A stretch of 42,996 bases of DNA from Candidatus Cloacimonadota bacterium. GTDB lineage: Bacteria; Cloacimonadota; Cloacimonadia; JGIOTU-2. Shown in pieces: positions 1 to 42,996 of the stretch (its first letter is position 1; each line of letters opens with the position of its first letter). The notes beneath the pieces were generated by a model. That model saw only the letters and a list, made by a program, of their open reading frames with translations, made no database searches and was not told the DNA's origin. The position numbers and the translations under genes are program-made. The stretch spans positions 1 to 42,996 of the forward strand of contig JAUWMT010000020.1 in the NCBI GenBank assembly GCA_030613025.1. Reading direction: 5' to 3'.

Positions 1-186
1 AATTTATTGCATGAAATCATTAAATTATAGTAAATTTCTTATCACAAAACTGTAACTCCTGAAATAAAACATGAAAAAAAATTAATCTAAACAGAATATC
101 ATTAAATCCCTTTGGAAATTTCCTTATGGAATTTTCTAGGATAAAACATGTTAAACTTGACTAATATATCAATCAAAGAAAGCCTT

Positions 187-201
187 ATTCTTAATAAGAA
201 T
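187..201. promoter_or_regulatory. Short perfect dyad just before the first gene
   Basis: A 7-bp inverted repeat with one central base (ATTCTTA A TAAGAAT) ends four bases before the ATG at 206. It could be an operator-like site or part of the mRNA leader. In sequence this AT-rich, a 7-bp dyad can arise by chance. The rest of 1-205 shows no gene, only AT-rich sequence and no clear promoter. Confidence 0.2.
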
Positions 202-205
202 TATT

Positions 206-727
206 ATGAAAAAAATAATAAAATATTTTCTTTTATGCTTAATTGTTTTTACTCCGATTCTCTGTTTCGCATGTGAATGGAAGGGCGTCTTGCCTTATAT
301 AAGTCCCGGAATTAGGTTCGGCTGGGATTTCGAGAAAAAATTCACATTCAGCACAAAGATCAGTATTGGGTTTATGTTCGAGGGTGGGTTTGCAAATATA
401 ACCTATGGCAGCAAATATCCGGTTTTTCAGGATGCATATGTTACTGATCCGAATTTTGAAAAATATGATTATCTTGATGTTCAGGCAGCATTTTCATTCA
501 ATCCTAAGGAGACTCTAACTTTATATACTGGGGGTGGTGCAGGTTTAATTTTTTATAAAGAAGATGGAGTAAACAAATCAGCTCCCCGAATCACAGTCTT
601 TTCCGGATTTATCGTTTTCCCAACCCTTGATGTCATTTTTCTGCCGGGTCACGTGCGATATGATACGGGATTACAGATCGTACTTCCGTTACCTTTAACA
701 AAACTTGATTTTATAGCTGGTGTATAA
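206..727 (+). CDS. Small exported protein, probably envelope-associated, function unknown
   Basis: The 173-residue product begins with a clear signal peptide: a KKIIK basic start, a hydrophobic stretch at about residues 7-21, and FACEW as the likely cleavage region. The cysteine at 23 sits in LCFAC, which is not a convincing lipobox. The mature part alternates hydrophobic and polar residues, is rich in Gly, Tyr and Phe, and has a glycine cluster (TGGGAG). This resembles a small outer-membrane beta-barrel or periplasmic beta protein. The Shine-Dalgarno site is weak. I do not recognise a family. It is separated by 92 bp from the ECF transporter genes and may be transcribed independently. Confidence 0.55.
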   Translation: MKKIIKYFLLCLIVFTPILCFACEWKGVLPYISPGIRFGWDFEKKFTFSTKISIGFMFEGGFANITYGSKYPVFQDAYVTDPNFEKYDYLDVQAAFSFNPKETLTLYTGGGAGLIFYKEDGVNKSAPRITVFSGFIVFPTLDVIFLPGHVRYDTGLQIVLPLPLTKLDFIAGV

Positions 728-819
728 CATACACTTTTACAATAATAAAATTCACACATTTTAAAGAGTTCTACAAAAATAGAACAAAATAATAAATAAT
801 TGGAAATACTGAATCAAAT

Positions 820-1362
820 ATGAAATTTCTAAAAAAATTCACAACACAAGATTTGCTCTACATTGCGATCTTCAGCGCATTGGGGCTGGCTATCAAGCCG
901 CTCATAACCCCTATTGCCATAATGCTTACCCGGCTGCTCATGATCACCGGAGGTTCCCTCTTCGGTGGCTTATATATGATGTGGATCGTCCTTGCAATTG
1001 CAATGGTACGGAAGCCATGGACGGGATTTCTCGTGGGCTTTGTTCAGGGAATTGTTATGCTCGCACTTGGCTATGTCGGTACACACGGAGCACTCTCATT
1101 AATAACTTATACGCTGCCCGGTTTTACTGCAGATATTACAACATTTTTTATAAAGGATTTTTCCAAACCTCTTTCGCATATTATTTTGTGCATAACCGCG
1201 AATCTTGCAGGCACTTTGATAGTTTCAATCCTTATCTGGCAGCTTCCCATTATTCCGCTTTTGATCTCCTTGGGCTTGAGCTTCCTTTCCGGAATTATGG
1301 GCGGATTGCTCTCTTTTGTGATATTCAAACGTCTTCAATTTTTCGGTTTAGCTCAGAAATAA
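820..1362 (+). CDS. ECF transporter substrate-binding S component
   Basis: This 180-residue protein is almost entirely hydrophobic, with about five to six membrane segments. That fits the integral-membrane S component of an energy-coupling-factor importer, which binds a vitamin or similar micronutrient. The segment with GGSLFGG followed by VRKPWTGFLVG resembles the KP-containing loop of YkoE-type (thiamin-related) S components. The gene order S-ATPase-ATPase-EcfT also resembles ykoEDC. Substrate assignment from this is only a suggestion. The two ATPases and EcfT follow with 1-2 bp gaps or overlaps, so the four genes form one complete importer operon. I saw no riboswitch-like structure in the 92-bp leader. 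Confidence 0.75.
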   Translation: MKFLKKFTTQDLLYIAIFSALGLAIKPLITPIAIMLTRLLMITGGSLFGGLYMMWIVLAIAMVRKPWTGFLVGFVQGIVMLALGYVGTHGALSLITYTLPGFTADITTFFIKDFSKPLSHIILCITANLAGTLIVSILIWQLPIIPLLISLGLSFLSGIMGGLLSFVIFKRLQFFGLAQK

Positions 1363-1363
1363 T

Positions 1364-2011
1364 ATGCCTTTACTCAGCGTTAAAAACATCTTTTTAAAGT
1401 ATTCTCAAAACGAGCAATGGTTAATAAAGGATCTAAACTTCTGTGCAGAGAAGAGCGAAATCATCTTAATAAAAGGACCGAATGGAAGCGGAAAAACAAG
1501 CTTGCTTTCCATGCTATGCGGTGTCATTCCCAAAGCCATAAAAGGCATCACAGGTGGGCAGATTCTTATAGATGATATTGATATAAGCGTCCTGACATTA
1601 CCAGAACTCTCACCTCTCATCAGTATGGTGTTTCAGGAGCCGGAAATTCAGTTGAGCTTTCCCCAGGTCGAGCAAGAGCTTGCTTTTGGTCCGGAAAATC
1701 TGAAAGTACCTATAACTGAAATCCGTATAAGAATTGAAAAAGTATCTGAATTACTGGGAATATCCAATCTACTCAAATCTGAAATTATAACACTATCCTA
1801 TGGGCAGAAAATGCTTGTTGCTATTGCTTCTGTTTTTTCGCTTTCACCGGACATTATCTTGCTGGATGAGCCGGCTGACGGATTATCCGAGACATCTATC
1901 CAAAGTGTAAAAAAGTGTATTCAGCATTTTATGGAGGACAAATTAATAATCATTTCTTCAACAACTCATGCCTTTGACGACATTGCAGACAGGATCATAA
2001 CCCTTTCATGA
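1364..2011 (+). CDS. ECF transporter ATPase, first copy (EcfA-type)
   Basis: ABC ATPase of 215 residues that would power the importer from the cytoplasmic face. It has Walker A GPNGSGKT (residues 38-45), a Q-loop glutamine near 91 (VFQEP), signature LSYGQK (144-149, with Y in place of the usual G) and Walker B IILLDEP (164-170). A threonine-histidine near 201-202 serves as the switch histidine. The gene starts one base after the S component stops and overlaps the next ATPase by 4 bp. ECF importers normally use two non-identical ATPases, and this pair fits. Confidence 0.88.
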   Translation: MPLLSVKNIFLKYSQNEQWLIKDLNFCAEKSEIILIKGPNGSGKTSLLSMLCGVIPKAIKGITGGQILIDDIDISVLTLPELSPLISMVFQEPEIQLSFPQVEQELAFGPENLKVPITEIRIRIEKVSELLGISNLLKSEIITLSYGQKMLVAIASVFSLSPDIILLDEPADGLSETSIQSVKKCIQHFMEDKLIIISSTTHAFDDIADRIITLS

Positions 2012-2676
2012 AACCGCTCTTTTCTTTAGGCAATCTTAGTTTTTCTTATAACGAGAATAAGCTTATCTTTGATAAACTCAACCTTGAAATTTTCAGGAAT
2101 GAAGTCACCATAATTTCCGGAGAAAATGGAAGCGGGAAATCAACTATGTGCAAAATTCTCTATAAAATGCTGTCTTCATTTTCTGGTAGTATTCAATTCG
2201 AAGAAAAAGATTTCGCATCAATAGATCACTCATATATTGCCTCCAAAATAGTCTTTATTCAAGAGCAGGTTCAGGACAATCTGCTTGGCTCGACACCCGA
2301 TGAAGATCTTGCGATCTGGCAGCATAAATTTCAAAAAAAGGATAGCAAAGATTTTCAGGAAGAGAGAACTCGCATTCTCGAAAGATTCGGATTGGATACA
2401 GTGCAGCACAAGCCACTTTGGGAATTCAGTGAAGGTCAGCAAAAGAGAGCTGTTCTGAGCGGTTTACTTCTGAATAAGCATAAGTTCTGGATTCTCGACG
2501 AGCCACTTTATGGACTTGATAATGAAGGTGTGAATATCTTGATCTCAATAATCGCTCAGCAGAAATTAGCCGGCGCAGGTGCACTCATCGTCACGCATAG
2601 AACGAAAGCATTTTCGCTTGTTGCCGATAAACTGCTTGAGATTTCAAACAGAAACATACATCAAATCGTGGGCTAA
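2008..2676 (+). CDS. ECF transporter ATPase, second copy (EcfA-type)
   Basis: Second ABC ATPase, 222 residues. Walker A is GENGSGKST (38-46), the Q-loop lies in VFIQEQ (about 82-87), the signature is FSEGQQ (140-145), and Walker B with the D-loop reads WILDEPLYGLD. The switch histidine is in VTHRTK. It diverges strongly from the first ATPase (Walker A context, signature and C-terminus), as expected for the EcfA/EcfA' heterodimer. The 4-bp ATGA overlap with the upstream gene suggests translational coupling. EcfT starts 2 bp after its stop codon. Confidence 0.88.
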   Translation: MKPLFSLGNLSFSYNENKLIFDKLNLEIFRNEVTIISGENGSGKSTMCKILYKMLSSFSGSIQFEEKDFASIDHSYIASKIVFIQEQVQDNLLGSTPDEDLAIWQHKFQKKDSKDFQEERTRILERFGLDTVQHKPLWEFSEGQQKRAVLSGLLLNKHKFWILDEPLYGLDNEGVNILISIIAQQKLAGAGALIVTHRTKAFSLVADKLLEISNRNIHQIVG

Positions 2677-2678
2677 GA

Positions 2679-3404
2679 ATGAACGCACGAACATATCTTG
2701 TCATCTCGATCATCATATCCTCTCTTTCCTTGATCATGCATCGTATCGAGTATCAGTTCATTTTGTTTGGAGTTTGCATTCTGCTTGTTTTTTTTCTGAA
2801 TCCCTCTAAAAGAAGATTTGTACTCCTCTGGAAACGATTGCGTTTTCTGCTTATTCTTATCCTTTTTTTATTCGTGATGCAGCTCCTTTTCAGGCAAAGC
2901 GGCACAGTGCTTTTTCACTGGAAGTTCATCACAATTTATTCTGAAGGAGTTCTTATCGCTCTCATCGTGAGCATACGTCTGCTCATACTTTTGCTTGTTG
3001 TTTCGCTTCTTTTTGATATTCCTTTTTATAATTTTGTTCTTGCCCTGCGCTCATGGAAACTTCCCTACGAGATCTGCCTGATGATCGCCAGTACCTTTAG
3101 TTTTTTACGATTGTTCGAGAAACAATTTAGGATAATGAAGGATCAACTGAAAATTCGTGAGATCTCCTTTAGAAAAATTACTATTTCCAGAAAATCTAAG
3201 GCATTTTCTACCATTGTTTTTCCTGTCCTCGCTCAAGCGATGCACACCGTTCTATTCAGGGCGATTGCATTGGATTTAAAAGGATTCAGGTTGCATCCTA
3301 CACGTACTAATTATATTTCTCATAAACTAAAATGGTTTGACTACTCGATCCAGATCATTGCTTTTTTGCTTTTTGTTTCTATTCTATACATGATCTTAGT
3401 TTAA
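2679..3404 (+). CDS. ecfT: ECF transporter transmembrane component EcfT
   Basis: This 241-residue membrane protein has about five to six hydrophobic segments. The long amphipathic stretch between about residues 120 and 190 contains LRSWKLPYE and later FRAIALDLKGFR. These resemble the A-R-G-containing coupling-helix motifs through which EcfT contacts the two ATPases. It completes the importer encoded at 820-3404. It starts 2 bp after the second ATPase. No terminator with a U-tract follows; the sequence instead runs into the repeat-rich gap at 3405-3736. Confidence 0.85.
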   Translation: MNARTYLVISIIISSLSLIMHRIEYQFILFGVCILLVFFLNPSKRRFVLLWKRLRFLLILILFLFVMQLLFRQSGTVLFHWKFITIYSEGVLIALIVSIRLLILLLVVSLLFDIPFYNFVLALRSWKLPYEICLMIASTFSFLRLFEKQFRIMKDQLKIREISFRKITISRKSKAFSTIVFPVLAQAMHTVLFRAIALDLKGFRLHPTRTNYISHKLKWFDYSIQIIAFLLFVSILYMILV

Positions 3405-3415
3405 AAAGTAATCAA

Positions 3416-3443
3416 CCACGAAAATCACGAAAATACACGAAAA
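3416..3443. repeat. Short tandem CACGAAAA-type repeat
   Basis: Three imperfect tandem copies of a CACGAAAA(T) unit (ACGAAAATCACGAAAATACACGAAAA) lie just after the ecfT stop. They form the left edge of a repeat-filled gap of about 330 bp between ecfT and the HAD gene. Similar CCACGAA/CACGAA strings are a recurring type of intergenic filler in many bacterial genomes. This is probably a degenerate non-coding repeat. Confidence 0.6.
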
Positions 3444-3500
3444 AAGAGCTTTATAAATTATGTTTTGGAAAAGTTTTCAGAAAATTAGACATAAATTCAT

Positions 3501-3605
3501 CTTCACACTGATTAAGCAGATCGACGCTGATAAATTTTATGTTTATTGTTTTCATTATTTCAAAGTTTTCTTATCTGCGCGAATCATTCGCATCTGCGTG
3601 CTATT
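3501..3605. repeat. Degenerate inverted-repeat element, copy 1
   Basis: The left arm carries CTGATTAAGCAGATCGACGC. The right arm carries TTATCTGCGCGAATCATTCG followed by CATCTGCGTGCTAT. The arms are imperfectly complementary (CAGAT/ATCTG, GACGC/GCGTG-like) and could fold as one long hairpin with an AT-rich loop. A second, similar element follows at 3619-3726 in the same orientation. No protein-like reading frame fits it. Confidence 0.55.
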
Positions 3606-3618
3606 AAAAATATAATGG

Positions 3619-3726
3619 GACACAGATACACACTGATGTTGCAGATTAACGCTGAATATTTCTTTTGTTATTTATGTATTTTCTTAATCTGCGAAAATCT
3701 GTTCAATCTGCGTGATCTGTGTGCTA
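3619..3726. repeat. Degenerate inverted-repeat element, copy 2
   Basis: This element has the same architecture as copy 1. The left arm is GACACAGATACACACTGATG then GCAGATTAACGCTGA. The right arm is TTAATCTGCGAAAATCTG then CAATCTGCGTGATCTGTGTG. CACAGAT pairs with ATCTGTG at the outer ends, and CAGATTAACGC with the GCG/TTAATCTGC region inside. Both copies end in GTGCTAT followed by an AT-rich -10-like sequence. Elements with ATCTGCG/CAGATTACGC wording are widespread intergenic repeats of unknown function. Confidence 0.6.
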
Positions 3727-3730
3727 TAAT
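3725..3730 (+). promoter_or_regulatory. Possible -10 box at the end of the repeat element
   Basis: A perfect TATAAT lies 6 bases before the preferred ATG (3737) of the HAD gene, and no Shine-Dalgarno sequence lies between them. If used, transcription would start at about the A of the ATG and give a leaderless mRNA. A -35 match at the right spacing (TTCAAT, 3702-3707) is only three of six. The same sequence occurs at 3611-3616 after repeat copy 1, so it may simply belong to the repeat. Confidence 0.3.
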
Positions 3731-3736
3731 TTAAAT

Positions 3737-4396
3737 ATGAAAATTAAAGATATAGATTTAGTTATTTTCGATATGGACGGCACATTGCTGAAGTCTGATA
3801 CTTATGCGGTTGTTGCAATCCAAAATGCACTGAAAGATGTGTATGAAAATCATAATATACTCAGGGAACTACCTTCACCTGAACTCATCTTGAGCAAGAT
3901 CGGGCAGCCATCAGTACAATTTTATCTGGATCTATTGGATGAAGAGCACATGCACTTGATTGATGAACTTCACACTGGAATTCAGGATCATGAAGAAATA
4001 GCACTCAAGTCAGGTAAAGGAATGCTTTTCGAAGGAGCTAAAGAAACACTTGCTTATCTAAAGCAACAAGGTTATCGGATCGGACTGGAAAGCAACTGCT
4101 CGATGCGTTATTTCGACAATGTGAAAAGTGCTTTCGGTCTGGAAGAATATCTTGATATCTCACAATGTATTGGTGAAAAGGAAGGATTGGACAAAATTTC
4201 GATCATTTCAAATTTCATCAAAAAATTAAAGAGCAAAAAAGCAGTGGTGGTTGGTGACAGATATTATGATATTGAGTCCGGAAAAGCTAATAAATGTGTC
4301 ACGGTCGGCTGCTTATACGGATATGGGAAAAAAGAAGAATTGGAGGATGCAGATTATTTGATCGAGGATATACGGGAGTTGAAAACACTATTATAA
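3737..4396 (+). CDS. HAD-superfamily phosphatase, phosphoglycolate phosphatase-like
   Basis: Cytosolic HAD hydrolase of 219 residues. Motif I is FDMDGTL (residues 11-17, nucleophile D12, acid D14), motif II is LESNCS, motif III is the lysine region GEKEGLDK, and motif IV is VVGDRYYDIESG. A helical cap lies between motifs I and II, as in the Gph/pyrophosphatase class that removes phosphate from small metabolites. I chose the ATG at 3737 because residue 1 then sits nine residues before motif I. An upstream in-frame start at 3719 would lie inside the repeat. No Shine-Dalgarno sequence is visible. The exact substrate cannot be read from sequence. Confidence 0.85.
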   Translation: MKIKDIDLVIFDMDGTLLKSDTYAVVAIQNALKDVYENHNILRELPSPELILSKIGQPSVQFYLDLLDEEHMHLIDELHTGIQDHEEIALKSGKGMLFEGAKETLAYLKQQGYRIGLESNCSMRYFDNVKSAFGLEEYLDISQCIGEKEGLDKISIISNFIKKLKSKKAVVVGDRYYDIESGKANKCVTVGCLYGYGKKEELEDADYLIEDIRELKTLL

Positions 4397-4403
4397 AAAA
4401 GAA

Positions 4404-4440
4404 GCTGAAGTCAAGTCTATATCGGACTTGACTTTACAGC
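4404..4440. repeat. Hairpin A, possible terminator
   Basis: Perfect 10-bp stem AAGTCAAGTC / GACTTGACTT (4408-4417 with 4425-4434) and a 7-nt loop. It can be extended by GCTG/CAGC (4404-4407 with 4437-4440) across a 2-nt bulge. It begins 8 bases after the HAD stop. No run of T follows, so termination would not be of the classical intrinsic type. Confidence 0.65.
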
Positions 4441-4457
4441 CGACCTGTTACGGTGTA

Positions 4458-4471
4458 GTACCTTCAGGTAC
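4458..4471. repeat. Hairpin B, 5-bp stem with tetraloop
   Basis: GTACC-TTCA-GGTAC, a perfect 5-bp stem with a 4-nt loop. Short on its own, it is part of the consecutive hairpin series of this gap. Confidence 0.5.
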
Positions 4472-4488
4472 GGAAACGGAAGGCGGTT

Positions 4489-4564
4489 GAGTTAAGAACG
4501 ATTTACGCAGGGCACAGTCAATCAATCCTTAAGTCAAGTCTCCGCCTCAGCGGATTCTTAACTC
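4489..4564. repeat. Hairpins C and D, 10-bp outer stem enclosing a smaller hairpin
   Basis: GAGTTAAGAA (4489-4498) is perfectly complementary to TTCTTAACTC (4555-4564). Directly inside the 3' arm lies a second perfect hairpin, TCCGC-CTCA-GCGGA (4541-4554), that would stack on the outer stem. The internal AAGTCAAGTC at 4531-4540 copies the left arm of hairpin A and could pair with that hairpin's right arm instead. Confidence 0.65.
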
Positions 4565-4605
4565 CTATGAAACTACATTCTAACTTATTCATAATAATAT
4601 TCTGG

Positions 4606-4686
4606 TTACCAAGCCCCACAGCCTGTGTGAAAATGCAAATTCATTGTCATTTTTTAGTGTTTTCACACAGCTACCCAGCTTGGTAA
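4606..4686. repeat. Hairpin E, compound 9-bp plus 11-bp stem
   Basis: The outer stem is TTACCAAGC (4606-4614) with GCTTGGTAA (4678-4686). The inner stem is CTGTGTGAAAA (4623-4633) with TTTTCACACAG (4660-4670). Both are perfect. They are separated by internal loops of 8 and 7 nt and closed by a 26-nt AT-rich loop. Total paired length is 20 bp, which is very unlikely by chance. Confidence 0.75.
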
Positions 4687-4713
4687 TCTTTTTCATCTTA
4701 TTGGTAATCAATG

Positions 4714-4739
4714 TGTATCCAAGCAGGGGCTTGGATACA
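4714..4739. repeat. Hairpin F, perfect 11-bp stem
   Basis: TGTATCCAAGC-AGGG-GCTTGGATACA is a perfect 11-bp stem with a 4-nt loop. Its CCAAGC/GCTTGG core is shared with hairpin E, and GGGGCTTGG (4726-4734) is also perfectly complementary to CCAAGCCCC in hairpin E (4609-4617). E and F therefore look like diverged copies of one palindromic unit. Confidence 0.75.
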
Positions 4740-4779
4740 AGAGTACTGCATTATTTGTCATAGTTTCACCTTAATTGAA

Positions 4780-4797
4780 CTATCAGCTTGCTGATAG
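4780..4797. repeat. Hairpin G, 8-bp palindrome
   Basis: CTATCAGC-TT-GCTGATAG, in practice a 7-bp stem with a 4-nt loop. It lies 56 bp beyond the trmO stop and may serve as transcript-end structure for that gene. No U-tract is seen on either strand. Confidence 0.6.
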
Positions 4798-4852
4798 CGG
4801 AGAGCTCAAGTCTTGACTATCTGCATCTGCGAGGGACTGCGTTCAAATAATT

Positions 4853-5317
4853 TTAACCCGCAAAGGTTTTTTTAGCCCTATGTTTCTCCAACCAGCCAAA
4901 TTTTGGATTGATTATTTTTTCAAATTCTCCAACATAAGGTTTGATATCGATCACAGGAGTACCATCCAGCATATCTACATTTGTAAAAACAATTTTATTA
5001 TCATGCACTTGTTTCACTTTGATAACAGTCATGCCAATGTGGTTTGGACGGTGTGGACTTCGAAGAGCAAATACTCCATGCTCCCTATCTTCCCATGAAG
5101 GATGTCCCTTCATATGTGTTTCAGTGCTTTTATGAAAATAGAAGAGGACGATAAGGTGAGAAAATCCTTCAATATCCATCATTGCCGGCTTGTATTTTTC
5201 GTCAATTTCAATGACTGCTTCAATATTGTCTCTCTGATATCCCTGACCGGGAACGTCCTCTATATTTTTGTAGGGGCTGTGAATTATTCCGATCGGTTCG
5301 ATTTTTATTGACCGCAT
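4853..5317 (-). CDS. trmO: tRNA methyltransferase TrmO / TsaA family (short form)
   Basis: This 154-residue protein of the TsaA-like beta-barrel family (UPF0066) would use SAM to methylate the threonylcarbamoyl group of t6A37 in certain tRNAs, as E. coli TrmO does. Visible family features are the start IEPIGIIHSPY, the central FSHLIVLFYFHKS, and the SPHRPNHIGMTV region followed by DMLDGTPVIDIKPYV. Those segments form the SAM-binding and active-site part. The E. coli enzyme is longer, with a C-terminal extension, and this one has the core only, like many archaeal and bacterial homologues. It is the only - strand gene in the left half and diverges from the rpsP operon across 158 bp. Exact substrate is inferred. 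Confidence 0.82.
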   Translation of the reverse strand: MRSIKIEPIGIIHSPYKNIEDVPGQGYQRDNIEAVIEIDEKYKPAMMDIEGFSHLIVLFYFHKSTETHMKGHPSWEDREHGVFALRSPHRPNHIGMTVIKVKQVHDNKIVFTNVDMLDGTPVIDIKPYVGEFEKIINPKFGWLEKHRAKKTFAG

Positions 5318-5475
5318 TTAAACATCCTTTCTGGTTTGACATACTTTTTTAGAAAATTCTGAATTAGTACAAGTTTTCTGAAAAAATCAAAAATAGAACT
5401 TACAGTGTTCGTTAAAAAACTTGACTGTAATTTTCTAATATAAAGTTATTTACTCATTAAACGCTGGAGGTTTAT

Positions 5476-5826
5476 TTGTCAGTAAAGATCAGACTTAGAA
5501 GAATGGGTGCTCGTAATCAACCTTCCTACAGAGTGGTTGTTGTTGACTCCCGCAAGAAAAGAGATGGTGCATTCATCGAGAAAATTGGATATTACGATCC
5601 TAAACCGGAAGAATATCAGTATAAAATTGATCATGAACGAGCTTTGTATTGGCTTGAGCAAGGTGCGATTCCTTCAGATACAGTAAGAAGTCTCTTAAAA
5701 AAAGAGGGTATCTTAAGGAAATTTCACGAAAACAAGTATGGCAAAGCAACATCTGAGGTTGTATCAGAACAATCTGACGTAGCCAATGATAAAATAGATA
5801 TGAACGCTGAAGACTCAGCAAAATAA
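5476..5826 (+). CDS. rpsP: 30S ribosomal protein S16
   Basis: The first 80 residues are textbook S16, starting [18 protein letters not shown] and including [11 protein letters not shown] and IGYYDPKP. The protein helps assemble the 30S platform. The start is TTG (5476), supported by GGAGG at 5466-5470 and by the conserved N-terminus. No ATG fits. It is 116 residues, versus about 80-90 in many bacteria. The extra C-terminal part is acidic and low in complexity ([20 protein letters not shown]). It begins the rpsP-khpA-rimM-trmD-rplS operon. The 158-bp upstream gap contains TTGACA at 5336-5341 and TTGACT at 5421-5426 but no convincing matching -10. Confidence 0.96.
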
Positions 5827-5847
5827 GATCACCGCAGGAGGCGACCA

Positions 5848-6078
5848 ATGAAAGAGTTAGTGGAATTCATTGCGAAAGCATTAGTTGATAACCCAGATGA
5901 AGTCAAAGTTACAGAAATATCCGGCGAACGGGTAACTCTTTATGAATTGAGAGTTGGCGAAGGCGAAGTTGGTAAAGTAATCGGCAAAGGCGGAAGAACT
6001 GCTAATGCTATGCGTACCATCCTGAATTCTGTTTCTACCAAGCATGGTAAAAGAGCAGAATTAGAAATCCTTGAATAA
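5848..6078 (+). CDS. khpA: KH-domain RNA-binding protein KhpA
   Basis: A 76-residue single KH domain carrying the RNA-binding GxxG loop in [16 protein letters not shown] (about residues 41-56). KhpA (YlqC) proteins bind RNA, often as a dimer or with KhpB, and regularly sit between rpsP and rimM as here. The ATG at 5848 has a good Shine-Dalgarno sequence (GGAGG at 5836-5840). It starts 21 bp after rpsP and is followed after 10 bp by rimM. Its position suggests a role linked to ribosome assembly or small-RNA biology, which is family knowledge rather than something visible here. Confidence 0.92.
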
Positions 6079-6088
6079 CAATTTATGA

Positions 6089-6610
6089 ATGGAAATTAAC
6101 GATTTAATTTCCATCGGGGTTATTAAGAAAGTAATCGGGAATGGCGGAGTAGTTTCTGCTATTCCCGATACTTCTTTTCCAGAATATTATCTTACTATTC
6201 CTGAACTTTTCATCGTGTTCACTGATGAAACCGTTCGTTTCGAAGCAATTGACAACATCGAACTGAAAAATGGAAAATATCTCATCAAATTTATGAATAT
6301 AAACTTAAAAGATGAAGCCCGGCAAATGATCAATGCACGTATTATGGTCGCGGAAGATATGCTTCCTCCATTGGAAGAGGACGAATATTATCCGGTTCAA
6401 TTTATCGAATACGAGGTAATCACAAAAGAGGGAGAGGTGATTGGAAATGTTGCTGATATTCTCTCCACGGCAGGTCAGGAAATTTTAATAATACCAAAGG
6501 GAGACAAAGAAATCATGATTCCCCTCTGTGATTTTTTCATAGAAAATATTGATAAAAAAAATAAAAAAATTATTATAAATCCAATTGAAGGTTTACTCGA
6601 TGCAAATTGA
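6089..6610 (+). CDS. rimM: 16S rRNA processing protein RimM
   Basis: A 173-residue protein with the two RimM parts: an N-terminal beta-barrel beginning ISIGVIKKVIGNGG, and a C-terminal PRC-barrel with EYEVITKEGEVIGNV and the ILIIPKGDKEIMIPLCDFFIENID-like ending (described, not quoted whole). RimM binds S19 and aids maturation of the 30S head. The usual HGIRGEVK-like motif is weakly conserved, reading NGGVVSAIP. The start at 6089 lacks a clear Shine-Dalgarno sequence, and an out-of-frame ATG lies at 6085. The 3' end overlaps trmD by 11 bp, suggesting coupling. Confidence 0.88.
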   Translation: MEINDLISIGVIKKVIGNGGVVSAIPDTSFPEYYLTIPELFIVFTDETVRFEAIDNIELKNGKYLIKFMNINLKDEARQMINARIMVAEDMLPPLEEDEYYPVQFIEYEVITKEGEVIGNVADILSTAGQEILIIPKGDKEIMIPLCDFFIENIDKKNKKIIINPIEGLLDAN

Positions 6611-7292
6611 TGTTCTGACACTTTTCCCGGAAATGTTCGATAGCCCTCTTTCGCATAGTATTGTAAAAAGAGCGATTGAAAGAAAAAAACTCTCGCTCGA
6701 ACTTATTGATTTTCGTGAATTTTCGCAAGACAAGCACAAGCAGGTTGATGACTACCCATTTGGAGGGGCTCCGGGCATGGTTCTCAAACCCGAACCCATT
6801 TTTGAAGCTGTTGATTTCCTGAAAGAAAAAAGAAAAGAATTGTTGGAGAAATGTGAATTCCCACTTATTTATTTAACGCCACAGGGAGAGACATACACCC
6901 AGCAAATCGCTGAAGAACTAAGCAAAAAAAAATATCTTGCATTCTTATGCGGTCATTACAAAGATGTTGATTATCGCGTTCGTGAACATTTGGTAACACG
7001 AGAAATCTCGATTGGAAACTACGTTCTTTCCGGCGGTGAGCTTCCTGCAATGATAATTATTGATTCTCTTGCCCGTTTGCAGGAAGGTGTGCTTACCAAT
7101 ATTGAATCTGCATACAGTGACTCATTTCAGGGCAACACACTGGACGGTCCGTATTATACGCGTCCACGCGAATATCGAGGTTACAAAGTTCCTGATGTGT
7201 TACTCTCGGGTAATCATAAAATGATTGAGGAATGGCAAAAAAGTAAACGCAAAGAATTCACAGAAAAGGTGAAAGGAGCTCACGATGTATGA
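6600..7292 (+). CDS. trmD: tRNA (guanine-N1-)-methyltransferase TrmD
   Basis: This enzyme makes m1G37 in tRNAs, which prevents +1 frameshifting. It is 230 residues with the family N-terminus MQIDVLTLFPEMFD, the PFGGAPGMVLKPEP segment, LTPQGE, the SAM-knot sequence ISIGNYVLSGGELPAM and the C-terminal YTRPREYRGYKVPDVLLSG-like region. I start it at the ATG at 6600, matching the usual MxIxxLTLFPEMF beginning. A TTG five codons upstream is in frame but less likely. It overlaps rimM by 11 bp and the next gene by 8 bp, so the operon is tightly coupled. Confidence 0.96.
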   Translation: MQIDVLTLFPEMFDSPLSHSIVKRAIERKKLSLELIDFREFSQDKHKQVDDYPFGGAPGMVLKPEPIFEAVDFLKEKRKELLEKCEFPLIYLTPQGETYTQQIAEELSKKKYLAFLCGHYKDVDYRVREHLVTREISIGNYVLSGGELPAMIIIDSLARLQEGVLTNIESAYSDSFQGNTLDGPYYTRPREYRGYKVPDVLLSGNHKMIEEWQKSKRKEFTEKVKGAHDV

Positions 7293-7848
7293 TAATTTAT
7301 TTCTTGGACTGGTTCATCATCCGGTTTATAATAAAAATAAAGAGATCGTCACAACTTCTCTAACCAATCTTGATATTCATGATATTGCAAGAACCTGTAA
7401 AACTTATGGCATCAAAAACTATTTTCTAATTAATCCCGAGCAATCACAGAAAGATATTTTCAATCGTTTAAAAGATTTTTGGCGAACAGGGCCCGGCAAA
7501 CAATACAATATAAACCGTTTCGATGCTTTTAAACTCATAGAATTTGTGCCGGATATTGAAGCTGCAAAGCAATGGATAAGGGACAGATGCTCCCAGGATC
7601 CTATTCTTATTACTACTTCTGCAAGGTTAGTACCTGGAAGTGTTTCATACAAAGAAATGAGAAAAATAATAAATCGCTCATTCCCGAAACTCATTCTTTT
7701 TGGCACAGGATACGGTATGTCGGAAGAGCTGGTTAATTCGAGTAATTTTCATGTTTTTAGAATTGAAGGAGCCGGTCCTTACAATCATCTTTCTGTACGC
7801 AGTGCAATTGCTATAACACTTGACAGGTTAATCGGTGATTACGAATAA
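7285..7848 (+). CDS. Putative SAM-dependent RNA methyltransferase (PF09936-like)
   Basis: A 187-residue protein starting YDNLFLGLVHHPVYNK, with SLTNLDIHDIARTCKTYG early, LILFGTGYGM near the C-terminus, and EGAGPYNHLSVRSAIAI close to the end. This pattern fits the small SPOUT-type family (RNA methyltransferase domain 4) that occurs between trmD and rplS in several phyla. The late glycine-rich loop and the N-H-L-S-V-R-S-A segment resemble the SAM-binding knot of SpoU/TrmD relatives. The target RNA is unknown to me. It overlaps trmD by 8 bp and lies 58 bp ahead of rplS, so a role in ribosome or tRNA modification is a reasonable inference. Confidence 0.78.
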   Translation: MYDNLFLGLVHHPVYNKNKEIVTTSLTNLDIHDIARTCKTYGIKNYFLINPEQSQKDIFNRLKDFWRTGPGKQYNINRFDAFKLIEFVPDIEAAKQWIRDRCSQDPILITTSARLVPGSVSYKEMRKIINRSFPKLILFGTGYGMSEELVNSSNFHVFRIEGAGPYNHLSVRSAIAITLDRLIGDYE

Positions 7849-7906
7849 AGGCACTAATCTAAATAAAACCAAAAGCAATAAATAAATAAGTAATAACGAG
7901 GTTTTT

Positions 7907-8302
7907 ATGGATATTTTATATAGAGTTGGCCAAGAACAGATGAACATGGAATTGCCGGATTTCAATACCGGTGATACAGTGAAAGTACACTACACGATCC
8001 GAGAGTTTGAAAAACCTCGTATTCAGATATTTCAAGGTATAGTGATCCAGAAAAAGGGTTCTGGAGTCAATAAAACGTTTACCGTTCGAAAAATCAGTCA
8101 TGGTGTTTCAGTAGAGCGTATTTTCCCTCTTTTCTCACCATTGATCCAAGAAATCGAAATAGTACGTTATGGACGTGTCCGCCGCTCCAAGCTTTTCTAT
8201 CTGAGAAAACTCCGAAGTAAAAGCACAAAGGTCAAACGAGGGAAAAAGCCGACACCAAAGAATAAAGTTAAAAATACAGACAGCGAACAAAAAGAGGCAT
8301 AG
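7907..8302 (+). CDS. rplS: 50S ribosomal protein L19
   Basis: A 131-residue protein with the L19 SH3-like core: FNTGDTVKVHY, RIQIFQGIVIQKKG, FTVRKISHGVSVERIFPLFSP and the end GRVRRSKLFYLRKL. L19 sits at the 30S/50S interface. The C-terminus is extended by about 25 residues rich in Lys (KSTKVKRGKKPTPKNKVKN) and ends acidic. The ATG at 7907 is preceded by GAGG (7899-7902). It is the last gene of the rpsP operon, followed by a clear intrinsic terminator at 8315. Confidence 0.96.
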   Translation: MDILYRVGQEQMNMELPDFNTGDTVKVHYTIREFEKPRIQIFQGIVIQKKGSGVNKTFTVRKISHGVSVERIFPLFSPLIQEIEIVRYGRVRRSKLFYLRKLRSKSTKVKRGKKPTPKNKVKNTDSEQKEA

Positions 8303-8314
8303 CAACATAAGCAT

Positions 8315-8337
8315 ACAGAATCATTTCTGTTTTTCTT
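8315..8337 (+). terminator. Intrinsic terminator after rplS
   Basis: Perfect 6-bp stem ACAGAA / TTCTGT around a TCAT tetraloop, followed by TTTTCTT. It lies 13 bases after the rplS stop and separates the ribosomal operon from the potassium-transport genes. The stem is AU-rich but the stem-loop-U-tract arrangement is classical. Confidence 0.75.
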
Positions 8338-8403
8338 AACATTGTTCACTTCGAATTTAAATTTTTCATGTTCTTTTCATAGCTCTAAACTTTCTGAAAA
8401 ATT

Positions 8404-10116
8404 ATGTTTAAACGATTAGATTTCAGGAAAGAATATTGGCGATTCTTTGAACATCTGATGTTCCCTATCGCGATAGCCATCGGCTTCTTTGTAGTCTTTC
8501 AGCATTTCCACACTAAATACATCTCGCTTTTCAACGAATTCACAAAAATTTTTCTTTTCTATTTTGCATGTCTGAATATTCTGAAAATCTATTATAATCG
8601 TGGCAATTTTGCTTACATCAAAAAGATTTTCTTTGATCTTTGTGCCGTTGTAGTTTCCTTTATTTTTTATAACGATCTTATCGTTTTTCAGGTATATATT
8701 GTTCTTCGCCAGATAGTTCTTCTCATTGATATGCTTGCATCTACAAAACCGGCAGTGAATCTATTTTCACGCTTTAGAAACCATCCTTCAAAAGTTATTT
8801 TACTAAGTTTTGGGATGATAATTCTGCTGGGCACGACCTTTTTAAGCTTACCTCTTGCTTCATCAAATGGGGAAAGTATTGGACCGATCAATGCAGGATT
8901 TACTGCAACTTCAGCAACGTGTGTAACCGGCTTGATCGTTCTCGATACAGGTACTGATTTTTCATCTTTTGGACATGCGATAATACTCATATTAATGCAG
9001 ATCGGTGGACTCGGTATAATGACTTTTTCCACAGCACTTATCATGCTTTTTGGAAAACAGATCAGTCTGCAGGGTCAATCGCTGCTGCAAGGAGTGCTCG
9101 GAGAAGCTTCAAAGGATAGTATGGTCAAACTGCTTCGGGCGATCATACTTACAACTTTTATTTTTGAAGTGATCGGAGCAATGGTACTGTTTCTAAAATT
9201 CCGCCCACTTGCTCATTTTGCTCCACTTGCCAATTTTGATCTTCTCGGGCATTGTATGTTCCATTCTGTTTCTGCCTTTTGTAATGCGGGATTCTGTCTA
9301 TATCCTGACAGCTTCATGCAGTTTCAGGGAAGCTGGAGCGTAAATTTTGTTATCATGTCTCTGATAATCGTTGGTGGGATCGGTTTCACTGTTATGCTCG
9401 ATGTGTATAAAAATGTGATCCAACGCAGACACATCCGTTTTTTATCATTACATTCAAAAGTTGTGATCGTCACTACGATTGCTTTGATCGTGATAGGAAC
9501 TATTTTAATCTTTGCGTTTGAGTATAATAATCAATTAAATCAACTTCCAATGAAAAATAGTATTCTGGCATCCGCCTTCCAATCGGTCACGACACGAACC
9601 GCAGGATTTAACACTCTTGATATTTCAAATATGAGCTTTGCTTCAGTGATCCTGATGATAGTATTTATGTTTATTGGTGCCTCACCGGGTTCTACGGGCG
9701 GCGGTATAAAAACCACAAGCTTTGCAATTCTTGTTCTCTCAGTCTGGTCGATCATCAGACATAGAGAAGATGTGGAAGTGTTCCATTGCTCTGTCACTTC
9801 GGAAAATACCAGAAAAGTGATGTCTCTCATTACTATTTCCATCACGATTTTAGTTACCCTTATTATCGTGTTATGTGTTTCTGAAGCAAGCCAGGGATTC
9901 AGGTTTGAGCAGATCATATTTGAGGCATTTTCAGCTTTTGGAACTGTTGGACTCTCAATGGGTATCACTCCACACTTGACATCCATTGGTAAAATTGCAA
10001 TTATTGCTTTAATGTATTTGGGGCGTGTTGGTCCTTTGACCATAGCGTTCGCTTTAAGTGAGAAAAAATTAAGTGTTCATTATCATTATCCTGATGAAAA
10101 TATAGCTATCGGTTAA
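8404..10116 (+). CDS. Potassium transporter membrane subunit, KtrB/TrkH family
   Basis: A 570-residue membrane protein with the four pore loops of the Trk/Ktr superfamily: TSATCVTG (169-176), SAFCNAGF, TTRTAGFN and AFGTVGLSMG. Each carries the selectivity-filter glycine. The conserved SPGSTGGGIKT segment precedes the last repeat. The KtrB core starts near residue 130. Before it lies an extra N-terminal region with about four hydrophobic segments (roughly 18-36, 45-63, 73-90, 92-111) ending in VLRQIVLLIDM. The next gene encodes the cytosolic RCK regulator, so the pair should form a Ktr-like K+ uptake system. No Shine-Dalgarno sequence is obvious at 8404. Confidence 0.92.
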   Translation: MFKRLDFRKEYWRFFEHLMFPIAIAIGFFVVFQHFHTKYISLFNEFTKIFLFYFACLNILKIYYNRGNFAYIKKIFFDLCAVVVSFIFYNDLIVFQVYIVLRQIVLLIDMLASTKPAVNLFSRFRNHPSKVILLSFGMIILLGTTFLSLPLASSNGESIGPINAGFTATSATCVTGLIVLDTGTDFSSFGHAIILILMQIGGLGIMTFSTALIMLFGKQISLQGQSLLQGVLGEASKDSMVKLLRAIILTTFIFEVIGAMVLFLKFRPLAHFAPLANFDLLGHCMFHSVSAFCNAGFCLYPDSFMQFQGSWSVNFVIMSLIIVGGIGFTVMLDVYKNVIQRRHIRFLSLHSKVVIVTTIALIVIGTILIFAFEYNNQLNQLPMKNSILASAFQSVTTRTAGFNTLDISNMSFASVILMIVFMFIGASPGSTGGGIKTTSFAILVLSVWSIIRHREDVEVFHCSVTSENTRKVMSLITISITILVTLIIVLCVSEASQGFRFEQIIFEAFSAFGTVGLSMGITPHLTSIGKIAIIALMYLGRVGPLTIAFALSEKKLSVHYHYPDENIAIG

Positions 10117-10139
10117 AGGATAGACTATTCGGAGGAACA

Positions 10140-10850
10140 ATGGCTCAATTTGCTGTAATCGGTTTAGGAAGATTCGGTATAACCATCGCAGAAACTCTTG
10201 TAAAAAAGGGTGCTGAAGTCATTGCAATAGACAATGACGAAAAAAAGGTCGAAGAAGTCCGTGCTTTTGTAACTAACTCGGTGTGCTTAGATTCCACAGA
10301 CGAGCAAGCGCTTCGTGCGATCGACATTGGCAATGTGGATGCAGTGGTTATCGCAATCGGTGAGAACATTGAAGTAAGCGTGCTGACTGCTGCAATCTTG
10401 AGAAAAATCGGTGTAGGAAAGATCCTGGCAAAGGTGGATAGCGAACTTCATGCACGAATTCTCACTATCATGGGAGTTCAACGCACGATTTTCCCAGAAC
10501 AGTATGTAGGACGAGAGATCGCAAACCTTCTTATTTCACAACATGTTTTTACATATACTGAAATATCCAAAGAACATAGTGTGGTAGAGATTTCAGTTCC
10601 CTCATTCTTTGTAGAAAAAAGCTTAAAAGATCTCGATGTAAGAAATAAATATAATATCAGCATCATTGCAATAAAAAGCACAAAGCCCACTGTTGATGAA
10701 CTGGGAAATAATATCCTTCTTGAAGACACAAATGTGCTTCCTTCCGCTGAGGATGTGCTTCACCAATCTGATAGAATAATTATCATAGGCAAAAATAATG
10801 ATGTTGATGCCCTGGTTAAAATAGCTGAAAAGCGTAAGATGCAAGAATAA
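10140..10850 (+). CDS. Potassium uptake regulator, KtrA/TrkA RCK protein
   Basis: A cytosolic 236-residue regulator. The N-terminal RCK domain has the nucleotide-binding GLGRFG (8-13) and acidic D31 closing the Rossmann site, then AVVIAIGENIEVSVLTA. A C-terminal RCK_C domain spans about residues 140-226. One RCK_N/RCK_C pair at this length is the KtrA arrangement; E. coli TrkA is a double-length fusion. It would gate the KtrB-type pore encoded 23 bp upstream in response to ATP/ADP or NAD(H). The start has a strong GGAGGAA Shine-Dalgarno sequence at 10131-10137. Confidence 0.93.
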   Translation: MAQFAVIGLGRFGITIAETLVKKGAEVIAIDNDEKKVEEVRAFVTNSVCLDSTDEQALRAIDIGNVDAVVIAIGENIEVSVLTAAILRKIGVGKILAKVDSELHARILTIMGVQRTIFPEQYVGREIANLLISQHVFTYTEISKEHSVVEISVPSFFVEKSLKDLDVRNKYNISIIAIKSTKPTVDELGNNILLEDTNVLPSAEDVLHQSDRIIIIGKNNDVDALVKIAEKRKMQE

Positions 10851-10865
10851 TTTTTGGGAGTTCCC

Positions 10866-11639
10866 ATGCATATAACATTTCAGAGCAAACTTCGTCTCAT
10901 TGTTATTATTCTTCTAATTTTTCTTATCCTCAATGTTGGTTTCATCCTCTATAAATTAAATGATCCCCTCGTTCATGAGGTGATCAGAGATCGAATAATG
11001 ACAGTCCAATACATCTTCCTGTTTATTGAATTGATCCTCGGTATTGTGCTTTTGTTCTACGTTCCAATGATACTGCAGGATTCTCTCAAACCTATTGAAT
11101 CCGTCTTCGAGGAGCTAAAAAGAGGTAAGTTCGACATCTCAATTCCGGAAGAATATCATCACGGACCGGTTGCAACACTTATCAGCGAAACGAATACAAT
11201 GATCACAAACCTGAAACAGTTTGATAAAGAGAAGAAAAGCAAGATCTTGGAGTACGCTCACCGGCTGAATGTCATTCTCGAGAATACGGATGATGGTATT
11301 ATTATTACAAATGAAAAAAATGAGATCGTGATGATAGACAAACACGCTCAAAAACTTCTTGGCTTGGCTTCTGTAGAGAATGATCCCCCTCTTCTTGATT
11401 TCCACTATGAAGGTGAAGTGCTGAAATTCTTCCAGGAAGCTGTTTCTCAGAAAATGCTCGTTCCTGAGCGAAAAATTTACATCCCGAAAATAAAAAAACA
11501 TGTAACTTTTCATGTGGGCATAATCCACAATGAAGAGGGAATTGTGACAGGAATGGTCTTTGTTATAACAGGCATTGACCTAAAAAAATTATATGAATCT
11601 CCCAGTACTGAAGATGGAAAATCAAGATCAGAAGGATAG
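10866..11639 (+). CDS. Membrane PAS-domain protein without an output domain
   Basis: A 257-residue protein with two membrane segments (about 9-29 and 48-70), a short loop between them, a HAMP-like helical linker (about 71-120, starting LKPIESVFEELKRGKFD) and one PAS domain (about 123-240, with VILENTDDGIIITNEKNEIVMI-like text shown only in part). This looks like the sensory half of a histidine kinase, but no HisKA, HATPase, GGDEF or phosphatase domain follows; the protein simply stops. The ATG at 10866 has GGGAG at 10856-10860. It follows the RCK gene by 15 bp, so it may report on the K+ transporter. It overlaps the start of the RluD-type gene. Function is not established. Confidence 0.72.
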   Translation: MHITFQSKLRLIVIILLIFLILNVGFILYKLNDPLVHEVIRDRIMTVQYIFLFIELILGIVLLFYVPMILQDSLKPIESVFEELKRGKFDISIPEEYHHGPVATLISETNTMITNLKQFDKEKKSKILEYAHRLNVILENTDDGIIITNEKNEIVMIDKHAQKLLGLASVENDPPLLDFHYEGEVLKFFQEAVSQKMLVPERKIYIPKIKKHVTFHVGIIHNEEGIVTGMVFVITGIDLKKLYESPSTEDGKSRSEG

Positions 11640-12627
11640 ATTTGACAGAGAATTCACCTTTGCAGTTCGTACAGAAGAAAGCATAAGGATTGATAAATAC
11701 TTAGCTAACCTGAACATAAACGAACTCTACTCGCGATCGTTTGTTGATCGTTTGCTGAAGCAAGGTTTTGTGACTCTTGACGGAAAAGTCGTTAAGAAAA
11801 GCGAACATGTTCACATAAATCAGCTCATACACATAAAAATCCCACCACCTACCCAAAAGGATATTTTACCGGAAAATATTGAGCTTTCTTTTGTATATGA
11901 AGACGAGCATCTTGCGATAATTGATAAACCGGCAGGCATGGTCGTACATCCTGCGCCCGGGCATTACCACGGCACTCTTGTCAATGCAATAATGTACCAC
12001 CTGAAGCAGCTTTCATCCATTGATGACCCTCTACGACCGGGCATCGTACATCGGCTTGATAAGGATACATCCGGTTTGATAATCGTAGCAAAGAATGATC
12101 TTGTTCACGCAAAATTGAAGGAACTCTTTTTTAACCACCATATCCAAAAAATCTATATTGCCTACACTATGGGGAATCTCTCTGCTTCTGAAGGGACAAT
12201 TCGTACATTCTACGGTCGAAATCCTGTAAACACCAGAAAAATGGCAGTTCTCGAAGAGGGCAAACTTGCAGTAACTCATTATGAAGTCATTGAAACATAT
12301 CCTGGTCTTGATATAACAAAAATCATTTTAGAAACAGGAAGAACTCACCAGATTCGTGTCCATTTTTCCCATCTCGTACATCCTGTTTTGGGTGATACAA
12401 TGTACTCGACTAAAAAGCAGATGATCAACCTTGTACCGGAAAGATCTAAGAAAATCATGAGGCATCTGTTATCAAACACACTAAGGCGACAGGCGCTTCA
12501 TGCTCATCAATTGGAGTTCATTCATCCCATTACAAAAAAGACGATCTTTGTTACCAGTCCTATCCCCCAGGATATGGATAATGTTTTGAAAATTATGAGA
12601 AAAAGTTTTTACGGCTCAGTCATATAG
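11593..12627 (+). CDS. RluD-type 23S rRNA / tRNA pseudouridine synthase
   Basis: Converts specific uridines in rRNA or tRNA to pseudouridine. It has an N-terminal S4 RNA-binding domain (about 31-75, RIDKYLANL to QLIHIKIPPP). The RluA/RluD catalytic domain contains IIDKPAGMVVHPAPGH, the signature HRLDKDTSGL (catalytic Asp at 156) and ETGRTHQIRVH. It is 344 residues if it starts at 11593. An ATG seven codons later (11614) is equally possible, and neither has a good Shine-Dalgarno sequence. Either start overlaps the PAS gene by 26-47 bp. Domain order fits RluD, but the target position cannot be told apart from RluA/RluC relatives. Confidence 0.88.
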   Translation: MNLPVLKMENQDQKDRFDREFTFAVRTEESIRIDKYLANLNINELYSRSFVDRLLKQGFVTLDGKVVKKSEHVHINQLIHIKIPPPTQKDILPENIELSFVYEDEHLAIIDKPAGMVVHPAPGHYHGTLVNAIMYHLKQLSSIDDPLRPGIVHRLDKDTSGLIIVAKNDLVHAKLKELFFNHHIQKIYIAYTMGNLSASEGTIRTFYGRNPVNTRKMAVLEEGKLAVTHYEVIETYPGLDITKIILETGRTHQIRVHFSHLVHPVLGDTMYSTKKQMINLVPERSKKIMRHLLSNTLRRQALHAHQLEFIHPITKKTIFVTSPIPQDMDNVLKIMRKSFYGSVI

Positions 12628-12959
12628 TGTTATGTCATGGATGATTTGATGTATTTTTAACCACCCGTCTCCGCTGTGCTTCAGTCTCCGTTTCACTACG
12701 CACCGACAGGACGCCTTGGCAAGCAGAGATAGAACTGAGAAAGATCGATAAATCGGCATGATATGCAACAAAAAGGGATACTCAACATATAAATTATTTG
12801 TAACTCAACATTCCGAAGTTGAGAAAGCGCAAGATTAGAATCTTACGTTACTTCTTTAATTTAATTTTAACATTATTGTTATAAAATTATTATCGTAAAA
12901 ATATTGCCAATATCTTCACCGAAACCAAGTTTTGTGAAAAAATTATTCAAGAAGGATAT
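12628..12959. other. 332-bp gap with palindromic and direct repeats
   Basis: No credible gene. The first part (12661-12730) is clearly more GC-rich than its surroundings and holds GTCTCCG twice (12667-12673, 12684-12690). The second part holds ACTCAACAT twice (12780-12788, 12803-12811). CTCAAC/GTTGAG pairs at 12804-12809/12818-12823, and AAGATT-AG-AATCTT is a hairpin at 12831-12844. An outer GTAAC/GTTAC pair (12800-12804, 12847-12851) encloses both hairpins. The last 100 bp are very AT-rich and probably hold the pepP promoter, which I cannot define. Confidence 0.5.
12800..12851. repeat. Two-hairpin element closed by an outer stem
   Basis: GTAAC ... GTTAC brackets a 6-bp hairpin with an 8-nt loop (12804-12823) and a 6-bp hairpin with a 2-nt loop (12831-12844). 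C12804 is shared by the outer and first inner stems, so not all pairs can form at once. It looks like a small palindromic repeat unit of the same general kind as those at 4397-4852, although the sequences differ. Confidence 0.5.
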
Positions 12960-14189
12960 ATGGATAAACAATTCTTCACTTCGAATAGAAAACAACTGTT
13001 TAAACTTTTGCCAGATAAGAGTCTTGCTATATTCTCGGCAATTGTTTCCGACGCAGGTAGTTTGCCTGTAGATTTCGAGCAAAATGCTAACTTTTTTTAT
13101 CTGACAGGATTGAAAATTGCTAATGCTCAAATTTTGCTTCATAAAAATGGGAAGACAAATCTTAGTATTCTTTTTATAGAAAGAAATATTCCGGAAATGG
13201 AAGTATGGATCGGGAAGAAACTATCAAAAGAGGACGCAAAGGCAATTTCAGGAATTGACCAAATATTTTTCATTGATGAATTTCCAAGAATTCTTCAGAT
13301 GTATGCGACTTCCAGTGAAGTCTGCTTTTATGATCATGTAGCGAATAAAATCGGTGCAAATTTAACAGATTCATTATTCCAACTTAAAGAGATCACAACC
13401 CATTATCCGGCACTCAAGATTCTACATCCCGGTCCCTTTATGACTACCCTCCGCTCTGTAAAAAAAGCAGATGAGATTGAAAATATGAAAAAAGCGATCA
13501 GTATCACAAATGATGCAATACTCAATCTCATTACTCACACAGAGCCCGGCATGATGGAATATGAGCTTGAAGCCCATTTCCGTTATGAATGTATTCGAAA
13601 TAATGCAAAGCAACTTGCCTTCTCCCCCATTATTGCAAGTGGTAAAAATGCGACAATTCTCCATTATGAAAAGAATACTGGCAAAGTTGGTTCAGATGAT
13701 CTTGTACTTGCTGATGTGGGAGCCAAGTGGAATGAATATTGTGCTGATATCACACGAACCTATCCTGCAAATGGAACATTTACCAAACGCCAAAAGGAAG
13801 TATATCAAGCTGTACTCGAAGTAAATAAAGCTATCATCAAAAAAGTGAAACCCGGTATTACATTACGGGATTTGCAGGAAGAGACCGTTAAATTGACAAA
13901 GAAGGCACTTAAAAAATTGAACCTTATCAAAAAAGATGAAGAGTATAAAAAATATTATATGCACTCGGTAAGTCATCAATTAGGGCTACAAGCTCATGAT
14001 CTTGTTGATCATGCCAAGAAACTCGAAGCAGGATATGTTATCACGGTTGAACCCGGTATTTACATTCCTGAAGAGAAGATTGGTGTCCGTATCGAAGATG
14101 ATATTCTTGTGACAAAAGACGGACATAAGAATCTTTCAAAAGATATACCAAAAGAGATCACTGACATCGAAAATATCATGAAAAAATAA
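12960..14189 (+). CDS. pepP: Xaa-Pro aminopeptidase (M24B, PepP-type)
   Basis: Cytosolic dimetal peptidase that removes N-terminal residues before proline. The 409 residues comprise an N-terminal creatinase-like domain (1-155) and the pita-bread catalytic domain. The five metal ligands are visible: D252 (LADVGAK), D263 (CADITRTYP), H339 (HSVSHQLG), E364 (TVEPGIYIP) and E379 (VRIEDD). The extra histidine H335 of the HxxxH pattern is also present. The ATG at 12960 is preceded by AAGAAGGA. It is the first gene after the repeat gap, and coaD follows after 8 bp. The N-terminal domain is somewhat shorter than in E. coli PepP (441 residues). Confidence 0.92.
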   Translation: MDKQFFTSNRKQLFKLLPDKSLAIFSAIVSDAGSLPVDFEQNANFFYLTGLKIANAQILLHKNGKTNLSILFIERNIPEMEVWIGKKLSKEDAKAISGIDQIFFIDEFPRILQMYATSSEVCFYDHVANKIGANLTDSLFQLKEITTHYPALKILHPGPFMTTLRSVKKADEIENMKKAISITNDAILNLITHTEPGMMEYELEAHFRYECIRNNAKQLAFSPIIASGKNATILHYEKNTGKVGSDDLVLADVGAKWNEYCADITRTYPANGTFTKRQKEVYQAVLEVNKAIIKKVKPGITLRDLQEETVKLTKKALKKLNLIKKDEEYKKYYMHSVSHQLGLQAHDLVDHAKKLEAGYVITVEPGIYIPEEKIGVRIEDDILVTKDGHKNLSKDIPKEITDIENIMKK

Positions 14190-14197
14190 GGAATATT

Positions 14198-14686
14198 ATG
14201 AAAGAAATAGCAATTTATCCAGGTACATTTGACCCGATCACAAACGGACATATAGACATCATCGAACGTGCTGCAGAGATATTTGAAAAAGTTATTATTG
14301 GAGTTGCAGAGGAAACCTATAAAGAATGTTTGTTTACCCTGGAAGAGCGAGTTGAGCTTACAAGGGAAGGAACAAAACATATCCACAACGTGGAAGTCGA
14401 ATCCTTTTCAGGACTCGCAGTTAATTATGTAATGAATAGAGACAGCTCCGTAATGATACGTGGACTTCGGGCGGTATCGGATTTTGAATATGAATTGCAG
14501 ATCGCTCTTGCAAATAGAACACTTTCCGAAGAAGTGGAAACTGTATTTTTGATCCCTCAAATCAAGTATCTTTATCTCAGTTCAAGTTTGGTAAAACAGA
14601 TACTCAGTGCGGGCGGATCGATCAATGGATATGTGCCGGAATCTATACGTGAAAAAATGGCAGAAAAATTCAAAGAAAAAGAATAA
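14198..14686 (+). CDS. coaD: Phosphopantetheine adenylyltransferase
   Basis: Fourth step of coenzyme A synthesis: transfer of AMP from ATP to 4'-phosphopantetheine. At 162 residues it has the normal length. The nucleotidyltransferase motif is YPGTFDPITNGH (T10, H18), followed by VNYVMNRDSSVMIRGLRAVSDFEYE and the late LYLSSSLVKQI motif (usually ISSTLVRE). It lies 8 bp after pepP, and the peptidase gene begins one base after its stop. Cytosolic hexamer by family knowledge. Confidence 0.96.
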   Translation: MKEIAIYPGTFDPITNGHIDIIERAAEIFEKVIIGVAEETYKECLFTLEERVELTREGTKHIHNVEVESFSGLAVNYVMNRDSSVMIRGLRAVSDFEYELQIALANRTLSEEVETVFLIPQIKYLYLSSSLVKQILSAGGSINGYVPESIREKMAEKFKEKE

Positions 14687-14687
14687 T

Positions 14688-15932
14688 ATGAGTTATAAAA
14701 AAACAATTCTAAACAATGGAATTACTGTCCTGTCCGAGCATATAGAACATGTACGCTCAATCTCTATTGGTGCGTGGATCAATGCCGGCTCCCGAGATGA
14801 GACAGTTCATAATCGTGGTATCGCTCATTTTCTTGAGCATATGCTATTTAAAGGCACTGAGTTCCGTTCAAAGATCGAGATCGCTAATTATCTGGAATCT
14901 CTCGGCGGATCGATCAATGCCTTTACAAGTAAAGAATATACATGTATTTATGCACGATGCTTAGAAGAAAATCTTGAACAGAGTGTTGATCTTATCTCTG
15001 ATCTGCTTCTTCACTCCACATTTCCCGATGAAGAACTACAAAAAGAAAAAGAAGTGGTCATTGATGAAATAAATGACATTCAAGATACTCCGGGTGATTT
15101 GATTTTCGATCTTTTCTATGAAAATTCATTCCCGAACAATTCGCTTGGATACCCGATCGTAGGGTATAAAGAGGAAGTTGCTCGTTTTGAAAAAACTACT
15201 TGCACAGCTTTTATGTCCCAAAATTATAAGCCGGATCGTTTTATTATCTCCGCATCCGGTTATATTGACCATCAAAAGCTAGTTCGTTTCGTAGAGAAAT
15301 ATTTCAATTATGACAGATCTACCCTAACACCTCCAGACCGAGTGTTGAGTTCACCTCCATCAATAAAAAAATATAAGCATGTGTACACAAAAAATGCGAA
15401 TCATCAATGCCATATTTGTATTGGAACTCGCACCTTTTCATATACTGATGAAGACCGATATATTCTTCTTACACTGAATGCAATTCTTTCCGGAGGCATG
15501 AGCTCCCGACTTTTTCAGAATATTCGAGAGAAACACGGGATTTCCTATGATATTGGATCATTTGTGGACTTCTTTCACAATACCGGCTGTATAGGTATTT
15601 ATGCTGCCACAAACTCAAAAAACAGCAAGAAAAGTATTGAGTTAATCCGCAAAGAGATTCGGTCTATCATGGAAAAACCTGTTGAGAAAATAGAGCTTGA
15701 ACGCATAAAAGCATTGCTCAAATCAAGCATATTGATCGGTCTTGAGAGTACTTCTGCACGTATGAACCAGCTTGCTAAGCAGTATATTTACATGAAAGAA
15801 ATATATCCTATCGACAGACTGATCTCACAAATAGAAAATATCAAACCTGCGGATATACAGCGTGTAGCCCAAAGAATATTCGATAAAAAGAATTTGGTTA
15901 CAACTATTCTGAAGGCATCAGAGAAAAAATAA
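14688..15932 (+). CDS. M16B zinc peptidase (processing-peptidase-like)
   Basis: A 414-residue insulinase-family peptidase. The inverted zinc motif HFLEH occupies residues 47-51, and the third ligand is E127 in VVIDEIND, 76 residues further on as in processing peptidases. The two M16 half-domains cover about 5-210 and 220-405. There is no signal peptide. Related single-chain enzymes (PqqL/YmxG type) act on peptides in the cytoplasm or periplasm, and the substrate here is unknown. I start at the ATG at 14688, which has residue 1 just before YKKTILNNGITVLSE; an upstream in-frame start would lie within coaD. It begins one base after the coaD stop codon. Confidence 0.9.
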   Translation: MSYKKTILNNGITVLSEHIEHVRSISIGAWINAGSRDETVHNRGIAHFLEHMLFKGTEFRSKIEIANYLESLGGSINAFTSKEYTCIYARCLEENLEQSVDLISDLLLHSTFPDEELQKEKEVVIDEINDIQDTPGDLIFDLFYENSFPNNSLGYPIVGYKEEVARFEKTTCTAFMSQNYKPDRFIISASGYIDHQKLVRFVEKYFNYDRSTLTPPDRVLSSPPSIKKYKHVYTKNANHQCHICIGTRTFSYTDEDRYILLTLNAILSGGMSSRLFQNIREKHGISYDIGSFVDFFHNTGCIGIYAATNSKNSKKSIELIRKEIRSIMEKPVEKIELERIKALLKSSILIGLESTSARMNQLAKQYIYMKEIYPIDRLISQIENIKPADIQRVAQRIFDKKNLVTTILKASEKK

Positions 15933-15950
15933 TACAGCACTGAGTAGATC

Positions 15951-17588
15951 ATGGATATCGTCATAAACAACATCAATCGAATTGACGTTGTTAATGTGGT
16001 AATAGATAAAGTCAGTGTAGGAATTAATGGTGGAATTATAACTCAAATTTCCGAAAAACCATTAAAAGGGAATATCGCCATTAACGGCACTAATAAATAT
16101 CTCGCACCAGCATTTTTCGATGCTCATTTCCATGTTGAAAGTACAAATCTAACGCCGGTTAATTTCGCTGAAGCTGTAATACCTAATGGTACTTCTGCTA
16201 TCGTAGCAGATTGCCATGAGATCTGCAATGTTGCCGGCATGAAGGGTTTTCATTATTTCAGACAGGCATGTCATCAGGCTCGTATCAAGATATTTCTCAC
16301 TGCTCCCTCCTGTGTGCCTGCAAGTCACTTTGGCACAAATGGAGCTACTCTTGGAGTTCCGGAAATAAAGGAGATGCTCTCTTATGACGATGTTGTTGCA
16401 CTGGGAGAAATGATGAATTTCCCGGGTGTTATCAATCGAGACCCTGAAGTAATGGCAAAGATCAAAGTTACACATGACATGGGAAAGATCGTTAACGGTC
16501 ATGCGCCTGGGCTTCGTGGAGAGGATTTGCGAAAATACATCTCAGTAGGTATTTATGATGACCACGAATCTCTAACTTTGCCGGAGATGAAAGAAAAATT
16601 ATCTCTTGGTATGAAAATATTTCTGCGAGAAGGTTCGGCAGAAACCGTGCCTGATGATTGCTACTCTCTTCTCAAAACAGAAAGAAATTATGTAATGTTC
16701 TGTGCAGATGACAAATTGGTAACTGATATCCTAAAACAGGGACATATAAATTTCAACATCCGAAAAGCAGTGAAACTCGGTATAGATCCGGTTCGGGCAG
16801 TGAGAGCCGGTTCATATAATACTGCTCAGCATTATAATATGCAAGACCGCGGTTGTATTGAAGTGAATAAAATTGCTGATGTACTTATCCTCCCTGATCT
16901 TGTAACTTTTGAACCTGAAATGGTTATTTTAAACGGTGCTGTTGCATATCATAAAAACAAACCATCTCTCCCCGTACAAATTTATCCCGTTCCTGATTCG
17001 ATTATGCACTCCATACAAACAAAACCAATTAAGGCAATTCCTACGATCCCTCAGAAATATTATGGGCATGTAATTGAAGTTGAAGACGGGACGGTCTATA
17101 CTAAAAACCTTAAACAAGATGTGAAAGAAGAAATTTCAATCAAACAGGATATTCATAAATTAGTAATTGTTGAGCGCTATGGAAAAACAGGCAATATTTC
17201 TGCCTGTCATGTGCATGGTTTTGGCTTGAAAAAGGGAGCTCTTGGTTCCACTGTAGCCCACGATTGCCATAATATTATCGTAGTCGGCACCAATGATAAG
17301 GATATTTTGACCGCAGTTAATCAGCTTATTGGACACCAGGGCGGATTATGTGCGATAAACGGCGCAGATATTACATTTGATGAACTCCATGTAGGTGGTT
17401 TGATGAGCACAAAAGATCCTGTTGATACTGCTGAGAACCATGATCTTGTACACAATAAAGCAGCTGAATTCGGTTGTAAACTTCACTCCCCTATGAGTAC
17501 ACTTTCCTTCCTCGCATTAGAAGTCATTCCTGTACTGAAATTAAGCGATCAGGGATTGTTTGATGTGACGAATTTTGAGTTTGTTTGA
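15951..17588 (+). CDS. ade: Adenine deaminase
   Basis: Converts adenine to hypoxanthine and ammonia in purine salvage. The 545-residue length matches the family. The amidohydrolase metal motif is FDAHFHVES (H59, H61), with ADCHEICNV, NGHAPGLRG and the later DDHES. The C-terminal Ade-specific domain begins near residue 400 with SACHVHGFGLKKGALGSTVAHD. Metals are expected to be Mn or Fe. The gene follows the M16 peptidase by 18 bp. It ends 27 bp from the stop of the convergent lipoprotein gene, and no clear terminator lies in that space. Confidence 0.93.
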   Translation: MDIVINNINRIDVVNVVIDKVSVGINGGIITQISEKPLKGNIAINGTNKYLAPAFFDAHFHVESTNLTPVNFAEAVIPNGTSAIVADCHEICNVAGMKGFHYFRQACHQARIKIFLTAPSCVPASHFGTNGATLGVPEIKEMLSYDDVVALGEMMNFPGVINRDPEVMAKIKVTHDMGKIVNGHAPGLRGEDLRKYISVGIYDDHESLTLPEMKEKLSLGMKIFLREGSAETVPDDCYSLLKTERNYVMFCADDKLVTDILKQGHINFNIRKAVKLGIDPVRAVRAGSYNTAQHYNMQDRGCIEVNKIADVLILPDLVTFEPEMVILNGAVAYHKNKPSLPVQIYPVPDSIMHSIQTKPIKAIPTIPQKYYGHVIEVEDGTVYTKNLKQDVKEEISIKQDIHKLVIVERYGKTGNISACHVHGFGLKKGALGSTVAHDCHNIIVVGTNDKDILTAVNQLIGHQGGLCAINGADITFDELHVGGLMSTKDPVDTAENHDLVHNKAAEFGCKLHSPMSTLSFLALEVIPVLKLSDQGLFDVTNFEFV

Positions 17589-17615
17589 TGCTTTTTCACT
17601 ACTTATGTTTATAAA

Positions 17616-19376
17616 TTATTTAGCACACCCATTTTCATCAACCTTAATTATCCAACAATCTTGATGACCTTCATGATGAGAATAGGATCCAGATACACCT
17701 GCAACAATATATCCCCCATCAAATGTAGGCTTAATAGAGTTAGCTTCATCGAATCCTCTTTCATCTCCATAATCTTTATACCATAATTGATTACCATAAA
17801 TATCAATTTTTAATATTAATAAATTATGAGAATGGCCCACAGAAAAATTAGATCGACCAGCAATCAAATAACCTTGATTATGTGCAACAGTTATATCATT
17901 ACCATAATTATAATAACCGATAGAATATATACAGTCCCATTCATAGAAACCGGCATCATCAATCTTTAGCACTTTTATGTCTAGACCGATACCACGGTAA
18001 TTATGCTGTGAGGTACCTACAATAACATAACCATTATCAATCGCTTGAATAATTGAATTCCCCTTCTCATAATCCTCACCCCCATAAGTTCTATACCATA
18101 GAATGTTACCAAATTCATCAAACTTTGCTATTAAAAAGTCAGAGCCCTGAACATCATATGAATAGGTTGTACCACATACTATAAAACTGCCATCTTCTAA
18201 TTGTAATACTGAATTTCCATAATCATCACCTGTACCCCCAAAGGTAATATCCCATTCTTTATTCCCATTATTATCAATTTTTAATAACCAAAGATCAGTA
18301 TTTTTTCTATCATCGTATTCGATCCAACCTGTTACTATATATCCATTATCAATAGTCTCTTTAATACTTTTACCAGTTGCGCTAAAATCAACACCAAATT
18401 GCTTCTCCCAAAGTAAATTACCCGCAGGATCAATTTTAATTACCCATGCATTTTTAGGATTCTGTTTATATTCATAGGTAAAACCAGTTACCACAAAACA
18501 CCCATCCTCACTTTGAATTATCGAATACGCTTCACTCCATCCACTCTCACCAAAAGATTTATTCCAATCTACTTCACCAATATCGTTCATCCTTATTATC
18601 CAGAAATCATAATTCCATCTTCCTGCAACAACATACCCACCATCATCAATTTGGATTACCGAATGAGCTATGTCAGTATAATATCGCCTAAATATCACTC
18701 CGGGTATTATTTCAACTTTTTGGATTTTACTATAAGAAATCACGTCATCATTTTCATCTAAAGTTTGAACAAGCCAATAATATGTGATATCATCAAAAGT
18801 ATCGTTAAGCACAGTTACCGTATCTTCCAAGCTGATTGAAGCATAAATCTCTAAAAAATATTCATCCTTTGAAATAATAAGATTGTAGCTATCCGCTTCA
18901 TTAACCTTATTCCACATAAAATACAAATCAAAATCTTGAATAAATTTCTTCTCAAACATATATTCATCAGACGGATATATTAAATTTGGAGAACCAATGA
19001 TTTGTGGTTCAATCTCAATTGTAATTCTTTCTGAATTTGCATAATAACCGGAATTATCAAATGCTCTTGCATAAATATCATGTTCGTTTTCATAAGTAAG
19101 ATAACATAATTCTAATAAGCAATCATAAGGTTCAACATAGTCTTCACCAAGGAATACACTCATATCTATATAAAATTCAACTCTATCTATACCACTTTCA
19201 TCAAAAGCTTCTGCTTGAATAATAATATTTTCAGTAATTATATCACCTTCCAATGGACTGATAATTGTAACTTCTGGTACTTTATAATCTTCATGATTAA
19301 CAACTTTTTCACAACTAATTACACTGAAAAGCATAGTAATAGAAATTAATATACAATTAACATATTTTTTCATCAT
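17616..19376 (-). CDS. Lipoprotein with Ig-like domains and a seven-repeat propeller
   Basis: A 586-residue surface or periplasmic lipoprotein. The signal peptide ends in a lipobox, SVISC, with C22 as the lipidated residue. Residues about 34-123 form a bacterial Ig-like domain (PEVTIISPLEGD ... DIYARAFDNSG). About 128-223 is a second beta-sandwich, FN3-like. From 228 to the end there are seven imperfect 50-residue repeats, each with the pattern SI.Q..DGGY.V.G, then W.IK.D..GN..W...YG. The first repeat is preceded by a lone outer strand (VIFRRYYTD), and the last one lacks that strand, as in a velcro-closed propeller. A second ATG at 19373 has better spacing from GGAG. Function unknown; binding or adhesion is plausible. 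Confidence 0.75.
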   Translation of the reverse strand: MMKKYVNCILISITMLFSVISCEKVVNHEDYKVPEVTIISPLEGDIITENIIIQAEAFDESGIDRVEFYIDMSVFLGEDYVEPYDCLLELCYLTYENEHDIYARAFDNSGYYANSERITIEIEPQIIGSPNLIYPSDEYMFEKKFIQDFDLYFMWNKVNEADSYNLIISKDEYFLEIYASISLEDTVTVLNDTFDDITYYWLVQTLDENDDVISYSKIQKVEIIPGVIFRRYYTDIAHSVIQIDDGGYVVAGRWNYDFWIIRMNDIGEVDWNKSFGESGWSEAYSIIQSEDGCFVVTGFTYEYKQNPKNAWVIKIDPAGNLLWEKQFGVDFSATGKSIKETIDNGYIVTGWIEYDDRKNTDLWLLKIDNNGNKEWDITFGGTGDDYGNSVLQLEDGSFIVCGTTYSYDVQGSDFLIAKFDEFGNILWYRTYGGEDYEKGNSIIQAIDNGYVIVGTSQHNYRGIGLDIKVLKIDDAGFYEWDCIYSIGYYNYGNDITVAHNQGYLIAGRSNFSVGHSHNLLILKIDIYGNQLWYKDYGDERGFDEANSIKPTFDGGYIVAGVSGSYSHHEGHQDCWIIKVDENGCAK

Positions 19377-19386
19377 AAACTCCTTT

Positions 19387-21465
19387 TTAATAACTAAACA
19401 ACCTCTCTCTCTTTAAATAAAACCTCTTATACTTTTTTTTCAATTCAATATTTTTCTCATCATTGAGATTGTAATCATTTTGAATAATTTCAAATGCCAA
19501 TCTTCTCGCATCTTCCAAAATTGGTCTGTCGCGAACAATATTTGCAATACGAAATGCAGGCAGACCCGACTGCTTTGTACCGAAAAACTCACCAGGTCCC
19601 CGAAGCTCAAGATCGACTTCAGAAATGCGGAATCCGTCATTGGTCTCTTTCAATGTATTGAGACGTATCATTGCTCCTTCACTGATTGGTTCGTAGGCAA
19701 CAAGCACGCAGTAAGATTTATGAGCACCTCTGCCGACGCGCCCTCTAAGCTGATGAAGTTGCGACAGTCCGAAACGCTCTGCATGCTCAATCATCATAAT
19801 TGTCGCATTGGGTACATCAATTCCCACTTCAATAACTGTTGTAGAGACCAGCACATCTATCTTGTGCTCCTTAAAGGCATGCATGATCTCGTCTTTTTCC
19901 TGATTAGACATTCTTCCATGTAGAAGTCTCACATGATAATTCTTGAAGACACCATTCTGCAATTCTTTATAGGTGTTAGTCGCATCCGCCAGCTGGCGGA
20001 TCGATTTTTCAGACTCCTCAATCAGCGGGCAAACTACATATACCTGACGTCCGGCTCTAAGTTGCTTGATGATAAAATCATAGACTTGTGATTTTTTATC
20101 AGAGGATATCCAATTTGTGTAAATTTCCTTTTTAAAAGGTGGCAACTCATCAATTATACTGACGTCAAGATCTCCATAAACGGTAAGTGCAAGAGAGCGA
20201 GGAATGGGTGTGGCGCTCATGATCAATTTGTCCGGTGTTTGTGCCTTTTGGGTTAATGAAAGCCGTTGCATAACCCCGAATCGGTGCTGTTCATCGATCA
20301 CGATCATACCGAGTTTATGAAAATTAACATCTTCCTGAATAAGCGCGTGTGTGCCGATTACAATATTCACATCACCGCTTTCTGTGGCTGCTTTGATGTC
20401 TTTTTTTCCTGCATAAGTACCACCGAGTAAAAGCTCTACACGCAGTCCAAAATTTTCGAGGAATTCTTTCAATGAGAAATAGTGCTGGGTTGCGAGTATT
20501 TCTGTCGGCGCCATGATCGCTGCCTGAAAGCCATTTTCGATTGCCAGAAGCATCGCAAAGATCGATATGATCGTCTTTCCTGAACCTACATCCCCTTGCA
20601 ACAGTCTATTCATCTGATGAGGAGACTTCATATCTTCTACGATCTCGTTAAGTACTCTTTTTTGAGCATGTGTCAGAGTAAAAGGAAGCGCTTTTTTCAA
20701 TTTGGTGGTATAGGTTTTTTTCAGCTCCATAGAATAACCCGACGCTTTATGCCAGTTCACTTTCTTACGTGCAAGCATCAGCTCGAGGAAAAATAATTCC
20801 TCAAATACAAACCTTTTACGTGATGCAGCTATATCCTCATTAGAATCAGGAATATGTATCTTATGCAGAGCTTGGTTCAATGGTAAAAGGTGCTTGGTCT
20901 TTCTTATATGTGCCGGTAGGGTTTCATCAAGGAAAAGGTCTTGAGACAAAACAGTTCGAACTATTTTTCGTAATACTTTATTAGAGATTCCCTCGGTTAG
21001 ATGATACAGAGGGAGAATATCCTGTTCGACCCAAAAACTTTTCTTTTCTTTATCTTGCACAATCTCAAAATCAGGATGGATCATACATAATTTACTATAG
21101 TAGTACTGAATTTTCCCAAGTATGTAAATCTCTTTACCAACTTCAAACTGTTTGATAAGCCATGGACTTGGACGGAACCACATTAAAGTAAGATAGCCAG
21201 TTCCGTCAGAAATAAATACACGGAACTGCTGCTTTTGAAATCTGTTCCCTTTTGTGTCAAAGCCGGTAATACGCCCTTTTACACTTACCATATCATTGAT
21301 CTTCAGGTCTGCGATACGTTTGTCAGAAATTTTGTTCAGGTAATCTCTTGGAAAATAAAAGAGCAAGTCTTTAACAGTCTTTACACCTAATTTATTGAGA
21401 AGTTTTGCCCTTTTTGGACCGACTCCCGGAACAAATTGTATATTATCATGCAACTGGAATGCCAC
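19387..21465 (-). CDS. recG: ATP-dependent DNA helicase RecG
   Basis: Branch-migrating helicase that remodels stalled replication forks and recombination intermediates. The 692 residues include an N-terminal HhH-like PGVGPKRAKLL, an OB-fold wedge domain (about 55-140), Walker A GDVGSGKT (291-298), the DEQH box (391-394), SATPIPR, and C-terminal LRGRVGRG plus the TRG-like ELRGPGEFFGTKQSG. The start is GTG at 21465 with GGAG five bases upstream, which gives the conserved N-terminus. It lies in the - strand run between two secreted propeller proteins, 18 bp after one and 10 bp before the other. That is an unusual neighbourhood for a repair gene. Confidence 0.95.
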   Translation of the reverse strand: MAFQLHDNIQFVPGVGPKRAKLLNKLGVKTVKDLLFYFPRDYLNKISDKRIADLKINDMVSVKGRITGFDTKGNRFQKQQFRVFISDGTGYLTLMWFRPSPWLIKQFEVGKEIYILGKIQYYYSKLCMIHPDFEIVQDKEKKSFWVEQDILPLYHLTEGISNKVLRKIVRTVLSQDLFLDETLPAHIRKTKHLLPLNQALHKIHIPDSNEDIAASRKRFVFEELFFLELMLARKKVNWHKASGYSMELKKTYTTKLKKALPFTLTHAQKRVLNEIVEDMKSPHQMNRLLQGDVGSGKTIISIFAMLLAIENGFQAAIMAPTEILATQHYFSLKEFLENFGLRVELLLGGTYAGKKDIKAATESGDVNIVIGTHALIQEDVNFHKLGMIVIDEQHRFGVMQRLSLTQKAQTPDKLIMSATPIPRSLALTVYGDLDVSIIDELPPFKKEIYTNWISSDKKSQVYDFIIKQLRAGRQVYVVCPLIEESEKSIRQLADATNTYKELQNGVFKNYHVRLLHGRMSNQEKDEIMHAFKEHKIDVLVSTTVIEVGIDVPNATIMMIEHAERFGLSQLHQLRGRVGRGAHKSYCVLVAYEPISEGAMIRLNTLKETNDGFRISEVDLELRGPGEFFGTKQSGLPAFRIANIVRDRPILEDARRLAFEIIQNDYNLNDEKNIELKKKYKRFYLKRERLFSY

Positions 21466-21483
21466 TTTTACTCCGATTGCACG

Positions 21484-23928
21484 TTAGCGGATTATTGCAA
21501 ATTTTCCGTTCAGATAAGTCTTGTCCGATTTTGATGATAGTACATAGAAATATATTCCACTGGCAACATCCTTCCCATTGTTCTTACCATCCCAGAAGAA
21601 TCTAAATTGATCTGACTCTTCAATTTCAGCTACCAATTCACCGGCAAGATCGTAGATGTACAGCATATTCTCCCCAGTCGGAAGTTTGGCGTACGGTCTG
21701 GACTCAAAATAGATACAGGAATGTTCAGCAGGTTTGAATGGATTTGGGTAGATCACCACATCGTCGATGCTGCCTGTTCCCTGCCCGTTATTGATCTGAG
21801 CTCCGATATTAAATACACACACTCCTTCAGCAGTTCCGACAAAGAGCTCGCCCGTATAAATATTATGTGCAAAAGAGAGTACTATATCACTGGGCAGGGA
21901 TGAATTTTCAGTAGTAAAATTTGTAAAGTAATAATTATTCTCGTCAAGCATGGAGATACCGCCACCATTTGTAGCTATCCATTTTCGCCCATGCGGATCG
22001 ACATAGACCTGATTAACCTGGCAGGATCTACCAGCTCCCATTCTTGATTCCGGATTACCTTCTTCATCATACCAGTAATAATCATAATTAACCCACTCGA
22101 TGCCATTCCAGCGAAATATTTTCACATCTTCCACAAGACCGTTGGTATAGCGGAACCATTCCTGCCAATAATAATCAAACATATATAATCCATCCATACC
22201 ACATGTCCATAAATATTTTCCTTCATCAGATTCCTGGTATGTGATGTTTAAGATCGGTCCCGCAAAGGCAGGGTCGTCGACTGGATATAGTAATTCCTCT
22301 GTAGTAGGAAAACCAGTACCAATTCTGTAGCGAAGTCCGCTATAGTATGCCCCGAGCCATAATTCGTTATAGGGCATAAAGGCAATGGATATTGGATCAT
22401 GATTATCTTGGAATCCTACAAAACTATATAAACTATCATCATTCACTACGATCTTAATACTTATACTTTTATCCCCTATCCACATATTGCCGTATTCATC
22501 TCCCTGAACGAATGATACAGTATTTTCTTCTATGATGCCAGGCACATCACAGTTTGGACTATTCGTAATTGTTTGCCACAGCTCAGTTGATTCTCCGTAA
22601 TCTGTGATACGGGTAATTCCTTTGTTCCAGTCGCTAATCCACATTCTTTTCCCAAGATCCTGAGTAATGCGAAAAGATTTATTGCCCACAAGTTTGCTGT
22701 TCGTTTTATTATATGTAGTCCACATATTATTAGAAAATACTGAAACCCCTTTCACACCCTGACGTGCTCCAAAACCTATAATACCGCTCGCTGTCCACAA
22801 TCTCTGCTCATCATCAATAAAAGCATAGGATACAAAGTTAAATCCGATACAATTTCGCTTGATATTCTGCCATGAGGTATCATAAAGGGTTTTTCTGTAG
22901 ATATCATTCCCCCAAGTTGAAACCCAGATTGTCTGTTCATCATCAAGAGTTATATCAGAAACCTGATCGACAAAATCGTTGTCCTCATCCCAATGCTGTT
23001 TGGTCCATTGTGTTCCGTTATAAGAATACTGACTTACACCGGCAGCATTGAGAAATTTTTGATTATCATCATCAAACCAGCCAAAAGCAACGAGGAATAA
23101 GGAATCTGTAACGGGCTGTATATCCTGAATATAATAACTCGGAAGACTAACATTGAAGACCTCATACTGAAAGATTTCTGCATCAATATCTTTTATGTAA
23201 GCAAATCCGTGTTCAGTCCCGAAATATATTCTTGAATTTTGATAGGATATAGTCTTTATCTTATCACTCGTGAGAGGGTAACCGGCAGTAGATGTATTGA
23301 GATGATGCCAGTTTTCGCTCTGGATCATATCATCATATACAATATCAGTATAATCGATTCCTGCATCTGTTGCAACCCAAACCCGGTTGTTATTATCAAT
23401 AGCAATATTATTTACTCTATTATTGGAAAGCCAACGTGGAGAGATAAAGGTTTTCTTGAATATTGGTTTTCCACCTAACACGATCTCAAACATAGATAGT
23501 CCGTTCTCAGATGCAACGAATATGTATTCTCCATTATCATCGATATCATAGATAAAATAGCCATCTATGCCTTGATTTGATTGGTAGGGTTTGAGTAATT
23601 CTCCATCCTGATAACGAGAGATACCTTCCGTATAAGTTCCGAACCAATATTCATTGATCGCAGGAATATAATGCACAGACCATAGCTCATTTTTTTCAAG
23701 ACCATCACCTTTTGTGATCGGTGTAAAGGTGCCGTGCTCTGTGTCATATATGCTTACCCCACCCCAGGATGCCGATATTACCGAGTCTCCTTTACAGGTT
23801 AGCTGATGTATATATGTTGTATTCGTAAAGACTTTCCAGTTAGCCAGCGATATTTCTTCTGCTTCGTAAGCAAAAGCAGAGAAAGAAATCAAACATAACA
23901 AACTTAGTATTAAAACTGTTTTTTTCAT
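21484..23928 (-). CDS. Secreted two-component-regulator-type propeller protein with T9SS-like C-terminus
   Basis: An 814-residue exported protein. The signal peptide is KKTVLILSLLCLISFSAFA, followed by EAEEIS. The body is made of many short repeats such as IWVSTWGN, MWIGDKSIS, KWIATNGGGISMLD and LFVGTAEGVCVF. These are typical of the reg_prop beta-propellers found in hybrid sensors and in free surface proteins. No membrane segment, kinase or DNA-binding domain follows. The last 90 residues are a FlgD/T9SS type A-like Ig domain: VIYPNPFKP, LYIYDLAGELV, FFWDGKNNGKDVASGIYFY. This suggests export and sorting to the cell surface. It overlaps the WecA-like gene by 4 bp. Ligand unknown. Confidence 0.8.
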   Translation of the reverse strand: MKKTVLILSLLCLISFSAFAYEAEEISLANWKVFTNTTYIHQLTCKGDSVISASWGGVSIYDTEHGTFTPITKGDGLEKNELWSVHYIPAINEYWFGTYTEGISRYQDGELLKPYQSNQGIDGYFIYDIDDNGEYIFVASENGLSMFEIVLGGKPIFKKTFISPRWLSNNRVNNIAIDNNNRVWVATDAGIDYTDIVYDDMIQSENWHHLNTSTAGYPLTSDKIKTISYQNSRIYFGTEHGFAYIKDIDAEIFQYEVFNVSLPSYYIQDIQPVTDSLFLVAFGWFDDDNQKFLNAAGVSQYSYNGTQWTKQHWDEDNDFVDQVSDITLDDEQTIWVSTWGNDIYRKTLYDTSWQNIKRNCIGFNFVSYAFIDDEQRLWTASGIIGFGARQGVKGVSVFSNNMWTTYNKTNSKLVGNKSFRITQDLGKRMWISDWNKGITRITDYGESTELWQTITNSPNCDVPGIIEENTVSFVQGDEYGNMWIGDKSISIKIVVNDDSLYSFVGFQDNHDPISIAFMPYNELWLGAYYSGLRYRIGTGFPTTEELLYPVDDPAFAGPILNITYQESDEGKYLWTCGMDGLYMFDYYWQEWFRYTNGLVEDVKIFRWNGIEWVNYDYYWYDEEGNPESRMGAGRSCQVNQVYVDPHGRKWIATNGGGISMLDENNYYFTNFTTENSSLPSDIVLSFAHNIYTGELFVGTAEGVCVFNIGAQINNGQGTGSIDDVVIYPNPFKPAEHSCIYFESRPYAKLPTGENMLYIYDLAGELVAEIEESDQFRFFWDGKNNGKDVASGIYFYVLSSKSDKTYLNGKFAIIR

Positions 23929-24959
23929 TTTTTCATGAACTCGCTTTTTATTATATTATAAAAAATTATTAATATTAACACGCCCATTCCAAGTAAAAGA
24001 CTGAGCAGTATTTTCCTGTCAACTAATAGGAATCCCAGGGAGATAAGTCCGAAAAGAAGTGTGATGAAATATCCGATAAGCACAACTGATTTATAGCTCA
24101 ATCCAATCTCAAGAAGTTTATGATGAAAATGGCTTTTGTCTGCCTGAAAAATGTGCTTGGTTGATTTTATTCTTCTAAATATTGTAAAAATTGTGTCAAA
24201 AAGCGGAACTGAAAGCACAATTATCGGAACAAGCATTGTAAGAGCTGTTGCTCCTTTATATTGGGCATTTCCAGCCACAGAAAGTGCAGCAATACAAAAT
24301 CCCAAAAACAGACTCCCTGCATCGCCGAGAAATATTCTTGCAGGGTGGAAATTATATCTCAAAAAACCGATGCAGCTTCCTAAAATTGAAAAGCTGAAAA
24401 GTGCAACAAAATAATTTCCTGTACTCCAGCCGGCAACACCAAGAATGAGAGCTACGATTGCAATGATGCCTGTAGCAAGCCCGTCAAGCCCATCAATTAA
24501 ATTGATTGCATTGACGACAAGCAGGAACCATAGAATGGTCAAAGGATAGGAGAAAATACCAGTTTGAATAGGATTTCCGAATGGATTGGTGAGCAGATCG
24601 ATCTTAAAATTGAAAGATATCATGAGAAGAGCAATCCCGATCTCAACAAGCACTTTTACCCATGCAGGGAGATCGTAAATATCATCGAGAATACCGAGAA
24701 CAACTATTAGAAAACCGCCTATAAACAAACCATATAAAAGATTATTTGCTTCCTGATACCGAAGCACAACCAAAATAGCTTGTATGATAACAATAGCGAG
24801 AAAAATTGCAATTCCACCGCTTTTAGGGGTTGAATTTTCGTGGATACTTCTATCTCTTGGGTGATCAATATTGCCGAATCTTCTTGAAACTGCAATATTT
24901 GCCGGTACCAAAAGATAAACAAGTATCAATGATCCTATAGTAACATAAATATTTATCAT
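23925..24959 (-). CDS. Undecaprenyl-phosphate sugar-1-phosphate transferase, WecA/TagO-like
   Basis: This integral-membrane enzyme of 344 residues and about ten to eleven helices starts a lipid-linked glycan. It transfers a HexNAc-1-phosphate (commonly GlcNAc-1-P) from UDP to undecaprenyl phosphate. MraY/WecA motifs are all visible: the DHP-like IDHPRDRSIH with the following TPKSGG, DDIYDLP (DD at 92-93), NAINLIDGLDGL (150-161), IFLGDAGSLFLG (209-220) and the cytoplasmic SHFHHKLLE loop. The HHK loop and absence of MraY-specific residues favour the WecA/TagO branch. It overlaps both neighbours by 4 bp and lies at the end of the polysaccharide genes, which it should initiate. Confidence 0.9.
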   Translation of the reverse strand: MINIYVTIGSLILVYLLVPANIAVSRRFGNIDHPRDRSIHENSTPKSGGIAIFLAIVIIQAILVVLRYQEANNLLYGLFIGGFLIVVLGILDDIYDLPAWVKVLVEIGIALLMISFNFKIDLLTNPFGNPIQTGIFSYPLTILWFLLVVNAINLIDGLDGLATGIIAIVALILGVAGWSTGNYFVALFSFSILGSCIGFLRYNFHPARIFLGDAGSLFLGFCIAALSVAGNAQYKGATALTMLVPIIVLSVPLFDTIFTIFRRIKSTKHIFQADKSHFHHKLLEIGLSYKSVVLIGYFITLLFGLISLGFLLVDRKILLSLLLGMGVLILIIFYNIIKSEFMKK

Positions 24960-26089
24960 AGCTTTTTCTTTATCAATTTTTGATATAATTCTTCGTAGGA
25001 TTCTACAAACCTATCAAGAGTATAGTATTCTAAAAATATCTTATAACTCTCGGCTCCGAATTTTTTTTGCGTCTGCGGGTCTTTTGAAAGAGATATAATT
25101 TTTTTTGTCAAATCTTGATGATCGCCAACCTCGACAAGGTAGCCATTTTTTTTCTCCTGTACCAATTCGTTATTCCCTTTTACATTTGAGACAATAAGAG
25201 GTTTTTTCATGCTCATCGCTTCGAGAATGGTTAAAGAAAGTCCCTCCCATCTTGAATAAAGCATTACAATATCAAAGAGATCGTACCATTCAGCTACATT
25301 TGATTTCCAGCCAACTAAATGGATTATATGTGAAGTCTTTGATTTATCTATTAATTTTTTAGCTTTCTCAAACAACTCTCCATCCCCAACGAATATGAAT
25401 GAAATATTACTAAACTTTTTAACTACATTAATAGCAACTGAGATCAAATTTATAATATTTTTTGGCTTGGAGAACCTGCTCACAGAACCGATAATTACAT
25501 CATCATCAGGAATGCCCAATTCTCCACGATTAATATGACTGATGGATTTAAGTTCCTGAATTCCATTATAAATTGTTATGATCTTATGTTTAGCGATAAA
25601 TTTCTTATTGATAGACATTTCTCTTTCATGATCGTTCACGGATACTGCTTTATCACAAAAAATACCTGCTATTCTTTCCAGGTTTTGATAAAACAATATA
25701 ATTATTTTTGATTGAAATGAATGGAATGGAAACCCATGTATTGTGTGAATGATGATCTTTACACCTGCCAGTTTTGCAGCAATTCTACCCATAAAGCCCG
25801 TTTTTGATGAGTGAGTATGCACAATATCGAATCGTTCTTTTCTGAAAAATTTATAGAATTGAATGAATATTGGGATGTCATGAAAATTAATTTTTTGAAT
25901 AAGATTCGGGAATGCGACATGCCTGATATCCATCTCATTCAGCTTTCCTATCATTGGTCCATCAGGAGCAGAAATGACGGTAATATCATACGCAATTTTG
26001 TCAAGATGATCGAGCAGAGGGATCATCATATTCTGCACGCCTGAAAGAAGCGGCAGCAATTGAACATGACAGATCCTAAATTTTCTCAT
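24956..26089 (-). CDS. Glycosyltransferase family 4-type enzyme
   Basis: A 377-residue GT-B fold glycosyltransferase. The N-terminal domain starts with RICHVQLLPLLSGVQNMM and has IVHTHSSKTGFMGRIAAKLAG. The C-terminal nucleotide-sugar domain has VSRFSKPKNI, IFVGDGELFEKAK and the E-x7-E region EGLSLTILEAMSMKKP. It should add a sugar from an NDP donor on the cytoplasmic side during surface-glycan assembly. Donor and acceptor cannot be predicted. It overlaps by 4 bp on both sides (WecA-like gene downstream, another glycosyltransferase upstream), consistent with coordinated translation. Confidence 0.87.
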   Translation of the reverse strand: MRKFRICHVQLLPLLSGVQNMMIPLLDHLDKIAYDITVISAPDGPMIGKLNEMDIRHVAFPNLIQKINFHDIPIFIQFYKFFRKERFDIVHTHSSKTGFMGRIAAKLAGVKIIIHTIHGFPFHSFQSKIIILFYQNLERIAGIFCDKAVSVNDHEREMSINKKFIAKHKIITIYNGIQELKSISHINRGELGIPDDDVIIGSVSRFSKPKNIINLISVAINVVKKFSNISFIFVGDGELFEKAKKLIDKSKTSHIIHLVGWKSNVAEWYDLFDIVMLYSRWEGLSLTILEAMSMKKPLIVSNVKGNNELVQEKKNGYLVEVGDHQDLTKKIISLSKDPQTQKKFGAESYKIFLEYYTLDRFVESYEELYQKLIKKKL

Positions 26090-27405
26090 ATAGATGTATC
26101 CAGAACCTTCACCAGTTTTTTAGTCAAATTTCTGCGCTCGTATGCTGAATAATTATTTTCTACAATTGGAAATATCTCATTAATAATACCAAGCTGTTTG
26201 TATTTTATCATTTCAACAATATTCTCTTTGATCTTCTGCACATCATCAGGTTTACAAATCAAGCCGGCTAAGAATTCTTTAATTAAATGGGCTGCTTCTC
26301 CATTTTTCGGGATCATTGCAAGAATTGGTCTTCTTGTTGCAAGATACTCAAAAAGTTTTGCAGGAATAACGATCTCGCTATCTCGCTTCGCAATAAACAG
26401 AAGTAGAAAATCACTTTTTAAAAGGCATCTCACTGATTCTCTGTGTGAAACTTGTGGGGTTAATATTATGTGCTTCATAATCTCTGAATGATAAAATAAT
26501 TCCAGAATTGATTCAGGCAGATTTCCTATAAATTGGAATTTTACATCTTCAGGAAGCTGATGCACATCTTTCAACTCCGCTAATGCCTGAAGAAAATATT
26601 TTGGTGTACGTTCTCCATAAAAACCTCCGGTATAAGTAAATATGATATCTGCTGGGTGAGTTCTATTAATTTGGTCAAAATCTTTTTTATCATAACCATT
26701 GTATATTACGGAGAATTTCCGCTTCTCGATGCCCGGAAATATATTTTGAATCCTCTCTTTTGCCCGATGAGTATTGATAATAACAGAAAGCGCCCGATTG
26801 AGTACTTTTTTCTCCCATTTGTATGCATATCTTTCGTGCCAGAATGAAAAGTAGCTGGCATCCGGTCTTCCGCTGAAAAGATCACGGTAATCAACAATGA
26901 GAGGAATATCAAATTTCTTCGACAACATATATCCCACAATTGCTGAAGAGAATGGACCCACTGAACAGTATATTGCATCTATTGCCTGAGTTCGGCATAT
27001 TTTCTTCCCTTTTCGAACAGCGAAGGGAATCCATCCAATTTTGGAATCTACAGGAAAAATATCCCTGAAAAATTGCTTTCTCTGACTGGAGGATTTAGTA
27101 TAAATCGACTGATTATTGTGAGAAGTGCTTTGTTTTTCTATTTTGTAAAGTAGGCGCATTATATCGCATGAACCTGTCCTATGGACATCTAATTCTGAAA
27201 TTTCTCTTTCAAGTGTTTTATCATAAGCGACATAGGCAATATCCTTCACTGTCAGCACAATAGGATTCCATCCATTTTCCGGAAGATATTTACAGAATTT
27301 TATCGAACGCTGCACTCCGGGACCGCCAAGTGGTGGAAAGAAATAGGAAATAAAAAGGATATTTTTTGAAGATTGATTCACTCTACCCTCATTTATCTTT
27401 ATCAT
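26086..27405 (-). CDS. Glycosyltransferase, GT4-like, long N-terminal domain
   Basis: A 439-residue GT-B protein. The start region NILFISYFFPPLGGPGVQRSIKF is a common opening for GT4 enzymes that carry a large N-terminal domain. The C-terminal part has IFTYTGGFYGERTP, FIGNLPESI and KLFEYLATRRPILAMIP in place of the stricter E-x7-E text. It belongs to the glycan cluster. The ATG at 27405 overlaps the upstream gene by 17 bp and has no good Shine-Dalgarno sequence. A GTG at 27381 has GAGG five bases upstream and would give a start at VNQSSKN; I consider it a real alternative. Confidence 0.82.
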   Translation of the reverse strand: MIKINEGRVNQSSKNILFISYFFPPLGGPGVQRSIKFCKYLPENGWNPIVLTVKDIAYVAYDKTLEREISELDVHRTGSCDIMRLLYKIEKQSTSHNNQSIYTKSSSQRKQFFRDIFPVDSKIGWIPFAVRKGKKICRTQAIDAIYCSVGPFSSAIVGYMLSKKFDIPLIVDYRDLFSGRPDASYFSFWHERYAYKWEKKVLNRALSVIINTHRAKERIQNIFPGIEKRKFSVIYNGYDKKDFDQINRTHPADIIFTYTGGFYGERTPKYFLQALAELKDVHQLPEDVKFQFIGNLPESILELFYHSEIMKHIILTPQVSHRESVRCLLKSDFLLLFIAKRDSEIVIPAKLFEYLATRRPILAMIPKNGEAAHLIKEFLAGLICKPDDVQKIKENIVEMIKYKQLGIINEIFPIVENNYSAYERRNLTKKLVKVLDTSI

Positions 27406-28978
27406 TTGGAAGCATTAAATACAATATAAGTTCAGGGTCATCAATACTAAAAATCTTGTATTGAGACATTACCATATACCTGTCATTTGTGATTTCATCG
27501 CTTTCATTGGTAATGAAATAATGATTTTCTAGGTCATTATCAAGATGATATGTAAAAGGCATATTATTTACCACTGCTAACGTACTTGTCGTCATCCCGA
27601 CCATCATATACGGAGAAACTCTACCACGACGTTCCATATCCCTATCAATATCTTGCTTGATCAATAGAGCTGTGTTCATAAGAGAATATTTTTTATTCCT
27701 TAGATAATCCTCCATCTTCGAGATATTCCAAATATTAGAAAATACAATTAGAATAATTAATACACCTACAACACCTTTGAATTTTATTCCTTTCTTCAAC
27801 ATGTATCTTCCATATTTATCCGAAATATATGATGCATATTGTATTAGTTTTGGAATAAAATATAACAAAGGTATGAGCAATACAACAAAATACCGTTCTG
27901 CCTGTGGCGTAAAAAATCCTAAGAACAGGAAGCTTGATATTGTAAGTGATAGCATTATTGAATCTGAAATTTTGATATTTCTTTTTCTAATTGATTTATA
28001 AAGAACAATCAAAATGCTTATAAGCATCATTAGAAATAGTGCAAGATTATTTATTATGATATTATTAGTAAAAAATCTCAGATAATTCTTAATTATCAAC
28101 AATGGATGCAATTGGCTGGAATTAACAGCTTTAGGATTAAAAATATACTTCAGTGGAATAGTAAAAATGTCATTAGTAATTTTATAATTTACGATAAACA
28201 GGATGGAAACAGTAACACAAACCATGACTATAAATGATATTATCAATCCCCTCACATTATATTTTTCGTTTGATTTATTGATAATATTCATTATAAGAAG
28301 ATAAATAATCGGTGACAGGAAAAATATCAAGCCGGTTGTTTTAACACAGACACAAATCGCAATAACAAAACCGTGAATGACGTAGTAGATATATTTTTTC
28401 TTGAGTGTTTTTGCCCTGATCGCTTTAAAAAATATTAGCAAACTTACAAGACCTATTGTACTCATTGGTATATCAAAAAATGCAATTCGTCCTTGAATGT
28501 ATAAGTAATAATTTGTTCCGGCTAATAATAAATACACAAATATAATTAATAGTTTTGTATTTAATTTAACTTTTGAATTAGTCCTGTATATAAAATATCC
28601 CAGCAAAAATATTAAGAGCGTTGATAATATCACTGATGGCAACCTTAGTGAGAATAAAGACAATCCAAATATTTTAAAACATAAATATTCTAGAATTGGC
28701 ATAACGGGCCATAATAGAATATCATTTTTATCATTACACATCCAGTTATTTGAGAGATATTTATTTATTGAATTTCCTGATTTCCATCCCTCGTCGGTTA
28801 TGTAAGCACCTTTTAATTTGGATATCGAAACATCCGGATCCGCTTCAATGTTTGTAAACCTTGTGATCATGATAAAGATCAAGCTCAATATGATCATGAA
28901 TATCAACAAGATACGAATTATGTATTTTCTATTTAATTTTTTGACAGATTTCATTGAATAATTTATTTTGTTTTGCAT
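27389..28978 (-). CDS. Membrane glycosyltransferase, GT39/ArnT-like
   Basis: A 529-residue protein with about ten hydrophobic segments. A large first loop after TM1 contains GAYITDEGW (D62, E63), the acidic pair that marks GT-C enzymes of the PMT/ArnT family. These use a polyprenyl-phosphate sugar as donor outside the cytoplasmic membrane. The end is a short hydrophilic domain with YMVMSQYKIFSI. It is very AT-rich, even for this window. An internal ATG at 28954 is an alternative start; both starts overlap the flippase gene, and neither has a clear Shine-Dalgarno sequence. Role: probably periplasmic decoration of a lipid or glycan. Confidence 0.75.
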   Translation of the reverse strand: MQNKINYSMKSVKKLNRKYIIRILLIFMIILSLIFIMITRFTNIEADPDVSISKLKGAYITDEGWKSGNSINKYLSNNWMCNDKNDILLWPVMPILEYLCFKIFGLSLFSLRLPSVILSTLLIFLLGYFIYRTNSKVKLNTKLLIIFVYLLLAGTNYYLYIQGRIAFFDIPMSTIGLVSLLIFFKAIRAKTLKKKYIYYVIHGFVIAICVCVKTTGLIFFLSPIIYLLIMNIINKSNEKYNVRGLIISFIVMVCVTVSILFIVNYKITNDIFTIPLKYIFNPKAVNSSQLHPLLIIKNYLRFFTNNIIINNLALFLMMLISILIVLYKSIRKRNIKISDSIMLSLTISSFLFLGFFTPQAERYFVVLLIPLLYFIPKLIQYASYISDKYGRYMLKKGIKFKGVVGVLIILIVFSNIWNISKMEDYLRNKKYSLMNTALLIKQDIDRDMERRGRVSPYMMVGMTTSTLAVVNNMPFTYHLDNDLENHYFITNESDEITNDRYMVMSQYKIFSIDDPELILYLMLPNDKDK

Positions 28979-30380
28979 ATTTTACAGCAATTATAGCAAT
29001 TATTATTAAAAACAGCACCTTAATAAATGTATGATAAACTTGATAATCTAATATAAAATTAATGGAAGAAATCGATATAAGAATAACAATTGAAAATACA
29101 ACGTATCCAATTTTATAAGAGATCGGATAAATTTTTTCTGCGATAATAAAGTTGAAAATTACTATAAGTCCGAAAGCAAGTATTGAGGCAATACCGGCTC
29201 CGTATATACCGTACTTGGGAATCAATATGAAATTCAGCACAATATTGAGAATCGCTCCCAATCCAACTGCAAGCGCAATATTACCGGCTCTTTTTTTCAC
29301 ATAAAAACTCAGATTGATGATGTTGAAAATACCGTACAAATAGTTAGAAATCACACCAAAAAATACGATTTTTATCGCTTCATGATAGGATTTGTTGATA
29401 AATATTTTGAAAATTTCGGGAGAGAAAAGTATCACAAAGAATCCTACAATTCCTCCAAATATGACATAAGCATTAAATACTTTCTTGAAGGATTCCTTTG
29501 CATGCGAACAATCAGCAACTCTCATCACATAAGGGAAATACACCAAACTAACAATAGAATTAAGAAATGTGATGATCATACCGATACGATATCCGATCGC
29601 ATAGATACCGACATCATATAATGAATGAACAGAAAGATAGGTGATCATATATCTGTCTGATACCTTGAGTATAAGCATCGCAAAAGTGCCGGGTATCATA
29701 ATAAGTCCGAAAGATAACAGTTTTTTTACAATTGGGAAAGAAAATATTCTTTTCTCCGTGATCTGATCTGCAAAATCTTTCATGATAGAACCCATTACTC
29801 CAATTGCAACCAGTACAGCAAGCGCCGATGAAATCGTCATCAGGATAAATATTGTATCCAATGAAAATCTGGAAGCAATTGCAGCAACTACCAATAAAAT
29901 CAATAAAAGAATATGCTTGAAGTTCCCGACAAGTATGTACTGTTTTGAGCGCTCCATCATATTCAGAATGCTAAGCACCATACCGTAAATAACATCAAAA
30001 AACAGGATCACACTTACCCAGATCATGATGTGTGTATAGTCTGGTGAGCGAAGAATAAGCTGAGAGAGTTCAACCCTTAATATGACGATCAGAAGTGAAA
30101 GAACTATTCCAATCCCGGTGATCGTTAAGAAAATCGAACTGATCAAAGTATAATGATATTCGGGAGTTTTCTTATGATAGAAATATGAAAATATCGCCTG
30201 CTGAAATCCAAGAAAATAGAGCAAGCTCGCAAAAGAAATAAATACTACAATATTTGTATAAACTGCATATTCCTGAGGTGCGAGAAAGTGTGTGAATACC
30301 GGCAGGAGTGCTAATAGAATAACTTTTTGCAGAAGATTTCCTGCTGTGTAGTGCAGAATTTTTTCTATATATTCCTTCAT
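28929..30380 (-). CDS. Polysaccharide flippase, Wzx/MOP family
   Basis: A membrane protein of about 483 residues with 12-14 predicted helices, typical of oligosaccharide flippases that move undecaprenyl-linked units across the inner membrane. Characteristic pieces are NLLQKVILLALLPVFTHFL near the N-terminus, YMITYLSVHSLYDVGIYAIGYR in the middle (quoted in part) and ILIPKYGIYGAGIASILAFG. I place the start at the ATG at 30380 (MKEYIEKIL). That gives a 4-bp ATGA overlap with the upstream glycosyltransferase; a longer in-frame start at 30434 would overlap by 58 bp. It should act after the WecA-like and glycosyltransferase steps. Confidence 0.87.
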   Translation of the reverse strand: MKEYIEKILHYTAGNLLQKVILLALLPVFTHFLAPQEYAVYTNIVVFISFASLLYFLGFQQAIFSYFYHKKTPEYHYTLISSIFLTITGIGIVLSLLIVILRVELSQLILRSPDYTHIMIWVSVILFFDVIYGMVLSILNMMERSKQYILVGNFKHILLLILLVVAAIASRFSLDTIFILMTISSALAVLVAIGVMGSIMKDFADQITEKRIFSFPIVKKLLSFGLIMIPGTFAMLILKVSDRYMITYLSVHSLYDVGIYAIGYRIGMIITFLNSIVSLVYFPYVMRVADCSHAKESFKKVFNAYVIFGGIVGFFVILFSPEIFKIFINKSYHEAIKIVFFGVISNYLYGIFNIINLSFYVKKRAGNIALAVGLGAILNIVLNFILIPKYGIYGAGIASILAFGLIVIFNFIIAEKIYPISYKIGYVVFSIVILISISSINFILDYQVYHTFIKVLFLIIIAIIAVKYAKQNKLFNEICQKIK

Positions 30381-31414
30381 TGAGTAAGAACTCGTTTGTA
30401 CATCTCTACAGTTTGTTGAGCGATTTTGTCCCAAAGGAAATTTTTTCTGATATGATCCCTCAGAGCAAAATTTTTCTTCTTTTCTAATGCTATTTTTGTG
30501 GCTTTTATGATTGAATGTATTGATGCCGGCTCCGCATACTCTACAAATTCCTCGAAATAATCTCTTGTTCCGCCATAAGGAGTTATAACCACATTTGCCC
30601 CAGCAAGCCCTGCCTCCAGAGCGGCTCTGCCCGGCGTTTCATAACGTGTAGGCAGGATGAAAGTATGGCACGCAGCATAAGCTGATTCGAACATCGGATC
30701 GTCATGCTTGAGCCAATCGATATGGGTTATGTTTTTTGATTTTTCGATTTCATCTCTGCACATAGCACCCTCTTCATTATTAAGAATATCAGCAATAATA
30801 ACCGATGGATGATCGATCTTTTGCATAGCTCTGATGATGTTCAAACCATTTTTACGAACCGGTCCTAGATGCCCCACATATAAAATAAAATCCTTGAGCC
30901 CATATTTCTTCGCAAAAAGAGATGGGTCAGCATGAGCGAACCGTTCCTCGACACCATTGTGTATGACTTCGATCTTCTCTCTTTTTACACCAAGTGCTCC
31001 ACATAGAAGATTTCCTTCATCACGAGTATTCGGCAGAACCATCTCTGCATTGTCACAAATATATTTCGTGAAAAAATAATCTGAATAGGTTCGTTTAAAT
31101 AATTTCCTGAAAGGAGCTTCAAGCATTCTGTACAGGTGTATTTTTTGAGCAGAATGGTTACTATAAAAAATTGGATTCACTACGTATTTTACGCCATATA
31201 ACTTTAAATTAATAGCAAGAGGGTAGGTATGAATGTTTGCATTGAAAATATGGATTAAATCATCATCAGTAAACTTCATATCATAATCCCACATGTCGAA
31301 CAAGCGAACATCCACGCCAATTTTCTCAAGTTCATCTTTCAGGCACAGAATTTTATAAGTGGGTCCTCCCCGATTGATCATCAAAGTTTGGTAGCTTGCC
31401 AGGAAAATTCTCAT
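30377..31414 (-). CDS. Glycosyltransferase family 4-type enzyme
   Basis: A 345-residue GT-B glycosyltransferase. The N-terminal half contains RIFLASYQTLMINRGGPTYK and NAEMVLPNTRDEG. The C-terminal half has ILYVGHLGPVRKNGLNIIRA and the catalytic E-x7-E stretch ETPGRAALEAGLAGANVV, followed by TPYGGTRDYFEE. It ends in a 4-bp overlap with the flippase and begins in a 4-bp overlap with the deacetylase gene. Its sugar specificity is not readable. Confidence 0.87.
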   Translation of the reverse strand: MRIFLASYQTLMINRGGPTYKILCLKDELEKIGVDVRLFDMWDYDMKFTDDDLIHIFNANIHTYPLAINLKLYGVKYVVNPIFYSNHSAQKIHLYRMLEAPFRKLFKRTYSDYFFTKYICDNAEMVLPNTRDEGNLLCGALGVKREKIEVIHNGVEERFAHADPSLFAKKYGLKDFILYVGHLGPVRKNGLNIIRAMQKIDHPSVIIADILNNEEGAMCRDEIEKSKNITHIDWLKHDDPMFESAYAACHTFILPTRYETPGRAALEAGLAGANVVITPYGGTRDYFEEFVEYAEPASIHSIIKATKIALEKKKNFALRDHIRKNFLWDKIAQQTVEMYKRVLTQ

Positions 31415-32952
31415 TGTTTCTTCTTTGCTTTTCTTTGTTCGTAATTATTTAGCGAATCTCTCCAATGATACCTTCTCATGGATTTTTTCTCATTAAATCC
31501 GAGAGGTTGTCTTTTTGTAAAAGACAATTCATCAATCTTATAAGATTCATTTGAATGAATGACCGCAGAGCCCTTTTGAGAGTCAAGTAATCGAAAAATA
31601 ACATCGTCCTCACCATCATCAGAAACTATTATCTCTCCATTGTTGAATTCATAAGAATAATTTTTATCGCTCCTTGTGCTCCACCATTTCATAAATTCGT
31701 GCATAGTTGGATTCCATGGTTTTTTGGTTTGAATGTATGCAAAGACCTCTTCCCATACATTCAACTTTTTGTGATGAGGATGATGATACAGAATGACAGG
31801 CATATTTCGAGAAAATTTATAATCTATAATTGATCGATAATAATTTGTCATTTCCTGGTTTGTGAAATGAGATCTTCGCAATCTCCCAACGCTTATTGGG
31901 TGAACTGGAATCTGCATAACAGATGAAAAATTATCATCAAAATATGGATAAAATGGAAGGTCATCGTAATCCAGTCCAAATTCTGATGAGTATTCAAAAT
32001 TGAGATCCTCCAATGCTTTTCCGAGAGCTTCGTTCCACTCGCCAAAGGGAGCAGCAAAACCTTTTACATTGAGATCATACTGTTTCAACTTTTCTTGTGC
32101 ACAAAGGATGTTATCACAATTTTCCTTATAAGAATCATAAACCTTATGCCGTTCACAATGAAGAGCGATCCCATGTTGAGTAAATGACGGATACACTTCA
32201 GAAAGCATCTTTCCATCATTTGTGTCAACAAACCAGGTAGCATTAATCCCATATTTTTCGCAAAGAGCATACAGGTTTTTTGCATCCTCTGCAGAGCAGA
32301 AATCCGTATCAATACGAAAGATAAAGGCATTTTTATTTCCTGATGGATAATACCATTTTTGGATGAGAGGTATATTCAACTTCAGAAAACATTGTTGTAC
32401 CATCTGGAAAACAATCTCTCTGATCTTGCCTTTGCTCACCTTTGAGACAACTTCGGATGGAAGTTCCTTTCTGTCGGCATAGAAGCGTTTTCGAATTGAA
32501 TTCTGTTCGAGGATCAGATCATTTATAGAAAATGGAAGAATTACTACATTTCCTGATTTTTCTGAATATTCATTAATATCAAGAGCTGCATCCAAACTCA
32601 GCAAGGTATTACGTTTGGGAATACTGAATTCAGTATAAAAATCGACAAGACCTACCTGCGAAAACAAAGAATTTTCTTTGGTGATTCTATATGATACATT
32701 TTTCATAAGAGAACCTATATCAAGAAGTGTAGGAAATGTATCTCTATCCACAATCACCAGTCCGTCCCCTGCGAAATACTTTGCCAGTAACTGTTTTTTG
32801 CTTTTCACGAATTCACGATTGGGAATTACAAGTGCATACTCTTCAAAATTACATGCTGATTCCTGTTCAATCTTCTCAAAGCAAAGTCCTTCCTGGGAAA
32901 GAATAATTTCCCAACCGGGATTTGGAACACATAGTCCGATCTTTATTTGCAT
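31411..32952 (-). CDS. Polysaccharide deacetylase (NodB-like) with long N-terminal region
   Basis: A 513-residue protein. The central NodB-homology domain (about 205-400) has the metal and catalytic signature: FRIDTDF (D215, D217), a histidine pair in HCERH (H265, H269) and FAAPFGEWN (301-307). Such enzymes remove N- or O-acetyl groups from glycans using zinc or a similar metal. The first 200 residues look like an alpha/beta domain of unknown role (IGLCVPNPGWEII, VIVDRDTFPTLLD), and the last 100 are beta-rich and basic at the end. No signal peptide is present, so it may act in the cytoplasm on the lipid-linked glycan. It sits between glycosyltransferases. Confidence 0.8.
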   Translation of the reverse strand: MQIKIGLCVPNPGWEIILSQEGLCFEKIEQESACNFEEYALVIPNREFVKSKKQLLAKYFAGDGLVIVDRDTFPTLLDIGSLMKNVSYRITKENSLFSQVGLVDFYTEFSIPKRNTLLSLDAALDINEYSEKSGNVVILPFSINDLILEQNSIRKRFYADRKELPSEVVSKVSKGKIREIVFQMVQQCFLKLNIPLIQKWYYPSGNKNAFIFRIDTDFCSAEDAKNLYALCEKYGINATWFVDTNDGKMLSEVYPSFTQHGIALHCERHKVYDSYKENCDNILCAQEKLKQYDLNVKGFAAPFGEWNEALGKALEDLNFEYSSEFGLDYDDLPFYPYFDDNFSSVMQIPVHPISVGRLRRSHFTNQEMTNYYRSIIDYKFSRNMPVILYHHPHHKKLNVWEEVFAYIQTKKPWNPTMHEFMKWWSTRSDKNYSYEFNNGEIIVSDDGEDDVIFRLLDSQKGSAVIHSNESYKIDELSFTKRQPLGFNEKKSMRRYHWRDSLNNYEQRKAKKKQ

Positions 32953-33956
32953 AATGTCTTATATATGATATTCACTAAGGCATTTTCTCTTCTTTTCATT
33001 GAGAAGTTTTCTAAAATATGCCTGCGTGCCTTAGAACCTTTGTCAGATTGCATTGCTCTCTTGATTGCCTTTGCGGTTTCTTCCGGATCATTAAAAGGTA
33101 CATAAAAACCATTCTCGCCAACTACTTCTGGAAGCGCTCCTCTATCGGTTACAACCGGAACACACTCGCATAACATCGCTTCAGCAAGAGAGATACCAAA
33201 TCCTTCATGGGCTGAAACCTGCACATACACCTTTGCTTTTTGATAGAATTTGATAAGCTCATCCTCAGAAATAAATCCAGTGAAAACGATATTTGGGGAA
33301 GCTATTTTTTTTAAATGTTTATAAGTTTCATCATCATATTTTCCAATTACATAAAAGGGAATTTCCGGAAGAAATGATGCGGCTTTTACAAAAGGTTCAA
33401 TTCCCTTTCTCAAAAGATTCGAATCCGAGATGTAGCCAACAGTTAATGCAATATCTTCTTTACGAATCTGTGGATCTGCTTTGAATTTAACAGTTTCCAC
33501 TCCATTATAAATAAGCTGGGATGAATGAAGATCATAATATTGTTGCAGCTCTATCCTGCTTGCTTCAGATACTGAAAGAACAACATCAGCATGATGTATG
33601 ATCCAGGATATTTTACTCCTTGAATATTTACCAAGAGTTCCACCATATGATATTTCAGGAACATGAGCGACTTCATATCCTCCGACTACGAGAATCGTTC
33701 TCTTCCTCAATATTTTAGCAAATAGGACTGTTACAAATGCCCGAAAATCTGCAAACCAGATAAATGCAATATCTGACCTTCGAAGATTCTTCGAGATAAT
33801 GTTGAGTGTTTTAAGGGCATCTCGTACTGTTTTCTTAATTCCTATGAAGTTTGCTACTCTTATGTTGAAGTGTTTTCTTATAATCTCGATATCTCTAAGG
33901 ACAAAAGCAACAGAGTAGGATGAAACAAAAAAAACTGTTATATCCCTCTTTTTCAT
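32943..33956 (-). CDS. Glycosyltransferase family 4-type enzyme
   Basis: A 337-residue GT-B glycosyltransferase. The N-terminal domain starts DITVFFVSSYSVAFVLRDIE and contains RTILVVGGYEVAHVPEI. The C-terminal domain has VGYISDSNLLRKGIEPFV, PFYVIGKYDDETYK, and the E-x7-E stretch HEGFGISLAEAMLCECVPV followed by TDRGALPEV. It overlaps the deacetylase gene by 10 bp and follows transketolase by 8 bp, so it is the first dedicated polysaccharide gene of the block in transcription order. Confidence 0.88.
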   Translation of the reverse strand: MKKRDITVFFVSSYSVAFVLRDIEIIRKHFNIRVANFIGIKKTVRDALKTLNIISKNLRRSDIAFIWFADFRAFVTVLFAKILRKRTILVVGGYEVAHVPEISYGGTLGKYSRSKISWIIHHADVVLSVSEASRIELQQYYDLHSSQLIYNGVETVKFKADPQIRKEDIALTVGYISDSNLLRKGIEPFVKAASFLPEIPFYVIGKYDDETYKHLKKIASPNIVFTGFISEDELIKFYQKAKVYVQVSAHEGFGISLAEAMLCECVPVVTDRGALPEVVGENGFYVPFNDPEETAKAIKRAMQSDKGSKARRHILENFSMKRRENALVNIIYKTLCK

Positions 33957-33964
33957 TGGCTATA

Positions 33965-35851
33965 TTATCGAATAATATTTGCGATTTTCTCAGCAATTGA
34001 TTCCGGATCAAGATGAAAATATGCGTACACATCTTCACTGTTGCCGGAAATGCCGTAATGTGTTACACCAAAAGCATGCACATGCGCATCTAATTGGAAC
34101 TGATTCATTTTTGCTGCGATGATCGAACCCATGCCGGTATTTACATTATGATCTTCATAAGTAAAAACATGTTTGCGTTTTGCAATTTTCTTCAGATCAT
34201 CTTCCTGAATTTCAGATATGGATGAAATGTTCCAAACATCAATATAAATGCCTTGCTTTTTCAGGAGTTCATGGACTTTCAACGCTTTTTCAACCATTAC
34301 TCCTGTTGCGATTAAAGCTGCATCTTTACCATCTCGAAGATGGTCTGCTGAGCCATATCGGAACACATAGTTCTTACCATAAAATTCATCTCCCTGCCCA
34401 TCGGTAACAATTGCTGTGCCTGATCTACCAATTGGGACATAGAAATTACCAGACATTGAAGAGATAAATCGAATGATCTTATCTGTCTGATTTCCATCTG
34501 CTGGAATAATAATCCTGAAACCATACAAATTGCTCATTAGAGAGATGTAGTCAATACACTGATGGGTTTTGCCATCTTCGCCGACATTCAGTCCGACGTG
34601 TGTTGTCACGAGCTTCAAATTTGTTTTATTGATATCGTTCAATCGTTGCTGGTTGTAGGTTTCATCAACCCCGAACACACCAAAATCAGAGAAGAAGGTT
34701 ATGATATTTTCTTTTGACATTACACCAGCTACCACTGCGGTATTATGTTCCTGAATACCTCCCTGATAAAATTTTGCAGGATTTTCCTTTGCAAATTGAG
34801 ATGTTTTTACAGAACCTGCAAGATCACAATCAAAGACAGCAAACTGCACATCTTTGTTTTTATAAGCCAGATCAGCAAGTGCTTTTCCGTAGGCATTTCT
34901 GCAGGCAACGGGCTTTTCTTTTGAATAAAAGATACTTTCGCCCTTATTTATATGTGGATAATTCGGATGAAATATTTCGGGATCAAGAGGAACAAATCCT
35001 TCCCTCATTTTGATATATTTATCCAAATCGTTCTCTAATCCAAGCTCCTCGAGTGCTTTGCCACATTCATCATAAGTGAGAGCCTTTCCGTGAAACCCTT
35101 CATCATTTTCCATAAAAGATACACCGTGTCCCATTACAGTATGGGCTATGATCACAGTCGGATTATCACTGGCATTTGCTATATCCAATGCATCGAAAAT
35201 TTCATTAAAATCATGCCCGTTTATCTCAACTACATCCCATCCGTCCGATTCATAATTAGCTCTGATATTCTGAGGCATCACATCATGAACGCTGCCGCTA
35301 ATTTGCAGTTGATTATAGTCCACAAGCGCAGTGATGTTTGAGAGATCATACTTTTTTGCAAATCTGCGAGCTTCTGTTAACTGCCCTTTCTGCTGCTCCC
35401 CATCACCCATGCATACATAGACATTATAATTCAAACCTTTTTGTTTGCCTGCTAAAGCAAAACCAGCTCCTGCGGAGAGTCCCTGACCGAGGTTGCCTGT
35501 TGCCCATTCAATACCCGGCACATCGGGCTCTATATGACCTTCAAAGATGCTTCCAGCTTTTCTGAAATATGCAATTGCATCATTAATATTGAGAAATCCG
35601 AAATGCCCAAGAACAGAATAAATACCAGGTGCCGTATGCCCGTGACTTATCACAACTCTATCACGTTTTTCATTCTTTCGATTTTCAGGAGTAATATTTG
35701 CATATGCATAGATAGCGAGATACAGATCAAGTGATGACATTGAGCCGCCGGGATGTCCGCTCTTCGCAATGGTTGTCATCTTAATTATATCACCTTTACA
35801 GATTCGGCTTAATTCAGTTAGTTGATCAATTGAAAATCTCAAATTCATCAT
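33965..35851 (-). CDS. tkt: Transketolase (single-chain)
   Basis: Thiamin-diphosphate enzyme that moves two-carbon units between sugar phosphates in the non-oxidative pentose phosphate pathway. The 628 residues carry all three domains: SGHPGGSMSS (31-40), VISHGHTAPGIYSVLG, EWATGNLGQGLSAGAG, the ThDP/Mg motif GDGEQQKGQ ending in LVDYNQLQ, and the pyrimidine-domain GIQEHNTAVVAGVM. The residue after the GDG run is K where many transketolases have E (MEG), a variant also compatible with activity. It overlaps the RNase PH gene by 4 bp at ATGATG. Being one chain, it differs from the split tktA/tktB halves of several phyla. Confidence 0.9.
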   Translation of the reverse strand: MMNLRFSIDQLTELSRICKGDIIKMTTIAKSGHPGGSMSSLDLYLAIYAYANITPENRKNEKRDRVVISHGHTAPGIYSVLGHFGFLNINDAIAYFRKAGSIFEGHIEPDVPGIEWATGNLGQGLSAGAGFALAGKQKGLNYNVYVCMGDGEQQKGQLTEARRFAKKYDLSNITALVDYNQLQISGSVHDVMPQNIRANYESDGWDVVEINGHDFNEIFDALDIANASDNPTVIIAHTVMGHGVSFMENDEGFHGKALTYDECGKALEELGLENDLDKYIKMREGFVPLDPEIFHPNYPHINKGESIFYSKEKPVACRNAYGKALADLAYKNKDVQFAVFDCDLAGSVKTSQFAKENPAKFYQGGIQEHNTAVVAGVMSKENIITFFSDFGVFGVDETYNQQRLNDINKTNLKLVTTHVGLNVGEDGKTHQCIDYISLMSNLYGFRIIIPADGNQTDKIIRFISSMSGNFYVPIGRSGTAIVTDGQGDEFYGKNYVFRYGSADHLRDGKDAALIATGVMVEKALKVHELLKKQGIYIDVWNISSISEIQEDDLKKIAKRKHVFTYEDHNVNTGMGSIIAAKMNQFQLDAHVHAFGVTHYGISGNSEDVYAYFHLDPESIAEKIANIIR

Positions 35852-36591
35852 AATGTCAGTCCTTTAAGTATTATTTCTTTTTGGTATTCAATGATTTCTT
35901 TGATACCTTTTTCTGCATATTTGAGCATTTTTTGAAGTTGTTCAGAAGTAAAAGGTGTTTTTTCGCTAGTTCCCTGAACTTCAATATATTTACCGTTTTC
36001 ATCCATTACAATGTTCATATCCACCTGTGCTGCCAGATCCTCATCATAAGCAAGATCCAGCAGAACATTATCCTGTACAACCCCCGCACTGATAGCTCCG
36101 ATGAAATTATTGATCGGAAATTCTTTGAGCCACTTTCTTTCTCTCATGAATGAGCAGGCATCATATAATGCAATAAAACTACCGTTGATCGCAGCAGTCC
36201 GTGTCCCGCCATCTGCCTGTATGACGTCGCAATCCAATATTATTTGTTTGTCCGGTATCTGTGTTAAATCGAATACCGATCGAAGAGAACGTCCTATCAA
36301 TCGCTGAATTTCCTGGCTTCTTCCTTTGATCTTTCCCTGATATCTGTCACGCAGAATTCTCTTGTTCGCACTTCGCGGGAGCATATCATATTCTGCAGTA
36401 AGCCACCCATGTTTAGCGCCACTTTCTCGTATAAATTTTGGTACTTTATGATCAATGGATGCTGTACAGATCACTTTGGTGTTCCCCATTTCAATAAGTA
36501 CAGAACCTTCCGGGTCATGAAGATAATTTCTTGTAATTTTGATTTCGCGTAGTTGATCAGCTTTCCTATTATCACTTCTCTTGTAGCTCAT
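35848..36591 (-). CDS. rph: Ribonuclease PH
   Basis: Phosphorolytic 3' exoribonuclease that trims tRNA precursors. From the ATG at 36591 it has 247 residues and the family opening YKRSDNRKADQLREIKIT, then GSVLIEMGNTKVICTAS, WLTAEYDMLPRSANKR, GRSQEIQRLIGRSLRS and the phosphate-site region DCDVIQADGGTRTAAING. I chose 36591 rather than the upstream in-frame start at 36648 because AGGA lies five bases before it. The longer version would also add a lysine/arginine-rich tail that is out-of-frame coding sequence of the YihY gene. It overlaps the YihY gene by 20 bp and transketolase by 4 bp. Confidence 0.94.
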   Translation of the reverse strand: MSYKRSDNRKADQLREIKITRNYLHDPEGSVLIEMGNTKVICTASIDHKVPKFIRESGAKHGWLTAEYDMLPRSANKRILRDRYQGKIKGRSQEIQRLIGRSLRSVFDLTQIPDKQIILDCDVIQADGGTRTAAINGSFIALYDACSFMRERKWLKEFPINNFIGAISAGVVQDNVLLDLAYDEDLAAQVDMNIVMDENGKYIEVQGTSEKTPFTSEQLQKMLKYAEKGIKEIIEYQKEIILKGLTL

Positions 36592-37597
36592 GGGTTTCCT
36601 TTTCTTTTTCCTGTTTCTCTTCTTTATCTTTTTTGGATGATTCCACAATTTCCTTTATCAACTTCATAAAGGTTTGATCATCAATTTCATTTTTAGTTGT
36701 TTGAATTTCTTTTATCTCTTGTGCAAGTTCGCCTGGAATTTTCTTTTCCAGGGATAAGGTTAATGCAATTGAGCTATTCAGTTCTTTTTCGATATGGTTT
36801 GTTTGAATTCTTCCAGACAAAAATGCCACGATCTCCATTCCGAAAAGAATTGTTAGCCAGGTAAAATAAAGCCATATCATAAAAATCGGGAATGCACCGA
36901 GTGTGCCATATACAGATCGAACATTCGTAAAAGTGGCGATGTACCAGTCAAAACCACTCTTCCCGATTGACCATATTATGCTTGTAAACACAGCTCCAAT
37001 AAGGGCATGGATCATTTTGGGATGCACTGGAGAAACAACTTCATAAAGTGTAAAAATTAGAAGTATCATACCTAGATAAGGAAGAAGTTTGATGAATATT
37101 CCAATCTGAATGATCTGGCTGATGAGGGGTACCGAAGCTGCTACAAGAAGTGCTGCGAGGACAATAAATCCTCCTACAATTGAAGCTATGAAACGCTCAA
37201 AATCCTGGAAAACAGAGCTCTTTTTCGGTTTCTGAGCTTGCTGAATTTTATCAAAAGTGTGCGAAATTGATTTGAACAAACAAAATGATGTTACAACAAG
37301 CAAAATGACACCGATAACATCGAGACTGGTTCTTCGTGCAAGCATCTCATTAAAAATTTCCCTCAATACTTCAGCTGATTTGGGTATGAAGGTCTCAAAA
37401 ATAAAATTTAGAAATACATCCTTGATCTTAACGACAGTAATATTCGGAGTAAATAGAAATACTACCATGATAAACGGTATAAATGCTAAAAATGTTATGT
37501 ACGACAGCCCTGTGGCTCGTAAAAATGCCTGATCGTCAGTAAAATTTGAATAGATTATTTTAAGATTTTGCCAGAATTTTATTAAACCCTTTTTCAT
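36572..37597 (-). CDS. YihY/BrkB-family inner-membrane protein
   Basis: A 341-residue membrane protein with about six hydrophobic segments. Family text includes ATGLSYITFLAFIPFIMV near the N-terminus, GAFPIFMIWLYFTWLTILFGME-type sequence in the middle, and GKSGFDWYIATFTNVRSVYG before it. The last 85 residues are hydrophilic, lysine/glutamate-rich and partly coiled. This UPF0761 family was once called ribonuclease BN by mistake, and its true function is unclear. It sits 4 bp after the MacB-type permease gene and overlaps rph, a real ribonuclease. Confidence 0.86.
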   Translation of the reverse strand: MKKGLIKFWQNLKIIYSNFTDDQAFLRATGLSYITFLAFIPFIMVVFLFTPNITVVKIKDVFLNFIFETFIPKSAEVLREIFNEMLARRTSLDVIGVILLVVTSFCLFKSISHTFDKIQQAQKPKKSSVFQDFERFIASIVGGFIVLAALLVAASVPLISQIIQIGIFIKLLPYLGMILLIFTLYEVVSPVHPKMIHALIGAVFTSIIWSIGKSGFDWYIATFTNVRSVYGTLGAFPIFMIWLYFTWLTILFGMEIVAFLSGRIQTNHIEKELNSSIALTLSLEKKIPGELAQEIKEIQTTKNEIDDQTFMKLIKEIVESSKKDKEEKQEKEKETHELQEK

Positions 37598-37601
37598 ACT
37601 C

Positions 37602-38828
37602 CTACTCGTATCGCAAAATTTTTATAGGATCTGATCTGCTCGCCTGCATAGCTGGAAAGAAACCTGCCACAAAACCAACTCCGACTGACAGAACAAGTGC
37701 GATAATTATCATATTTGGATTTGCTGATGTTGGTGAAGATAGAAATTTTTCTAAAGCCCGAAGAAGTGCCAATCCCATTATAACTCCTACAATCCCGCCC
37801 AGCAAACTCATAAAGGTTGTTTGAATCAAAAACTGAACGAGGATATCCTTTCTCTTCGCACCCACAGCCATTCGAACACCGATCTCTCGCAAACGTTCTT
37901 TTACCGAGGCAAGACTTATATTTGTGATTACAATACCGCCAACGATCAAAGATATACCTCCAACGATCATAAGAATCAGTTGTGTATCATTGGAACTCTT
38001 TTGAATATTTTCAAGTCTGTCACTGTTTGCCCGGACTTCAAAGATCTCTTCACCGTTGCGTAGAGCTTTTAGAAATTGATTTAATCGTTCCTGGGTTGGT
38101 TTCACCATGTCTGAAGAAGCAACCTGAAAGTTGATCTCGTTTATCGACTGGTCAGCAAATAGTTTTTTGAGCATTGTAGTAAGTGGAATGAAAGACTGAC
38201 GATTAAGCCAATCCATGGGATTATGACCTCTCCAGCCGGCTATTTCCATCTTTTTCTCTTCCATTATTCCAATCACTTTAAATTGGCTATTTCTAATCGT
38301 GATGTTTTTACCAAGAGCATTTTCTTTGCCAAAAAGCGCATCCTTAACCCTAACTCCAATTGCAATAACCCGGTTTGCCTGCTCTATATCAAATTCCGTA
38401 ATGAATCTTCCCTCTCCAATATGAAAATTATCTGCTTCCTGATATGCGGGGAAAACACCATTCACACGAGTTGAATAATTTTTATCCTTATACTTCATCT
38501 GAAGCCATTTCGAACTTTCCGGGCTGAAATTCAGAAGATCGGGAAAGTAATTTCTTATTAATCTCATATCTTTAAGCATCAGGCGCTGGTCATAGATTTG
38601 TGAGCGTTCATCGAGGTCAAAGGTCCACTTCGTATCGATTGAAAGCTTTAGCACACCGCCACGCTCTTCAAGCCATCGAATTGATTGTTCACGACCACCT
38701 TGAACAAGCGCAAGAACCGCAATGATGGACATCGTGCCAAGGATCACACCGAGCATTGTAATCAATGTACGTCCAACATTGTGAACCATATCAACGATAC
38801 CGAGTTTTATATTATAAAATATGCTCAT
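37602..38828 (-). CDS. ABC transporter permease, MacB/FtsX-type
   Basis: A 408-residue mechanotransmission-type permease. One N-terminal membrane helix follows the amphipathic MVHNVGRTLITMLGVILG. A large periplasmic domain (about 45-280) comes next, then three C-terminal helices beginning LILMIVGGISLIVGGIVITN. The cytoplasmic coupling sequence is REIGVRMAVGAKRKDIL. It should work with the ATPase encoded just upstream (4-bp overlap) to export or extract a substrate across the envelope. The absence of a membrane-fusion protein or TolC-like gene nearby leaves open whether it is a MacB-like efflux pump or a lipoprotein-related system. Confidence 0.88.
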   Translation of the reverse strand: MSIFYNIKLGIVDMVHNVGRTLITMLGVILGTMSIIAVLALVQGGREQSIRWLEERGGVLKLSIDTKWTFDLDERSQIYDQRLMLKDMRLIRNYFPDLLNFSPESSKWLQMKYKDKNYSTRVNGVFPAYQEADNFHIGEGRFITEFDIEQANRVIAIGVRVKDALFGKENALGKNITIRNSQFKVIGIMEEKKMEIAGWRGHNPMDWLNRQSFIPLTTMLKKLFADQSINEINFQVASSDMVKPTQERLNQFLKALRNGEEIFEVRANSDRLENIQKSSNDTQLILMIVGGISLIVGGIVITNISLASVKERLREIGVRMAVGAKRKDILVQFLIQTTFMSLLGGIVGVIMGLALLRALEKFLSSPTSANPNMIIIALVLSVGVGFVAGFFPAMQASRSDPIKILRYE

Positions 38829-39505
38829 GAGTTTACGACTTTTCCATCACTTAACTTGATAACGCGCTGCGTCATTTTCGCTATATTATTGTCATGTGTT
38901 ACAACGATGATAGTATGTCCCTGCTCATGCAGATCGGAGAAAATTTTCATTATACTGCCCCCTGAAGTGCTATCCAGGTTGCCGGTTGGCTCGTCAGCAA
39001 GAATGATGGATGGGTTATTCGCCAATGCTCTGGCAATGGCTGTTCGTTGTCTTTCTCCACCCGACAATTCCTGGGGTTTGTGTTTCAGGCGGTGGTCAAG
39101 TCCCACTCTTTCCAGAACTTCAGATGCCCGTTGTTTTCTCTCTTTCTTATGAACTCCGGCATACATTAGCGGCAGTTCAACATTTTCAAGTACATTCATG
39201 TTCGGCAAAAGATTGAAAACTTGAAAGACAAATCCGATCTTGTTATTGCGAATCTCTGCAAGCTTATTGTAACTAAGATCGCTTACCTTTTCGTGATCAA
39301 GGTAATATACACCTTCAGTTGGTGTATCGAGACATCCCAAAATATGAAGTAATGTGGATTTGCCGGAACCGGAAGGTCCCATAATTGCAGTATAGGTATT
39401 TTTTTCAATAGAAAGATCGATACCTGCGAGAGCGGGTACTTTTACCTTTCCCATCTGATAGATCTTCGAAATGTTCTCGATCTGTATAACTACGTTGTTA
39501 TTCAT
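38825..39505 (-). CDS. ABC transporter ATPase, MacB/LolD-type
   Basis: A 226-residue ATPase with Walker A GPSGSGKST (43-51), the Q-loop in GFVFQVFNLLPNMN, signature LSGGERQR, Walker B and D-loop IILADEPTGNLDS, and switch histidine in VVTHDNN. The sequence PNMNVLENVELP after the Q-loop is typical of the MacB/LolD subfamily that pairs with FtsX-like permeases. It overlaps the permease gene by 4 bp and the phospholipase-fold gene by 4 bp. Confidence 0.92.
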   Translation of the reverse strand: MNNNVVIQIENISKIYQMGKVKVPALAGIDLSIEKNTYTAIMGPSGSGKSTLLHILGCLDTPTEGVYYLDHEKVSDLSYNKLAEIRNNKIGFVFQVFNLLPNMNVLENVELPLMYAGVHKKERKQRASEVLERVGLDHRLKHKPQELSGGERQRTAIARALANNPSIILADEPTGNLDSTSGGSIMKIFSDLHEQGHTIIVVTHDNNIAKMTQRVIKLSDGKVVNS

Positions 39506-40335
39506 TTTCTCCTTCTTATGCTCATAGTTCCGGAATTGTATATCTTCAAGTAATAGCTGCCGTCAAGATCAACTGCTTTATTAAGTTCCTGCATTAAATA
39601 AATATTTTTTAATAGCTTTTTATATACTTTTAAATGTGATTCAAATGGAAACCAGATATTTGCGATACATTTTGCTGCTTCTGAAAGAAATTTCTCAGTT
39701 TTTGATTTTGCCTTTTCCCATCTGTCTGCTTTGACTTTATTTGGAGTAAGGAAATAATAATCTATTAATGGATCGTAAGATTTATTGATTTTATAAATAG
39801 TATTATACAGATAATCTTCAAGATTTGGAATGTTGTATCGTCTTTTACCAACATCGAGCTGTAATTCGACAAAATGCTTGCGCACGTCTGCTTCGTAGAT
39901 CCTGTGCGGCACTTCTTCGTAATCAAACCTGTATTTTCCATCAGTATGAAAGGGTTGGTGAAGATCGGCAATATAGTGAGAAATAACTCCGAATTCAAAA
40001 ACAAGTATTTTTACAGAATTATCAAGAATATGTTTCAGATAATAGCTACAATTTGGATGATATATTAAAGAATCACGATTCCCAATCATATCCTCAATCA
40101 GCTCGATTTCTTTTATGATCTTCTTCACAACACTGCCGTAATGATAGCCGGATGGGTTTGGAGTGCAATTATAATAATGATTTGTCGTATCGCAGAACAA
40201 CTTATCAGGAGCAATGATCCCGAGTTCGAAATATTCAGGATATACACTGATAAGTTCGTTGAAAAAGGATGACATTTTTGTCAGTGCCAGTTTGCATAGT
40301 TGTATATGAGTAGCGGGGTTCCAGATCCAATTCAT
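39502..40335 (-). CDS. Zinc-dependent phospholipase C-fold protein without signal peptide
   Basis: A 277-residue helical protein. The N-terminus, NWIWNPATH (H10), and the later GIIAPD (D44) and NHYYN (H53) precede the core H120-x3-D124-x5-H130-x13-H144-x3-E148 (GVISHYIADLHQPFHTD ... PHRIYEAD). This is the ligand spacing of zinc phospholipase C / S1-P1-like enzymes. Known secreted members also use the mature N-terminal Trp as a zinc ligand. Here no signal peptide is seen, so that ligand would be internal. Function may be phosphodiesterase or phospholipase, or only the fold may be shared. It starts 6 bp after smpB and overlaps the ABC ATPase gene by 4 bp. Confidence 0.72.
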   Translation of the reverse strand: MNWIWNPATHIQLCKLALTKMSSFFNELISVYPEYFELGIIAPDKLFCDTTNHYYNCTPNPSGYHYGSVVKKIIKEIELIEDMIGNRDSLIYHPNCSYYLKHILDNSVKILVFEFGVISHYIADLHQPFHTDGKYRFDYEEVPHRIYEADVRKHFVELQLDVGKRRYNIPNLEDYLYNTIYKINKSYDPLIDYYFLTPNKVKADRWEKAKSKTEKFLSEAAKCIANIWFPFESHLKVYKKLLKNIYLMQELNKAVDLDGSYYLKIYNSGTMSIRRRK

Positions 40336-40341
40336 AGTTTT

Positions 40342-40779
40342 TTATCTTCGCATTGCTCGATCCATTTCGCGTTCAGCATCCCGAGCTTTGATCTTATCGC
40401 GTTTTTCATAAGCTCGTTTACCTTTCGCAAGACCGAGAATTATTTTTGCTAATCCGTTTTCGTTTATAAACAGAGAAAGTGGGATCAGCGTATATCCTTT
40501 TTCGGTGATTTTTCTTTCTAACCTGTTAATTTCGTATTTGTGCATGAGTAATTTTCGAGACCGTTTAGGATTATAATCATAATTAAAACCTTTATCATAT
40601 GGGCTTATATGAAGGCTTTCGAGCCAGAGTTCACCTTCTTTCACACGGGCATAACTGTCTGTGAAGTTCACTCTTCCTTCGCGTATGGATTTGATCTCAT
40701 TTCCGGTAAGCACAATGCCCGTTTCATAGGTTTTCTCAATATAGTAATCCTTTGTTGCCTTTTTATTTTTGAACTCCAT
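40342..40779 (-). CDS. smpB: SsrA-binding protein SmpB
   Basis: Partner of tmRNA in trans-translation, rescuing ribosomes stalled on broken mRNAs. The 145 residues match the normal length, with KKATKDYYIEKTYETGIVL, GNEIKSIREGRVNFTDSYA, LHISPYDKGFNYDYNPKR-SRKLLMH, and the basic C-terminal tail KGKRAYEKRDKIKARDAERE, which lies in the mRNA channel. It begins 2 bp after an NDP-sugar epimerase gene. No ssrA (tmRNA) gene is visible in the window. Confidence 0.95.
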   Translation of the reverse strand: MEFKNKKATKDYYIEKTYETGIVLTGNEIKSIREGRVNFTDSYARVKEGELWLESLHISPYDKGFNYDYNPKRSRKLLMHKYEINRLERKITEKGYTLIPLSLFINENGLAKIILGLAKGKRAYEKRDKIKARDAEREMDRAMRR

Positions 40780-40781
40780 GA

Positions 40782-41741
40782 TTATTTCTTATAATATTCA
40801 ATGATTTCCTGCAGGATCCTTGTAAGAGAGACTTTGGGTTTATAATTGATATCCCTTCCGGCTTTTGAGAGGTCGGGAATTCTTCTTTGCATATCCTCAA
40901 AGCCCTCTTCGTATGCTTCTTCGTAAGGAATAAGTTTGATCTGGGATTTACTATTTGTGAGCTCTTTTACTTTTTTAGCGAGATCGTATATAGTAATTTC
41001 TTCACTTGTGCCGATGTTATATATTTGACCAATGCACTTCTCATTATCCATAAGTTTTACAATAGCTTCAACAATATCCCCTACATAGCCAAAACATCGT
41101 GATTGTTTGCCGTCTCCATAAACAGTGATGGGATGATCAAGTAGCGCTTGCTGCACAAAACGGGGAACGACCATTCCGTACTGACCTGATTGCCGCGGTC
41201 CCACTGTGTTGAACAAACGGGCTATAACAACCGGCAATTTCTTTTCATGCAGGTATGCCAATGCGAGAAACTCATCTATGGCTTTTGACTCTGCATAGGA
41301 CCATCTTCGGATTGTTGTAGGACCATATACTCTCATCGCATCTTCTTTAAAAGGAAGCTCATCGGATTTTCCATATACTTCAGAGGTGGAAGCAATGAGT
41401 ATCTTTTTCTTATATTTGTTCGCAATCTTTAAAAGAACCTCAGAGCCACCCACATTTGTCTCGATAGTTTGAACGGGATTATCAACAATGAACCGAACAC
41501 CAACAGCAGCAGCAAGGTGGTATATCTGGTCACAACCTTTTACCAATTCGTCCATCAAATCTCTATTAAAAATCGTATCAATATGCACTTCAAGATTCTT
41601 GTGACGATAGATGTTTTTTATATTTGCTAATCGTCCGGTAGAAAGATTGTCTAATATCACTACATAATGTCCACTCTTCAGAAGGTACTCAGCAAGATAT
41701 GATCCGATAAAACCCGAACCGCCGGTAATTAAAATTTTCAT
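40782..41741 (-). CDS. NAD-dependent nucleotide-sugar epimerase/dehydratase (extended SDR)
   Basis: A 319-residue extended SDR enzyme. The NAD-binding motif is GGSGFIGS (7-14), followed by DNLSTG, HLAAAVGVRFI, the catalytic serine region IASTSEVYG (118-120), and Y149-x3-K153 in WSYAESKA. The substrate half contains RLFNTVGPRQSGQYGMVVPRFV and VYGDGKQSRCFGYVGD. These fit the UDP-glucuronate decarboxylase / UDP-sugar epimerase branch; the precise reaction is not certain. It should supply an activated sugar for the glycan genes downstream. Its ATG overlaps the stop of the upstream epimerase gene by one base (TAATG), with GGAGAAG as Shine-Dalgarno. Confidence 0.85.
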   Translation of the reverse strand: MKILITGGSGFIGSYLAEYLLKSGHYVVILDNLSTGRLANIKNIYRHKNLEVHIDTIFNRDLMDELVKGCDQIYHLAAAVGVRFIVDNPVQTIETNVGGSEVLLKIANKYKKKILIASTSEVYGKSDELPFKEDAMRVYGPTTIRRWSYAESKAIDEFLALAYLHEKKLPVVIARLFNTVGPRQSGQYGMVVPRFVQQALLDHPITVYGDGKQSRCFGYVGDIVEAIVKLMDNEKCIGQIYNIGTSEEITIYDLAKKVKELTNSKSQIKLIPYEEAYEEGFEDMQRRIPDLSKAGRDINYKPKVSLTRILQEIIEYYKK

Positions 41742-42682
41742 TACTTCTCCTTATTAAGTAAAAAATTAATAGTCTTATATAATCCATCCCTGAATGGAAT
41801 TTCAACTTTATAATTAAGTAAATCTTCAGCTTTTATTATTGATGCCAAAGAATGTTTCACATCCCCGCTCCGATCTTCATCGAATTGTGGGCTAATATTC
41901 TTATGAAGATAATCATTTATCATTTTAACAAGCTCCAACAATGTAGTGCTGGTTTGACAAGCGATATTTATCACCTGCCCTGCAGCTTTGGGAGCTGTGC
42001 ATGCAAGCAGATTTGCTTCAACAACATTCTTGACGTAAGTGAAGTCCCTTGATTTTGTACCGTCTCCATAAATTATGGGTTGTTTATCTTCTGCAATAAG
42101 TTTGATAAATTTTGGAATGACAGCGCTGTATTGCGAGAATGGATCCTGGTTAGGTCCAAATACATTGAAATAACGAAGGCAGACAGTTTCAAAATCATAA
42201 ATTTTTGTATATATCTGGCAGTAACGTTCAGCAGTATATTTTGATAATGCATAAGGTGAAAGGGGTCGAATGAACATATCCTCTCTTTTGGGAAGTTCTT
42301 CACTATCACCATAAATTGAAGAAGATGAAGCATATACTATTCGTTTCACATCAAATTCTCGAGCGGCTTCCAGAATATTTAATGTTCCCAGAATATTAAC
42401 ATCATTCGTTGTTATAGGATCGTTAACAGAACGCGGAACCGAAGGGAGTGCACCTTGATGTAAGATATAATCAACTTCACGTACAGCATCCCTTACTGTA
42501 TGAAAGCTGCGCAGATCACCTTCAATAAGCTCAAAGTTCTTTTCATTCTTGAAGCAAAAAACATTTTCTCTTTTCCCCGTAGAGAAGTTATCGAGAACAC
42601 GAACTTCTTCTCCCCTGTTAAGAAGTTCTTGTACGATATTAGAGCCGATAAATCCAGCTCCACCAGTAACTAAATATTTCAT
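41741..42682 (-). CDS. UDP-sugar 4-epimerase, WbpP/TviC-like
   Basis: Extended SDR of 313 residues: GGAGFIGS (7-14), DNFSTGKREN, HQGALPSVPRSVNDP, SSSSIYGD, and Y144-x3-K148 in SPYALSKY. RYFNVFGPNQDPFSQYSAVIP and YGDGTKSRDFTYV follow. The SVPRSVNDP segment is characteristic of the group that epimerises UDP-N-acetyl sugars or UDP-hexuronates at C4 for surface polysaccharides. I start at the ATG at 42682 because GGAG lies seven bases upstream; the in-frame ATG at 42694 contains that GGAG. It is the first gene of the 25-kb - strand run. Confidence 0.87.
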   Translation of the reverse strand: MKYLVTGGAGFIGSNIVQELLNRGEEVRVLDNFSTGKRENVFCFKNEKNFELIEGDLRSFHTVRDAVREVDYILHQGALPSVPRSVNDPITTNDVNILGTLNILEAAREFDVKRIVYASSSSIYGDSEELPKREDMFIRPLSPYALSKYTAERYCQIYTKIYDFETVCLRYFNVFGPNQDPFSQYSAVIPKFIKLIAEDKQPIIYGDGTKSRDFTYVKNVVEANLLACTAPKAAGQVINIACQTSTTLLELVKMINDYLHKNISPQFDEDRSGDVKHSLASIIKAEDLLNYKVEIPFRDGLYKTINFLLNKEK

Positions 42683-42685
42683 TAT

Positions 42686-42706
42686 GTACTCCATTATTAA
42701 TAGTAC
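42686..42706 (-). promoter_or_regulatory. Small inverted repeat over the ribosome-binding site
   Basis: GTACT (42686-42690) and AGTAC (42702-42706) flank 11 bases and could form a 5-bp hairpin in the - strand leader that involves the bases next to the GGAG of the first epimerase gene. The stem is short, so a regulatory role is speculative. The promoter of the - strand run should lie between here and 42829, but I cannot identify -35/-10 boxes with confidence. Confidence 0.2.
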
Positions 42707-42829
42707 TTTAAACAGGATATATTGCTTTCTTAGGCAAGTTTTTCACAATATTTGCGATTTTTGATATTTACCCAGCCAAGTAAAGATTTATATTATGAAT
42801 ACAAAATATGAATTTACTATAAAAAGGTT

Positions 42830-42996
42830 ATGATTAGAAATATGTTAGAAAATTTTCAAATATTTGGAAACCGATCCCAGTTAAATGAATACAAATTTAA
42901 CGGGACAAGTGAATCGGTTAAAGTCCGCTATCTTCCTATTAAGGGGCTGTCCCATAACCTCAATAATATTTACAATAAATATGGTATTAGTTATCT
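42830..42996 (+). CDS. Open reading frame cut by the window edge, unknown
   Basis: From the ATG at 42830, 55 codons run without a stop to the end of the window, diverging from the - strand gene block. The translation starts MIRNMLENFQIFGNRS and includes KVRYLPIKGLSHNLNNIYNK. AAGG lies only 3 bases before the ATG; a second ATG at 42842 may be the true start. I recognise no family, and with only 55 residues none can be excluded. A 12-codon frame (42797-42835) ends in a 4-bp ATGA overlap with it. Confidence 0.4.
   Translation, partial: MIRNMLENFQIFGNRSQLNEYKFNGTSESVKVRYLPIKGLSHNLNNIYNKYGISY

Follow-up and report, generated by a model that had tools for sequence, protein, structure and literature searches.

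A probable stack of mobile palindromic repeats between two convergent genes in Cloacimonadota

Why should the short gap between two convergent bacterial genes consist almost entirely of hairpins? The question is raised by positions 4397-4852 of the 42,996-nucleotide stretch of Candidatus Cloacimonadota DNA analysed here (the window, which is contig C97 of the source genome G000, a 2.83-Mb assembly in 98 contigs). An initial annotation had suggested either a nest of mobile palindromes of the REP/BIME type or a multi-domain structured RNA. Comparison with related genomes makes it probable that mobile, non-coding palindromic repeats have piled up in the gap by inserting into one another, likely moved by Y1 HUH transposases.

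A hairpin-dense gap and its three states

The gap is flanked on the left by a HAD hydrolase gene on the plus strand (3719-4396; PF13419, E = 1e-19) and on the right by a TrmO gene on the minus strand (4853-5317; PF01980, E = 6e-36), in agreement with the convergent neighbours proposed initially. Every stem that had been named in these 456 bp is present: AAGTCAAGTC/GACTTGACTT (4408-4434, 10 bp), GTACC/GGTAC (4458-4471, 5 bp), GAGTTAAGAA/TTCTTAACTC (4489-4564, 10 bp) with TCCGC/GCGGA inside it (4541-4554), TTACCAAGC/GCTTGGTAA (4606-4686) with CTGTGTGAAAA/TTTTCACACAG inside it (4623-4670, 11 bp), TGTATCCAAGC/GCTTGGATACA (4714-4739, 11 bp) and CTATCAGC/GCTGATAG (4780-4797). The threefold occurrence of TCAAGTCT (4411, 4534 and 4806) is likewise reproduced, and arms are shared because the gap holds two members of one repeat class, A1 and A2, and two variants of one REP, REP1 and REP2. 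The excess of hairpins is real and well above chance: the predicted RNA fold of the 456-nt gap has an energy of -145.2 kcal/mol versus -108.0 +/- 5.8 kcal/mol for dinucleotide shuffles (z = -6.4), and the fold with DNA parameters -75.6 versus -44.5 +/- 4.6 (z = -6.8), with none of 100 shuffles matching the gap under either parameter set. An assembly error, which the initial annotation had named as a possible source of the pattern, is unlikely, since in the orthologous contig G001:C78 the left and right flanks are connected in the same way, with about 95-100% identity.

Among relatives, the gap between the HAD and TrmO genes is found empty, half-filled and full. In G006, which belongs to the same genus, it measures about 60 bp and is free of repeats; the G001 gap contains A1 and A2 but lacks element B. 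In the window, A2 is split exactly by the 243-bp element B (4564-4806), and joining positions 4552-4563 to 4807-4830 restores a letter-for-letter match to the B-empty site in G001:C78. The orthologous gap in G005 is a run of N and is uninformative for the locus states. The simplest reading of these states is that A would have arrived before B; the order of element C and the REP1-REP2 pair within B would follow from copies elsewhere. The locus offers a clean natural record of nested palindrome insertion.

These comparisons also bear on the idea that the hairpins began as bidirectional terminators shared by the convergent gene pair and were elaborated locally. The orientation of the genes and one terminator-like site in the gap (minus strand, 4434-4408) are in line with such an origin, which is nevertheless scarcely credible given that the G006 gap lacks these hairpins and that the same sequences recur as dispersed repeats. 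The hairpins may terminate transcription as a by-product, without having originated for it.

The A palindromes, like the other repeats of this gap, are given on the plus strand. A1 (4421-4501) is a long form with arms GACTTGACTT..GTTGAGTTAAGAACGA and an inner hairpin at 4458-4471; positions 4408-4417 form an inverted arm of this class. Dispersed copies of A1 were detected by BLAST at 91% in G000:C81 and at 88% in G001:C175 and G009:C218, and its arm pattern occurs in 8 of 17 genomes of the family. A2, whose left part (TTAAGTCAAGTCTCCGC..GCGGATTCTTAACT, 4521-4563) and right part (CAAGTCTTGAC, 4807-4817) lie on either side of B, is uninterrupted in G001:C78, G001:C69, G007:C80, G007:C64 and G005. 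The arms GACTTGACTTAA and TTGAGTTAAGAA are common to A1 and A2, which are found singly, paired or as short runs within the family. In G007:C80, TCCGCCAGCTGGCGGA stands in place of the inner A1 hairpin, which shows that the palindrome inside A1 can be exchanged.

Element B and the repeats that it carries

Element B has constant ends, CCTATGAAACTACATTCTAACTT on the left and GTTTCACCTTAATTGAACTATCAGCTTGCTGATAGCGGAGAGCT on the right, and produces no target duplication, as the empty site in G001 reveals; its boundary is ambiguous within the shared letters CTC. The interior varies by lineage and is made mostly of other palindromes. Further copies exist in the source genome in C40 (about 96%) and C86 (89%). 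The right-end hairpin (CTATCAGCTTGCTGATAG, 4780-4797) is kept in all members, with a compensatory variant in G097 (CTATTTGC..GCAAATAG), and a search for its pattern gave hits in 10 of the class's 125 genomes and none for the control. Matches to a covariance model built on the B ends come from 11 of 125 Cloacimonadota genomes, including 22 in G099, although the model cannot span long interiors and the matches therefore rest mainly on the right end. The left-end hairpin is visible in many copies and not clearly in the one at this locus. The element also has short inverted ends, ATGAAANNN/NNNTTTCAT, whose covariation is modest: two pairs of this helix change on both sides, and the score exceeds that of all 500 shuffles, a ranking that is not a probability. 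A short frame (MKLHSNF) running through the left end was considered as coding and set aside because the copies diverge right after it.

The 39 fetched copies with both ends no more than 400 bp apart span 87-353 bp, mostly near 166 bp. Immediately before the left end, 36 of them have CT and 28 have ACT, although a few of the least stringent left ends may have matched by chance. The sequence 3' of B is usually a palindrome of the A class, as in TTAAGTCAAG, CGAGTCG and CGTAAGGAACGACGAGTCG. In G099, an intact version of one such target palindrome adjoins another copy of the element, and at one G001 locus two head-to-tail copies are seen, the second of which has the right end of its predecessor as its target.

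Inside B lies the REP1-REP2 pair (GTTACCAAGC, GTATCCAAGC), which is dispersed without B elsewhere. REP1 is divided into a left half (GGTTACCAAGCCCC, 4604-4617) and a right half (AGCTTGGTAATC, 4677-4688), and occurs uninterrupted as GGTTACCAAGCCCCAGCTTGGTAACC in G059:C10; REP2 (GTATCCAAGCAGGGGCTTGGATAC, 4712-4741) is intact. Both belong to one dispersed class, GTWHCCAAGC..GCTTGGDWA, with 29 perfect CCAAGC-class sites in the source genome versus none for the reversed pattern used as a control. Changes in one arm are matched by changes in the other (GTTC, GTTA, GTAT), which indicates that pairing has been kept. The loop of REP1 is filled by the 59-bp element C (CTGTGTGAAAA..TTTTCACACAG, 4618-4676), which is missing from the REP1-REP2 pairs of G059, themselves found without B. 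A further palindromic insert of about 100 bp, D, occupies the site TTGTCATT (4644-4651 in the window) in the B copies of G001, and is absent or deleted in G000. The TTGTCATT overlap flanking D was considered as a target duplication and not retained, as deletion between TCATT repeats explains the state of the window equally well.

Scattered copies with variable neighbours, which the initial annotation had proposed as the mark of mobile palindromes, are thus seen for A, B and the REPs alike. The same distribution weighs against a functional structured RNA in all or part of the segment. The low folding energy of the gap and some covariation, both at the ends of B and in its right-end hairpin, could be read that way, but hairpins recognised as single-stranded DNA would covary as well, promoter-like sites occur in near chance number, the modules disperse separately and orthologous gaps lack them. 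A search of Rfam yielded no family near the gathering score for the gap, only sub-threshold eukaryotic snoRNA-type and similar chance matches. We regard an RNA function as very improbable, and the multi-domain RNA proposed earlier is disfavoured on the same grounds, with no Rfam family near its gathering score and a segment that is not inherited as a unit.

Two other arrangements of these repeats were observed. The RAYT-side CCAAGC palindrome in G000:C35 (L055, 1285-1355) recurs in G001:C52 (L045, reverse strand, 990-1150) with a different loop filling, and such differing contents in two congeners suggest that REP loops may serve as repeated landing sites. In G000:C26 (L014, 1-700, reverse strand) and G001:C75 (L031, 1-1050), REPs of the GTTCCCAAACC type form tandem repeats of about 300-370 bp, each unit of which holds the B left-end sequence without the right end. 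Evenly spaced 34-bp matches in these two contigs had suggested an integron attC array; they belong instead to the REP-rich tandem repeats, in which no cassette genes were seen.

Transposase genes and a candidate mechanism

The source genome contains 11 matches to Y1_Tnp, among them several genes of RAYT size that have one and the same palindrome to their left and right: GTTCCCAAGC in C60, CTTTGCGAAAG in C86, CTTTACCAATT in C35 and TGTCATGGACC in C95. Palindromes of the GTTCCCAAGC class flank a RAYT gene in G008:C102, and a RAYT gene in G012:C51 lies between A-type palindromes, one kind per side; both proteins match PF01797. Flanking of RAYT genes by inverted palindromes therefore holds at the level of the class (G000:C60, G008:C102 and G012:C51), while the exact REP1 and REP2 variants were not found beside a RAYT gene. 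Together with modules scattered among unrelated neighbours and orthologous gaps that lack B or every repeat, RAYT genes bordered by palindromes of the same classes indicate that the initial REP/BIME-like reading was right in kind. The gap is an example of an already known kind of repeat, not a new RNA.

On this evidence, the stack would have been built in two steps. A1 and A2, as a pair of REP/BIME-type palindromes, would first have entered a short convergent gap; the non-autonomous B would then have inserted 3' of CT inside A2 without duplicating its target, carrying REP1-REP2 with the loop of REP1 already filled by C. The most likely mechanism would be a single-strand, hairpin-guided cut-and-join reaction performed in trans by Y1 HUH transposases of the IS200/IS605-RAYT superfamily. 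TnpAREP enzymes cleave REPs in single-stranded form, at CT on either side (PMC8266576), and the ends of IS200/IS605 elements combine subterminal hairpins with guide tetranucleotides (PMC6006769); the CT-bounded, duplication-free ends of B and its right-end hairpin would fit that chemistry. Among 64 Y1 loci fetched from 15 genomes, none had a Y1 gene enclosed by B ends, and no copy of B, scanned as far as 3 kb upstream of the right end, was of sufficient length to contain one; this search for the parent is limited by the fragmented drafts making up most of the genomes, in which the longest copies may be lost. Since no enzyme for B was found, we infer its IS200/IS605-like mobilisation, the chemistry of the reaction and the role of a RAYT or TnpA as its mover; B is most plausibly a non-autonomous IS200/IS605-like element.

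Several features count against this account, namely the short inverted ends of B, which are unusual for IS200/IS605, the lack of a GTAG/CGTC head on the palindromes and a left-end hairpin kept only in some window copies. B could instead be a REP-targeting non-autonomous element moved by a transposase or recombinase of another type, such as IS110, given that several insertion sequence families target REPs (PMC1525189) and that IS110 members can do so. The short inverted ends and the Y1 parent not found would agree with such a mover; the absence of target duplication, the conserved hairpin just inside the right end and the CT found at both boundaries are more in keeping with Y1, and we consider a non-Y1 mover, the chief alternative, rather unlikely. 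Returning to Y1 mobilisation, we tentatively entertain a more specific form of it, in which B would constitute a distinct family of non-autonomous elements that land in REP palindromes, transport other REPs and are moved in trans by RAYTs cutting at CT beside REPs. RAYTs would then spread composite elements, beyond REPs alone.

Known systems resemble parts of this arrangement. As in the REPtrons formed by REP/BIME repeats and RAYT genes (PMC2817692, PMC3733652), short multi-copy intergenic palindromes are often paired and the same class lies on both sides of a RAYT gene, but the copy number here is modest (the 29 perfect sites) and the hairpin foot has no GTAG/CGTC head. A GTAG or CGTC tetranucleotide at the 5' hairpin foot marks canonical REPs (PMC3733652, PMC2817692); by inspection, neither heads REP1, REP2 or the A arms, and these repeats are therefore called REP-like and not assigned to those superfamilies. 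One GTAG (4455-4458) does occur, but only across the foot of A1's small inner hairpin (4458-4471). B resembles PATEs, non-autonomous IS200/IS605 derivatives (PMC7290912), in being gene-free, with constant ends, a subterminal hairpin and no target duplication. It differs in landing in REP-like palindromes, in its variable interior made of other palindromes and in having no autonomous parent that was found; for the last reason B is not filed as a PATE, though it would work like one. IS1397, ISKpn1 and IS621 likewise insert at a preferred point of palindromic repeats (PMC1525189), whereas B, at 87-353 bp, has no transposase.

The B family and its nesting in Cloacimonadota are apparently undescribed in the literature searched; the publications found that mention both Cloacimonadota and palindromes, judged by their titles and parts of their abstracts, include none on such repeats. 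REP-like repeats are frequent in this phylum, as are RAYT genes. With its CT rule and its landing sites in REPs, B offers a concrete way to test which elements RAYT enzymes can mobilise.

Two further Y1 loci were observed in the source genome. C20 (L054, 1000-2100) holds a RAYT gene between GAGTCGG/CCGACTCGTGA palindromes; it shares 51% identity with the RAYT associated with A in G012 and may be decayed, as its frame from ATG encodes only 133 amino acids. In C8 (L051, 58-3186), a 1043-amino-acid restriction-modification enzyme of the Eco57I type contains an in-frame Y1_Tnp (IS200-like transposase) domain, placed between its N6-methylase part and the region of the NPPY motif; the frame is open over its whole length.
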